Both the position numbers and the translations under genes were made by a program. Under the pieces are notes generated by a model. That model made no database searches. It had not been told where the DNA came from and saw only the letters and a program-made list of their open reading frames with translations. This document shows positions 1 through 64,000 of a DNA stretch of 64,000 nucleotides, in pieces; position 1 is the stretch's first letter; every line of letters starts with the position of its first letter. Source of the DNA: Phytophthora quininea (lineage: Eukaryota > Oomycota > Peronosporomycetes > Peronosporales > Peronosporaceae). The DNA is taken from the NCBI GenBank assembly GCA_011947345.1, contig JAAVTG010000581.1, positions 496,001 to 560,000 on the forward strand, given 5' to 3'.

Positions 1-1025
1 GAACCGATGCACCACATGTGGACGACACGAACGTAACTCTCACGGATAGATAGCTTATCACCTTAAGACGAGAAATCCGCTAAACAGTTAATCAATTCGA
101 TTTCCTACGTGTGTGGGCTAAATTACCAAAAAGTGCGCTGGCCGTTAGCACCATGTGAATAGACTGCATTCAACACCAGGAAGGCCTTTTTCGCCAAAAG
201 GGTTCAGGACCCAAAGTATTGTTCAATCCAGCAATAGCGCGATTCGATAGTACCTTCATTTGTACCTGACTACAATAGTTGTGGTGAAGATGCGGTTGGC
301 CACGTGCAAGCAAGTCGTCAGAGCCGAACGTACTGCTGCATCTAGGCATCTGTGTACGAGCCCACAGAGCAAACTCTATTGCTGCAGGGCAACCGCTTAT
401 CGTTCATCGAATGTATGAATTATTATCGCGAAGAACTTGAGCGCGATGAAGCCATTGTGGTGCGATTGCGGTACACGGTACGTAGTACGAAATGGAATCA
501 CCGGCTGAAAGACTCTTTTGGCCGATTCGTTTGATCAATGCTGCGAGGCCAGGAGGTCTGTCGATGGGGTGGCTATCGGCGTCCATTGACGAGAAGTTCT
601 TGAAGATATTCGTCGCGGGGTGGTGGCTTCTTTTACAATGAGCACTCCAAAACGATAGCTATTTTGGCAGTACATTGATAGCTATTTTGACAATATAGCG
701 TTCCTGCATTCGAGCATTGGTGATTTAGCCCGTATCAGTGGGGGAGGTGAGCTAGCCCAAATCAGTGGTGAAGAAGCCCTCCTCAGTGGTATTTCGGGAA
801 ATCCCTCGCGTGTAAGTTGTCGTACTCACTGATAGTGTCGAAAGGGTACCTCTGACGCAAGAAATCGGGCTTGATAAGCTCGAATTTCAGCTGTCAAGTT
901 TGCGAAAATCAGTCTATTGTACTCGTTACTGCCGGTAGGATGATCTCGCTTTCAACTGCAATCCCTCTCTAGTATCTCTATCTCGAATTATAATAGCGAG
1001 TGAGAGCTCCGACGACGCGAATTTC
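1..1025. other. No gene recognised
   Basis: I see no convincing coding region here. The longest open frames are about 60 codons, on opposite strands, without a recognisable domain. AT-rich text around 650-720 contains a short direct repetition of a tagctatttt-type string. This could be the downstream flank of the effector on the minus strand at 1026-1595. Confidence 0.5.
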
Positions 1026-1595
1026 TTACTCATCCATGTTTTTCAGACTGTACGGAGGGAACGGATTTCTCTTGAACCCTTGCTTGTACTCATGTGGGAA
1101 CGCTAGCTTGTGCGCCTTGACGTATTCGCTGTACTCGGTCCACTTGGGGTCACTCCGCGGCAAGGACGACAATTTCAGCTCCAGGTATAGTGTTGCTGGC
1201 CGCTTGCGGTCCTCGAGGTTGAACAGAATATTCGACTTGATCTCCTTTTGCAGATTCTTGGGCAGTTTGGACAATTTAACGGTCTTCATCAACTTTGCTG
1301 CGCTCTCCAGCTCTGCCTGCGTCGCCTTGCCCACCGATTTTGCCGATTTGGACCTGGATAATGTCTTCGATAACTTCTCCGACTGGGTTCCAGCGAAGGA
1401 TTTGAGCTTCTCCAGGAAAACTCGCTCTTCATCTTCGTCGGTGACCATCTTTTCAGTTCTCAAGGACCTTCGAGTTTGGGCACGGGGCTCTTTATCGGAT
1501 GAGATCGCAGAGCGTTTGATCGACTTGGCCGTGACGACGTCGGTACTTGAGATAAGCGTAGAGATTGCTACCACGACGAGGAAATGGAGTCGCAT
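1026..1595 (-). CDS. RxLR-dEER effector (family member 1)
   Basis: A 189-residue protein predicted to be secreted and delivered into plant cells. The start is set at the methionine that opens the signal peptide (MRLHFLVVVAIST, cleavage after about residue 23); the frame is open 30 codons further upstream, but that extension would bury the signal peptide. RSLR is at residues 43-46 and the acidic DEDEER at 53-58. The C-terminal part is lysine-rich and ends in a module of the form LSSLPRSDPKWTEYSEYVKA, which the other effectors in this window share (LPR-x-x-P-x-W, then a YSKF-like stretch). The frame is intact. The family assignment is firm; the host target is unknown. Confidence 0.9.
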   Translation of the reverse strand: MRLHFLVVVAISTLISSTDVVTAKSIKRSAISSDKEPRAQTRRSLRTEKMVTDEDEERVFLEKLKSFAGTQSEKLSKTLSRSKSAKSVGKATQAELESAAKLMKTVKLSKLPKNLQKEIKSNILFNLEDRKRPATLYLELKLSSLPRSDPKWTEYSEYVKAHKLAFPHEYKQGFKRNPFPPYSLKNMDE

Positions 1596-2002
1596 GACGG
1601 TCGTCTTGAGAGGTAGAAGGAAGATTGCAAAATGAGACTCGTGGTCACACGCGGTATGTGTGTCGACAACGAGAGCCGGGGGCAAAGTTCACAATCTGAA
1701 CGGAGGTAAAAGACTCGAACCACAACTAATCCATGTATACACGTAGTACGTGACGTACACCACCAGTGAGATGCACCACTTTACGTGCTGGCGAAGGAGT
1801 CTAACATCCCGTAACTTCCTCTCGTCAATTCTGTAGCGATGGATGGTCGGCAAAACACACTACAAACGTGACTGCTACAACACTCCCTTCCTGCACTCAA
1901 CGTGACCCGCATCCCACCATCAAACATCAACACTCGAACTTGTTTGCTGCTTTAGTTTTTGCACGGGGTACGACTAGCCACTCCCCATCTTGAGATTTCC
2001 AG
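1596..2002. other. Intergenic, upstream of effector 1
   Basis: No coding potential recognised. This is the 5' flank of the minus-strand effector and probably holds its promoter. I could not identify a specific site with confidence. Confidence 0.4.
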
Positions 2003-3600
2003 GTGGTTGGTCGAAAATGGAGCAGCGGTGGGGGTTCTTGTTGGGAACTGCTCAAGCACAAAATCTGCTACGGGGACCTCGAGTACGATGACGACTACTG
2101 GAACTACCACCGCCGCAGTCTGGAAGTGAGACTGCCGTCACGTTGGGCAGGCATCCCAGAAGGAGAAGCCTACCACTTCACAGACGAGGAGGAGCGATCT
2201 TCCAGTAAAGTCTCATAAGGTCAAAGAGGCTCTGGTGTTACTGGCAGCGGTGGATCATGCGGATTATGCAGGGTGGAGATATCTACTGACACAGCACTGT
2301 GAGACCAAACTGGGTGTAGAAGGAGAAGAAGAATTCGAGCTCCCAGTCTCAGTCAGTATGTGGACCTGTCCAGGAACTTTACAGTTCGAGATCGCAGCTT
2401 CGACTCGGTCTTGGTTCAGTTGTGTGGCATCCACTGCCCGAGTCAAGACTATCTCGATGCTTTGGGAAGGATTGCAGTGCTGGACAGAACCCTTACGCCA
2501 GACTAACAGGGTGTAGAGGTCTCCGTTCCGGTGTTTGTGGGCTTCCGCTCGGTGGATGTTGAGGTGGATCCGGTGGAGATTTTGCATAATATCTGGAGGT
2601 CCGAGAACGTGATCAAAGAGACGAAAAAGCGATCCTCGACAACAGTTCCGAGCGGCTCTCTGCGATGCAGACGCGACTTTATGGGCTGCGTGTCCGATCT
2701 TTTGGCAGTTTAGTCATGACGAGCAGCCGATAATGAACACTGCACCGATCACTGTGGACAAGACGATCCCTTGCGTGCGAACGTTTGGCGACGACGGAGA
2801 AAGCAAGTGTGTGAATGCGCTGGTTCCTGGCTACGGCCGATGCCTTATGCAGCGAGATTTTCTGGTATTTTTTTATTTATTTGACAAAGGAATTGGCGAC
2901 GGTCGTGTTTGTGACGGCGGATTGCTCTCTCTCGTTCTTGAATTTCTGAAGGTCTCCCACATTTTCTGACAGCAGTTGAAAGGCGTTGACGCTTGACGGC
3001 CCCCACGTGGAAATTGATGAAAGCGACGTTCTCCAGAGCTGTCCGAAGCTCCAAGAACTATCGTTGTGTGGAGGCTTCGTCGCAGAAGTGCGGTTGAATT
3101 TTAGCTACTACCACGATTCGGGTCAGCCATTGCCTCACTTGAACTGTCACTTGAACGATATTGGGCTGCTTGCAAAAGCACTAGGTAATTTTGCTGACTC
3201 CGTATCCAAGTGTGCTTTTGGGTGAAATCCGAATCCGGCAGAACCTCCGAGGATCGACAAGAAAAGAGCAAGCATTGGAAATGAGCTAAAGGCGCTCCTT
3301 GACGTTCTGAGAACCAACCGGACGATGGAATATCTCGAGATTCTGGCCCCAGACGAATTCTACGAAAGCTATTTTGCCCAGTTTAGACAGTACCACCAGG
3401 AAGCGATTGGAAGGACGCTTACCCACCTTTCGATGGCATGCAAGGCCGCATTTATCAGTGTGTTGTCCCCGTCTAACGACCGATTGCAGAGGAAAAGAAG
3501 AGGCTCTGCTTCTCCGCGCAGAGAACTGGACCACATCTTCAAGTTCGCGGCCGTCCCAATTCAGAGAAAAGTTTTCTTTTCTACGAGCAAAAACATTTAA
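2003..3600 (+). pseudogene. Decayed protein-coding gene, leucine-rich-repeat-like
   Basis: A series of plus-strand open pieces in shifting frames (2003-2218, 2235-2516, 2986-3225, 3325-3600) read like one ancestral protein broken by indels and stops. The 2986-3225 piece contains CPKLQELSL, typical of leucine-rich repeats. The 3325-3600 piece (MEYLEILAPDEFYESYF, then AFISVL) resembles the C-terminal part of multicopy Phytophthora leucine-rich-repeat proteins. No single frame spans it and no start is evident, so it is called a relic. The family name rests on motif resemblance only. Confidence 0.4.
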
Positions 3601-3606
3601 AGGGTT

Positions 3607-4052
3607 GTGATCAGAGGAAGAAATTCCGGGCGGGTCTGCTATCGGCGGTTTGGAAGCAAAACATTGAGATGGCAAAGCTGTTTACAGCCAAGTGGTTCAC
3701 GTAAGCGGCTTCTGTCAAATCTGCAACTGGCGGCGCTGCTTCAGTGCGTTGGGATAACTCGGCGTTTTGTGGACCAATGCAACGCTTCCCTTGCAGGAAG
3801 TATTTTGGAAAATTCAGTTAAAAGTGGTTACGTCGAGGTAGTTGAGGTACTTCAGCAAGAGTCATTTGTATGATCGGAATGAGGCTTTCTATACTGCTGC
3901 AACAAGTGGCCAACGGAGACTTACGGAGATTTTGCTCAAGCATCCTTCGTGAGTCAAGAAGACCTTTGGCTAGGCGTCTTGAGGGTAGGAGGAACTTGCC
4001 AGCGACAGCTGCAAATGGCCACGAGTTCTTGTGGAAGAGCGACGTTACGTGA
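3607..4052 (+). pseudogene. Ankyrin-type repeat relic
   Basis: Two overlapping open pieces (3607-3873 and 3870-4052) in different frames contain ankyrin-like helices: SGYVEVVEVL in the first, and AAT-SGQRRLTEILL in a third frame just after it. There is no start or stop of a complete gene. It follows the leucine-rich-repeat-like relic directly and may be the tail of the same old gene. Confidence 0.35.
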
Positions 4053-4476
4053 TCATTGGGCCTGCGGTGGGGATCGCCGGATAATTGGAGTGATATGGAA
4101 AAGCTGACAAGATGGAGACGGCGAAAGCACCTTCAAGACCTTTGATCTGATTTTGAACCTTGCCATGAATTTGTATCTCTCGCGCTCGGCTCTCTTCGTC
4201 GAATGGTCCATTTGTGAGGTCCATGTAGCATATCATCTGCCGCACAGCTACACCAGTGTATCTTATCACAAAAGATACTTCGTTTTCAGCTCGTACGCCA
4301 GGATGGCATTGCATTCCTCATATACTGACCTGTTCCATTCAACCAAGGTGTGTACCGCCTTCTATCATTCAAATAAACCCCTGGTGAATGACATCATGAT
4401 AACAACTAAAGCGTAGGTGCGGTCTCATCGACGACCTCATTCTGACTTTAGCGTTCTGCGTAACAGACCCCCAAGA

Positions 4477-5019
4477 ATGGGCTGCAACTTTTCATCGGCT
4501 GAAGAGGACCTTCCCGTGGACGTTTTCAAGACCGAGCCACTCTTTCTAACGGAACGACCGTCGAGTGCAGACGGAGGATCGCCCATCCACGATCGCGAGC
4601 TGCTAAAAGATCAAGAGTCTCTAAAAGATACGTCCCCAGAAGATGAAGATTACTCTGACGAGTTCTACGCAGAGCCTCCCCACTCCAACACGTCCCTCAT
4701 CTTTGTGCGTCCTGCCATCATCAGCCAATTGAGCGACACGGTGGATCTCTGCGGAGAGATGAAGGAGGGAGACCTTCGAGACGCCAGTGAAGAAATCCTC
4801 GAGAGGATCGTCCGAATCCAATTCCAAGTGGATCTCCAGGGCGACGCTGTGCCGCAGACGATAGTGGACGAGGTGCAGGATTTTGACACTCGATTCAAGA
4901 CCTTCCTGGAGCAATACGCTAATAAGACAGACGATGCCAGTGTGGCCGAAGCTCAGGAACTGATTGATGGCTTTGATCAGGAGCTTGACACATTGGGGGA
5001 ACAGTTCGCTGGTATTTAG
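4477..5019 (+). CDS. Acidic protein with possible N-terminal lipidation, function unknown
   Basis: A 180-residue intact frame. I start it at 4477 because this ATG gives MGCNFSS, a Gly2-Cys3 context suited to N-myristoylation plus palmitoylation; the longer frame from 4417 begins with GTG. The N-terminal half is rich in Asp, Glu and Ser and looks disordered. Residues from about 95 are predominantly helical and acidic, rich in Glu, Asp and Gln (EEILERIVRIQFQVD; EAQELIDGFDQELDTLGEQ). No catalytic motif or known domain is recognised. Membrane attachment by lipid is an inference. It stands alone on the plus strand between a relic and the minus-strand RNase gene. Confidence 0.6.
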   Translation: MGCNFSSAEEDLPVDVFKTEPLFLTERPSSADGGSPIHDRELLKDQESLKDTSPEDEDYSDEFYAEPPHSNTSLIFVRPAIISQLSDTVDLCGEMKEGDLRDASEEILERIVRIQFQVDLQGDAVPQTIVDEVQDFDTRFKTFLEQYANKTDDASVAEAQELIDGFDQELDTLGEQFAGI

Positions 5020-5451
5020 CTGACGAAGGGAGTTTTGTGTGTCTTGAAGCGCTGGAGTTTGGAGACTGAAGGCAAGGACGATTGCAAGTGCAGCAGAATA
5101 TCCCCAGACGAAGTTGTAAGAGGCTTCCCGCGTTCCATAAGTTAATGTGTTGTTGATTTTATTATTTCGATTCGAATTTAAGTACTGGGGCAAATATTTC
5201 TTTGCATCGGTTCACGTGTGCAGACTCATGATTCGATGTGGCATGAGGAATACTACTCCACCTTATACCCTCACGACAATAATTCGAGACGTTCAAGAGT
5301 GCTCGCCAACGAGCGAAAGCAATCTGTGGCTTCGAACAGCGTCCACTCGTCTTGACAGTACGGAGCACGGAGCGGGATAAATCTTCCGAGCAGCCCAAAA
5401 CGGGGCGTCTTTATTGCAATTGATACGCTGCTTCTACAGTAACTAGCTCAA

Positions 5452-6477
5452 CTAGTCCTGGCAGTACATGAGAGGGCTGGTAGGTTCCGACGTCGGGGCC
5501 GTGGTCGGTGCAGAGGTCGACGTGCCGGTGCTACCAGAACTGGAGCTGTTGTCCGACCCCGGTGCCACGTACGGCAGCAGCGTGATCGGCTTGTCACCAG
5601 AGCACACCGAGAAAGTCGACGTGGCTGTGGCATTGGCGCAGTCGATCTGGGTCGTGGGGCCGTCGCTGCCAATGTCGCTGGGCTTGTCGTAGCACGTGCG
5701 GATGACCGAAAGCTGGTTGTCGCCGTCCACAGCCGAGCACAGCACGATCACCTGGTGGTCATACAGTGCCTGAATCTCGGCCAACGTCGTCTCGGGCGTC
5801 TCGAGAGCCGCCCACTTGGCGATCTGCTCGGTGGCGGCGCTCAGTCGATCGGCCGTGTTCAAAGTCGCCTGGAAGTAGGTGACCGCCGCAGCCTCGAGGT
5901 CCGCTCCTTGGGCAGCATAGCAGAGTCCGTGCTTCTGGAATTCGTGGTCGTAGATCTCGCACAGCGAGTCGTAGGTCGAGTCGGTCGTGGCGTCGACCCA
6001 CTTGTCCCCCATTTCAGCGAGCAGCGTCTTCTGGTTGGCGACGAATTGATCGGCATCGTAAGGATCGTTCTCGACGCTGTTGCTCGGGTTGCAGCAGCTC
6101 ACGTAGCCGTCGTCATAGTTGGGCCACAGCCCGTGGATCGTCAGCTCGCTTTTGACACGGTCGGCCACGCAGACCGTGCCGTTCGGGTAGACGTCGACGT
6201 TCTGGTGCGAGATGGTCGAGTCGACTCCGACAAGCAGGTCGCGGCAGAACTGCGGCACAAAGAGCTGCTCCAGTACCAGGTAGTCAAAGTCCCCAGGCAC
6301 CTTCTGCTTGGCCAGACACGTCGGGTCCTTCGTCAAGCACGTCGCGCTGGGTGCCGAACAAATGTCGACGCATTCGCCTGACGACGAGGTCGAGTTGATC
6401 CAACCGCCGGCGTAGTCGGTGGCTTGGGTCTGCGCGTACAGCGCCGAAAGAGCGAGCAGAAGGGCGACGGTGTACAT
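5452..6477 (-). CDS. Secreted ribonuclease T2 family protein
   Basis: A 341-residue protein predicted to be a secreted acid endoribonuclease that cleaves single-stranded RNA through a 2',3'-cyclic phosphate. The start is the ATG of a clear signal peptide (MYTVALLLALSALYAQTQA). The two catalytic blocks of the family are present: CAS1 as LTIHGLWPNY and CAS2 as HEFQKHGLCY, each with its histidine. Many cysteines (for example CVDICS, SCCNPS) fit a disulfide-bonded extracellular enzyme. The last ~50 residues are Ser/Thr/Pro-rich, a likely O-glycosylated tail not needed for catalysis. The open frame extends upstream to 6903, but that part lacks a signal peptide and is not taken. In a plant pathogen it could serve phosphate scavenging or host RNA degradation. 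Confidence 0.92.
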   Translation of the reverse strand: MYTVALLLALSALYAQTQATDYAGGWINSTSSSGECVDICSAPSATCLTKDPTCLAKQKVPGDFDYLVLEQLFVPQFCRDLLVGVDSTISHQNVDVYPNGTVCVADRVKSELTIHGLWPNYDDGYVSCCNPSNSVENDPYDADQFVANQKTLLAEMGDKWVDATTDSTYDSLCEIYDHEFQKHGLCYAAQGADLEAAAVTYFQATLNTADRLSAATEQIAKWAALETPETTLAEIQALYDHQVIVLCSAVDGDNQLSVIRTCYDKPSDIGSDGPTTQIDCANATATSTFSVCSGDKPITLLPYVAPGSDNSSSSGSTGTSTSAPTTAPTSEPTSPLMYCQD

Positions 6478-7146
6478 GTTTGCTGTCCGCAAAGATGTAG
6501 AGATGCTGTAGACGAATCCGAGCGAATTGGAAAGTGAGCTCGAGGAGGTCCCAGGGCAAAGGCACCGACGCCAACGAATTGACAGAGGGCACGCGAGCGG
6601 ACATAGCGACGTCGGAAGCTGGTCTCTGCTACGCTTGCGGTCAAGCAGGTCAAGCAACCGCAGTGCGTGTCTGAAATTACTAACGGAGATTGTGACCCGG
6701 CCAGACCATAGGGATGTTCGAGCTGCAAGAGCTTCTTGGTGCAATCCATCGCAACGTCGCAACACCGGCATCCTTTCGTCTCGAGACGTGCTCTCCATAC
6801 CAGACGTGCGAAGTGAAACGCCTCCAATGCGTTGAGGTGTCGTCGTGGGGCAGACGCTGTCGGCCCAACAGTTACTGTCAGTAGTGTCAACCAGGACCAC
6901 CATTAGAAGTCTTTCATCTGCGAGTGCAATTGAAAAAATTGCACAACTCGCGTCGAGGAATCGGTTCGACCGTGACTGGCCCAGCTCTTGTCTGCTCGTC
7001 GACGTTCAATGTTACCGAACACCTTTGGAGAACGCTGCTGGGGGTGCCACCGACACCATCAGAGCTTGCAAGTTTACACGGTTCATTTCAGCTACATTTA
7101 CACCTAAAAAAGCTTCAGAGCTTGCTTGCATCCTTGGCGACGGCGA
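6478..7146. other. Intergenic region between RNase T2 and kinase genes
   Basis: No recognised gene. The region is upstream of the RNase gene and downstream of the PX-kinase gene (both minus strand). It therefore probably holds the RNase promoter and the kinase 3' untranslated sequence. Open frames here overlap on both strands without domains. Confidence 0.4.
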
Positions 7147-8064
7147 TTATGATCGAGAGTCGAAAGTATTATCACGGAGAACTCGATCGAACTGGTCTTG
7201 CTCGTTCGCCACGCCAGCAAACTCGCCGACTTGATTGTCCACCTCCTCGAGCGTCATTTGCTCGGACGGATCAAACGCGCACATGCCTCGTATTAACGCC
7301 CATTCCCCGTCTGTCATATTCCCTGGCTGTTGCAGGAACGCACCCTCCTGCACATGACGCCAAACCGCGTTATCATCGTCAATTGACGCCCATGGTGGCC
7401 GACCTGAAATCGCCTCCACAAAAACCATCCCCAACGAAAATATATCTGCCTCGAATGACGGCCCGAGAGTCGTAAACTCTGGTGCTCGATATCGATGTGC
7501 TCCAACCTTCTCGAACTTCGGCTGACTTCGCGAAACGAAGAAACTCATCCCAAAGTCCGTGATCATTGCGGTATCGCCATCAACGAGAATGTTGTTGCCC
7601 TTCAGGTCGCCGTGAACGATCCCGTTGCCATGCAAGAACTTGATCCCATGCGTCACATCAAGCAACGCGTGCCATGCTCTGAGGCGACTGGTCTCGGCAA
7701 TCGACGATTCATCTCCACCTGAAAGATGCTGGTCGTGCCGCTTTCGCTCGCGCAAATACTCAGGGAGAGATTTATACGCCATGGGCTTGCACACCAAGAA
7801 GCACGGCGATCCATCGTCGCATTCTCCGAAGAACGGGACGATGTTCGGATGTCGACTCGCAACATACCAGACCTCCGCCTCGCGAAGGAAATTATCCCAG
7901 TCGCTGGTCGACTTGATTTCAATGCACTTTACAACGACGCCAGCATCCCAATACTTCCCCAGGTAGATCTTTCCAAACGCGCCGGAGCAGAAGGGCTTGT
8001 CACTCAACGTGACCGTGCTACGGGCAATGAACCCCAGCTCAAGGCGATTACTGACCGACGACAC
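7147..8064 (-). pseudogene. TKL-like protein kinase domain (3' part of a PX-kinase gene)
   Basis: An open frame of about 305 codons encoding a whole kinase domain: glycine loop SGAFGKIYLG, VAIK-like VVVKCIE, catalytic loop HGDLKGNN, DFG and the RAPEF form of APE. HGDLKGNN with DFGMSFF fits tyrosine-kinase-like (TKL) enzymes expanded in oomycetes. There is no ATG before the glycine loop, and the frame is open only back to a TGA at 8077-8079. Just beyond that stop, the same frame continues as the end of a PX domain. The natural gene is therefore a PX-kinase fusion interrupted here by a nonsense codon (CGA to TGA would explain it) or by an error. Confidence 0.75.
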
Positions 8065-8076
8065 GGCCGGGTTTTG

Positions 8077-8689
8077 TCAGTTCCGCTCGTACTCTTGGAT
8101 TTGAGCATCCACTTGGAAGAAGTCGTCGAGTTCACGACGAGGGAGCGGCGTGATCGTCAGAAGTCCCGTCAGGTAAGCCTCGAGCATGCCGGCACATTTC
8201 GATCGCTCTCGACCTACGAAGAAGTAGCCAGAATTTCTTGGGGAATGTCAGGTGTCTTATTTGCTCTTGGATGCACAGGCTCGACTTGAGGACTCCGTGC
8301 AGACATCGAAATTCGGAGTAGCGCTTGGTGACGACCCAATTGATCCCATTTTGCAGTCGGACGAGCGCACCGAAAGTCGTCGCTTTGCCAATCGCCGCTT
8401 TGGCGACAAGTTCTGACGGAAGCGACAAGCTCTCGATGTTGGCACCATGATTGCATCTCCAGTCGTCCGCACCGGCAACGTGCGCGCTGGATAAAACGGC
8501 TGCGTCACAATACGCCCACGACTCTTCTCCGGAAAGGCGAGCTTGGTCCCTGTCAGTGGGGCGACCTGCTTGTATGCCCGTCATGGTTGCCTTGGCGAGA
8601 GCTGGAGCGGCTTGGTCGAAGCTGCGCAAAACGGCATGTGCAGCAGCTCGCCTGCCATGTCTTGTCCACTGTGCATGCGAGCTACGCAC
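8077..8689 (-). pseudogene. PX domain (5' part of the PX-kinase gene), frameshifted
   Basis: The 8132-8689 frame contains a phox-homology signature: NWVVTKRYSEFRCLH followed by LTFPKKFW, which in family members contacts phosphoinositides. Around 8222 the reading frame must shift to continue as RSKCAGMLEAYLTGLL and on to DDFFQVDAQIQEYERN before the TGA at 8077. PX-TKL kinases are an established oomycete architecture, so this and the downstream kinase are read as one gene broken by a frameshift and a stop. The true N-terminus is uncertain because upstream frames also shift. Confidence 0.65.
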
Positions 8690-9045
8690 ATAATATAAGG
8701 ATGGGGTTAGAGCTTCTCAGAGCAGCCGCCGTAGGCTGTGCTACGCGTCACCGGCACGCCGCCCAACTGCTGCGCACGTCGTCCGACGCAACAGCGCACC
8801 TTGCAAGTCGCCGCCTTCAACGCGCGCTTCATTCTTGGCTAGTCCAAGCGCAGCCTTCTTTGGGGGACGTCTGAATGTGTATTGCGTCTTTTGAGAGAAC
8901 CAACGATACACCGTGCTGGTCATCAGTTGCCTTGTCGAGATGAAGCGGCTGTCAAGACCATAACTTTCTTCGACTCCATGCTCGAGTTCCGTCAGCCACG
9001 GCGCGTCCAAGACCGCTACATGAAAGTCGTGGTGGGTCAATGCAC
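8690..9045. other. No gene recognised
   Basis: Short overlapping frames without domains. The upstream end of the PX-kinase gene and the left boundary of the first ankyrin block lie here. Similarity to the second ankyrin block (18.5 kb) starts at about 9029-9046. Confidence 0.4.
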
Positions 9046-10412
9046 CGACGAAGAGGAGAAGGACGAGCACGAGGCTGCTGCAGACCATGAGTACGAGAAG
9101 TGCACACATCGCTGCGGAATGAGAACCCGGGCAGTTTTGACGCTTTTGACGCGTTGGGTATGTCGTCGGTATTTCCTGTGCAATTCACGGGATTATTTGC
9201 CAGAATCGAACGACGGAATTTCCTCAACCCAATTGCTACGGGGACCACCACCGCCACCACCACCACTACATTCCTCCTGACCGACGATGGAGACGCCCCT
9301 GTGCTTCTGACGGCGCGGCTGCTGATTCCAACCAAGTTGCAGACCCTCCCCACGTCTCGCAGCTCATCTCGGACTTCCTGCTGCCCAGGACGATCGACGC
9401 TGCCGCCTACCTGGACCTCCAGCTGATGGTGCAGATCTACGGCCACTGTCGTCCGTGGACGGTCGACGCCATGAACGGCGCTGCCGACAGAGGGAGAGTG
9501 GACATCCTCAAGTGGCTGCGTACAAACCGCAGGGAAGGCTGCTCCACGAAGGCTCTGAACGGAGCTGCCGCCAACGGCCACTTGGACGCTGTCCAGTGGC
9601 TGCTCAAGAGGTACCAACACCACTGCAATTCAGGGAAGCTCTGCAACTTGCTGCAGCTAATGGCCACGCCCACGTTGTCCAAGTTCTGTGGGAAAGGTTC
9701 CAGGACAGATTCGCTCTGCCTCCCGCTCTGAAGGCTGCGGCAAGAAACAACCACGTCGCTGTGGTCATGACGATGATTCCGTGGGTGTTCAACCCAACCG
9801 GAGAGTCCTTGTCGATTCGGAACGCGCTGTACGAGGCTGCGCAGAATGGACACGTCGAGACGGTGGCGCTGTTGCTGGGGAGAGTGGCGAGCTGGACGAC
9901 GTGACAGGGCTGATGGAGAGGGCTGCTACTGGAGGCCACGCCGGAGTGGTTCGGATGTTGCTGGGGTTGGGGACGTCCAAGGACAATGGTCGAGTTTTGG
10001 TCGCCGCAGCGGCAAATGGCCGCGCTCCAATTGTGCGATTGCTGCTTCCTGAGGTTGACACAGATTCCGACGCGGTCGAGAACGCTCTGGGAGCTGCTAC
10101 GATGAATGGTCATGCTGCTGTGGTGGAGGTGCTACTTCTTGATACAACACCAAGTAGACTTGGCTCTGCGCTGATCAACGCAGCAATGTGTAACCAAGTG
10201 GAGATCGTGAAGCTGCTGCTAGAGACCATGAAGAAGCAGCCGTGGGGAGTCTTTGGGGCACGATATCCACTGCGCGTTGGAGGCGGCGGCTGTCAATTCT
10301 AACGACGCAATTGTTGGGCTGCTGGATGAATGGCATCTGCGTCCGATTGAAGGTCATTTGCCAGCTAAACCCGACACGGTAGTGCGACCGGGATAGGCTC
10401 TACGAAGATTAA
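9046..10412 (+). pseudogene. Ankyrin-repeat gene, copy A1 (broken)
   Basis: First of four near-identical copies (A1-A4) of an ankyrin-type gene. Repeats of about 28 residues are visible (for example GRVDILKWL, NGHLDAVQWLL, NGHVETVALLL, NGHAAVVEVLL), a form common in Phytophthora. A1 lacks the first ~230 bases found in A2-A4. It changes frame near 9294 (within a gacgcc run that differs from A2), near 9627 (shared by all copies), near 9885 and near 10250. The end aligns with the A2 stop. An effector gene follows on the opposite strand 178 bases later; the pair is a duplicated unit. Confidence 0.65.
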
Positions 10413-10589
10413 TAAGGTGGAGATGCCGGGATCAACTGGAGTCGACGCAGAAGCAGGTATGAGAGAAGCACCCGAGTTGCCCGGGGTTAAGATCGGGTTA
10501 CGAACGAGGACTCGGTCAAATTCAACTCAGATGGTCTATGGTGACTCCCGTGGTAAAGTGTTATTGTTGAGTCTTTTTCAAGCCGCTGG

Positions 10590-11018
10590 TCATCTTGGGG
10601 TGGAAATGCCTCTTGAATTTTTAGGGTTCTTGAGCTTGTATACTTTCTTGAATTTGCTGTAGAGCAGCCATTTCGGGTCATCACGCGGCAAGTCTTTGAG
10701 TTTGAACCCCCGGAAGAGCACTTTCGGGGTAGCTCCTTTAGCAACCCCGGCATTGGCGGCAGCTTCCGCACGTAGCATCAAAGGGCGATCGCCCTTCGTC
10801 ATTGACGGTAGTGCTCGCTCTTTGTCGTCTTGATTGGCGTGCGTGGAGGTTTCGTCCACCGCAGACTCCACCTCTGACGTCCTCAGAAATCGTTGGGAAT
10901 AATCGGCGCCTTCTTCCTCTTCTTGAATTGTTGGTGCTGCTTCGAGGTCAACTGCTGCAATGTTGTTGATTGCTGTCATGGCAGCCAAGGTGACAAGACA
11001 AGCGAGGCGTAGCAGCAT
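10590..11018 (-). CDS. RxLR-dEER effector, family 2 copy 1 (intact)
   Basis: A 142-residue protein with signal peptide (MLLRLACLVTLAAMTA, cleavage near residue 22), RFLR at residues 43-46 and a DDKER form of the dEER motif at 64-68. The C-terminal module LKDLPRDDPKWLLYSKF is shared with effector families 1, 4, 5, 6 and 7 here. It is the only full-length copy of family 2 in the window. Copy 2 (26582-27009) has lost the frame and copy 3 (35694) is truncated and fused to other sequence. The left arm of the large inverted duplication ends inside this gene, at about 10863. Confidence 0.9.
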   Translation of the reverse strand: MLLRLACLVTLAAMTAINNIAAVDLEAAPTIQEEEEGADYSQRFLRTSEVESAVDETSTHANQDDKERALPSMTKGDRPLMLRAEAAANAGVAKGATPKVLFRGFKLKDLPRDDPKWLLYSKFKKVYKLKNPKNSRGISTPR

Positions 11019-11579
11019 GCTTTAAATGGAGCGTGCTTTAGCGACTGAACTGGATTTGCTGTTGGGAAGAGCAACGCTTACGAGTTTATGGGTTTACGAG
11101 ATTACGAGTTTTACGAGTTTATGCAGACCGGGAATGGATGATCGTCGCTCGAAGATGCAAAACAGCACGTACTGCAAGATGGCAGGTTCAAATGCTGTTG
11201 GAAGGCGAGAATGAGCACTTGCAACGACTTCTTGATTGAACGCGTGCCAGACAGTGCAGCATTGCAAACCTCGGTCTTCGCGTGTTGAGAGCTGGACTGA
11301 ATTGTCGTCAGACGACGAGAGCCGCTTGTGCCGGCGCGATACATGCTTTGAGCTTTGAGATACGAATTCGAAAGTGAGCGGTGCCTCAGGATACAGAAGA
11401 AAAATGCATGAGGATTATCATCGGAATAACGCCCCAGGATCAAGTGGTCAAACGGAGGTGATTATTCCTATTTCTCGGTTGAGCTCCTCGTTGGAACTCT
11501 ACGACCACTCCAACAGAGTTCACCGAACGAAATACGATCGGTCTCGCCGTCAACGAAGCTCGGCAGTTGCTGCGTGTTG
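11019..11579. other. Effector flank shared between duplicated blocks
   Basis: Non-coding flank upstream of effector 2. It is repeated in reverse at 35148-35693. Its part next to the effector recurs at 27010-27229, and its part next to the LTR site recurs at 46495-46820. Short repeated strings of the tacgag(t/a)tt type occur at 11078-11120. No gene recognised. Confidence 0.6.
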
Positions 11580-11583
11580 AAAT

Positions 11584-12557
11584 TGTAATGAACTCTTGAG
11601 GTCCTCCCGTTCCTGGAGTAGCCGCTAGCTCGTGTGCTGACCCTGCGTTGGATCCGATGGGCCGTCCGTCACTAACTTCAACACCGTTAACAACTACTGG
11701 CCGACAGAGAACCAACTGGGCTCCCTGCGCCGGTGCGTGCCCTGGCCGACACTGCCACCTATTTATTATCCTTTCTCGACAACAACTGTCCTGCCTGCTC
11801 TCAACCTTGCAGCCCTTGGCACCTCGCGAAGCGAACTCCTGCACGCCTGTCCTTACCACTTGGAACACACTGGCCCCTTACATCGCAGTACGGAGACTCG
11901 AAGACACACTGGTCTCCTCCCGTTCGTTCGGTCCACGCTAGCACCGTTCTGCACAGCCACCGCTGGCATCAACAACACCAACCGTCCTTCCTGCCTGCAC
12001 GTCACCTTGCAGTCCTTGACAGTATCAATTGCCGCAACACCGGTCACGGGTCGGTCGACTATTCCCGCTTCAGAGTCCACCGTCGAGACTACCACCGTCG
12101 AGACTACCACCGTCGTTCACTGTTGGCTTCCAACTACTGCTTCCGTCTGACGTCCACCGTTGTCACCACCGTCTGACGTCCACCGTTGTCACCACCGTCG
12201 ACGTCCACCGAGTCCTTACATCCGATGTCCACCGATAACTTCCTGCTTGCTGTCGTCGGTTGCCGCACTTCTGTCGTCACCTTCTGCTGCTTGCCCTTGT
12301 CGCTGCCGATTCGAGACTACTTGCTCACGTTGCTACGCATTCGACACTTGTTCTCGTCGCCGCCGATTCGAGACTTGTCCTCGTCGCCGCCGATTGGAGA
12401 CTGCCTGTTCTCGTCGCTGCCGATTCGAGACTGCCAGATCTCGTTGCTCAAACCCAACGTGACCTTTACCATCGGTCGCCCCCAAGTCGCAACCGCCCAA
12501 CAATTATTGATTATCGTTTAGACGCATCTCGGTGTCGCTGCCACCAGGTCTATTACA
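11584..12557 (-). repeat. LTR (3' LTR in element orientation)
   Basis: 974-bp terminal repeat, equal in length to the one at 14591-15564 and visually identical where compared. Ends are TGTAAT/ATTACA. It is open in several frames (for example frames of about 110-147 codons on both strands), which I take as compositional and not as genes. Confidence 0.9.
12060..12440. repeat. Short tandem repeats inside the LTR
   Basis: Imperfect tandem units occur at 12075-12115 (accgtcgagact, repeated), 12150-12215 (tgacgtccaccgttgtcacc, repeated) and 12300-12437 (cgccgccgattcgagact, several diverged copies). The same array recurs in the other two LTR copies. These could be regulatory repeats of the LTR; function is unknown. 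Confidence 0.6.
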
Positions 12558-13453
12558 CGCCTTCCTCAAATGAAGGGTCTTCCACGGCCCTTCCCGTGTT
12601 TGTCCATGAACAGCGTATGTCTACTCGCCATCACCGTCTCGATATACTGGATCACCATGATATCCCTCGTCAACACGTGCTCATAACTGCTGTCATCATC
12701 GTCGCCAAAGTCTTTCCAGTTACCCTTCTGCCGCTGTAGCATCCACTGCATTCATCGACACATCAACTACTGCCCGTCGTGCATCTACAGCTCGCCTCTC
12801 TTGCCGTCCGTTTGGTTGTGAGGGTGACCGTCACACCAGGCAGTGCACTCACAGTTGTCACTTCCTCGCAATACCGATTCCGTTGTCGGGTAGATCACCT
12901 ACTGTAGGTGTTCCAATCAACTCCAAGCGCGTCACCTGAACCTCGCGACTACGATTCACTGTGACGTTCGATCTGGAAGCCGTTCTTTTGGGCATGGCCA
13001 GGAATTTGTTTTTCGTCGATAGCCGTGAGTCAACTGCCACCGCTTCCTTGACGAGCATCCGTTTGGCCCTTTTCGTCGTCGGCAGTCGTGATTCTGCGCC
13101 AACTACTACAGCTTCCTCAACGTTCTTCCTTCGGTAACTATGAACTCCTGCCGTCGACAGGCGGGACTCCACGTCCACCACAACTATTTCCTCGCCAATA
13201 GTTCGTTCGTCTTCACCGGCCGGTTGGCACCAATCTATACGAGACCGTGAATTCGTATTCTGGAAAGTCACCAGACACAGCGGTAGAACAGTTCTATTGG
13301 GATCACGACGACTAGACGCCGTCGGACTTCAACACGAACTCGACGATCCTCGATCGCCTGTCAATGACAAGAGCAAAACAGCCCGTCGACTGCTTGCTCC
13401 GTCCAACACGTGATCTAGACAGCTCGTCAGCCGCCTGACCTCAATAACTCTTA

Positions 13454-13590
13454 GCTTTGCTGGTTCTGCCAGCCTCCACCCCACGTCGATCGTCAACAAC
13501 ACAGAGTTTTGCTGGTTCTGCCAGCCTCCACTCCACGTCGATCGTCAACAACACAGAGCTTTGCTGGTTCTGCCAGCCTCCACTCGTGCC
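13454..13590. repeat. 52-bp tandem repeat in the LTR-element interior
   Basis: Three head-to-tail copies, the last partial, of a 52-base unit beginning tttgctggttctgccagcct, starting at 13456, 13508 and 13560. The copies differ at one or two positions. There is no coding meaning in any frame that I recognise. Confidence 0.8.
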
Positions 13591-14572
13591 ATTTCTCAAC
13601 ATCTTAACATCGACGGCCCTCAACCGTCGATTCTCAACACCACCGTGATTTCGATGACATACGTCACCAGATCATCACTGCCAATGCCGTCTTCCTCGCA
13701 CAGGTCAACGTCGATCCTGCAACTGCTGGACTCTCGCCTTCCTCAGACGTTGGGCGTCCCTTGTTACTACCGTCCTCTGTCTTCTCACTTTCCTTAGGCG
13801 GAGTGCTATCACCACCACCATCACCAGGATCTCCACTACTGTCGTCGTTCCTGCCACGAGTACCGGTAGCCGTAATCACGCAACGCGCCATCCTCACTTC
13901 GTGACTGTCGGACGGCATCGTCACCACCATCATTACCATCCACCAACGGAGTCGCCATTGTCAACACTGTCGGTATCACAAACAGCAAGGCCGAAATCCA
14001 ATTCCGCCGCCATGTGCATCAAAAACTTTGCGAGATTGCCCTACTTCTTACTGAGTGTGTTGCAGTACACTGACCGCCACCGATCGCTGTCGGTATAGCC
14101 CGCCTGGTCACTTGGGCACTGGCGCACACTGGCGCACGACATCTCAGTGACATCGTCCCTTACTTCGCAACGTTCGGCTAAGACTCGGGGCACCTCCCCT
14201 CACTCTTCACAAGCAGGAAATCGCTAGCCTTCAACACCATGATCTGACCGTCGGATTCACCAAAGGGATCCCTTCTTCCACATGCCTCACAACTCCAACG
14301 ACACCTAACCAGTCAACTCGATGCAGGTTCGCGTCTGTCATCCACCACCTTCAAGCCATTTCTCATTGCACTTCCGGTCGTCGGCGTCAAACCCGAAATG
14401 ACCCGGCTTCTATCGACTCCTGCGGCTGTTCTTGGCCTATCTCGGCGTACCAACTGTTGGAGTTGCCGGTACTTCTGACAACCACATTGTTCTACAACTT
14501 CTCATCGTCCACGGTCATCAACATTCCTCTTGTCAGCATCGTCAACACGCCAAACGCTTCAACTTTAAAACA

Positions 14573-14590
14573 GCCCCTGTATGACCACCA
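14573..14590 (-). other. Putative primer-binding site of the LTR element
   Basis: Directly inside the right LTR, the minus strand reads TGGTGGTCATACAGGGGC. Retroelement primer sites start with TGG because they pair with the CCA end of a tRNA. I did not match it to a specific tRNA. Together with the purine-rich tract beside the left LTR it sets the element orientation as minus. Confidence 0.5.
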
Positions 14591-15564
14591 TGTAATGAAC
14601 TCTTGAGGTCCTCCCGTTCCTGGAGTAGCCGCTAGCTCGTGTGCTGACCCTGCGTTGGATCCGATGGGCCGTCCGTCACTAACTTCAACACCGTTAACAA
14701 CTACTGGCCGACAGAGAACCAACTGGGCTCCCTGCGCCGGTGCGTGCCCTGGCCGACACTGCCACCTATTTATTATCCTTTCTCGACAACAACTGTCCTG
14801 CCTGCTCTCAACCTTGCAGCCCTTGGCACCTCGCGAAGCGAACTCCTGCACGCCTGTCCTTACCACTTGGAACACACTGGCCCCTTACATCGCAGTACGG
14901 AGACTCGAAGACACACTGGTCTCCTCCCGTTCGTTCGGTCCACGCTAGCACCGTTCTGCACAGCCACCGCTGGCATCAACAACACCAACCGTCCTTCCTG
15001 CCTGCACGTCACCTTGCAGTCCTTGACAGTATCAATTGCCGCAACACCGGTCACGGGTCGGTCGACTATTCCCGCTTCAGAGTCCACCGTCGAGACTACC
15101 ACCGTCGAGACTACCACCGTCGTTCACTGTTGGCTTCCAACTACTGCTTCCGTCTGACGTCCACCGTTGTCACCACCGTCTGACGTCCACCGTTGTCACC
15201 ACCGTCGACGTCCACCGAGTCCTTACATCCGATGTCCACCGATAACTTCCTGCTTGCTGTCGTCGGTTGCCGCACTTCTGTCGTCACCTTCTGCTGCTTG
15301 CCCTTGTCGCTGCCGATTCGAGACTACTTGCTCACGTTGCTACGCATTCGACACTTGTTCTCGTCGCCGCCGATTCGAGACTTGTCCTCGTCGCCGCCGA
15401 TTGGAGACTGCCTGTTCTCGTCGCTGCCGATTCGAGACTGCCAGATCTCGTTGCTCAAACCCAACGTGACCTTTACCATCGGTCGCCCCCAAGTCGCAAC
15501 CGCCCAACAATTATTGATTATCGTTTAGACGCATCTCGGTGTCGCTGCCACCAGGTCTATTACA
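14591..15564 (-). repeat. LTR (5' LTR in element orientation)
   Basis: Second 974-bp terminal repeat, followed by the AAAT target duplication at 15565-15568 and then by the 3' flank of effector 3 (aaatgttggcacttgacg). Confidence 0.9.
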
Positions 15565-15695
15565 AAATGTTGGCACTTGACGATATTCGTTCCGCTCTTT
15601 ACACCAAACAGATTTAAAGTTGCGCTGAATTGTTTGCTAGCAATAGTAAAGTTATACGTTTTGGATAAGCTCACTGCTTGTCTCCCGGTCGGTCA

Positions 15696-16046
15696 CTAGA
15701 AGCCAAGTCCGTTGCGAAACTTGACATAGTCGTCAAAAAGTGGTAGGTACTCGGGATGCGTGGGTTTCTTTCTGGCCTCTACGATAGAAATGCCTCGCTC
15801 AAACCAGTGCGTGAAGACGTCCTCAGCGTATTGCTTGTCCGTGAGCATCTTGTTGTGTCTCAAAGAAACTGGAAATCCTCTCTTCGTCGTCGTCGGCATC
15901 AACGGTGTGTAGGCCCGCAGAAGCTTACGATTCTCTTGTTTGGCGTTATTTGGTGTCCTCCAGATGTGCTCGGAATTGGAGAGCGCGTCAATGTTTGAGA
16001 ATGGGATGGCCGCGGCGGTGGCCAGGAGCACGAACGACAGTCGCAT
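15696..16046 (-). pseudogene. RxLR-like effector, family 3 copy 1 (dEER read out of frame)
   Basis: A 116-residue frame with signal peptide (MRLSFVLLATAAAIPFSNIDA) and a degenerate translocation motif, NRKLLRAYT. The C-terminal half (HWFERGISIVEARKKP, then FDDYVKFRNGLGF) has the spacing of the W/Y-type folds of RxLR effectors. Where a dEER stretch is expected this copy reads LMPTTTKRGF, because one C is missing compared with the copy at 46079, which has the acidic run in frame. The N- and C-terminal parts are thus joined through an altered linker. It may be a frame-restored variant or a decayed gene. It is identical in frame to 33688-34038. Confidence 0.65.
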
Positions 16047-17035
16047 GGCCGATTCAGGTGGAGAAAGTTTTGCTTGGTTGAGAAGTCTGGCCCATCGAAG
16101 GAAAACATGGAAGCAAGCATTCAGTTCCGTACATTATGATGTCCTTTTGCTTTAGAAAAACTCGCTAGCTTCTGCTAGACGTGGTGTCCGACGGGACTAT
16201 GTGAGGGTACTTTGCTTGTTGAGACCATCAGACCAGCTCAGGCCCTGGTTCGTTCGTCTCAAGCTGGTAGTAAGTCTACACCATTTGCCGGTTATTTTAA
16301 TCCATTATACTCATCATAAAAACACACACACCATTTGCAGGTCAAGATGAAGCTTTACATGTACTGATACCAAGCATGGTGCAAAAGTCGTAGAAAATAC
16401 GATGGCACTTTTTGCGATGAACAAAGACGCGATTTTTTTTCAGGACTTGCAAGCGGGCCATGAATCTGTCCTGAGCAAGATGCAAACTTTGCTACGATCC
16501 TAGCTTCATCTCTCTCTCCCCTTTACAGTTAACCAACGCCTTTCTTCTTTCTTTTCCCCTCAGCAGCGAAGCAATGAAAACGCTTGATTGTGAGGATCCA
16601 GTTCCGATAGAATATCGCTTTCCTGTACATATGGTCCATATGCTAATGGAGTACTATCGTAGAATCTAGAGTAACAGATGATAATGAGTCAATAGACTGA
16701 CTACCTGACGGTTCACACGTGATCATGGGGGTCCTTGTTATTTAAGCTGGCCTTGTCTGGCATATTTTACTTCTGCGTTGTGGAGTTCTTGTTATTTTAG
16801 CTGGCCTTGTCTCGCGTATTTACGTGGTGATTTCTGCATTGAACCCCAGACGGATCTTATTGCGAGCAATCTGCAGCGTTGCTCGGTCCATGTCTGCTCG
16901 TACACATCATATTCGTATGCCCCATCAACAAAAATCGCAATCAACAAAGCCGCTCCGATGTGCACTCGACAAACCCGACCTATTTCGCAATCCGCTCGGT
17001 GGTGGGCAAGTCAAGCCGTGTGATCGTAGACCACA
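16047..17035. other. Intergenic region of the divergent effector pair
   Basis: About 990 bases between effector 3 (minus) and effector 4 (plus). The same divergent arrangement with the same intergenic sequence occurs at 32698-33687, 45134-46078 and, shortened, near 54.2-54.6 kb. The region probably works as a two-way promoter. It includes CT-rich tracts near 16510-16560. No other gene is visible. Confidence 0.6.
16968..16986 (+). promoter_or_regulatory. Conserved effector leader motif
   Basis: The string gacaaacccgacctatttc lies 50 bases before the family 4 start. It is also present 42 bases before the 54615 start, 28 bases before the start of the different effector family 6 (reverse strand, 41226-41244) and upstream of the relic at 17.8 kb (17817-17835). 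Conservation across families with diverged coding sequence suggests a core promoter or leader element; this is an inference. Confidence 0.45.
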
Positions 17036-17505
17036 ATGCGTCTCCATGTTGTCGTCCTCGCAGCAGTAGCCGCACTTGCTTTGATCGGAGATGCAGGTGC
17101 TCAAGCCAGCGCTATGGCGAAGTTTGATCATCATGGTGACAAGGGCGACCGACGATTCCTGAGAGTGGACACTGAGAAAGAAGAAGAGAGCGGCGGCATT
17201 AAAACAAACGCGGTCGACGACGAAGAGCGAGTGATGCCTTCCATGGCGACGTCCAGCAAGAAAGTGGCGAAAATTGAGAGGAGTCAGCCGTAGCAGCGCT
17301 CCGTTGGAGGTATACGCCGAGGACGTACTTCCGAGTGCTAGAACTCGAAAATTTGCCTCGTACCGACCCCAAATGGCTGATGTATAGCAAATTCAAAGAA
17401 GCGTACAAGCTAAAGAACCCCAAAAAGTTCAAGAAATCATTCAAGCCAAAGAGGGAGCCTATCCTGGTGAAACTCAAGACGACCCACAAACTCAAGGAAG
17501 CATAG
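17036..17505 (+). pseudogene. RxLR-dEER effector, family 4 copy 1 (one-base frameshift)
   Basis: The sequence encodes the same signal peptide (MRLHVVVLAAVAALALIGDA), RFLR (residues 40-43) and DDEER (61-65) as the intact copy at 32227-32697. A single missing G near 17274 ends the frame after 85 residues (17293). The remaining codons, including the LPRTDPKW/YSKF module, are present in another frame to the stop at 17505. The gene is otherwise nearly identical to its mirror copy. The break may be real or a two-G homopolymer error. Confidence 0.8.
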
Positions 17506-17757
17506 AAGCAGGATAAACGTTAGGAGAAGCCCTTCAAAACAAGTAACTGCAACAATTCAACCGTGCAATAGTTTCCCCGTCGACACTTCAGGTGGCGACA
17601 GAGGCGAGTTTGGTGCAGGTGCTGAGAGGGAAACGTCAGTGAAGGGCTCGCCACGGAACTCACGGCTGCTTGTCCGATCCTACTGTGAGGATGTGACGCT
17701 TACACTTTCGCGGGCACTCAGCAAAGCTGTTCCTCATTTTGCGCCAAAGAACCCCAA

Positions 17758-17967
17758 ATGCGAATAGTTTCACGAAAGCTCTCCATTTTGCGAAAACCCC
17801 GTTCACCCTTGAAAACGACAAACCCGACCTATTTCTTAAGTCACGGAGTCTCGCCGAAGATTATACGTCTTCTTGTCGTCCTCGTAGCAGTAGCCACGCC
17901 GTGGTTTGTGGGTTTGTCGAGTGCTCAAGCTCAACGGGACGGCTACAGATTACGATATTACTTCTAA
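17758..17967 (+). pseudogene. RxLR effector relic (leader and signal peptide only)
   Basis: From 17817 the sequence matches the leader of effector family 6, then its signal peptide (compare IIRLLVVLVAVAT with IMRLHVVLVAVAT). The start ATG has become ATA, and nothing of the effector domain follows. The mirror copy is at 31765-31974, and a shorter leader trace precedes the family 5 pseudogene near 37868. Confidence 0.6.
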
Positions 17968-18337
17968 GTATTTTGTTTAAGTAAGTGCTGATGTAGCAGC
18001 AGGGCTTCCCTACGCCAGATACTACTAACTTAGCTGCTGCGAGCGGAGCGATTTTCATGACGAGGCTTCTTTTGCCTATACGTTTGCCTGAATTTGAATT
18101 TGCTGTTGATCAACAAGCTTGGGTCTCTTCGCGCAGTTTTGTTACCGTAGGTTCGACATCCATTGCAGTTTCCGATTCTGTCGTCCGCAGAAAGCGTCGG
18201 GGATTCTTCGACAACTACGTGTACTTGTAGACACAAAAGCTTGCACCTGTAAATTGGAAACACAGGTAAAAAAACATTATGAAATTGGCTATTATTTTTC
18301 CTGCGGGCTGGAACGCACCGTAGCTGTCGGAACTCGA

Positions 18338-19913
18338 ATGGGACCGAAGAAGAAGACATTCTTACGCAGTCATGGCCCGGACGGCCGCTTCATTCCGTCA
18401 AATGACGACTTTGAAGCTGCGCGCGCCGTCACTTCCTCTGCCAAGTTGACGAGGGAGGAGAAGCGCGCGAGAAAGCAAGACACCTGGAGCAAGCGAACGC
18501 TCGAAATCGCCGCATTCACGAACACAGTCGTGGGGTCAAAAGTACTGACGAAGAGGAGAAGGACGAGGACGAGGCTGCTGCAGACCATGAGTACGAGAAG
18601 TGCACACATCGCTGCGGAATGAGAACTCGGACAGTTTTGACGCTTTTGACGCGTTGGATATGTCGTCGGTATTTCCTGTGCAATTCACGGGACTATTTGC
18701 TAGAATCGAGCGACGGAATCTCCTCAACCCAATTGCTACGGGGACCACCACCGCCACCACCACCACTACATTCCTCCTGACCGACGATGGAGACGCCTCC
18801 TGTGCTTCTGACGGCGCTGCTGCTGATTCCAACCAAGTTGCAGACCCTCCCCACGTCTCGCAGCTCATCTCGGACTTCCTGCTGCCCAGGACGATCGACG
18901 CTGCCGCCTACCTGGACCTCCAGCTGATGGTGCAGATCTACGGCCACTGTCGTCCGTGGACGGTCGACGCCATGAACGGCGCTGCCGACAGAGGGAGAGT
19001 GGACATCCTCAAGTGGCTGCGTACAAACCGCAGGGAAGGCTGCTCCACGAAGGCTCTGAACGGAGCTGCCGCCAACGGCCACTTGGACGCTGTCCAGTGG
19101 CTGCTCAAGAGGTACCAACACCACTGCAATTCAGGGAAGCTCTGCAACTTGCTGCAGCTAATGGCCACGCCCACGTTGTCCAAGTTCTGTGGGAAAGGTT
19201 CCAGGACAGATTCGCTCTGCCTCCCGCTCTGAAGGCTGCGGCAAGAAACAACCACGTCGCTGTGGTCATGACGATGATTCCGTGGGTGTTCAACCCAACC
19301 GGAGAGTCCTTGTCGATTCGGAACGCGCTGTACGAGGCTGCGGAGAATGGACACGTCGAGACGGTGGCGCTGTTGCTGGGGGAGAGTGGCGAGCTGGACG
19401 ACGTGACAGGGCTGATGGAGAGGGCTGCTACTGGAGGCCACGCCGGAGTGGTTCGGATGTTGCTGGGGTTGGGGACGTCCAAGGACAATGGTCGAGTTTT
19501 GGTCGCCGCAGCGGCAAATGGCCGCGCTCCAATTGTGCGATTGCTGCTTCCTGAGGTTGGCACAGATTCCGACGCGGTCGAGAACGCGCTGGGAGCTGCT
19601 ACGATGAATGGTCATGCTGCTGTGGTGGAGGTGCTACTTCTTGATACAACACCAAGTAGACTTGGCTCTGCGCTGATCAAAGCAGCAATGTGTAACCAAG
19701 TGGAGATCGTGAAGCTGCTGCTAGAGACCATGAAGAAGCAGCCGTGGGGAGTCTTTGGGGCACGATATCCACTGCGCGTTGGAGGCGGCGGCCGTCAATT
19801 CTAACGACGCAATTGTTGGGCTGCTGGATGAATGGGATCTGCGTCCGGTTGAAGGTCATTTGCCAGCTAAACCCGACACGGTATTGCGACCGGGATGGCT
19901 CTACGAAGATTAA
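18338..19913 (+). pseudogene. Ankyrin-repeat gene, copy A2 (most complete)
   Basis: The best preserved copy of the A family. It begins with a basic segment (MGPKKKTFLRSHGPDGRF), runs through a Thr-rich stretch encoded by an acc repeat (about 18749-18770), then at least seven ankyrin-type repeats of about 28 residues. Frame changes are needed near 18560-18600, near 19129 (shared by all four copies) and near 19750, where a G run differs from A4. The last segment (HCALEAAAVNSNDAIVGLL) ends at TAA 19911-19913. Ankyrin folds bind proteins; no partner can be named. It lies next to effector 2 in the ancestral order, but a LINE now separates them. Confidence 0.65.
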
Positions 19914-20044
19914 TAAGGTGGAGATGCCGGGATCAACTGGAGTCGACGCAGAAGCAGGTATGAAAGAAGCACCCGAGTTGCCCGGGGGTTAAGATCGGGT
20001 TACGAACGAGGACTCGGTCAAATTCCACTCAGATGGTCTATGGT

Positions 20045-20055
20045 GACTCCCGTGG
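20045..20055. repeat. Target-site duplication of LINE 1 (left copy)
   Basis: gactcccgtgg, repeated exactly at 26536-26546 at the other end of the LINE. The uninterrupted version, with a single copy, is at about 10543-10553 in the first ankyrin-effector unit. Confidence 0.85.
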
Positions 20056-20105
20056 GGGGCTTCGATTACCGATTATTTGTGAGTTCTCAATCTGCGGTGT
20101 TAAAT

Positions 20106-21642
20106 CTAATCTACTAAGGTCTGGAATACAACGCCAGTGCGTTGGGTACTGTGAAGTTGAACGTGTCGGAGGCGAAATAGTTCTGGGTTGCAGTTGATGA
20201 AGTTGCCGAAGTGTGATGTTTGCTTTAGTTGGCGCAGAATGGTGTGATACTGCTCGTGTAGATTACTGTCTGCGGTTCTAAGGCCTCTGCGGACGTGTGC
20301 TCCAAATGTTGCATATATCGCGGCCAGAGCTGTCGTTTTGGGTTCTGGACTGCCGTCTTCAAAGCATATCTTGTTGCGCTCAGTCCAGCGATGGTGGAGA
20401 ACTGTGCATCTTAGCATATTCCAGAGAATAATTAATATGTCCCGGTGTTGCTTCCAATGTTGTACGACTCGGAGTTTGTGCGGGAGTACAACCAAGGTCC
20501 ATGTGAGTGGTCCGACGAAAAATATCTCCCAATCAGACCAAATCAAGGACCATATTGCCGCTGAGGGAGGACATTCCAAGAAGAGATGTTGTGAAGTCTC
20601 AATCGACGAGCACGCTGGGAGCTGACATTGTTGAGCTAAGGGGTCATGTTTCAACAGGAACCAAAGTCTGGATTTCACTGGAAGTAGTCGGAATGCGACT
20701 CGCATCTGGAGGTCGTCGTAGACCGGCAGCAGTTCCTGACGGTGTTCTCGACTGAACTCCAGATATTTTTACGTCTGTTGTTGTCGTTTGAAGGTCTCGA
20801 CGGATCGGGTGTTCATCGAGCTGTAAGGTTGGCTGTTCGAATATTTTTGGAGAGCCCGCTTTCGTATCGTAGGGAAGGCATAGTATTTTTCTGCTACCTT
20901 AACACCAGCTGCTGGTACGAATAACGAGGCGGGTGGAGAGAGCTCTTGCGTGGCTGTAACCCGCTGAAGTATTTGGGTCAGTTCTCTGTATGTGGCGCCT
21001 AGTAGTCTTTTTGCTGGCAGATGGGGTAGAGATTTGAGCTGGGGTCCAAGTTTTGCCTCAGAAATTCCTCCTTCGAGGGCCAGCCGTGCTCATCGTGAAT
21101 ATCCGCCAAACATTCGTAACAAGCTCGCCGCGCCAATTGTAGCCTGAAGCTTCTAGCTGGTTCAGCAACTGCCAGCAGGCAACGAAGATGTCCTGAACGA
21201 GATTGGTAGTGGAGGTCGGTATTTTTGTCATCCACAATGGTGCTCGCAGCAGTGTTGATATGTATTGTTGTTGGGGGCCGTGGTTTGGCCAGTGCGTTAA
21301 GTGCCATACTCTCCACGTTTCTCTCCACCAAGAGGAAAGGGCTTCTTTGTTTAATAGATATTTGTAGCGTCTGGGAGATAAGTCGAGAAAGCTGAGTGGT
21401 TGAGTTGATGGCAGTAACGGTGTTAATTGAGTAAGGAATGTTGAAGCGATCGCAGGCCACGGTTCCTTGCTCTCTGATAGCATTTGCTGGGTAAATTGCT
21501 GCAATAGTTGGAGACGTTGCACATTAAGCTGGCTTTGAATGAAAGGGATCTGGAGCCCTCCAAGCCCTTTTGCTGGTACAGTAATTTTGCGGGAGCGAGT
21601 TGAAAAAGTTGGATTCGGCGTCGTGCTTCCTGGATAACACAA
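20106..21642 (-). pseudogene. LINE 1 ORF2, C-terminal part (frameshifted)
   Basis: Overlapping frames 21058-21642, 20999-21460 and 20106-20705 continue ORF2 after the reverse transcriptase. The last includes CQLPACSSIETSQHLFLECP, a C-x-x-x-x-C, H, C arrangement like the zinc-binding zf-RVT region at the end of many LINE ORF2 proteins. Frame changes mark decay. Confidence 0.7.
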
Positions 21643-22993
21643 ACTTGTTCACCATGCGTTGCCATCTTCGGACGCAAAGTTTTGGCACCGTAAGATGTGG
21701 TGTATAATGCCATAACGTAGAAAGTATCAACGTATTAACCAGGAGGAGTCGGCCCCGCATTGTCCTTGCCCTGCGTCCCCAGACAACGAAGCGGCGATAA
21801 AACCTCGTGTTGAGCTCTGCCAATAATCCGTCGTCTGTAACTTGTTGTCCAAATGGGATGCCAAGATATTTTACAATGTCCCCTTCTTGAAGACAACGGA
21901 CACCGGTAAATTGGGGACAGCGCCCTTGTTTATTCAACGCCATGAGCGCTGATTTGTGAAGATTTAATCTTGCTCCAGATCCATCACAATAAATTCGAAC
22001 GAGCTCCAGTTGTTGGCGAGTGCCAGTCTCGTCGCTAGCAATTAGCGTTGAATCGTCTGCGAAGTAAAGTCCCGTGACCTGGTGGTTGTTCGAGGCTCGC
22101 ATCCCGAGGTGGGGTTTTGAGCGAATTAAATTTCCGAGAGGTTCGATGCACAGTAGGAACAAGAGCGATGAGAGTGGATCGCCTTGTTTAACACCTCTTG
22201 TGACTTGCAATGGATCGAGGAGGCACCCATTCAGAAGGAGTGAAGCTACTGGCTTATTGTAAAGCATTTTGATCCACGAGATAAAGTGGTGCTTAAATCC
22301 AAACTTTTTCAGCACGCGGAATAAATATGACCAATTCACTCGGTCATACGCTTTTTCGAAGTCCAAGAACAGAGCGAGAGCTGGCGAGTTCGTTATTGTA
22401 GCTAGATGTTGGAGATCGGCCATCGATCGAATTTGGTGATGGAGGAGCCGGCCTTTTACGAAACCTTTCTGGTCTGCGTGTATAATCTTGGGTAAAATTT
22501 GTTGTAGGCGATATGCCAATGTTTTGGAGAGAATTTTTACGTCTACCTGCATCAACGAGATTGGACGATAATTGCCAGGGTCACTTCGACTTCCTTTCTT
22601 GTGTAGCAGTGTAACACATGATTTACGTTGAGATGGCAGAAGTATCCCTCGTTCCAGTTGATACGTGAAAACTATGGTAAGAATTTCAGCAAATACGTCG
22701 GGAGCGACCTGATAAAAGGCCGCCGTTAGGCCATCTGGCCCTGGAGCGGAACTTCCCTTCATGTGCTTGATCGCTTCCGCCAATTCTATGGGTGTGATTG
22801 GATCGTCAAGTGACGCCGCTGTTTCCTCGTCGATCGGATTATGGATCGTGTCTAATAGAGTAATTTGCTTAACGTCGTCAACGAAGGTGTGGTCTGAAGG
22901 ACTATATGGATCGGCGAATATTGTTCCCCAGTGACTTCGAAAGCCTTCTTCAACTTCATGAGGATCAATCGACACTTCACCAGTTGGCATGTT
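21524..22993 (-). pseudogene. LINE 1 reverse transcriptase
   Basis: About 490 open codons with the classic order of non-LTR reverse transcriptase blocks: SSAPGPDGLTAAFY, NYRPISL, KGFVKGR, LFLDFEKAYDRV, GVKQGDPLS and the catalytic YFADD, then KYLGIPFG. In the genuine ORF2 it is fused to the endonuclease upstream. The join is broken by a one-base shift in a T run at about 23040, after which the frame reads ELLRSVPITEV into this domain. Confidence 0.93.
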
Positions 22994-24180
22994 CACTTCA
23001 GTAATCGGTACTGACCGGAGTAATTCCTGTGGGCGACGAAAAAAGCACTCGATGAATGCTCCATTTGGGATGCGTGAAAATCGAAACTCGAGTCTTGTTG
23101 CAGTCTAAGCACATGGTCTTTACGTTCCAAATATTGCGCCTTCGCTGACAGGTATTGTTGTTCTGTCAAATTTGTGGGATTATCCACAAACGCTCGCATA
23201 TACAGTTCATATTGTTCACTCGCAGAGCGGAGCCCTTGGTCTTGTTGTTGTTGCATCACAATTTGCAGGGACTGTAATTGACTGCGAATTCGTCTTTTCC
23301 ACCCTTCCCAAGCCAATCCCGGATTGGATGCGTGTTTTGCTTCATCTAGAAAAATCATCGCTTCTGTCGTAATTGCTTGTTTCACCAAAGGACAATCTAG
23401 CATTCGGTACGGAAGTCTCCAGTATCCTGTACCTCTGGCTCTGGGTTTATCGCTGAGACGAACACTATGTGCCAGGTGATCGCCCGAGTGGGGTGCTTGA
23501 AAGTACCGAGCAGACCCATAGAACCGAGTCATGAAGTGATCGGAGATTAAGCAATAGTCTAGTCGATTTTTTCGTGGTGGAGGACCAGTGTATACCCGAG
23601 TCTGAGGGTGGTGTATTCTCCAGCAGTCCACGACACGAAGATTTGTCATCCACTCTAGCAAAACCTGCCTTGTATGCGAATGTCTGGATGTCGCTACAGC
23701 AGAGTCAGTGATTGGATCTAAAGTTGCGTTGAGATCACCAAGGATCCAGTGGGTGTCCTCGTTGGTAAATTGTCGATTAGCGAGGCTTTCGTAAAACCTG
23801 CGGTTGTCTTGAGGGTCGACGGGGGCGTACACGTTATGGATGAACAGGTTCTTATCTGCTACTGTGACTCGGACAACTAAATACCTCCCAGGTATCGTCA
23901 TGTCTTTCATTTCTGTCGCGGTTTCGAAGCCCGGGAAGTCGCTATGAAGTATCGTTGCTACACCTCCACTTCGTGGTAGTGTTGTCGTTGGTTGACTGGC
24001 GTTATTGTCGCTCACAAAGCATTTGTTGAGGAACGATGCTTGTAATAAAAACCGAAATTTTGCGAGGTGGTGCATGTCTTTAAACTTGGTTTCTTGAACG
24101 CAGCTTACATGGTAGTTTGAAAGTGTTTTGGATATCAGTAAGTGACCGTTTTTCTTCAACCCGTTAGTGTTGACGGTCAA
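22993..24180 (-). pseudogene. LINE 1 endonuclease domain
   Basis: About 395 codons of AP-endonuclease-like domain: ILTVNTNGL at the start (the frame opens slightly upstream of 24180), CVQETKF with the catalytic glutamate, GDLNATLDP, RLDYCLIS and SGDHLAHSV with the terminal histidine. It nicks target DNA to start reverse transcription. The frame is terminated by TGA at 22993-22995 because of the shift noted for the reverse transcriptase. Confidence 0.9.
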
Positions 24181-25160
24181 GATGTTAACGTTGTTCCAAC
24201 GTTTTGTGTTCTTAGCAATCTATCGGAAGTGACCCAGCTTCTAGGTTGAGCTGATTGCCATCACGCGTCAATCGAAGTACAGCCGTATCGTTGGGGAACC
24301 AGTCTTCTTCACTTCGAAGAAGGACTAGCGTTGTCATGATGCTGTTTTCCCACTCTTGAGTAGCTAATTGCTCCAATATTTTTCCTCCAATCGGTGCTCG
24401 CAGCAGGGCTAGGAGTACGTTGGGGTGGAGTAGACGAACGTCGGCTGCAGGAATCCAAGGAACGTGAGAGTTTGCGAGCTTTTGAATCCAGTAATCCTTG
24501 TTGAAAAGACTGGAGCCACAGTCAACAACAGTAGCTCAAAGAATGCAAGCGCCTTAGACCTCTCGAGCAGGTTGTTGGGGTTGCCAAATTTGGTCGCAAG
24601 TGGGCCTATAATTCCCATGAAATCGCTCCGCGTTTTGGTAGGTCCATGCCAGTGATTTCCATCCACTTCTTGCTAAAATTTGCTCCACGCTTTGACGTGG
24701 ACACCTGAATGCATCTGTACCACAGGTGTATGCTGGCAAATTCATCAATCAAAGTCGACTTCTGGCGCATTAGCTTCGATAGCTTCAGCGAGAAGGCTAG
24801 TCGGTTTTTGGCTATTTGCTTCCAGATATCTTCCGCGTTGGGCGACGTGGACAGTAGTCTAGAGTCTTTTCTGGTTATCGCTTCTGGAAGGTCTTCATTA
24901 TCGCGAGTGAAGGTCTGTAGTGACTCCTCAATGTCGGTTTTCATCGCTGGAATCAGCTCACGTAACAGTACTGGGTTCGTTGACAGTTTAGCCTTGCCTT
25001 TTTTCTTTTCATGGTAAAGGAAAACTCACCACTGTTGGTGACTTGTTCGGATGGCTCCACTCTCTTCACCAACAGTTGGAAGCCTTTGTCGACAGATTCC
25101 CTATCGCTGATTGTGCGGCATTCAACCTCTGTCTCAATATCGGCAAGATGGTTCCAGAAA

Positions 25161-26381
25161 TTAGGGAATGCCAGGTTTCCGCGGACGGAGTTGGAGGGGG
25201 CAGGAACGCCTACTTTGCAGACGCTTCGGGGGACTTTTAAACGCTTCATCCACTGATTGTGTCGGACTTGAAGGCGCCGAGACATCCGTGACAGAAAAGT
25301 CGATCGATAGGTCGAGCTGATGTTCCTCTGGGTCTTCTCTGTTTTGATGAAAGAGATCGGGCTCACTGGTGACTTTCGACGTTGGAGAGGAAAGCACAGG
25401 TTCGCGGGAGCGTTTGTTACCCAAGTGGTGATGTTGTGGGGCGCGGTCGCTGGTAGTAGTAGTGTTATTTTTCGTAGCTCGGAATGGTAGCTCGCTCATG
25501 TCAATACATTGCGGGGAGATCTTATTTGGCTGCAAGTGATAGAACTGAGGCGGCACGTCCTTCCCTTTCGCTGCATACATCGTTCCGTCTAAAAGAATCT
25601 GGTTGCACACAATTCCTTTGACCAGCAAAGCTTTCGGACAGGTGCGGCCTGCCACGAAAAATCTCAGGATTCCGGAGGACACCTGAGTCGTGTGACCGAG
25701 AAAGGTGGCGTTGTAGTACAGAGGTCTGCAACCCATGTACACCAGGGCTTGGAAAATCTTCCTCGCCGTGGATTGGCTGTGAATACCCATGATGTCGATG
25801 AAGTAGTCGTCGGACAGAGGGTCGCATTTCTCAAACTCCAGAATCTTCCCGAAGAGCAGGCACTTTTGTCCTTCCAACTTCTTTCTCGCCTCTTTCGAGT
25901 CGACCTGAAACATGATTTGGTTTCTCGGCAACTTGTGGAGGTACACTATCGCGTGTTCTTCAAGCAGTTGACGAACGACGGAGTTGTCGTCTATCAACTT
26001 TAGGTTGGCGATGATCTTGGGACGTGACAACGTTTGCAGATTGCCCGCGAACGTAGCTCGAACGCTGAATAGCGCATCTCGAACAGGACTCGGTTGGGCA
26101 TTTTCCGCTAATTTTAACAGTTGGTCTGGGTCGATGACACCTTTCGCGTAGGCTTCTCTAATGAGGTCAAGGCAGTCCTCATCAGCAGCTACATTGCCTG
26201 GTTGGTCTTCCTCGTGGCCACGTCCATCCTGGCGGAACTCTCGTCCTCCTCTAAGGAGTACACCGATGGAGATGCCTTCAGCGGAGGGGGCGTTTCGGGG
26301 AGTTTCGCGTTGGCGACGCTGGTCGTGAGGGGCTGCATCAGGTGGTCCGTGAGCAGGTTCCCGCTCGGCTTCGACGTCCAT
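25161..26381 (-). CDS. LINE 1 ORF1 protein
   Basis: A 406-residue open frame located 5' of ORF2 in the element, with ATG at 26381. It has a polar N-terminus (MDVEAEREPAHGPPDAAPHD), a middle part with alternating hydrophobic segments that could form an RNA-binding fold (for example FVAGRTCPKALLVKG) and a charged, Ser/Pro-rich C-terminus. I do not see a CCHC knuckle. The assignment rests on its position in the element; by family knowledge ORF1 products bind the element RNA. The frame is intact although ORF2 is not. Confidence 0.7.
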   Translation of the reverse strand: MDVEAEREPAHGPPDAAPHDQRRQRETPRNAPSAEGISIGVLLRGGREFRQDGRGHEEDQPGNVAADEDCLDLIREAYAKGVIDPDQLLKLAENAQPSPVRDALFSVRATFAGNLQTLSRPKIIANLKLIDDNSVVRQLLEEHAIVYLHKLPRNQIMFQVDSKEARKKLEGQKCLLFGKILEFEKCDPLSDDYFIDIMGIHSQSTARKIFQALVYMGCRPLYYNATFLGHTTQVSSGILRFFVAGRTCPKALLVKGIVCNQILLDGTMYAAKGKDVPPQFYHLQPNKISPQCIDMSELPFRATKNNTTTTSDRAPQHHHLGNKRSREPVLSSPTSKVTSEPDLFHQNREDPEEHQLDLSIDFSVTDVSAPSSPTQSVDEAFKSPPKRLQSRRSCPLQLRPRKPGIP

Positions 26382-26581
26382 GGGAACACTCAAAGTCGGA
26401 GACGGGGACTTGGGCGGTTCGTGTCTTCATAGCCAGAAAACTCTCGCATGGGAGTGCTCGCTGGCATCTTTACGAAGGCGGGTTGGGGGCGGTGGTTTCA
26501 GGTCTCAAGTGAGTCGAAGGCTGCAAATTGAGAACGACTCCCGTGGTAAAGTGTTATTGTTGAGTCTTTTCAAGCCGCTGG

Positions 26582-27009
26582 TCATCTTGGGGTGGAAATG
26601 CCTCTTGAATTTTTAGGGTTCTTGAGCTTGTATACTTTCTTGAATTTGCTGTAGAGCAGCCATTTCGGGTCATCACGCGGCAAAGTCTTTGAGTTTGAAC
26701 CCCGGAAGAGCACTTTCGGGGTAGCTCCTTTAGCAACCCCGGCATTGGCGGCAGCTTCCGCACGTAGCATCAAAGGGCGATCGCCCTTCGTCATTGACGG
26801 TAGTGCTCGCTCTTCGTCGTCTTGATTGGCGTGCGTGGAGTTTCGTCCACCGCAGACTCCACCTCTGACGTCCTCAGAAATCGTTGGGAATAATCGGCGC
26901 CTTCTTCCTCTTCTTGAATTGTTGGTGCTGCTTCGAGGTCAACTGCTGCAATGTTGTTGATTGCTGTCATGGTAGCCAAGGTGACAAGACAAGCGAGGCG
27001 TAGCAGCAT
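26582..27009 (-). pseudogene. RxLR effector, family 2 copy 2 (frameshifted)
   Basis: Near-identical to the intact gene at 10590-11018, with signal peptide and RFLR. It has a missing G near 26841, an extra A in a run near 26685 and a four-base instead of five-base C run near 26701. The frame ends after 72 residues. It is separated from its ankyrin partner by LINE 1. The copied flank ends at 27229, where unrelated sequence leading to the transporter gene begins. Confidence 0.85.
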
Positions 27010-27486
27010 GCTTTAAATGGAGCGTGCTTTAGCGACTGAACTGGATTTGCTGTTGGGAAGAGCAACGCTTACGAGATTACGAGATTTACGAGTTTATGCA
27101 GACCGGGAATGGATGATCGTCGCTCGAAAGATGCAAAACAGCACGTACTGCAAGATGGCAGGTTCAAATGCTGTTGGAAGGCGAGAATGAGCACTTGCAA
27201 CGACTTCTTGATTGAACGCGTGCCAGACGCGTTTCGGTCCCCGCCATGGCCTCCTCAGTGGCTGTACCAATCTTGAACTGAGAATTTCCTGCCCCTGGCT
27301 CTCCTAGCACCAATTGTACTGACTATTCCTTCTAGAACCCTCGACATGCTCTACCGTGAGTTACTACTCTGGCGTCGACGCCTTAAAGTGCGCACCGCTA
27401 GTGCACTTCCAACAAATGCAAGCTTGAATTACGAGCCGACTGTATTGAACAGAATTGAATCCGGTCCTCGAGTCCAGGCCATTTCC

Positions 27487-29081
27487 TTAGTCCTGCTCAT
27501 CTTCCTTCTCCATCTTGCTCGATTGCACCGGAGAGTGCTCAAGCAGGTAGCTTCCATCCGTCGGTTGGTTTTCATCTGCACCCATGGCCAATGAAACAAT
27601 CACCGTCACGATCGGCGGAATAATGAGCGCCACGATGAAGGTGATCATGCTGCTCTGCGAGTAAAGACCCTCGGGCAACACGAACCAGTTAAAGCCGCCG
27701 ACAAATTTGCCTTGCGCAATGACGCCGCAGATGAAGATGGTGACGAGACCCGCAGCACAGCCAGCCAATGCACCAACTCGAGTCGCTGGCTTCCACATGC
27801 ACAGCAGCATCGGCCCGACCGCAGACGAGCACACCAAGTCAGCGATCAGGAACAGGTTCAAAATGTTGTATTGGTGGTAGGCGATCACGACGGCAGGCAC
27901 ATTGAGCAGAGCTACAAGCAACACAGAAAATTAGCATGCCCAACAGTACCGGTCGAATGGATTTAAACTTACCGCAGATGATACGCGCGTGCAGCAAGTT
28001 TAGCTTAGGGAAGACCGCAGTCAGCTCGCCGACAATTCCCAACTGGAGCGAATCCGCCGCACCACTTGACATCATGGCGATGACGATGATGATCAGCACT
28101 TCCCAGCCATGCCCCATGTCCATCAGAATAGCGAAGAAGTACACGCCGTCGGGATACGCCAAGTAGGAAACCATGCCGGCGATAGCGAGCGCCACCGTGA
28201 AGAGGACCATGATGACACAGCAAATGTACACCGCTTTGCGAACGGTGGCGTCGTCGTGGGCAGCAAACACTCGCTGCCAAAAGCTTGTGAAGAAGAGCTC
28301 GTTGGCTGACACAGCGATCACCAGAGTCACGAGCGTCTCGAAGCCATCAACGGTGAAGGCAGCGACGTTGGTCTTCGACCAGGCACCGTCGGGAATGGAG
28401 ACGTGGAAGCACATGGCGACGCACACAGCGGCGACCAAAATCACAGCACCGATGCCTTGCCAGACGTCTGTGGCCAAACTGGCACGCAGACCACCGACCA
28501 AGAGATAGACGTTCGTAAGCAGCACGACCACCAGCAGCGGGACGATCGGATGTGCGTTAGGCGACATCATGACTGTGAGCTGCACCACACACGTCAACTC
28601 AGACGCTAGCGAGATGAACTGGCTGAAGACAGCGATCAGCGCCACGTAGGCCTGCATGACGTAGCCAAAGCGCTTCGAGATGACCTCCGTCATGGTGAGA
28701 TTGTCGCCAATGGCCGACCGCATGTAAGGGCCGGCAAAACCCAAAGCCAACATAGCTGACGCGCACGAGAGGGCGTACCCGATGACGCCCCACGATCCAG
28801 CATCGACTCCAATCTCCGGGAAGGTGAACAGAGCCGACGACCCCATTCCAGCAGCAAAGAAGCACCAGGCTAGACGCAGAGCACTCGTCGAGTTCTTGGC
28901 ACTAAGGAAAAATAATGTTAAGATGAGAAAATATACTGATCATAGCAACATCATTGTGGCCATACCTGACGAAGTTCTTGATGCTGGTGACGTCCATCGT
29001 TCGACTGACGATGACGGCGTAGATGGCCACGGCAGTCAAAGTGGCGATCATGACGCCGTAGGTGACTCCACTTGCTAGCAT
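27487..29081 (-). CDS. Sodium:solute symporter, inferred thiamin transporter (copy S1)
   Basis: Three exons by visible splice sites: 29081-28966, 28901-27973 and 27911-27487. Introns are 64 nt (28902-28965) and 61 nt (27912-27972), both GT-AG. The 489-residue product starts MLASGVTYGVMIATL and has about 12-13 hydrophobic spans, with SSS-family features such as GGLRASLATDVWQG and FWQRVFAAHD. The C-terminal tail is acidic. The SSS family includes DUR3 (urea) and fungal DUR31. The nucleotide leader carries a TPP riboswitch (29229-29324), so the most likely substrate is thiamin or a precursor; that is inference from regulation, not from residues. The gene sits in the plasma membrane if it behaves like its family. 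The frame is intact throughout. Confidence 0.88.
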
Positions 29082-29087
29082 GTTGGG

Positions 29088-29152
29088 CTATAGTTCTCGG
29101 ATGAATCAAATATTAGTCAAGTTGGAACTATGAGAGCAGATTGAACACGTAC
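29088..29152 (-). promoter_or_regulatory. Putative 5'-UTR intron of S1, downstream of the riboswitch
   Basis: On the minus strand, GTACGT at 29152 and CTATAG at 29088 bound 65 nt with a branch-like CTAAT inside, only 6 nt before the start codon. The S3 leader has an equivalent 60-nt candidate. In fungi and algae TPP riboswitches act by choosing leader splice sites, so this is the probable output of the switch. Not proven from sequence alone. Confidence 0.5.
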
Positions 29153-29228
29153 TTTAGATCTGGAGACGACAGCACCGCGGATAGCACATCGAGAGACATC
29201 ACAAACGTCAACACAACAGAAACCACAG

Positions 29229-29324
29229 CAGTCCCTCCGCCGGTATGAACCGGATCAGGTTCTAAGGGTCTAATCTCAGCCGGTCAGCGCATGGAACTCG
29301 TCCATGACTGGCATCGGCACCCTC
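29229..29324 (-). promoter_or_regulatory. TPP riboswitch (THI element) upstream of S1
   Basis: On the minus strand the core follows the TPP aptamer consensus: GAGGGTGCC opening P1/P2, a variable P3 arm, GGCTGAGA (CTGAGA at 29274-29279, pyrimidine-sensing), ACCCTTAGAACCTGATC and then GGTTCATACCGGCGGAGGGA closing (pyrophosphate-sensing helices and P1). It lies 147 nt 5' of the transporter ATG on the same strand. A second copy with compensating differences is at 58497-58593. No tool was run; the match to the conserved bases is by eye. Confidence 0.93.
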
Positions 29325-29852
29325 GCTGGTTGCACGTCAGTCTTTACAAACCCCAACCGGAGGCAAAAAATGGATCAAAGAGAGGAGGGGTAAGTACCGG
29401 AACGGAGACCGTGGGAAGTAGGCTCTTGGTTTGGTTCTTGCGGAGCTCTTGAGTCTCTCGAGACGAATTCGCAAATGAGACTTTCTGCGACTCAGCCAGC
29501 CACACTGGCGGGTGAGATTTGTGCACGCGCTGGAGAGCAACTGGCACCAAGCCCATGTCGACAGTCATAAATTGACCTTTTTCCTACCCTATATGGATGG
29601 CACATCACACTGGTCAACACCTCTAGACGCTTCAACGGCACTCATTGCCTCAAATTTACCACATTAACTTAGCTGTACCTTGGCCGAGCGAGCAATGTAC
29701 AGCGACTCGACTCATGTGATACTGCAAGATCGCGCAAGAAGCTTCCCCACTTGATAGTCAGCATGACAACGACAACCTGTCGCTAGCACTTGTGACACCA
29801 TCCTCATGCAGAGATTACCATGTCGGGCTACAGCACCACGTCCAGCTACACT
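29325..29852. other. Promoter region of S1 up to the duplication boundary
   Basis: No recognised coding sequence. It should contain the transcription start of the S1 transporter transcript, 5' of the riboswitch. It ends abruptly at 29853, where the inverted arm begins. Confidence 0.45.
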
Positions 29853-31393
29853 GTGTCGGGTTTAGCTGGCAAATGACCTTCAACCGGACGCAGATCCCAT
29901 TCATCCAGCAGCCCAACAATTGCGTCGTTAGAATTGACGGCCGCCGCCTCCAACGCGCAGTGGATATCGTGCCCCAAAGACTCCCCCACGGCTGCTTCTT
30001 CATGGTCTCTAGCAGCAGCTTCACGATCTCCACTTGGTTACACATTGCTGCTTTGATCAGCGCAGAGCCAAGTCTACTTGGTGTTGTATCAAGAAGTAGC
30101 ACCTCCACCACAGCAGCATGACCATTCATCGTAGCAGCTCCCAGCGCGTTCTCGACCGCGTCGGAATCTGTGCCAACCTCAGGAAGCAGCAACCGCACAA
30201 TTGAGCGTGGCCATTTGCCGCTGCGGCGACCAAAACTCGACCATTGTCCTTGGACGTCCCCAACCCCAGCAACATCCGAACCACTCCGGCGTGGCCTCCA
30301 GTAGCAGCCCTCTCCATCAGCCCTGTCACGTCGTCCAGCTCGCCACTCTCCCCAGCAACAGCGCCACCGTCTCGACGTGTCCATTCTCCGCAGCCTCGTA
30401 CAGCGCGTTCCGAATCGACAAGGACTCTCCGGTTGGGTTGAACACCCACGGAATCATCGTCATGACCACAGCGACGTGGTTGTTTCTTGCCGCAGCCTTC
30501 AGAGCGGGAGGCAGAGCGAATCTGTCCTGGAACCTTTCCCACAGAACTTGGACAACGTGGGCGTGGCCATTAGCTGCAGCAAGTTGCAGAGCTTCCCTGA
30601 ATTGCAGTGGTGTTGGTACCTCTTGAGCAGCCACTGGACAGCGTCCAAGTGGCCGTTGGCGGCAGCTCCGTTCAGAGCCTTCGTGGAGCAGCCTTCCCTG
30701 CGGTTTGTACGCAGCCACTTGAGGATGTCCACTCTCCCTCTGTCGGCAGCGCCGTTCATGGCGTCGACCGTCCACGGACGACAGTGGCCGTAGATCTGCA
30801 CCATCAGCTGGAGGTCCAGGTAGGCGGCAGCGTCGATCGTCCTGGGCAGCAGGAAGTCCGAGATGAGCTGCGAGACGTGGGGAGGGTCTGCAACTTGGTT
30901 GGAATCAGCAGCAGCGCCGTCAGAAGCACAGGAGGCGTCTCCATCGTCGGTCAGGAGGAATGTAGTGGTGGTGGTGGCGGTGGTGGTCCCCGTAGCAATT
31001 GGGTTGAGGAGATTCCGTCGCTCGATTCTAGCAAATAGTCCCGTGAATTGCACAGGAAATACCGACGACATATCCAACGCGTCAAAAGCGTCAAAACTGT
31101 CCGAGTTCTCATTCCGCAGCGATGTGTGCACTTCTCGTACTCATGGTCTGCAGCAGCCTCGTCCTCGTCCTTCTCCTCTTCGTCAGTACTTTTGACCCCA
31201 CGACTGTGTTCGTGAATGCGGCGATTTCGAGCGTTCGCTTGCTCCAGGTGTCTTGCTTTCTCGCGCGCTTCTCCTCCCTCGTCAACTTGGCAGAGGAAGT
31301 GACGGCGCGCGCAGCTTCAAAGTCGTCATTTGACGGAATGAAGCGGCCGTCCGGGCCATGACTGCGTAAGAATGTCTTCTTCTTCGGTCCCAT
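29853..31393 (-). pseudogene. Ankyrin-repeat gene, copy A3
   Basis: Mirror copy of A2. The start MGPKKK is at 31393; the last residues are cut off at the arm boundary (29853). It has its own breaks: a C lost near 30206, one G fewer than A2 near 30356 and a five-G instead of four-G run near 29990 (minus strand). The shared frame break of the family lies near 30602. Confidence 0.65.
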
Positions 31394-31764
31394 TCGAGTT
31401 CCGACAGCTACGGTGCATCCCAGCCCGCAGGAAAAATAATAGCCAATTTCATAATGCTTTTTTACCTGTGTTTCCAATTTACAGGTGCAAGCTTTTGTGT
31501 CTACAAGTACACGTAGTTGTCGAAGAATCCCCGACGCTTTCTGCGGACGACAGAATCGGAAACTGCAATGGATGTCGAACCTACGGTAACAAAACTGCGC
31601 GAAGAGACCCAAGCTTGTTGATCAACAGCAAATTCAAATTCAGGCAAACGTATAGGCAAAAGAAGCCTCGTCATGAAAATCGCTCCGCTCGCAGCAGCTA
31701 AGTTAGTAGTATCTGGCGTAGGGGAAGCCCTGCTGCTACATCAGCACTTACTTAAACAAAATAC

Positions 31765-31974
31765 TTAGAAGTAATATCGTAATCTGTAGCCGTCCCGTTG
31801 AGCTTGAGCACTCGACAAACCCACAAACCACGGCGTGGCTACTGCTACGAGGACGACAAGAAGACGTATAATCTTCGGCGAGACTCCGTGACTTAAGAAA
31901 TAGGTCGGGTTTGTCGTTTTCAAGGGTGAACGGGGTTTTCGCAAAATGGAGAGCTTTCGTGAAACTATTCGCAT
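31765..31974 (-). pseudogene. RxLR effector relic, mirror of 17758-17967
   Basis: Same leader and decayed signal peptide as the left-arm relic, again with ATA where the start codon of effector family 6 would be. Nothing downstream remains. Confidence 0.6.
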
Positions 31975-32226
31975 TTGGGGTTCTTTGGCGCAAAATGAGG
32001 AACAGCTTTGCTGAGTGCCCGCGAAAGTGTAAGCGTCACATCCTCACAGTAGGATCGGACAAGCAGCCGTGAGTTCCGTGGCGAGCCCTTCACTGACGTT
32101 TCCCTCTCAGCACCTGCACCAAACTCGCCTCTGTCGCCACCTGAAGTGTCGACGGGGAAACTATTGCACGGTTGAATTGTTGCAGTTACTTGTTTTGAAG
32201 GGCTTCTCCTAACGTTTATCCTGCTT

Positions 32227-32697
32227 CTATGCTTCCTTGAGTTTGTGGGTCGTCTTGAGTTTCACCAGGATAGGCTCCCTCTTTGGCTTGAATGATTTCT
32301 TGAACTTTTTGGGGTTCTTTAGCTTGTACGCTTCTTTGAATTTGCTATACATCAGCCATTTGGGGTCGGTACGAGGCAAATTTTCGAGTTCTAGCACTCG
32401 GAAGTACGTCCTCGGCGTATACCTCCAACGGAGCGCTGCTACGGCTGACTCCTCTCCAATTTTCGCCACTTTCTTGCTGGACGTCGCCATGGAAGGCATC
32501 ACTCGCTCTTCGTCGTCGACCGCGTTTGTTTTAATGCCGCCGCTCTCTTCTTCTTTCTCAGTGTCCACTCTCAGGAATCGTCGGTCGCCCTTGTCACCAT
32601 GATGATCAAACTTCGCCATAGCGCTGGCTTGAGCACCTGCATCTCCGATCAAAGCAAGTGCGGCTACTGCTGCGAGGACGACAACATGGAGACGCAT
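32227..32697 (-). CDS. RxLR-dEER effector, family 4 copy 2 (intact)
   Basis: A 156-residue protein: signal peptide (MRLHVVVLAAVAALALIGDA, cleavage near residue 22), RFLR at 40-43, VDDEER at 60-65, then a basic linker and the shared module ENLPRTDPKWLMYSKF at 105-120, followed by a lysine-rich tail (KNPKKFKKSFKPKR). It is the only family 4 copy whose frame is whole; copies at 17036, 44664 and 54615 are broken. It forms a divergent pair with effector 3 at 33688 across ~1 kb of shared intergenic sequence. The basic tail could favour nuclear or RNA contact, but this is speculative. Confidence 0.92.
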   Translation of the reverse strand: MRLHVVVLAAVAALALIGDAGAQASAMAKFDHHGDKGDRRFLRVDTEKEEESGGIKTNAVDDEERVMPSMATSSKKVAKIGEESAVAALRWRYTPRTYFRVLELENLPRTDPKWLMYSKFKEAYKLKNPKKFKKSFKPKREPILVKLKTTHKLKEA

Positions 32698-33687
32698 TGT
32701 GGTCTACGATCACACGGCTTGACTTGCCCACCACCGAGCGGATTGCGAAATAGGTCGGGTTTGTCGAGTGCACATCGGAGCGGCTTTGTTGATTGCGATT
32801 TTTGTTGATGGGGCATACGAATCGTGATGTGCACGGGCAGACATGGACCGAGCAACGCTGCAGATTGCTCGCAATAAGATCCGTCTGGGGTTCAATGCAG
32901 AAATCACCACGTAAATACGCGAGACAAGGCCAGCTAAAATAACAAGAACTCCACAACGCAGAAGTAAAATATGCCAGACAAGGCCAGCTTAAATAACAAG
33001 GACCCCCATGATCACGTGTGAACCGTCAGGTAGTCAGTCTATTGACTCATTATCATCTGTTACTCTAGATTCTACGATAGTACTCCATTAGCATATGGAC
33101 CATATGTACAGGAAAGCGATATTCTATCGGAACTGGATCCTCACAATCAAGCGTTTTCATTGCTTCGCTGCTGAGGGGAAAAGAGAAGAAGAAAGACGTT
33201 GATTAACTGTAAAGGGGAGAGAGAGATGAAGCTAGGATCGTAGCAAAGTTTGCATCTTGCTCAGGACAGATTCATGGCCCGCTTGCAAGTCCTGAAAAAA
33301 ATCGCGTCTTTGTTCATCGCAAAAAGTGCCATCGTATTTTCTACGACTTTTGCACCATGCTTGGTATCAGTACATGTAAAGCTTCATCTTGACCTGCAAA
33401 TGGTGTGTGTGTTTTTATGATGAGTATAATGGATTAAAATAACCGGCAAATGGTGTAGACTTACTACCAGCTTGAGACGAACGAACCAGGGCCTGAGCTG
33501 GTCTGATGGTCTCAACAAGCAAAGTACCCTCACATAGTCCCGTCGGACACCACGTCTAGCAGAAGCTAGCGAGTTTTTCTAAAGCAAAAGGACATCATAA
33601 TGTACGGAACTGAATGCTTGCTTCCATGTTTTCCTTCGATGGGCCAGACTTCTCAACCAAGCAAAACTTTCTCCACCTGAATCGGCC

Positions 33688-34038
33688 ATGCGACTGTCGT
33701 TCGTGCTCCTGGCCACCGCCGCGGCCATCCCATTCTCAAACATTGACGCGCTCTCCAATTCCGAGCACATCTGGAGGACACCAAATAACGCCAAACAAGA
33801 GAATCGTAAGCTTCTGCGGGCCTACACACCGTTGATGCCGACGACGACGAAGAGAGGATTTCCAGTTTCTTTGAGACACAACAAGATGCTCACGGACAAG
33901 CAATACGCTGAGGACGTCTTCACGCACTGGTTTGAGCGAGGCATTTCTATCGTAGAGGCCAGAAAGAAACCCACGCATCCCGAGTACCTACCACTTTTTG
34001 ACGACTATGTCAAGTTTCGCAACGGACTTGGCTTCTAG
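33688..34038 (+). pseudogene. RxLR-like effector, family 3 copy 2
   Basis: Mirror copy of 15696-16046 with the same 116-residue frame: signal peptide, NRKLLRAYT, linker lacking the acidic motif, and a W/Y-like C-terminal part. The open frame could be expressed. It is listed as a pseudogene because the dEER segment seen in the 46079 copy is out of frame here. Confidence 0.6.
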
Positions 34039-34169
34039 TGACCGACCGGGAGACAAGCAGTGAGCTTATCCAAAACGTATAACTTTACTATTGCTAGCAA
34101 ACAATTCAGCGCAACTTTAAATCTGTTTGGTGTAAAGAGCGGAACGAATATCGTCAAGTGCCAACATTT

Positions 34170-35143
34170 TGTAATAGACCTGGTGGCAGCGACACCGAGA
34201 TGCGTCTAAACGATAATCAATAATTGTTGGGCGGTTGCGACTTGGGGGCGACCGATGGTAAAGGTCACGTTGGGTTTGAGCAACGAGATCTGGCAGTCTC
34301 GAATCGGCAGCGACGAGAACAGGCAGTCTCCAATCGGCGGCGACGAGGACAAGTCTCGAATCGGCGGCGACGAGAACAAGTGTCGAATGCGTAGCAACGT
34401 GAGCAAGTAGTCTCGAATCGGCAGCGACAAGGGCAAGCAGCAGAAGGTGACGACAGAAGTGCGGCAACCGACGACAGCAAGCAGGAAGTTATCGGTGGAC
34501 ATCGGATGTAAGGACTCGGTGGACGTCGACGGTGGTGACAACGGTGGACGTCAGACGGTGGTGACAACGGTGGACGTCAGACGGAAGCAGTAGTTGGAAG
34601 CCAACAGTGAACGACGGTGGTAGTCTCGACGGTGGTAGTCTCGACGGTGGACTCTGAAGCGGGAATAGTCGACCGACCCGTGACCGGTGTTGCGGCAATT
34701 GATACTGTCAAGGACTGCAAGGTGACGTGCAGGCAGGAAGGACGGTTGGTGTTGTTGATGCCAGCGGTGGCTGTGCAGAACGGTGCTAGCGTGGACCGAA
34801 CGAACGGGAGGAGACCAGTGTGTCTTCGAGTCTCCGTACTGCGATGTAAGGGGCCAGTGTGTTCCAAGTGGTAAGGACAGGCGTGCAGGAGTTCGCTTCG
34901 CGAGGTGCCAAGGGCTGCAAGGTTGAGAGCAGGCAGGACAGTTGTTGTCGAGAAAGGATAATAAATAGGTGGCAGTGTCGGCCAGGGCACGCACCGGCGC
35001 AGGGAGCCCAGTTGGTTCTCTGTCGGCCAGTAGTTGTTAACGGTGTTGAAGTTAGTGACGGACGGCCCATCGGATCCAACGCAGGGTCAGCACACGAGCT
35101 AGCGGCTACTCCAGGAACGGGAGGACCTCAAGAGTTCATTACA
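34170..35143 (+). mobile_element. Solo LTR of the same retrotransposon
   Basis: A single 974-bp LTR with TGTAAT/ATTACA ends and the same flanking duplication (attt at 34166-34169 and 35144-35147, the complement of AAAT). It occupies exactly the position of the full element in the left arm. It is the product expected from recombination between the two LTRs. Confidence 0.93.
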
Positions 35144-35693
35144 ATTTCAACACGCAGCAACTGCCGAGCTTCGTTGACGGCGAGACCGATCGTATTTCGT
35201 TCGGTGAACTCTGTTGGAGTGGTCGTAGAGTTCCAACGAGGAGCTCAACCGAGAAATAGGAATAATCACCTCCGTTTGACCACTTGATCCTGGGGCGTTA
35301 TTCCGATGATAATCCTCATGCATTTTTCTTCTGTATCCTGAGGCACCGCTCACTTTCGAATTCGTATCTCAAAGCTCAAAGCATGTATCGCGCCGGCACA
35401 AGCGTCTCTCGTCGTCTGACGACGATTCAGTCCAGCTCTCAACACGCGAAGACCGAGGTTTGCAATGCTGCACTGTCTGGCACGCGTTCAATCAAGAAGT
35501 CGTTGCAAGTGCTCATTCTCGCCTTCCAACAGCATTTGAACCTGCCATCTTGCAGTACGTGCTGTTTTGCATCTTTCGAGCGACGATCATCCATTCCCGG
35601 TCTGCATAAACTCGTAAATCTCGTAATCTCGTAAGTGTTGCTCTTCCCAACAGCAAATCCAGTTCAGTCGCTAAAGCACGCTCCATTTAAAGC

Positions 35694-36098
35694 ATGCTGC
35701 TACGCCTCGCTTGTCTTGTCACCTTGGCTACCATGACAGCAATCAACAACATTGCAGCAGTTGACCTCGAAGCAGCACCAACAATTCAAGAAGAGGAAGA
35801 AGGCGCCGATTATTCCCAACGATTTCTGAGGACGTTAGAGGTGGAGTCTCCTTTCATACCTGCTTCTGCGTCGACTCCAGTTGATCCCGGCATCTCCACC
35901 TTATTAATCTTCGTAGAGCCATCCCGGTCGCAATACCGTGTCGGGTTTAGCTGGCAAATGACCTTCAATCGGACGCAGATCCCATTCATCCAGCAGCCCA
36001 ACAATTGCGTCGTTAGAATTGACGGCCGCCGCCTCCAACGCGCAGTGGATATCGTGCCCCAAAGACTTTCCCCACGGCTGCTTCTTCGTGGTCTCTAG
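35694..36098 (+). CDS. Chimeric open frame: effector 2 N-terminus fused to antisense ankyrin sequence
   Basis: A 134-residue frame. The first ~52 residues are those of effector 2: signal peptide (MLLRLACLVTLATMTA) and RFLR at 43-46. At about 35849 the sequence switches to the reverse strand of the ankyrin copy A4, and the frame stays open for about 80 novel residues. The dEER motif and the LPR/W module are lost. The junction shows a few bases of shared sequence (tct/ttc). It could be an inert by-product of rearrangement or a newly formed secreted protein; expression is unknown. Confidence 0.5.
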   Translation: MLLRLACLVTLATMTAINNIAAVDLEAAPTIQEEEEGADYSQRFLRTLEVESPFIPASASTPVDPGISTLLIFVEPSRSQYRVGFSWQMTFNRTQIPFIQQPNNCVVRIDGRRLQRAVDIVPQRLSPRLLLRGL

Positions 36099-37480
36099 CA
36101 GCAGCTTCACGATCTCCACTTGGTTACACATTGCTGCTTTGATCAACGCAGAGCCAAGTCTACTTGGTGTTGTATCAAGAAGTAGCACCTCCACCACAGC
36201 AGCATGACCATTCATCGTAGCAGCTCCCAGCGCGTTCTCGACCGCGTCGGAATCTGTGCCAACCTCAGGAAGCAGCAACCGCACAATTGAGCGTGGCCAT
36301 TTGCCGCTGCGGCGACCAAAACTCGACCATTGTCCTTGGACGTCCCCAACCCCAGCAACATCCGAACCACTCCGGCGTGGCCTCCAGTAGCAGCCCTCTC
36401 CATCAGCCCTGTCACGTCGTCCAGCTCGCCACTCTCCCCCAGCAACAGCGCCACCGTCTCGACGTGTCCATTCTCCGCAGCCTCGTACAGCGCGTTCCGA
36501 ATCGACAAGGACTCTCCGGTTGGGTTGAACACCCACGGAATCATCGTCATGACCACAGCGACGTGGTTGTTTCTTGCCGCAGCCTTCAGAGCGGGAGGCA
36601 GAGCGAATCTGTCCTGGAACCTTTCCCACAGAACTTGGACAACGTGGGCGTGGCCATTAGCTGCAGCAAGTTGCAGAGCTTCCCTGAATTGCAGTGGTGT
36701 TGGTACCTCTTGAGCAGCCACTGGACAGCGTCCAAGTGGCCGTTGGCGGCAGCTCCGTTCAGAGCCTTCGTGGAGCAGCCTTCCCTGCGGTTTGTACGCA
36801 GCCACTTGAGGATGTCCACTCTCCCTCTGTCGGCAGCGCCGTTCATGGCGTCGACCGTCCACGGACGACAGTGGCCGTAGATCTGCACTATCAGCTGGAG
36901 GTCCAGGTAGGCGGCAGCGTCGATCGTCCTGGGCAGCAGGAAGTCCGAGATGAGCTGCGAGACGTGGGGAGGGTCTGCAACTTGGTTGGAATCAGCAGCA
37001 GCGCCGTCAGAAGCACAGGAGGCGTCTCCATCGTCGGTCAGGAGGAATGTAGTGGTGGTGGTGGCGGTGGTGGTCCCCGTAGCAATTGGGTTGAGGAGAT
37101 TCCGTCGCTCGATTCTGGCAAATAGTCCCGTGAATTGCACAGGAAATACCGACGACATATCCAACGCGTCAAAAGCGTCAAAACTGTCCGAGTTCTCATT
37201 CCGCAGCGATGTGTGCACTTCTCGTACTCATGGTCTGCAGCAGCCTCGTCCTCGTCCTTCTCCTCTTCGTCAGTACTTTTGACCCCACGACTGTGTTCGT
37301 GAATGCGGCGATTTCGAGCGTTCGCTTGCTCCAGGTGTCTTGCTTTCTCGCGCGCTTCTCCTCCCTCGTCAACTTGGCAGAGGAAGTGACGGCGCGCGCA
37401 GCTTCAAAGTCGCCATTTGACGGAATGAAGCGGCCGTCCGGGCCATGACTGCGTAAGAATGTCTTCTTCTTCGGTCCCAT
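35904..37480 (-). pseudogene. Ankyrin-repeat gene, copy A4
   Basis: Fourth copy, minus strand, start MGPKKK at 37480 and stop at 35904. Unlike the other copies it reads WGKSLGHD in frame near 36070, so its last ankyrin segment (HCALEAAAVNSNDAIVGLL) joins the preceding repeats without a break. It still carries the family-wide frame break near 36689 and a one-base loss near 36287. Confidence 0.65.
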
Positions 37481-37958
37481 TCGAGTTCCGACAGCTACGG
37501 TGCATCCCAGCCCGCAGGAAAAATAATAGCCAATTTCATAATGCTTTTTTACCTGTGTTTCCAATTTACAGGTGCAAGCTTTTGTGTCTACAAGTACACG
37601 TAGTTGTCGAAGAATCCCCGACGCTTTCTGCGGACGACAGAATCGGAAACTGCAATGGATGTCGAACCTACGGTAACAAAACTGCGCGAAGAGACCCAAG
37701 CTTGTTGATCAACAGCAAATTCAGGCAAACGTATAGGCAAAAGAAGCCTCGTCATGAAAATCGCTCCGCTCGCAGCGGCTAAGTTAGTAGTATCTGGCGT
37801 AGGTGCTGCTACATCAGCACTTACTTAAACAAAATACTTAGAAGTAATATCGTAATCTGTAGCCGTCCCGTTGAGGACTCGACAAACCCACAAGCCCGAC
37901 GTATTTCTCGATTCGTGCCGTGGGGTACCTGTCAAACTACGGGAAGTTGTCGAGCACA

Positions 37959-38418
37959 ATGCGACTTCATGTTGTCATCCTATTAGCAACCGCAACACTT
38001 GCTGTGATCGGAGATGCAGGTGCTCGAGCCAACGATGGCGAAATTTACTGTTCCCGATGGCAACGGCGACCGACGATTGCTGAGAGGACACCGGCAAGGA
38101 GGAAGGAGTGGCGATATTAAAATCAACTCGGTCGATGACGAAGAGCGAGCGTTACCTCCCATGGCGACGACTAGTAAGAAGCGGGCGAAAATTGGAGGAG
38201 GGAGGCGAACTGGCGGTCCGCGAGAGATTTACGCCCACGACGTTCTACCGGTGGCTAGGACTCGAAAAATTGCCTCGCAACCACCCGAAATGGCTGATGT
38301 ACAGCAAATTCAAGGAGGCGTACAAGCTAAAGAACCCGAAAAATTCAAGAGATCTTTCAAGCCAAAGAAACCTCGCTTATTGAGACTCAAGATGAACCGC
38401 AAATTCAGGGAATCGTAA
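37959..38418 (+). pseudogene. RxLR effector, family 5 (several frameshifts)
   Basis: Signal peptide MRLHVVILLATATLAVIGDA is in one frame, RRLLRG and VDDEER in a second, and the FYRWLGLEKLPRNHPKW/YSKF module in a third. At least two indels separate them. It is related to family 4 (same DAGA-type signal end, same lysine-rich tail). It lies next to the inverted ankyrin copy A4. Confidence 0.8.
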
Positions 38419-39114
38419 AAGCAGAAAAAGTTTTGAGAAGCACTTAAGACAAGCAACTACAAGTACAGCTATTTCAAACCTCTGAGTATTCTCTGTCATT
38501 CGGTGGATATCACACAAAAAATTAACGCAGTGGGAACTGATAGAGTTTACCTGGAAAAATGAACTTGCGGGTTAAAAATGTCGGGTTATGTTTGCACGAG
38601 CTCACTTGTGCCTTTGTCGCAGTCCTGATCAGTGTTACTACAATTCCATTCGATTTTCTTGAAACTGGTATCGCGTCGTTGACAATGAGAGGCTGTCTAG
38701 ACATCCTCGGCAACCCAACGAGCATCAGTTTGTGTTGACAGTAATGAAAGACAGGTAAATATCCGTAGCAGTGACGTGGGCATTTGCGATTATGGACTAG
38801 ACGGGGATACCGGAGTTGCTGCTATAAAAACTGGGCTTGAAGCTGGACGGGAACGGGATTTTTGTTAGGTTGGAGTTTGTACGGGTATCGGCAAACATTT
38901 TGACGGGGAAGTTGATGTGCAGAATAATTGACTCATCCAGAGGCCTTGCCAATTGTCCTGTCATCCGACTGTAAACCTCGGTGCGGTGCAAGTTGCTTTG
39001 TGATGTGCGCGAAAACTCTATTTGAGCGAGTTCGTTTGACTGGATCGCAGAGATCTCACTTCCAAATTCACGTCAAAGGTGTCAGATATCGACAAATTTG
39101 TTGGCTAGCTTACG
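38419..39114. other. No gene recognised; upstream of transporter copy S2
   Basis: Searched by eye for the TPP aptamer found before S1 and S3; none is present. Similarity to the S1 locus begins only at the start codon (39115), so the riboswitch, leader intron and promoter were not copied or were lost. Confidence 0.6.
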
Positions 39115-40640
39115 ATGTTAGCAAGTGGAGTCACCTACGGCGTCATGATCGCCACGTTGACTGCCGTGGCCATCTACGCCGCCATCGTCAGTCGAACGAC
39201 GGACGTCACCAGCATCAAGGACTTCGTCAGGTATGGCCACAATGATGTTGCTATGATCAGTATATTTTCTCATCTTAACATTATTTTTCCTTAGTGCCAA
39301 GAACTCGACGAGTGCTCTGCGTCTAGCCTGGTGCTTCTTTGCTGCTGGAATGGGGTCGTCGGCTCTGTTCACCTTCCCGGAGATTGGAGTCGATGCTGGA
39401 TCGTGGGGCGTCATCGGGTACGCCCTCTCGTGCGCGTCAGCTATGTTGGCTTTGGGTTTTGCCGGCCCTTACATGCGGTCGGCCATTGGCGACAATCTCA
39501 CCATGACGGAGGTCATCTCGAAGCGCTTTGGCTACGTCATGCAGGCCTACGTGGCGCTGATCGCTGTCTTCAGCCAGTTCATCTCGCTAGCGTCTGAGTT
39601 GACGTGTGTGGTGCAGCTCACAGTCATGATGTCGCCTAACGCATATCCGATCGTCCCGCTGCTGGTGGTCGTGCTGCTTACGAACGTCTATCTCTTGGTC
39701 GGTGGTCTGCGTGCCAGTTTGGCCACAGACGTCTGGCAAGGCATCGGTGCTGTGATTTTGGTCGCCGCTGTGTGCGTCGCCATGTGCTTCCACGTCTCCA
39801 TTCCCGACGGTGCCTGGTCGAAGACCAACGTCGCTGCCTTCACCGTTGATGGCTTCGAGACGCTCGTGATTCTGGTGATCGCTGTGTCAGCCAACGAGCT
39901 CTTCTTCACAAGCTTTTGGCAGCGAGTATTTGCTGCCCACGACGACGCCACCGTTCGCAAAGCGGTGTACATTTGCTGTGTCATCATGGTCCTCTTCACG
40001 GTGGCGCTCGCTATCGCCGGCATGGTTTCCTACTTGGCGTATCCCGATGGCGTGTACTTCTTCGCTATTCTGATGGACATGGGGCATGGCTGGGAAGTGC
40101 TGATCATCATCGTCATCGCCATGATGTCAAGTGGTGCGGCGGATTCGCTCCAGTTGGGAATTGTCGGCGAGCTGACTGCGGTCTTCCCAAGCTAAACTTG
40201 CTGCACGCGCGTATCATCTGCGGTAAGTTTAAATCCATTCGACCGGTACTGTTGGGCATGCTAATTTTCTGTGTTGCTTGTAGCTCTGCTCAATGTGCCT
40301 GCCGTCGTGATCGCCTACCACCAATACAACATTTTGAACCTGTTCCTGATCGCTGACTTGGTGTGCTCGTCTGCGGTCGGGCCGATGCTGCTGTGCATGT
40401 GGAAGCCAGCGACTCGGGTCGGTGCATTGGCTGGCTGTGCTGCGGGTCTCGTCACCATCTTCATCTGCAGCGTCATTATCCAGGGAAATCTGTTCGCGGC
40501 TTCAACTGGTTCGTCGTCCCCGAGGGCTTCTACTCTGAGAGAACAGCATGATCAAGTTCACCGTGGCGCTCATTATTCCGCCGATCACGACGGTGGTAGT
40601 CTCGCTGGCCATGCCTACGACAGAAGCCCAACCGAATGAT
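39115..40640 (+). pseudogene. Sodium:solute symporter copy S2 (broken, no riboswitch)
   Basis: Nearly identical to S1 with the same three-exon layout: exon 1 from 39115, intron about 39231-39294, exon 2 to about 40224, intron to about 40283. A single missing T in exon 2 (about 40188) produces a premature stop at 40193-40195. A second group of changes after 40470 throws the last membrane segments out of frame. Without the leader elements it probably is not regulated like S1 and S3 and is likely dead. Confidence 0.85.
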
Positions 40641-40745
40641 GGCGGCTACCTGCTTGAACATGCCCCGAAATCATCGTCCACGGCGGAAAAAGGTGGGGTC
40701 AGGCCTAAGAGACTCCCTTGAAGACTCCCGGCACCAAGGACGACA

Positions 40746-41198
40746 CTAATCGCCAATAATTTTTCGCAGCAGGTCGTCGTCTATTTTTTCTTTCTTGAGA
40801 ACTTTTCGAAGCAGGGTGTTGTACTTCTCTGGGGACTGGGCCTTGTACTTCTTGATAAATTTGCTGTAGAGGAGCCACTTCGAATGCGATCGCGGCAAGT
40901 TGGCCAGATTCATACCGAAATACAGGTCCTTCGGGGCGGCTCCAACCCCAAGCAGTTGGTCTACTTTTATGTTCGTTTCCTTGATGAGTTTCTTCCGTTT
41001 CGTCGACGATGTTGCCATGGAAGGCAAAGATGCTCTCTCTTCGTCGTCGTCGTCGATGGTTCCGATGCCACTACTCTCTCCTTCCTCTTCAATATTCACC
41101 AGGAATCGTCGGCCGCCGTTGTCGCCGTGGCCTTGGGCACCTGCATCATCGATCAGAGACAGCGTGGCTACTGCTACGAGGACGACATGAAGACGCAT
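40746..41198 (-). CDS. RxLR-variant effector, family 6 (RFLV-dEER)
   Basis: A 150-residue protein with signal peptide (MRLHVVLVAVATLSLIDDA) and an intact IDDDDEER at 48-55. At residues 31-34 it reads RFLV instead of RFLR. The C-terminal module is ANLPRSHSKWLLYSKFIKKY and the tail is lysine-rich with a DDDLLRKIIGD end. The start is taken at MRLHVV (41198); the frame opens further upstream but without a signal peptide. The leader motif shared with family 4 lies 28 bases upstream. Loss of the last Arg may weaken processing or delivery, although an intact dEER can partly compensate in other effectors. Confidence 0.85.
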   Translation of the reverse strand: MRLHVVLVAVATLSLIDDAGAQGHGDNGGRRFLVNIEEEGESSGIGTIDDDDEERASLPSMATSSTKRKKLIKETNIKVDQLLGVGAAPKDLYFGMNLANLPRSHSKWLLYSKFIKKYKAQSPEKYNTLLRKVLKKEKIDDDLLRKIIGD

Positions 41199-41759
41199 AA
41201 TCGTCGGCGAGACCTCGTGACTTAAGAAATAGGTCGGGTTTGTCAATTACACGGGGAACGGCTGTGTCGGTGGGGCACTCGAATTATGATGTGCAGCTCC
41301 AACCAAAAATCTGCTCTGAGCAGTGGTCGTGGAGGTTTCCCACCATAGAAGCATTCACCCGTAAGGGTTTGTGAGTTTCGTGCAAGCACAACAGAAAAAG
41401 CATCACGTGAGGAAATCTTTCGGTACGATCGCAGTGAATGAGTCGAACGCTACCAGTAGAACGAGCGGTTTTCTTGGTGTTTTTGAACAGCAAAATTGGA
41501 TGCCACGCGAAGTATTTCTGCGTTAACAACTTTCGCTTCTGAAGCGGTGCCCCAAAGCTGGCATAGCAACTCAGGTCGGTAAAGCTAAACGCACACCCGA
41601 GATCACATGGTCACAGCAAGCGCGACCATTCAGAAGTTATTAGCACATTTTTCTAGCTGCAGTACTTCCTAAATTCACTTATCTAGGAAAAACGTAGGAC
41701 ATTGATCGGACATTAGAGCTGAGCCTTCTATTGGTTGGATGATGTGGAATTATACCCAA
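41199..41759. other. Upstream flank of effector 6
   Basis: Contains the leader motif (41226-41244, minus strand) and otherwise no recognised gene. Ends where the Crypton remnant starts. Confidence 0.4.
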
Positions 41760-44590
41760 TCACGAGATCGTGCTGCGTGAGCTCTTCTTGGCGGCTTCTC
41801 GCGCTAGTCGAAGTGTGGTCCCGACAGACAGCTCCGAGACTCTGCGCTTACGAGTCGATGGTAATAAAGGCAGATGATCTAGTCCTACTGTAAAAACTCG
41901 CTCGGCCTCTTCTTCTGTCATGCTCGATGAAACCTTGCAGCCTGCCTCGGCTGCTACATCAGCGATGCGGCGAACCAGGTTGGTCCAATCTGAGAACGTC
42001 TTGCGCATACTTTCATCAGGAAGGTCGTGTGTGCCGATACGCTTTAATGGTGGGTACCCTCTAGCTTTATCACCGAACCACCAGAGCATCCACGCTCCGA
42101 ACGCACCAGTCTTCGGGAATTCGAATGTCTTCGGCAGCATATGAAACTTTCCGTCATAATAGTGAGCTGTATCGGTCCACCCTTGGTCCGCTGAAGGTGA
42201 TGCTGCCACATTTCTCGCGCCATTCCCACTACTTAAACCAGCTCGCTCCAGTAAAGACTCAATTGTAGATTCCAATAGGTCTTTGGTGATGTTACCAGCG
42301 GCGATCCCTTTTTTTCGATCAGAGCGCTCATTCCATCCAAAAGAACAGGAGGCAAGCTGTCAATAGAGTTTTGAATACCTTGCAGTTGCTTGTAGAGCTC
42401 AATGTGCGGTGGAATCCCAGTGGATTTCATCCACGGTGAGTCTCCTGCCACCAAGGCAGCTTGAAGGTTGCAGATCATCGTGCCATTGCGGAACAGTGAC
42501 GTAGCTAACAGTGGGTGTGATGGTGGTAAGGTCTCCCGCAGGTAGGCCGAGTGGGTGACTAGTGTAGCTACACACAGCTTCAGAATGTCCCCAAGACTGC
42601 TAACTGTGTACAGCGATGGATACATTTGACGGACACACGCACAAACCACCGGGTCTTGGTTGTCTGCAAAATGGGGCGGCAATAGCGAAAATTCTGCACG
42701 ATTTAATGGCAGGCCAGCCACGACCCGGCCGAGGTACTGATCCCCGGCAGATTCGTATCGGATATAGCGGTCTTGGACACCGCCAAGTGACCACCCTACT
42801 CGTAGACAAACGCTCGCAATAGATGGGCCTCCCGTCGATCCACTGCACGCGAACGTGGCAACACCTTTGCGAATTGAGTGCGTTCCATAGTGTGTTTGGT
42901 GATTATACTGACTTATCAGTTGGCGAAGAATGCTGCCGAACCGAGACTTTTGCTCAGAGCCAGGAAAAATTGGTCCCGGCGGTTGAGTAGGTCTACATGC
43001 CAGGTAGATAGCTAGCGATGTAATCCAACAAGTTTCTGGGCTAAGAGCGTTAGCGTACATGTGACGAGGATCTTTTGGTCCGTTGCCTTCCTGGTTCGTC
43101 TTCGTTTTGTACAGCATGCAACCGATACTGTCATCATGGATGGTGAGGTGGTTCGTGCAGAGTGTCTGGACCGACTCGGACCTGCACATCAAATTCCATT
43201 GAGTCGTAAGAAAAGATGCGCGAATCCACCATCCTGACGCGTCAAAGTAGATCTACACAGCTCACGATACAATGAGAACGGCAGCGGGTCTTTACCAGAC
43301 TCTTTTGGCGAGCCCGATTGGAACTTCGATGCTTCCATGCGCTTCAAACCCGAAAAGAAAGTGGCTAACCTTTTTCGTAGGCGACAGGTAAAGGCCTCTC
43401 CTTCCTGCGATATAAATCTTTCATCGCGCTTCGATACCCACTCAAGGTACCAACGCTGACAGACTTCCTTTTCTCCAACAAAAACTCCTCGAAGTCAGCG
43501 GCCGTGAACTTGTCCAGGTTAATCTGCCCCTTACCGTCAAAGAACTCTGCAGCAGCTTCCTGTTTTTGCTCCTTAATCCATCGCGATATCACTCACAAGC
43601 TGCCACGGTAGGCACTCTGCGTCTTGGAGGACACGCATGCATCCCTGACATCTTGCGCAGTAACGACTCGATCACAGTAGTCTTGTGGTTGGCCAGACTC
43701 TTCAGTTGACGACATGGCGCTGCCATTAACCACTACGCTGTCCAAATTATTGCTGTCCGTGCTTAACTGCATCGCTCCCTCGACCTCCATGCCCGTGGCG
43801 CGGTTCCTGTGATCCATATCCGAATGCATCGCAGCCAAGTCGCTGGCGCTGGTTTCCTGGTCCACCAAGGCTAAGCTTCTGTCGTCCATTTCCGTGCCCG
43901 TGGTTGCTGCCTTCGCTCGTCTTGTCGAGGACGAGGATCTGTGCATACTGCGCGCGGTCGAGGGCATCATGGTAGTTGCGCCGGAGCTCTTGCTGCTACT
44001 GGGCGCCGTGGTGGCCTTCGCGGAGGATGAGCATTTGGTGCGGCTTCTGGTCGTGGCGGCCGCCACTGATGACGAGCGCTTGGTGCGGCTTCTGGTCGTA
44101 GTGGCCGTCGTGCGTGACGAGTCGCTACTTGTCGTGGTGGCCTCCGTGCGTGACGAGCTCTTGGTGCGGCTTCTTGTCGTGACGGTCGTGCTCGTGACTG
44201 AGGGCTGCGGATGACAGCTCTTCGTGGGGGGCTGAGGGCTTCATCTGCTGCGAGAGGGCGTGACTTTGGTTCTTGAGTTGTCGTTGGCAAAGTTAACATT
44301 TTAGCCAATCGTGTGAACTGGCTTTGTGTCGGAATCTTCGGCGACGAAAGCGTGCTCATGTGCATCTCATCAAAACGTGCATACAAACCAAACTGCGAAG
44401 AACGTACAAACATTGGCAATGTTGTTGTTTTCTCCGCCGAATTTCCTACGACTGCATACAAACTCCAAGATATTGCCAACGTTTCGGCGACAATCTTGGT
44501 TAGTGCTTGATCAATTGCTCCACTTTCTCCAAGGCCACGATAAGCACTGTTTCTTACTGCGAAGACAAGAGCAACTACGACAGCAGCCAC
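41760..44590 (-). mobile_element. Crypton-like tyrosine-recombinase element, degraded
   Basis: Minus-strand pieces in element order: a Ser/Thr/Arg-rich N-terminal part (44590-43593), a helical core-binding domain (43592-43365), the catalytic domain (43192-42233) and a trailing frame (42275-41760). An in-frame TGA at 43593-43595 separates the first two, and frame changes separate the rest. The catalytic portion carries the features of Crypton recombinases widespread in oomycetes. The boundaries are those of coding pieces; terminal repeats were not identified, as is usual for Cryptons. Confidence 0.7.
42233..43192 (-). pseudogene. Tyrosine recombinase catalytic domain of the Crypton
   Basis: About 319 open codons. 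NLMCRSES (preceded in a shifted frame by LFLRLNG) holds the first catalytic arginine. THSIRKGVATF gives the H-x-x-R, and DRYIRYESAGDQYLGR contains the expected tyrosine nucleophile region after a GW. KDPRHMYAN and GPIFPG are further Crypton-type signatures. The enzyme would cut and rejoin DNA through a covalent tyrosine link. It lacks a proper start because of upstream frame breaks. Confidence 0.75.
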
Positions 44591-44663
44591 GATAGAATAT
44601 TCAGCGGGTTGAATTGTTGTAGTTACTTGTTTTGAAGGGCTTCTCCTAACGTTTATCCTGCTT

Positions 44664-45133
44664 CTATGCTTCCTTGAGTTTGCGGGTCGTCTTGAGTTTC
44701 AACAGGATAGGCTTCCTCTTTGGCTTGAATGATTTCTTGAACTTGTTGGGGTTCTTTAGCTTGTACGCTTCTTTGAATTTGCTGTACGCCAGCCATCTCG
44801 GGTGGTTGCGAGGCAATTTTCGAGTCCTAGCCACCGGTACAACGTCTTGGGCGTATATCCATCGCGGACCGCCAGTTCGCCGGCTTCCCTCCAATTTTCG
44901 CCACTTTCTTACTGGTCGTCGCCATGGAAGGCAACGCTCGCTCTTCATCGTCGACCGCGTTTGTTTTAATGCCGCCGCTCACTTCTTCTTTCTTGGTGTC
45001 CACTCTCAGGAATCGTCGGTCGCCCCTTGCCACCATGATGATCAAACTTCGCCATAGCGCTGGCTTGAGCACCTGCATCTCCGATCAAAGCAAGTGCGGC
45101 TACTGCTGCGAGGACGACAACATGGAGACGCAT
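44664..45133 (-). pseudogene. RxLR-dEER effector, family 4 copy 3 (frameshifted)
   Basis: Start MRLHVVVLAAVAALALIGDA at 45133. The frame shifts near 45028 (an altered gggcgacc region), so RFLR and DDEER lie in a second frame and the LPRNHPRW/YSKF module and tail in a third. The stop matches that of the intact copy. It is divergent from effector 3 copy 3 at 46079 over the same intergenic sequence as in the arms. Confidence 0.85.
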
Positions 45134-46078
45134 TGTGGTATACGAGATCACACGGCTTGACTTGCCCACCACCGAGCGGATTGCGAAATAGGTCGGGTTT
45201 GTCGAGTGCACATCGGAGCGGCTTTGTTGATTGCGGTTTTTGCTGATGGGCGTGTTGATATATGTACGAATCGTGATGTGCACGGGCAGACATGGACCGA
45301 GCAACGCTGCCGATTGCTTGCAATGAGATCCGTCTGGGTTTTCAACGCAGAAATCACCACGTAAAATACGCGAGACAAGGCCAGCTTAAATAACAAGAAC
45401 TCCCATGACCACGTGTGGACCGTCAGGTAGTCAGTCTACTGACTCATTGTTCATCTGTTTCTCTAGGTTCTACGATAGTACTCTACAGGAAAGCGGTATT
45501 CTATCAGAACTGAATCCTCGCAATCAAGTTATCCTACGATATGCCAAACATATTCATTGCTTCGCTGCTGAGGGGAAAAGAGAAGAAAGACGTTGATTAA
45601 CTGTAAAGGGGAGAGAGAGATGAAGCTAGGATCGTAGCAAAGTTTGCATCTTGCTCAGGACAGATTCATGGCCCGCTTGCAAGTCCTGAAAAAAATCGCG
45701 TCTTTGTTCATCGCAAAAAGTGCCATCGTATTTTCTACGACTTTCGACCATGCTTGGTATCAGTACATGTAAAGCTTCATCTTGACCTGCAAATGGTGTG
45801 TGTGTTTTTTATGATGAGTATAATGGATTAAAACAACCGGCAAATGGTGTAGACTTACTACCAGCTTGAGACGAACGAACCAGGGCCTGAGCTGGTCTGA
45901 TGGTCTCAACAAGCAAAGTACCCTCACATAGTCCCGTCGGACACCACGTCTAGCAGAAGCTAGCGAGTTTTTCTAAAGCAAAAGGACATCATAATGTACG
46001 GAACTGAATGCTTGCTTCCATGTTTTCCTTCGATGGGCCAGACTTCTCAACCAAGAAAACTTTCTCCACCTGAATCGG

Positions 46079-46432
46079 TCATGCGACTGTCGTTCGTGCT
46101 CCTGGCCACCGCCGCGGCCATCCCATTCTCAAACATTGACGCGCTCTCCAATTCCGAGCACATCTGGAGGACACCAAATAACGCCAAACAAGAGAATCGT
46201 AAGCTTCTGCGGGCCTACACACCCGTTGATGCCGACGACGGCGAAGAGAGGATGTCCAGTTTCTCTGAGACACAACAAGATGCTCACGGACAAGCAATAC
46301 GCTGAGGACATCTTCACGCACTGGTTTGAGCGAGGCATTTCTATCGTAGAGGCCAGAAAGAAACCCACGCATCCCGAATACCAACCACTTTTTGACGACT
46401 ATGTCAAGTTTCGCAACGGACTTGGCTTCTAG
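46079..46432 (+). pseudogene. RxLR-dEER effector, family 3 copy 3
   Basis: Compared with the arm copies it has one extra C near 46222, so the acidic ADDGEER motif is read in frame after NRKLLRAYT. The protein then stops early (46303-46305), and the W/Y-like C-terminal half (HWFERGISIVEARKKP) lies in the other frame to 46432. Each known copy therefore has either the dEER motif or the C-terminal domain in frame, never both. Confidence 0.75.
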
Positions 46433-46490
46433 TGACCGACCGGGAATCTGTTTGGTGTAAAGAGCAGAACGAATATCGTCAAGTGCCAAC

Positions 46491-46494
46491 ATTT
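46491..46494. other. Empty insertion site of the LTR element
   Basis: The flanks on both sides of the LTR element (ccaac on one side, caacacgcag on the other, in this orientation) are joined here through one copy of attt. This is the pre-insertion state of the sites at 11580/15568 and 34166/35147. Confidence 0.9.
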
Positions 46495-46820
46495 CAACAC
46501 GCAGCAACTGCCGAGCTTCGTTGACGGCGAGACCGATCGTATTTCGTTCGGTGAACTCTGTTGGAGTGGTCGTAGAGTTCCAACGAGGAGCTCAACCGAG
46601 AAATAGGAATAATCACCTCCGTTTGACCACTTGATCCTGGGGCGTTATTCCGATGATAATCCTCATGCATTTTTCTTCTGTATCCTGAGGCACCGCTCAC
46701 TTTCGAATTCGTATCTCAAAGCTCAAAGCATGTATCGCGCCGGCACAAGCGTCTCTCGTCGTCTGACGACGATTCAGTCCAGCTCTCAACACGCGAAGAC
46801 CGAGGTTTGCAATGCTGCGC

Positions 46821-47582
46821 TCTTCAGCACTCGATCGGACAAACCGCAGACCGAAATGGCCCACTGATTCCGAAAAGCGAAAGCTGCTCGTCGAGGAAAT
46901 GGACGCCGCCAGCCAAGTGCTTCGATTCCAGACGAGCAAGCCAAGAAGTCCGCTGATTCAAAGGAAGACGCGAACACAAGCTCCGGTTGATGCAACTTCC
47001 CGTTCCACTTCAGAGAGCCTCCTTTTAGAGGGCAACCGCCTCTCCGCCAACTGCACTATGGTCCCGCTGCAGCGGAGCAATAGTTGAGAGCGCGCAAGAG
47101 CCTCTGAGGAAGCTTTGGCTGCCGCCTCTTTTGGAAGAAATGGGGCGCGCTAACCATCGACAAGACTGACTGAGCTGGAGCTTGCTGAGAGTGGATAGCT
47201 TTGGCTACGGAATGAAGCGGAACGGAGAGCAATAGCAATGAGATGCAATGCCAATACGCTTCAAACACTTCGATTCGTCCCCTGCAAACTGCACCAACAC
47301 TGCTACGCTTTATCTGATACATCGAGGTCATCAGGAAGGCATTCCAGACATCATGGTTGACGAACAACGCCTGCCGTGTTGAAGCAGATCGTGAGGCGGG
47401 GAAGGCACTGGATTGTACACTTTTGTGCTTCTTACTGAAGAATGACGGTAAAGGTTCTACCGCCACATAATGTTTATTCCCCAAACCACACTCTTTGTCA
47501 CCAGCCGCTCCTCATCCGCCAAGTGCGTGGCCGGTCATGCCATGTTCTGCTGGTTCACTTCTTCATTGCTCTTCTCGCAGCC
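46821..47582. other. No gene recognised; boundary of the duplicated region
   Basis: Similarity to the duplicated effector flank stops at about 46820. A minus-strand open frame (47056-47484) has no known domain. The last ~100 bases before 47583 probably contain the promoter of the next gene. Confidence 0.4.
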
Positions 47583-48784
47583 ATGCACCGCATCGCCAAG
47601 TCCATCACCAAGCGTGCCGTCTCCAGCCGTCGGCTGATCACCCCGCAGTCCAACGGCCGCTGTGTCGTGTTCTTCAGTTCGGAGGCGTCTCGAATGGGCA
47701 AGCGATTGACCTCCGAGGAGATCGCCGAGCGTCGGGCCAAGCGCAAGGAGCGTCGCGCTGCTGACGGAGGAGCCTCGCAGCAAGAACCTCTATTCATTGA
47801 AGGCTCGGTGCGGCCGTACAAGCGCCACTACGTGGTGGTTGAAGCGCAAGGCAAGGACCCCATGTCGTGGCCCGCCAAGCTCGAGATGTCGCCCGAGCAC
47901 GTCGTCGGCGCGTACGTCAAGGAGGTGGCGCAGTATTTCAATGGCAACATCAAGAAGAGTCCGTTGCTGGTGACGGCGGCGATTCCATACACTGGGACTT
48001 GTGCTGGAAGTGTCGTGCAGCACGTGGAGAAGACGGAGGACGAGGAGGAAGGTACACACGACATCCTCGTGTTTCCTGAACGTGTGCGTGTTCATAATGT
48101 CGGACCGTCTAAGAGTGAGTACCGGTGCAATGGTGGTGTGAGTTTTGGCACTATACTGATGAAAACTTTTTTATTGTAGTTGCGGCGTTGACGACCAAGT
48201 CGTTCGAGCAAGACTTTGACTTGCTGGAGCTGCTGGAGGAAGAGTGAGAGCATTGAATCGCTTCATCTCCAACACGTAGATTCTAACAGTTGTGTTGCAT
48301 TTTCAGGAACCTGCAGTATACTCCTTTGGACGAGGGTTACCACATGATGGTGTGCGGCCACGGCGCACGGGACGAACGTTGCGGATGCAAAGGCCCGGAG
48401 CTGCTGGAATGGCTCAAGAATGCGTCGTCCAACGCCAACAAGCCCGTCAACTTGTGGATTTCAAGCCACTACGGCGGTCACCGCTACGCCGCCGCTTGCA
48501 TCGCGTATCCGAGCGGCGATTGGTTCGGTCTACTGAACGACCAAGACAAGGCCAAGAATCTTCTGTCCGCCATGAACGACGAGGACCCCTTGCGGCTGTA
48601 CGAACTGTGGCGCGGGCGCATTGGTCTGACACCCCAGAAATGCTACAAGCGGTCAGAGAGCGAGCCGAGTCTCCGGAGGAGATCGCCGAAAACGCGTAGA
48701 CGCGGCAGCGCCGACCAAATCGCAGATGATCAAAGACCACCTTGCGCTTTTGCCGCAGCAGACCGCTTTCCAATACTACCATAG
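47583..48784 (+). CDS. Apd1/Aim32-like (sucrase/ferredoxin-like) mitochondrial protein
   Basis: Three exons from splice sites: 47583-48114, 48180-48243 and 48307 onward (introns of 65 and 63 nt). The N-terminus (MHRIAKSITKRAVSSRR) is basic and fits a mitochondrial presequence. The family hallmarks are present: PCxG-like TGTCAGSVV, CGHGARDERCGCKGPELLEW and SSHYGGHRYAAACIAYP. These are ligands and motifs of the thioredoxin-like Fe-S domain of Apd1/Aim32 proteins, which bind a 2Fe-2S cluster and act in redox protection. In the continuous frame the last ~35 residues are unusual; a one-base change in the ccccag run near 48642 would instead give an acidic, family-like end (AESPEEIAENA) at 48699. 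The end is therefore uncertain. Confidence 0.85.
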
Positions 48785-48790
48785 CACCAA

Positions 48791-49908
48791 TGTATCGTCA
48801 ATCCAATCGAGTTCTCGACCGACTGGTCGCCCAACATGCTCACTGCTTCCACTTCGGGTGCACACGATTCTCTACCGTCTCGGCCACCCACGGGGGTAGC
48901 AACAAGGGCGCCAAGAAACCTTTAAGATCCGAGACGAGCTGCTCGCCCCTTCTCGCCTGGCCCCCAAGGTCCAACAGCTCTATGACACCCGGAGGCTATC
49001 CATCGAGGAGATCTCGCACCAAGTTCTGCTCCTCGTGCTCGCGTGTGCCAAGTGCTGCGCTGTCGCCGGCAAAAATCTCCTCGAGTGGGGTGCTCGGAGG
49101 CGGCCACGTGGGCTGTACCGTGGTCATGACGCTGTTGGGGACGGGGTATCGCGCCGACAGCATCGCGCTCTCCACACGTCAACCGGATCGAATTCCGCGC
49201 TGCGAGGTGCTGAAAGCTCCTCGGCATTGCCAATGTTCCAGCAGGTGCCTCGGTACTACGACAACGCCCGCCTCGCCCGCGAGAGCGACATTTTGGTGCT
49301 GTGCATGCCTCCGTCTCAGTTGAAGAGCGTGGTGATCCAGGTCCGCCACGCGATCGCTGCCAGCATCGACGCGCCGCCGCTGGTGCTCAGTGCGCTGTGT
49401 GGCGTGACGCTGCAGAGCTTGACCAAGGCGTGCGGCTCGCAGGCGGTCGTGAGTGCAGCCCGACGTGGCCAAGATCACAAGTCACTGGCAACTGCAGCAG
49501 CAAGAGCAACAAGAGCAGGCGGAGGCTCTGCACGGTCCATCCGGCGCATTACCGCCGGCCAGCAGTGCTTTCCAGCAAGAGACAGCAGCTGATCGACGAC
49601 AGGTGTCTTCCCTTCGACTGGCGGCAGAAGCGCTAGGTAAGGACTTGACGCTGGTGCTGGACGTGCACCATTTTGGACCGCAAGTTGAAGTCGCTTTCTC
49701 TTGTCTAGTGCCGCACCGAGACAGCGTCGAGCAGCTATTGACGGCGCTGACGCCGTTCGCCAAGCGCGTGTGGACCGACGACCAGGACCCGAGGCTGCAG
49801 GAGGTGCTGCTCGCACAGCCTCACAGCATGACCGTGCCCAGCTGGCCCGTGGAATGGGAACAGGATCTGGCCAAGCTGCACGCCGCGATTGGCGCGGCCA
49901 CCGGATAA
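48791..49908 (+). pseudogene. NOXRED1 / pyrroline-5-carboxylate-reductase-like oxidoreductase (frame breaks)
   Basis: Starts MYRQSNRVLDRLVAQH. The Rossmann nucleotide-binding signature VLGGGHVG and the segment ESDILVLCMPPSQLKSVV are the hallmarks of the NADP-binding domain of P5CR-like proteins, best matching the NOXRED1 type. Segments lie in different frames (breaks near 48920, 49080, 49190 and 49455), and the end frame reaches 49908 (WPVEWEQDLAKLH). No splice sites explain the changes. It is either a decayed gene or one with several consensus errors. Substrate unknown. Confidence 0.6.
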
Positions 49909-50676
49909 TGTCGATATGGCTTGGCGACTGTATTTCTCTGTCCGGATACGCTTCTTATCGTTCCTTTTCGATGGATAGGTCGGTAACTGCCGGTGTCCAC
50001 ATGACCTGCAAGTGTTGCCTTTTGCCGTGGAGAGTCGAGCAGAATCATGGTTTGGTGCGAGCAGTGCATCGCGAGGGTCCTGGATTTCCAAGGGCGTGGC
50101 CATCGCCGCCTCAACGACTCTGCCCGAGCGAGCGGCTACTGAAACTGTCCTAGCTGCGCGCGAAACGTTTGGTGCCTCCGAGCCGGACAACCTGCTGGCG
50201 CGGAGGCTTCCCCAGCCCGCGCCCTCCATACACCGCGCGCCAAGATGCGGAGACAACCGCGGCCCAGTGTGGCACAACCAAGGACATGTCGCCTCTTTCG
50301 CATACAAATCGCCCGGGGCGGTGCCCAGGGCTTGAAGAGTCCAGCTGTGGTGACGACACTCGAGGAAAAGGGGGCCAGGTCACGCGTTTCACTTGGTTTC
50401 ACTATCGCCTCGTCGATTGGAAATAACTGCCGCATTGCTGCGCGACTGGCCGCACCTGGCGCTGCAATCTTTGCCGTCCACGTCATCCTCACAACCGGAC
50501 ACTGCAGTGCAGCGCGAGCGACTCGCCCAGTCATTTGCGGATTTCGCTCCAAACAGCGAGCCCCGGACTCTAGCACAGGTTGATTCGCGCACTTCCCGGT
50601 TCCTCGGCCAAACAGGGAAGTATCGACTGCAGCGAGTCGTGTTCTGCGCGTTTCGTACCCCCAAGCCAGCACAGAG
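49909..50676. other. Intergenic, GC-rich
   Basis: No recognised gene. Long minus-strand frames here (50136-51231) are shadows produced by the GC-rich codon usage of the neighbouring plus-strand gene. Likely contains the promoter of the RING-Tubby gene. Confidence 0.45.
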
Positions 50677-52473
50677 ATGACCTCCACGTTCGTGCCGACG
50701 CCGAGCCTCTCGACGGGCGAGCCCAGCCCCAGCAGCTCGTCCACGGGCGGCGACGCGCACGCCGCCCCCATCGCGGCCTCGCGCTTCGCCCAGCGGCGGC
50801 TGCGCGTCGTCACAGAGCCCAAGCACAGCAACAAGATGCACCGGACGCGCACCCTGTCCGAACTGATTCTGCTGTCCCCGCGCAGCAGCCCGAGGGTCAC
50901 GCCGAGACACAAGCGGTTCGACATGGACATTGAAGTGTCCTCCTTCTTTGCCGAGGGAGAGGGGCTGGTGGACATCTTGGGCACCAGTCGCAACCGGCAG
51001 ATCAACGAGCGACACTCGACGGCCTTCTCGACGATTGAGGAGGATGCTTCGACGCCTCGCAACAGATTCTTCCCTAACGATGAGGACAACCAGGAGGAGG
51101 AGCACCAAGACATGGAAGTGGACGAGCCAGAGCCCATGCCAGAGCCGGAGGACGCTCAGGAGACGCAGCACAGCGTCGGGGAAGTCGTGGACATGCTGTT
51201 TGAGATCCACTCGGCGCTCAAGAGCCGACACTTGGGACAGCGCACCGCAGCCAGCGCCCTAGCGGCCAGCAACCTCGTCAGTACATTGGCGTACCCGGCC
51301 CCGCAGCCGATCCCGAGGGATGAGCAGATGGAGGCGCTGGAGAACACGAGAAAGATGCTCGAGTGCGCCATCTGCCAGGAAGTCTTCACGAACGCGACGG
51401 AGGCCACTTGCTGCGGACAGATCTTCTGCAAAGAGTGCATCGAGCGGTGGGTGAGCGAGCGAGGGTCTTGCCCCATGTGCAGAGAGAGCATCGGCTTCTC
51501 GTTGTTGGCAGCGTCCAGACATGCGCAGCGCATGGCCAACGAGATGAAAGTCAACTGTCCGTACTGCAGCGAGACGATGAAGAAGGCATCGCTGGCTGAC
51601 CACGTCAGTACATGTGACCAGGCTCCAGTGGAACCCCTCCGCCGGCAGACGTGGCGCTTCGGCAGCTGCTAATCAAGACGGCGAGGATGAACAGCTCGTT
51701 CTTGCTGCGGTTCTTGATGGCGCCGTCGCCCCCGCAGTCGTTAATGATGCAGTGCTACATCCGCACCCGCGGTGGAGGCAACTACGAGCTGTACACACAG
51801 GATACCGACACGTTGCTGTGCACGGCAGTTCGTCGTCGTCAGTACGACATGTCCGTGAGCTTTGTCATCTCCCTGGCAACAAATTTGAATGCCAACAACC
51901 AGGATGAGGATGGCGCGATCCCGGTGAACACGCCCGTGCCAGTTGCGCGGCTAGAGAAGAATTACATGGGATCACAGTACACAATGTTCGACACGACTGG
52001 CGAGACTGCCATAGAGCTTGGAGCGGTGCAATATGCGGCTACGTTCGGCAAGTCCCCCGTCAGATGCGAGTGGCTCTGCCGCTTGTGGCTCCTAATGTTG
52101 ATGTCGATAGCGCAGTAAACGGAGCTCCGTCGTGGCAGGTACAGCCCTGGCAGGCGGCCAACAAGGAAGACACAATCCTCTCACAAGTCGAGAACCCCGA
52201 CACTGCGCGAGCTCTGCACCTGATCAACAAACCCCTGTCTGGATTGAGTCGTTGGAGGCGTACTGCTTGGACTTCGGTGGTCGTGTGGCCGCGGCATCAG
52301 TCAAGAACTTCCTGCTTTCGCACCCGGACGACATGGACAAGACGCTGATGCTGTTCGGGCGCACGCAGGACCGCCAGGTGTACTCGATGGACTATGCTCA
52401 TCCGTTCACACCTGTGCAGGCCTTTGCGATTGCTCTCAGTAGCATGGACTCACACCTTGTCACCTTCGATTAG
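50677..52473 (+). CDS. RING finger-Tubby domain fusion protein (putative E3 ligase)
   Basis: The first 331 codons (to 51672) contain an acidic disordered region, then a C3HC4 RING (CAICQEVF, CCGQIFCKECIERW, CPMC) and a second zinc motif (CPYCSETM with H-x-x-x-C). Reading on after one base change in a cccc run at about 51637, the text becomes a full Tubby C-terminal domain: MQCYIRT, YMGSQYTMFD, ELGAVQYAATFG, VKNFLL and the family signature FAIALSSMDSHL, ending at 52473. Two more single-base changes are needed, in C runs near 52056 and 52224. RING domains recruit ubiquitin-conjugating enzymes and Tubby domains bind phosphoinositides, so a membrane-tethered E3 is inferred. All breaks sit in C runs, so I treat this as one gene. 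Confidence 0.72.
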
Positions 52474-53044
52474 ACGCCAGGGATGTGATGCAGCGCTCTA
52501 TCAAGGGAGGAAGTCTGGATGTGACTGGCCAAGCGGCGAGGCGAAGCGTGTATAAATTTTCCCGCGCGGCTCGATTCGCGACGGATTCCTCTGCGAGCGT
52601 GCCAGCTGAATAAGTAAGTCCCCAACTGTAGACCACTCGTTATCGTAGCAAGTTCCATTTTGGCATTTCGTGTAAAATAATAGCGACCATGCTGCATTTC
52701 CTTTAGAAGATCTCCGCTTTCATCGCCTTTAACTTGATTTGCCAAGTGGTTGGTTAGTCGTCGAGTGCTTGAAGTTTGTAATCCATGCACGATTGAAGAT
52801 GCCCATGGTATTGCCATGCAAGAAGAGTTCACACTCCTACTGAGTGTGAGCAGATCAATATCATTGACCTGCTAGAAAATACGCTACTTTTGTACAAGCC
52901 GGCGACGAATCTCGCCATTTGGCATTCGCGGCTTTCGGTATCTTCTGTACAATGGAGACGATGCGGCTGAGTGTCGCCGTGGAGGGGCTGGAGCATCAAT
53001 GACTTCGTGATGCCTGAAACCATCGACAGTGCTGTCTCGAGCTG
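52474..53044. other. No gene recognised
   Basis: Downstream of the RING-Tubby gene. Short frames without domains on both strands. Confidence 0.4.
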
Positions 53045-53911
53045 GTGATTCAGGCCCACGGAGGATACGATGGACGGTGCAGCCTCTCAGGCAAACCTTG
53101 CGGACTTGTGTTGTGGTTGCAGGCGACTCGGAGTGAACGGTGCTCGGACAAGGCCCTGACCGCTGCAGCTGGAAATGGACATTTGGAAGTGGTGGGGTTT
53201 CTGATCGAGTCCTACTTGGAGCCAATTGAGGCGCACGATGTTCAAGGCGGTGAACGCAGGTCGAGTGGATGTGGTGCGAACGCTTGTGCATCGTGAATCG
53301 ATAAAGATCGAGCAACGCAGTGCGAGTGCCTCGTGTCGTTGATGCTGCGAGTGAGGCTTTGGAATTCGCTGCTCACGTTGATCGCGTCGAAATAAAGCTG
53401 ACCCGCGAACAGTTCGTTGTGTTCTGATGAATGCTGCAGCGGACGGAAAATGTGATCTCGTGACGGTGCTTTTGGTGAAGGCTGGGTAGGACTGCAGCCA
53501 GTTCGCACTCGCTACTGCTGCACGCTTCAAGACGCGGAAAATCTGATGGAGGCAAGCAACCACGGTTTGAATTCGCTGGATACGCTGCAGGACTGAAAGT
53601 CCTGCAGCGGTTGGGACTTGAATAGTGCCTCAGAGAATGGACACGCAGAAATTGTGAAGCTGCTGTTGGACAAGATCATTGTGGGCAGCAGCAACCTCCT
53701 GCACAATGCGCCGCAGCAATTGGAAAGTATTACTTTGCGATCTGTCTCGCCGTCAACGGCAACGGACACCTCGCGGCATTGCATTTGCTGCCGGTTGAAA
53801 TGTTGGCAGCTGACGAAATCCGTGCTGCTCTTCACAATGCGGAATCAGGAGGACACGACGACGTGGCGCAGTGGTTACGCAGCAAAACAGCAGACCGCGT
53901 AGATCAAATGG
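53045..53911 (+). pseudogene. Ankyrin-repeat gene relic
   Basis: Broken ankyrin segments in shifting frames: AAAGNGHLEVVGFLIE (53162-53209), SASENGHAEIVKLLLDKI (53620-53675) and, near the end, AALHNAESGGHDDVAQWLRS before a stop at about 53911. This form is typical of Phytophthora ankyrin families and is more decayed than A1-A4. Confidence 0.6.
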
Positions 53912-53969
53912 TTTGAAATGTGTGCTGAGGTGAAATCGGTGGAATTATTCAAACAAGCAACAATAAAGC

Positions 53970-54190
53970 TTGACCAAGAAACTTGACGTAATTGCCAAGA
54001 AGTGGTTGGTGAGTCTTCTTCTAGCACCAACAGTGGCGATCAGCATACTTTACAACAGTTAAGCATTATTTGTAGTTGTCCAGAAAGGAAGTGGAAAGTG
54101 TGTCAATGGTTGAGAATGCGATGGCCGCGGCGGTGGCCAGGAGCACGAACGACGGTCTTGTGGTTGATTCAGGTGGAGAAAGTTGTGCTT
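53970..54190 (-). pseudogene. RxLR-like effector family 3 relic (internally deleted)
   Basis: The plus-strand text first matches the 3' end of family 3 (gaaacttgacgtaattgcc, compare 15715-15733) and then, after a large deletion, its signal-peptide region (gatggccgcggcggtggcca) and upstream flank. It keeps the position and orientation of effector 3 relative to the family 4 copy at 54615, so the divergent pair was duplicated here as well. Confidence 0.65.
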
Positions 54191-55016
54191 GATTGGGTTG
54201 TTTGGCATATCGTAGGATAACTTGATTGCGAGGATTCAGTTCTGATAGAATATCGCTTTCCTGTAGAGTACTATCGTTAGAATCTAGAGAAACCAGATGA
54301 ACAATGAGTAAGTAGACTGACTACCTGACGCGGTTCACACGTGATCATGGGGTTCGTTCTTGTTATTTAAGCTGGCCTTGTCTCGCGTATTTTACGTGGT
54401 GATTTCTGCGTCGAAAACCCCAGACGGATCTCATTGCGAGCAATCGGCAGCGCTGCTCGCTCCATGTCTGCCCGTGCACATCATGATTCGTACATGAATC
54501 AATACGCCCCATCAACAAAAACCGCAATCAACGATGCCGCTCCGATGTGTACTCGACAAACCCGACCTATTTCGCAATCCGCTCAAGTCAAGCCGTGTGA
54601 TCTCGTAGACCACAATGCGTCTCCATGTTGTCATCCTCGCAGCAGTAGCCGCACTTGCTTTGATCGGAGATGCAGGTGCTCAAGCCAACACTATGGCGAA
54701 GTTTGATCACCATGGTGACAAGGGCGACCGACGATTCCTGAGAGTGGACACTGAGAAAGGAGAAGAGAGCGGCGGCATTAAAACAAACGCGGTCGACGAT
54801 GAAGAGCGAGCGTTGCCTTCCATGGCGACGACCAGTAAGAAAGTGGCGAAAATTGGAGGGAAGCCGGCGAACTGGCGGTCCGCGATGGATATACGCCCAA
54901 GACGTTCTACCGGTGGCTAGGACTCCAAAAATTGCCTCGCAACCACCCGAGATGGCTGGCGTACAGCAAATTCAAAGAAGCGTACAAGCTAAAGAACCCC
55001 AACAAGTTCAAGAGAA

Positions 55017-55030
55017 CGTTCAAGCCAAAG
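55017..55030. repeat. Target-site duplication of LINE 2 (left copy)
   Basis: cgttcaagccaaag, exactly repeated at 57219-57232. It lies within the conserved FKPK codons of the effector tail, and intact family 4 copies carry only one such stretch. Confidence 0.88.
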
Positions 55031-57218
55031 ATTAAATGAGTTAATTAACAGTTTAACGGATTTCTCGTCTAAGCTGCTTTATCTCGTAGCATCAGATTTA
55101 TCGTTGAGAAATCCAAATGGTGTGTTGCTCTAGAGCGACAGCATCAGTGTTTTTGGCGGTTCGAAGCCCAATTGACGTATTATCGACAGTATTGCCGATT
55201 CGTCGTAATGGAGGCTGCGTGTTGGTAGATGAATTGGCTGTGCATTTTGAAGGAGCACATCATCCCAGGGGTGCTTGGAGTTTCGGTTGGGGCCTCCCTG
55301 AAGAGAATGCCATTTCGCAGTCTCCACGTTGCATGGAAGATGATTGCCGTGTGTACTCTCCACAGAAGAAGGTGTACCTTATGATTTTCTCGCCAACTTG
55401 CTCGCAGGTCTTGTGCTGTGGGGAAGAGCAGAAGCCGCCAAGTCATTCGAGTTCTGAACGCCCGACGCCAGGGTTTGTACACGTGTTCCCACATCGATGT
55501 AAGCGATGTGCACATGAAGAAGCAATGCTGTACTGTTTCAATCGCTTGGCACCCAGCGCGTACACACTGCTGAATTGTCGGGTTCAGTGATTTCAAGAAG
55601 TATAGCCTCGAGCCAACGGTAATATCACCGCAATATAGTCGTAACATCACATCATGAGCCACTGGAAGTAGTAGTCCTCGCAGTGCTAGTACTTTTGACA
55701 GCGTTTGGTGAACACGTCGCCGTGGACATCCCAAATCCTCAAGTGGATGGTGCTCCAGCGCAGGCGCTTGTTCAAGCAGCTTACCCCAGTCCTTTTCCCG
55801 TAGTTTTGGGAAGAATCGTACGCTTGGCGTAGTAATATTGGCACTACTCACAGATAATCCGTGAATTGGAGGTGTGTTTGTTGCATTTGCCGCTTGGATC
55901 TCTCCTGGATGAGATTGAGGTAGAATTCTTGACATAACTTCTCTCAACTGTCTGTAGAGACGAAAAATATCCGTAAGGACAACTTCAGATCCGAGTATCG
56001 GGTGAAGCGTTGAACATATTTTGGCGAAGGACGCGGCCGATGAAGGCCAGTAATGATTTTCGTCTAGAAAATAGGCAAAACAGTCCAACTTTTTCTCCGC
56101 AAGTGCACGACATAAGCAGCCAAACTTGGTAGTACCTGACCCCAATGGCGTCGAAGTTTGTGTTAACTCTCTGGAGTGCCACAGATGGAATTCAGATGAC
56201 TTATTCCACCATATTGGACTGTACAATGCCAATTGCACTTTTTGAGTCTACTGACTTGTAGCGACGATCGCGGTGGCCAATTTATTCTGTCCCAATCGCG
56301 CAGAGTTCGACGCCACCACAGTGACATCATTGTTGCTCTCCAACCGCTGGTCGAGGTGGATCCTGAAACAGAAAGTCACTGGATCGTGGCCTAGCAATTT
56401 CCCCATAGCGTGTTTGGATTATATGCATCATTGGTCGATACCACACGTTATCATTGCTGTCTGAGTTGGAACTGGTAGTCACCACAAAATGCCGCAACTG
56501 CTGTAGGTGCTGACGGCGAACTACTGTTGCTACATCAGGGACTCCGATTCCGTCCATTTTTGCGGTGTCATCGCTAGTCCTTTTGTACAATGCTGACGGC
56601 CGTTTTTCCGACACTAATGCGATTGTATAGAACGTAGCGGTTTATCTTTCCTTGCCATCGCTTTATAAATCGCGTGGGAATTATCATCGCAGTTGTGAAG
56701 TACCAAAGTATAGACAAAATCTCAACTTGAGCGATTAGTCTTCGACCAAGCAGAGTACGCGCTCGCCCTTTCCAGAGCTGCAAGCGTTTAATCATCTTTT
56801 GATCGATCTGCGCCGCAAGTTTTTCAGATGTGTCCAAATTTCCAAAAGGTATGCCAAGGTAGCGCGTTGTTTCGCCTCGTTTCAACGATCGAAGCGGGTC
56901 CAAACGTGGTGCTGGACACTTATTATTCAGACTCATCATGACGCTTTTGGTGTGGTTCAGCTGCGCTCCAGATCCCACGCAGTAACAGTCTACGATCTTC
57001 AGTTGATTCACCAATTACGCCTTCCCTTTTGAGAAGAACGGTATCATCAGCAAAAAACGCCACAGGAATCCGTAGCGTCTCATTTACTTCGATGCCGAGA
57101 TCTTGATTGGTTCGCAAGAGATTTCCCAGTGGTTCTAGTGAGAGTGCAAACAAAAACGGCGATAATGGATCCCCTTGTTTAACACCGCGTGCTGGAGATA
57201 GAGCATATTGGGCCCACC
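55031..57218 (-). mobile_element. LINE retrotransposon 2, 5'-truncated
   Basis: A 2.2-kb element on the minus strand flanked by the 14-bp duplication. The 5' end lies within the reverse transcriptase: ARGVKQGDPLSPFLFAL followed by VAFFADDTVLL (catalytic ADD) in 57258-56923, then TRYLGIPFG in 57014-56574. The C-terminal part (56238-55180) includes a zinc-like C-x-x-x-x-C, H, C stretch (CVRAGCQAIETVQHCFFMC). Endonuclease and ORF1 are missing, as in typical aborted reverse transcription. It is related to LINE 1 but not the same subfamily. Confidence 0.88.
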
Positions 57219-57268
57219 CGTTCAAGCCAAAGAAGAAGCCTATCTTGTTGCGACTCAAAGAAACGTAG

Positions 57269-57862
57269 AATCAGAATTCTTTTGAGAAGCACTTAAGACA
57301 AGTAACTACAGCAAAAAATTCCGTCGTAGTTGTTGTTTCAAGAAAAATAGCTTTGGCCTTGTTTTCACAGCATTTTTTAGTTCACCGCTTGCCAGCGGGA
57401 AGTTCGCTAGAAGATCAGACCTCGCGGAATTTGACAGAGTCCTATTGGGAAGATGAACGTGAACTTGGTTCGCGTGTCAATTTTGAGAATGCGATGGCCA
57501 CAGTTCTGCTGGAAAAGGTTGTGCGTTGTTTTAAAGAGTTTGTTGCAACGTATCGCAGCCTATGATTCATAGAGTGTTTTGTAGGCTCTTTTGAGGCGGT
57601 GTCATACACGATCGCGTGAACGGTTTTCCAAATAAAACGGTGCAATTGAATCGCTCGTGATGGTTCGTTGTAGATGATTATAATAACACTGCGAAAAGAT
57701 GCTGCGTTGGCGCATGTCATGCCCATGAGCCCCGATGGGGTTCATGGACATCACGGATCACGTGCACTTATCAATATTGCTACCACAATATGTACGTGGT
57801 CCATTCGGCAATTCACACTTTCCGACTTGAGCTAAAATCCGTCGACCACAAACTTCAAAAGT
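57269..57862. other. No gene recognised
   Basis: Between the split effector and effector 7. A small open frame (57353-57565) and its antisense have no known domain. It should contain the promoter of effector 7; the 19-base leader motif is not found here. Confidence 0.4.
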
Positions 57863-58231
57863 ATGCGTCTTCATATTGTCATCCTCATGGCACTAGCGAC
57901 ACTGTTTGCAAGCGCCGGCGCTGCGGATTTCCCGATCGATGAGAGTGACAAACGATTCCTGAGGGTTAACACCGCGGCCGAAGAGCGAGCGGTGCCTGCA
58001 ATGGCAACAACAATGCATCTGGCGAAAAATCTGGATCGAACTGTCAGCAGCTTGATGCGGCGTGGGGCGACCCCAACGTCGCTGAAGGCCTGGCTGGGGC
58101 TCGCCAGCTTGCCGCGATCGCATCCGAATTGGGCCACCTACAGCAAATTCGTCCAAAAGTTTAAGGAGAACTTCCCTGACAAGTACAACGAGCAGCTGCT
58201 GCTCAAGGTGCTCGGAAAAAGACGTAGATAG
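57863..58231 (+). CDS. RxLR-dEER effector, family 7 (intact)
   Basis: A 122-residue protein: signal peptide MRLHIVILMALATLFASAGA, RFLR at residues 31-34 and AAEER at 38-42. The C-terminal domain carries LKAWLGLASLPRSHPNWATYSKFVQKF in two adjoining parts, matching the module of families 1, 2 and 4-6 and looking like a compact W/Y-type helical unit. The frame is intact. It lies upstream of the riboswitch-controlled transporter S3 on the same strand with 266 bases to the aptamer, but as a separate transcription unit. Confidence 0.92.
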   Translation: MRLHIVILMALATLFASAGAADFPIDESDKRFLRVNTAAEERAVPAMATTMHLAKNLDRTVSSLMRRGATPTSLKAWLGLASLPRSHPNWATYSKFVQKFKENFPDKYNEQLLLKVLGKRRR

Positions 58232-58496
58232 GGATCGCAAAGGCAATGGCAAGCTTCGGCTTGGTGCAAGTGTAGCTCTCGATTGAGTGAGCTCGCCCAT
58301 CGCGGTACCTCGCCTTTTAACAGCCAATCACAACCTCGAATCTGCATGTATCTTGCTTCTAGTATACTGCGCTCCTCTTGACTGGCTCGCGACAAGCTCA
58401 CTTCCGAATTTCGATCAAGAGTGGCAAGCGGTATTTATTATATGTTTTCCAATTGATTTTTGCCTCTGGGGTTGACACCACTGACGCTCAAGCAGC

Positions 58497-58593
58497 GAGG
58501 GTGCCGACGCCAGCCACGGACCAGTTCCGTGCGCTGACCGGCTGAGATGAGACCCTTAGAACCTGATCCGGCTCGTACCGGCGGAGGGACTGC
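58497..58593 (+). promoter_or_regulatory. TPP riboswitch (THI element) upstream of S3
   Basis: The plus strand reads GAGGGTGCC, a P3 arm of different sequence from S1, GGCTGAGA (CTGAGA at 58542-58547), ACCCTTAGAACCTGATCCGG (from 58552), CTCGTACCGG and GCGGAGGGACTG. The conserved TPP aptamer bases are kept while the P3 arm and the GGTTC/GGCTC stem vary, as expected for a selected RNA structure. It ends 150 nt before the S3 start codon. Confidence 0.93.
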
Positions 58594-58674
58594 TGTGACT
58601 TCTTGTTGTTGACGCTTCCTGTGTGTATCTATTTCCCTCAAGACCTGTTCTTCCACTCCCAAGAAAATCTTCAA

Positions 58675-58734
58675 AGTAGGATTTTGTTGTACTTCATGTA
58701 AATAGTTACAGATCTCATCTTATTTATGGTTGTA
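58675..58734 (+). promoter_or_regulatory. Putative 5'-UTR intron of S3
   Basis: GTAGGA at 58675 and TTGTAG at 58734 bound 60 nt ending 9 nt before the ATG. If retained, it adds a start-stop minimal upstream frame (ATG TAA, 58695-58700) and a second upstream ATG (58725) out of frame with the protein. Both would reduce translation. Splicing out would give a clean leader. The S1 leader has a comparable candidate. Confidence 0.5.
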
Positions 58735-58743
58735 GGGACCAAG

Positions 58744-60331
58744 ATGCTCGCAAGCGGAGTGACCTACGGCGTCATGATCGCCACGTTGGTGGCAGTTGCC
58801 ACCTACGCCATCGCCGTCAGTCGACGGATGGAGATCAACAATGTCAAGAACTTTGTCAGGTAAAACTATTTTTTATTAGCATATCTTTTTTACTAAACAT
58901 TTTGATGATAATGCAGCGCCAAGAACTCGACGACTGCTCTACGTCTGGCCTGGTGTTTCTTCTCTGCTGGAATGGGCTCATGGACGCTCTTCTCCTTCCC
59001 TCAGATCGGAGTGGACGCTGGTTCCTGGGGTGTCATTGGTTACACGCTCTCTGGAGTCTGCGGCATGTTGGTGCTGGCCTATGTGGGTCCGTACACTCGG
59101 GCTGCTTTCGGGGACAACGTCACGATGACGGACGTGGTCAACCAGCGCTTCGGCTACGCCATGCAGGTCTACGTGGCGCTCATTGCCGTCTTCTACCAGT
59201 TCATTTCGCTGGCGTCGGAGTTGACGTGCGTTGCACAGTTGACGACCATGATGTCGCCGAATGCCCACCCGATCATCCCAATCTTGGCGGTCGTGCTGCT
59301 CACGAACCTGTACCTTTTGATCGGCGGACTGCGTGCCAGTTTGGCCACGGACGTGTGGCAGGGCATTGGCGTGATCGTGCTGCTTGCTGCAGTTTGTATT
59401 GCCATGTGCTTCCATGTGTCCATTCCTGATGGAGCGTGGTCGAGGACCAATGTGGCTGCGTTCACGACTGCAGGCTTCGAGACGCTCGTGACGCTGGTGA
59501 TCGCCGTGACTGCGTCCAACCTTTTCTTCACGGGCTTCTGGCAGCGTGTGTTTGCAGCATATGACGACGACACCGTTCGCAAGGGCGCCTACTACGCTTG
59601 CTGCATCATTATTCCATTCACAGTGGCGCTTGCGCTGGCTGGCATGGTTTCGTACCTTGCATACCCGGATGGCGACTTGTTCTTCGCGATCCTAATGGAC
59701 ATGGGTCACGGCTGGGAAGTGCTCATTGTCATTGTCATCGCGATGCTGGCGAGTGGCGTGAGCGACTCGATCCAGATCGGGATTGCTGGTGAACTTACGG
59801 CGTGCTTCCCAAAGTTGAACTTGCTGTACGCGCGTATTATTTGCGGTAAGTTCACCTGAGTTTCCTCCTCGTTGCTGTTGTGTAGTTGTTAACGGATGGA
59901 ATGTTATTCCTGCAGCTCTGCTTAACGTCCCGGCCGTCGTGATCGCCTACCACCAATACGATATCTTGAACCTGTTCTTGATCGCTGATCTACTGTGCAC
60001 GGCCGCCGTCGGCCCGATGCTTCTCGGCGCGTGGAAGGGTGCGACGCGTACGGGCGCTCTTGCTGGAAGCGCTGCCGGCCTGATCACTATCTTCATTTGC
60101 GGCGTCATCGCGCAAGGCAAGTTTGTTGGCGGTTTCAACTGGTTCGTCCTGCCAGAGGGTCTCTACTCGCAGAACAGCATGATCACGTTCATCGTGACGC
60201 TCATCATCCCTCCGCTTGTGACTGTGATCGTTTCGCTGTTTACGCGCAGTGAGCTTCCGACGGATACCAGCTACCTGCTTGAGCACTCCCCGTCCAGGCG
60301 ATCAATGGGCAGAAAGATTGATCACGCTTAA
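58744..60331 (+). CDS. Sodium:solute symporter, inferred thiamin transporter (copy S3)
   Basis: Exons 58744-58859, 58917-59845 and 59916-60331; introns of 57 and 70 nt at the same positions as in S1. The 486-residue protein starts MLASGVTYGVMIATLVAV and is clearly paralogous to S1, but more divergent (for example RRMEINNVKNFV against RTMDVTSIKNFV), so the S1/S3 duplication is older than S1/S2. Hydrophobic spans and SSS-family segments (GGLRASLATDVWQG; FWQRVFAAYD; GGFNWFVLPEG) are intact. Regulation by the upstream TPP riboswitch points to uptake of thiamin or a precursor across the plasma membrane; Phytophthora species are known to need external thiamin. Substrate not proven. Confidence 0.9.
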
Positions 60332-60436
60332 AGCTGATCATTCGCTACCGACACGAAGGTGTTGCTTCTATGCTGTTCAAACTGTTGGCACGTCCATTCA
60401 CTCTGGGTTAAGTAAGGACTTAATTCAGTTGCATCC

Positions 60437-63400
60437 TCACTCGGTTTCACACAACTGCGCGTTGTTATCCATCAGGAAGCGCACCACATCGCCGTGTGCG
60501 TTTTGCATGGCAAATAGTAGCGGTGTCCAGCCTTTTGCATTTGCCAAGTTCACTGTTGCCTTGTGTTCAACCAAAAGTCTAGCAATGCCGAGATTGCCTG
60601 CAAAGCAAGCTTTACTGAGAGACGTATCTCCAGTTCTGCACTGAGTATCAACATTGGCACCACGCTGTAGCAGTATCAGCACCGCAGCTTCATGGCCTTC
60701 CTCCACCGCCAGCAAGAGCGGCGAATTCCGTCCATTATCGAAAATATCAGTGAGAGCGCCACGGTCGAGGAGAAAACGCATCATGCCAAGATTACACTGT
60801 TGTGCAGTCAGATGCAGAGCTGTCTTGCCGTTCTTGGCGTGTACGTTGACGTTGGCCCCTCGTTCGATAAGGAGGTCGCAAATCGCCTCGTTGCCTTCGG
60901 TGGCAGCAAATAATAAGGCGGTCCATCCAGCGTCATCTGCTTTGTGAATGTCTGCGTTAAAAGCTAAGAGAAGTCGAGCGACGTTGATCTGGTTGTGCTT
61001 TACCGCCTCGTGAAGTGGTGTCAATCCAGATCTTGTTGCTGAGTCCACTGGCGCGTCAACGTTCAGCAGGAACGTCACGACAGCTTCGTGACCCCCGCGA
61101 GCAGCTAACAACAACGCAGTGCATCCCTCCTTATCTCGTGTTTCGATACCGGTACAATATTCACTCGTCAAAGCAGCTCGAACTCTATCCAGATCACCAT
61201 GCGAGGCAGCGTTTAGAAGAGATGCCTCGGTTTCGTGAAGTGCTCGTTGGTATTCTTTGATTAGGTTTGCAGTGTGCTTGTGATTTTGTGCAATTGCGGC
61301 ATCAACTGCTGTCCGTCCTTCATTATTCTGTAAGTTTGTGTCGCTCCGGTATTCCAGTAAGAGAGACACAATATCTTCATGACCTCGCTCAGCAGCGATA
61401 AAAGTGGAGTTCGACTAGCAACGTCAGCCAAATCTACCGTAGCACCCTCTTCCAAAAGTGCTTTGACCACGTCCGTGTGTCCTGCTCGGCTGCTACGCTC
61501 AACGATGTTCGTCTCGCGTGATTCCGTACGTCAACGGTTAGTTTTCCTTCTTCATCAAATAAATCTGTAAGCCCGCTTTCATCTAGGTCGTATCCATCGC
61601 AAAAGCTTCCAAGGGTCAATAAATATCGGACGAGCTCTGAGTGGCCACGTCGTGCTGCTTTGTGTAAAGCACAATCGTCTTCATCATCCATCGAATCGAT
61701 CTTAGCTCCACGATAAACTAGAGCCATGAGAATCTCTTTGTATCCTCCTTCTGCTGCGAAAAGTAGCGGAGTCCAGCATTTCTTGTTCGTCAAGTCGACA
61801 GCGGCACCGCAATCGAGAAGAAGCTGAACAATATCCACGTGACCGAGATGAACAGCGATATTTAGAGCAGTATCTCCGTCGTTATTCTGCGCATTGATGT
61901 CAGCATTCTTGCTGAGCAACAGGTGAACCGTTTCCTCGTGGTTATTAGCAATAGCTAGAGTAAGTGGCGTATCTCCGTTTGCGTTTCGACTCGAGACCCG
62001 TCCACCTTTTTCCAAAGCAGCTTTTACTCTGTCCACATTGCCTTGAGATGCGCTCTCCAACACGATATTATTTATCTGGAAAAGCTCACGCTCTCGTTGA
62101 TGAAGAAGGGCGATAGCAACGGCATTTTCCTGCTGCTGCGCGATATCGAACGCAGTGAATCCCTTGCCGCATGTCGTGTACAAATCAGCGTGACCATCAA
62201 GAAGAAGGCGCATTGCCTCGATATGTCCACAACCAACTGCATACATGAGAGCTGTCTTCCCCAAACTGTCTCGCAAGTCGACGTCAGCACCTTCGTCGAG
62301 CAACAAAGCTAAGATACCACATAAATTAGCTTTGGCTGCAGCAACTAAAGCCGTCTCGCCAGTTTCATCTGCAATATCGATATTTGCATTCCACTCAAGG
62401 AGAAGTTGAACCATCTCGAGATTTTCGTTAAGAATGGCCTTCATCAACAGAGGCGTTTTCCCTTCATCGACCATATTCGATGAAGCTCCACGTTGAAGAA
62501 GCAATGAAGCGACAGAGCAGTCTCCTGTATCCACAGCGAAACGCAGAGCTGTATCTCCCCTTATATTGCTTGCATTAACGTCTGCGTGATGATCAAGAAG
62601 GAGAGAAACAGCCTCTTTCCATCCACCTTTGGCAGCATAAATCAATGGAGTATTTCCCAACACGTCATGTGATTCAGCTTCCGCACCGTGGTCGAGCAGA
62701 CACGTCATCATACTGGTATGGCCGTGAGTTGCTGCATATGCGATAGCAGTCGACCCATCTGCGTTGGTAGCAGCAACATTTGCATTTCTGGATAATAGAA
62801 GATGAACTATTTCTTCGAGGCCTTGCTCACACGCTCTCATGAGCGGTGTCTCCTTTTATATTCATTAACTCGATTGAAGCACCATCATCCAACAGCAAGG
62901 ATGCAATCTTACAACGCCCTGAGTGCAGCGAGTAAAACAAAGCTGTTTCACCGAGTGCATCTTGAGCATTTATGTCTATCTCACCATCGAGCAGGAGTCG
63001 TATCATTTCTTCTGAGGATTCTCTTGCAGCAATCATCAGTGGTGTCGTTTGATTTCGATCACACAAGTCCGCCGAGGCATTAAGTTCTAGCAACAATCGA
63101 ACAGCGCCAATATTGTTGCTACCAATTGCCACTGATAACGCCGTCTGGCCAGTATCATTTTGGGCGTCAATGGCTCCGTTGTGCTGAGTTAGTAAATGAA
63201 CAATGTCGTTGTGTCCCCTTTGATAGCAAACATTAGTGGTGTCCAATACGTTGATCCCACCAGATCAGTTTTGGCACGGTAATGGAGAAGCACATGAGCA
63301 ATATCCAAGTGTCCTTCTTGTGATGCGATGCTCAGTGCAGTCCGTCCTGTAATATCTTGCGCGTTCACATCTGCTCCGCAGTCCAACAGCAGTTGCACCA

Positions 63401-64000
63401 TATTCACGCGGTTTCCCGCCACAGCCAGTAAGAGAGGCGTTCTCTTGTTGATATCTTCGACCTCGACGTCGCCACCTTTCTTCAAAGCAGCCTTCACTTC
63501 TTTTATGCTACCTTCTGACGCTCCTTGATGCAGCATCCTTGTTGTTGCTTCTTGTTTGCCATGATATGCATCAAACACAGCAACGACGTCAAGTTGAACT
63601 TTTGTCTTGCCCAATCTTGGGCCGTAAATCCATTGCCGCATTTGATATCTGCTCTGGCACCTTCATCAAGTAACAAACTTACAGCGTCAACATGGCCTTT
63701 AGAGGCAGCGTGTATGAGAGCAGTCTTTCCAGTATCATCGCGTAGATCGATGTCAACCCCACGATCGATGAGTACACGGATGACGCCACATGAGCCAGCT
63801 TGAGCAGCATGCATGAGGACGGTTTCTCCACATAGACTTCGTGCCGTGATGATAGCTTTCCACTTGAGTAGAAGACGAACCATCGCCTCGTTGCCATCAA
63901 GCGCTGCTTTCATCAAAGGTGCGCGTTGGTGTTGGTGATCTTCAATGGCATCAACGGCAGCCCCACGTTGGAGAAGTAAGGATGCAATCTCAAATCGGTT
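60437..64000 (-). CDS. Long ankyrin-repeat protein (partial, 5' end outside window)
   Basis: About 3.5 kb of nearly continuous canonical 33-residue ankyrin repeats (G-x-TAL-x-x-AA, G-x-x-x-x-V-x-LLL), more than 30 in number, ending with HGDVVRFLMDNNAQLCETE and a stop at 60437. Longer linker helices break the array at about 63545 (KQEATTRMLHQGASEG), 62080 (RERELFQINNIVLESASQG) and 61240 (RALHETEASLLNAASHG), suggesting larger modules. Open segments are 60437-61369, 61434-62840, 62827-63246, 63189-63641 and 63503-63916. The breaks between them need single-base shifts, at least one in a T run (near 61400). It differs from the A1-A4 family, which has 28-residue repeats. Role: protein scaffold, partner unknown. 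Confidence 0.7.

What the first reader, a model, noticed from the sequence alone, without database searches (positions are those of the whole stretch)
58497..60331. TPP riboswitch controlling a solute-symporter gene in an oomycete (S3)
Seen: an aptamer core matching the TPP consensus (GGGTGC, CTGAGA, ACCTGATC, GGAGGGA) 150 nt before the start codon of an SSS-family transporter. Known: eukaryotic TPP riboswitches occur in fungi, plants and algae, and the fungal DUR31 transporters under such switches import thiamin; Phytophthora are thiamin auxotrophs. Inference: this is a feedback-regulated thiamin importer, which would give a function to an unassigned transporter family and links pathogen nutrition to an RNA sensor.
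Basis: partly seen in the sequence, partly recalled or inferred. Interest (0 to 1): 0.9.

Follow-up and report, generated by a model that had tools for sequence, protein, structure and literature searches.

The report
Vitamin-B1 riboswitch on oomycete B1 importer
A water mould related to the potato-blight group carries RNA sensors for vitamin B1 in front of two genes for a membrane transporter that very probably imports B1; this kind of arrangement has been published before, but here an extra copy of the transporter gene lacks the sensor.

Summary
Rfam's TPP model matches 58488-58607 (58.0 bits, cut-off 54.3, E 9e-9), 148 nt before the ATG of a 486-aa symporter. The assembly gave four hits, read as two genes on two haplotypes.

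"Thiamin importer" is well supported. Bacterial relatives, about one-third identical, have a TPP match at their gene start in 11 of 16 loci scanned, 9 above cut-off. The genome has thiamin pyrophosphokinase but no detected ThiC, THI5, ThiE or ThiM and no convincing Thi4. A diatom SSSP symporter is needed for thiamine uptake (PMC9544697).

It is not new in kind: oomycete TPP riboswitches on a sodium-symporter group were published in 2018 (PMC5882874). Added here: a link to ThiV/SSSP; a riboswitch-free paralogue, intact on one haplotype and broken on the other; and a leader with two candidate introns flanking the aptamer, one acceptor inside P1. Ligand binding, splicing and transport are untested; in one diatom such aptamers did not respond to thiamine.

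The parts
58488..58607 (+). TPP riboswitch aptamer of symporter S3 (P1 58493-58497 with 58591-58595; extended P3)
   Evidence: RF00059, 58.0 bits, E 9.1e-9; allele identical 120/120
58744..60331 (+). S3, sodium:solute symporter, 486 aa; exons 58744-58859, 58917-59845, 59916-60331
   Evidence: gene model; TIGR00813 E 4e-11; homologues; model of an orthologue has the SSS fold
58398..58404 (+). candidate initiator TCACTTC (oomycete INR YCAYTYY)
   Evidence: pattern, definition from PMC3599244 (passages)
58431..58495 (+). candidate leader intron A, 65 nt: donor GTATTT, branch hexamer CTGACG 58481-58486, acceptor CAG 58493-58495 inside aptamer P1
   Evidence: CTGACG is the commonest branch hexamer given for P. 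ramorum and P. sojae (PMC2483917); CTGACG+YAG in 4.4% of shuffles, the looser CTRAYK+YAG in 32%. Prediction
58676..58735 (+). candidate leader intron B, 60 nt: donor GTAGGA, acceptor TAG, 8 nt before the ATG
   Evidence: GTACGT..TAG at the matching place in S1. Prediction
58431..58735 (+). candidate long intron (donor A to acceptor B, 305 nt) that would remove the aptamer and all upstream ATGs after the initiator
   Evidence: Prediction
58547..58612 (+). upstream ORF of 21 codons and stop, starting inside the aptamer
29214..29333 (-). second TPP riboswitch aptamer, of paralogue S1
   Evidence: RF00059, 61.4 bits, E 1.3e-9
27487..29081 (-). S1, paralogous symporter, 489 aa, two CDS introns
29326..29397 (-). 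candidate leader intron A of S1, 72 nt (GTACTT .. CTGACG .. CAG in P1)
   Evidence: Prediction
29088..29152 (-). candidate leader intron B of S1, 65 nt (GTACGT .. TAG)
   Evidence: Prediction
39115..40708 (+). S2, third symporter copy without aptamer; reading frame broken here (stops after 338 residues), intact (489 aa) on the other haplotype; end approximate
   Evidence: no TPP match up to E 10 in window 38000-39400 or around the C99 copy, L106
39056..39062 (+). candidate initiator TCACTTC of S2, 59 nt before its ATG, inside a 33-nt stretch like the S3 promoter
   Evidence: 26/33, E 0.004

Best explanation
S3 and its paralogue S1 are importers of intact thiamin, of the SSSP/ThiV kind of sodium:solute symporters, repressed by TPP through an aptamer in the 5' leader. 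When TPP is scarce, the leader is spliced from donor A (58431) to acceptor B (58735); this removes the aptamer and every upstream ATG after the initiator, and the symporter is made. When TPP is plentiful, the folded aptamer disfavours that long splice, a leader with the aptamer and its upstream ORFs is kept, and translation falls. Shown by computation: aptamer, gene, orthologues, bacterial association, pathway gaps. Inferred: ligand binding, cargo, sign of the response and splice choice. The confidence given is for 'TPP-repressed thiamin importer'; for the splice scheme I hold about 0.4 (lowered from 0.45 after one search showed that most algal 5'-UTR cases have no known spliceforms).
For: Aptamer. 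Relatives with riboswitch: 11 of 16 bacterial loci scanned, out of 80 fetched, have a TPP match at the start of the gene (9 above the gathering score; 2 just below it at E 1.2e-7 and 4.7e-7); a crude core pattern of my own is present upstream in 73 of 80 (no null run). Pathway: TPK best match 123 bits; ThiE, NMT1/THI5, ThiC, ThiM none at E<=0.001; Thi4 only stretches of 38-42 profile positions, 1 of 7 over the cut-off. All upstream ATGs after the candidate initiator lie between donor A and acceptor B: 4 of 4 in S3, 5 of 5 in S1. P. megakarya orthologue P0006 is annotated with an N-terminus that reads like the translated 3' half of the aptamer (MKPLEPDPVHTGGGTA; S3 upstream ORF MRPLEPDPARTGGGTA). 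Biallelic PtSSSP knock-out cells showed no thiamine uptake (PMC9544697, passages).
Against: Five of 16 bacterial loci, all Marinobacter, show no TPP match up to E 1. SAR11 ThiV is the likely HMP carrier of a strain that cannot use thiamin (PMC11452348, passages), so cargo differs within the family. In P. tricornutum predicted TPP aptamers did not respond to thiamine. Most algal SSSP and SSSF riboswitches in 5' UTRs sit on single-exon genes without apparent spliceforms (PMC4260697, passages). No pairing of P4/P5 with donor B as in the fungal model: rank 112 of 195 windows in S3, 234 of 246 in S1. Donors GTAYTT and GTAGGA do not fit the oomycete consensus GTRNGT. Pfam lists no family for S3 or S1 at E<=1. 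L5 departs from UAAU. No RNA data.
Confidence: 0.78

Rival explanations
1. The aptamer is a cassette exon whose own 3' splice site (CAG 58493-58495) is the first three bases of P1. TPP closes P1 and hides the acceptor; splicing there also destroys P1, so the sensor works only on the pre-mRNA.
For: CTGACG..CAG is the single match of its kind in each leader, at the same place before P1 in S1 and S3; chance 4.4% and 6.6% of 2000 shuffles for CTGACG+YAG, 1.3% and 0.5% for donor+branch+acceptor; CTGACG is the top Phytophthora branch hexamer.
Against: With the looser branch pattern CTRAYK chance is 32% and 35%. CAG is constrained by P1 anyway. Hiding acceptor A would favour the long splice at high TPP, the wrong sign for an importer unless inclusion is the productive form. 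The donor pattern was set after seeing the sequence. No transcript data.
Confidence: 0.2
2. The aptamer is conserved but does not act as a switch, as reported for P. tricornutum, or it acts without splicing.
For: P. tricornutum result (PMC9544697, passages); most algal 5'-UTR cases lack known spliceforms; L5 departs from the consensus; two family copies (S2, S4) show no aptamer.
Against: Aptamer kept at 105/120 between paralogues whose flanks fell to 51% and 63% of aligned positions, with helix-preserving changes; here it lies in the 5' leader, in diatoms in 3' UTRs; T. pseudonana SSSP transcript fell by about one third with thiamine.
Confidence: 0.13
3. The symporter carries a precursor (HMP, aminopyrimidine) rather than thiamin.
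For: SAR11 ThiV and HMP uptake (PMC11452348, passages).
Against: No ThiE or ThiM match at E<=0.001 in the assembly, so HMP could not be joined to a thiazole.
Confidence: 0.1
4. It is a true orthologue of fungal DUR31 (SSSQ).
For: SSSQ and SSSP are related (PMC4260697, section 17 read).
Against: None of the 120 homologues listed (of 203) bears a fungal name. PMC5882874 treats the sodium-symporter group as unique to oomycetes and apart from the urea-transporter group (passages). No DUR31 sequence was compared here.
Confidence: 0.08

Closest known systems
TPP riboswitches on sodium-symporter genes of oomycetes (Mukherjee et al. 2018, PMC5882874; passages and part 1 of section 7 seen)
   Same: Same lineage, same RNA class, same kind of gene; TPP riboswitches in 15 of 17 oomycetes; splicing control proposed
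   Different: The main text has no 'SSSP', 'ThiV' or 'paralog'; their oomycete table (Supplementary Data S2) could not be read
SSSP / ThiV symporters with TPP riboswitches (McRose et al. 2014, PMC4260697, sections 12 and 17 and passages; Llavero-Pasquina et al. 2022, PMC9544697, passages; PMC11452348, passages)
   Same: Symporter of the SSS superfamily under a TPP aptamer; P. tricornutum SSSP needed for thiamine uptake; Phytophthora riboswitches named in 2014
   Different: Diatom aptamers lie in 3' UTRs; SAR11 protein is tied to HMP; algal 5'-UTR cases are mostly single-exon genes, S3 and S1 have introns. Which gene the 2014 Phytophthora riboswitches belong to stands in a supplementary table that could not be read
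Fungal DUR31/NCU01977 (Donovan et al. 2018, PMC5997356; passages seen)
   Same: SSS-superfamily thiamin transporter with a TPP riboswitch that governs splicing
   Different: Orthology not tested here; long-range pairing element not sought here
Neurospora Type I 5'-leader splicing switch (described in PMC5882874, section 7 part 1)
   Same: Aptamer in the 5' leader, upstream ORFs, alternative donors, acceptor just before the coding exon
   Different: No P4/P5 pairing to the proximal donor found; a candidate acceptor lies inside P1

Membership tests
TPP riboswitch (RF00059) | covariance score above the curated cut-off over the whole model | tested here: met
   58.0 and 61.4 bits vs 54.3
TPP riboswitch (RF00059) | ligand-contact motifs CUGAGA, ACCUGAU, GGAGGGA and helices P1-P5 | tested here: met
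   (roles of the motifs recalled)
TPP riboswitch (RF00059) | L5 motif UAAU | tested here: inconclusive
   S1 UUCAU, S3 CUCGU; of the 11 bacterial aptamers printed some also have UUCAU, UUCGU or UUGAU
TPP riboswitch (RF00059) | binds TPP and changes expression | not testable with these tools
   needs in-line probing and RNA work
Sodium:solute symporter superfamily | SSS fold | tested here: met
   model of orthologue P0005, pLDDT 87.7; best PDB matches CHT1, SGLT2, SiaT; family profile matches SGLT1 at E 1.2e-14
Sodium:solute symporter superfamily | profile match above curated cut-off | tested here: inconclusive
   S3 TIGR00813 42.6 bits vs 184; Pfam none for S3, S1; 18 of 22 members of A1 match PF00474 at E<=0.001
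SSSP/ThiV | bacterial relatives under TPP riboswitches | tested here: met
   11 of 16 loci scanned, 9 above cut-off
SSSP/ThiV | falls in a clade with algal SSSP and SAR11 ThiV | not tested
   no such named sequences were in hand; the tree holds 27 oomycete and 8 bacterial rows, joined by long branches
SSSP/ThiV | carries thiamin or a precursor | not testable with these tools
   uptake assay needed
DUR31/SSSQ | orthology with fungal DUR31 | not tested
   no DUR31 sequence compared; 120 of 203 hits listed, none with a fungal name
Type I splicing riboswitch | alternative donors, upstream ORF, acceptor just before the coding exon | tested here: inconclusive
   candidate sites at matching places in S1 and S3, no transcripts
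Type I splicing riboswitch | aptamer P4/P5 pairs with the proximal donor (recalled for Neurospora NMT1) | tested here: not met
   rank 112 of 195 and 234 of 246 windows

The most novel reading that the evidence does not exclude
The aptamer is a cassette exon that holds its own 3' splice site within P1, so TPP gates acceptor choice directly and splicing destroys the sensor; and the species keeps a parallel, riboswitch-free copy (S2), homogenised with S1 by gene conversion that stops at the ATG, intact on one haplotype and broken on the other, so that thiamin import is part-regulated and part-constitutive.
Probability: 0.15. Interest if true: 0.65.

Novelty: new member of a known kind. Interest (0 to 1): 0.4.

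Why it matters
This genome, like P. infestans in a published model, seems unable to make thiamin and must import it; that model could not tie transporters to specific substrates (PMC6747730, passages). S3, S1 and their orthologues are good candidates for the importer. The riboswitch and no-riboswitch paralogues on one contig are a ready natural comparison of the RNA's effect. The diatom result leaves open whether stramenopile TPP aptamers work at all, and this 5'-leader case is a clean place to ask.

Tried and rejected
Fungal-type sequestration of the proximal donor by P4/P5: no support. Donor A pairs well with P4/P5 in S1 (rank 7 of 246) but not in S3 (117 of 195); the acceptor-A window ranks 5 of 195 in S3 and 78 of 246 in S1 but overlaps the aptamer itself; neither was used. 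Aptamer in front of S2: none up to E 10 on either haplotype. Aptamer near S4 on contig C613: none up to E 1 in L021 and E 10 in L109. Aptamers near three other PF00474 matches (C942, C419, C171; L016, L017, L019): none up to E 1 in those 3.2-4.0-kb loci. More proteins annotated through the aptamer: only P0006 itself, of 231 candidates. MFE folding as evidence: uninformative. Thi4 hits: short stretches at the profile's start, taken as a shared dinucleotide-binding fold (my reading), not a Thi4 gene; this profile also rings in all 14 control genomes. The PF00474 search of the own genome listed S4 but not S1-S3; the protein search found all four. The TPP search of the own genome scored 49 of 2995 candidates, so four is a lower bound. 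Phosphomethylpyrimidine kinase was not searched.

Literature: among the papers listed I saw none that by title, abstract start or passages seen tests an oomycete thiamin transporter or this riboswitch; one search listed 12 of 29 papers, and subscription papers are mostly not held.

Full report
Observation. The 87.2-Mb assembly gives 4 matches at E<=0.001: these two, and two on contig C99; 49 of 2995 first-look candidates were scored. C99 is largely collinear with the window, at 92-98% identity in the long blocks between C99:24642 and 59717, with gaps and rearranged blocks, so I read it as the other haplotype; the haploid count is then two riboswitches.

Genes. Joining exons over two CDS introns gives S3 (486 aa, 58744-60331 +), S1 (489 aa, 27487-29081 -) and S2 (39115 on, +). 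S2 is broken in the window (338 residues to the first stop) but intact, 489 aa, on C99. A fourth homologue, S4, lies on C613:318233-319783, 69-80% identical by tblastn piece, with frame changes between pieces. Neither S2 nor S4 has a TPP match nearby. Within a haplotype S1 and S2 are 98.0-100% alike in 250-nt bins over the first 1250 nt from the ATG. In the four bins from 250 to 1250 they are more alike (window 98.8-100%, C99 100%) than the two alleles of S1 are (98.0-99.6%); in the first bin this holds on C99 (99.6% vs 99.2%) but not in the window (98.0%). Upstream of the ATG they align at only 37-49%. That is what gene conversion stopping at the ATG would give. S2 still has a 33-nt stretch like the S3 core promoter (26/33, E 0.004) with an initiator-like TCACTTC 59 nt before its ATG.

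Aptamer quality. S1 and S3 aptamers are 105/120 identical; post-aptamer leader 64 of 126 and upstream leader 71 of 112 aligned positions. Alleles: 120/120 in S3, 120/120 plus one inserted base in S1. Of 29 pairs in P1-P5 and the P3 extension, 27 are unchanged and 2 change while staying paired (one C-G to U-A, one C-G to U-G). L5 is UUCAU in S1 and CUCGU in S3; similar L5 loops occur among the 11 bacterial aptamers printed. MFE z-scores are -0.73 and -0.24, so the case rests on the covariance model and conservation.

Protein family. Of 203 homologues, 120 were listed: oomycetes first (Phytophthora, Peronospora, Plasmopara, Bremia, Globisporangium, Pythium, Lagenidium), then proteins of about 30-39% identity whose given organism names, where they have one, are bacterial. 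Only the 7998 candidates sharing most words were scored. In a tree of 35 rows (27 oomycete, 8 bacterial) S3 groups with S1/S2 (support 85/97) among Phytophthora sequences; the join to bacteria has very long branches and is not evidence for a donor. AlphaFold2 of orthologue P0005 (pLDDT 87.7) matches CHT1, SGLT2, SiaT and DUR3. Pfam lists nothing for S3 or S1 at E<=1, while 18 of 22 members of the oomycete-bacterial alignment A1 match PF00474.

Bacterial test. A scan of GTDB genomes gave 312 relatives; the best 80 loci, mostly Halomonadaceae with some Marinobacter, were kept. I gave 16 of the 80 to Rfam: 9 have a TPP match above cut-off directly at the gene start, 2 more lie just under the cut-off (53.4 and 51.0 bits), and 5, all Marinobacter, have none up to E 1. 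A crude hand-made core pattern was found upstream in 73 of 80; the 7 misses are 5 Marinobacter and 2 Modicisalibacter, one of which has the 53.4-bit match. So a family at about one-third identity is tied to TPP sensing in another domain of life. This is the SSSP/ThiV picture of McRose et al. (PMC4260697, sections 12 and 17 read, further passages seen).

Need for thiamin. Own-genome searches: TPK, two matches, best 123 bits; no ThiE, NMT1/THI5, ThiC or HK/ThiM at E<=0.001; Thi4 gives 7 short matches of 38-42 profile positions, one over the cut-off. With no ThiE, HMP or thiazole could not be used, which favours intact thiamin as the cargo. The searches are exon by exon and the assembly may be incomplete.

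Leader. After the initiator-like TCACTTC (58398) come a donor-like GTATTT (58431), the hexamer CTGACG (58481), CAG in P1 (58493-58495), the aptamer, a donor-like GTAGGA (58676) and TAG (58733-58735) 8 nt before the ATG. S1 has counterparts at the matching places (GTACTT, CTGACG, CAG, GTACGT, TAG), although its initiator is only a relaxed match (TCATT). CTGACG is the commonest branch hexamer reported for P. ramorum and P. sojae (PMC2483917, passages); oomycete junctions are given as GTRNGT..YAG (PMC2751781, passage), which GTACGT fits and GTAYTT and GTAGGA do not. In 2000 shuffles of each leader CTGACG+YAG occurs in 4.4% (S3) and 6.6% (S1); with the looser CTRAYK in 32% and 35%; with the GTAYTT donor added 1.3% and 0.5%; the donor pattern was set after seeing the sequence. 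All upstream ATGs after the initiator (4 in S3, 5 in S1) lie between donor A and acceptor B; one of the four in S3 (58726) is in frame with the main ORF and open into it. P. megakarya P0006 is annotated with an N-terminus that reads like the translated aptamer, and the stretch from there to the main ATG is about 65 nt shorter than in S3 (149 nt, against 28 residues; my count), as if intron B were removed; this is a gene model, not a transcript.

Mechanism. Most likely the long splice (A to B) makes the productive mRNA when TPP is low and the aptamer favours retention of the upstream-ORF leader when TPP is high. The specific fungal pairing was looked for and not found. Most algal 5'-UTR SSSP cases are single-exon genes without known spliceforms (PMC4260697, passages), which counts against assuming splicing. 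Burial of the P1 acceptor is an alternative whose simplest form has the wrong sign.

Novelty. Mukherjee et al. report TPP riboswitches in 15 oomycetes, including a symporter group widespread in oomycetes (PMC5882874, passages and part 1 of section 7). McRose et al. name Phytophthora riboswitches; the gene they sit on is in a supplementary table I could not read, so the SSSP assignment may already be there. The finding is a new member of a known kind. What I did not see in print is the riboswitch-free paralogue, the leader anatomy, and an explicit ThiV/SSSP assignment of the oomycete group.

Noticed in passing
window 29214-29333 (-): Second TPP riboswitch, in front of paralogue S1.
   Followed up: yes
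window 39115-40708 (+); C99:38223-39798: Riboswitch-free symporter copy S2, broken in the window and intact on the other haplotype; coding part nearly identical to S1 up to the ATG, as after gene conversion.
   Followed up: yes
G000:C613:318233-319783 (L109): Fourth homologue S4 with frame changes and no TPP aptamer; thiamin pyrophosphokinase lies on the same contig at 447462-447836.
   Followed up: partly
window 57863-58231 (+), 54615-54920 (+), about 26780-27008 (-): ORFs that look like RxLR effectors (hydrophobic start, RFLR, in one an EER nearby; motif recalled) sit beside the symporter genes.
   Followed up: no
window 9000-55000: Dense near-identical direct and inverted repeats of hundreds of bases to 1.8 kb among which the symporter copies lie.
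   Followed up: no
window 60437-64000 (-): Long ankyrin-repeat-like ORFs just after S3 (by eye).
   Followed up: no
L023, L027, L030, L035, L056, L062, L064, about 3985-4003: In these seven Halomonadaceae loci GGAGGAAG at the aptamer's 3' side ends 6 nt before the ATG and may itself be the ribosome-binding site.
   Followed up: no
window 58482-58486 and 58610-58614; S1 likewise: TGACG stands on both sides of the aptamer in S1 and S3 and probably after it in P. megakarya; unexplained.
   Followed up: no
P0006 (P. megakarya): Public annotation translates the riboswitch as protein (MKPLEPDPVHTGGGTA...), perhaps a gene-model artefact.
   Followed up: partly
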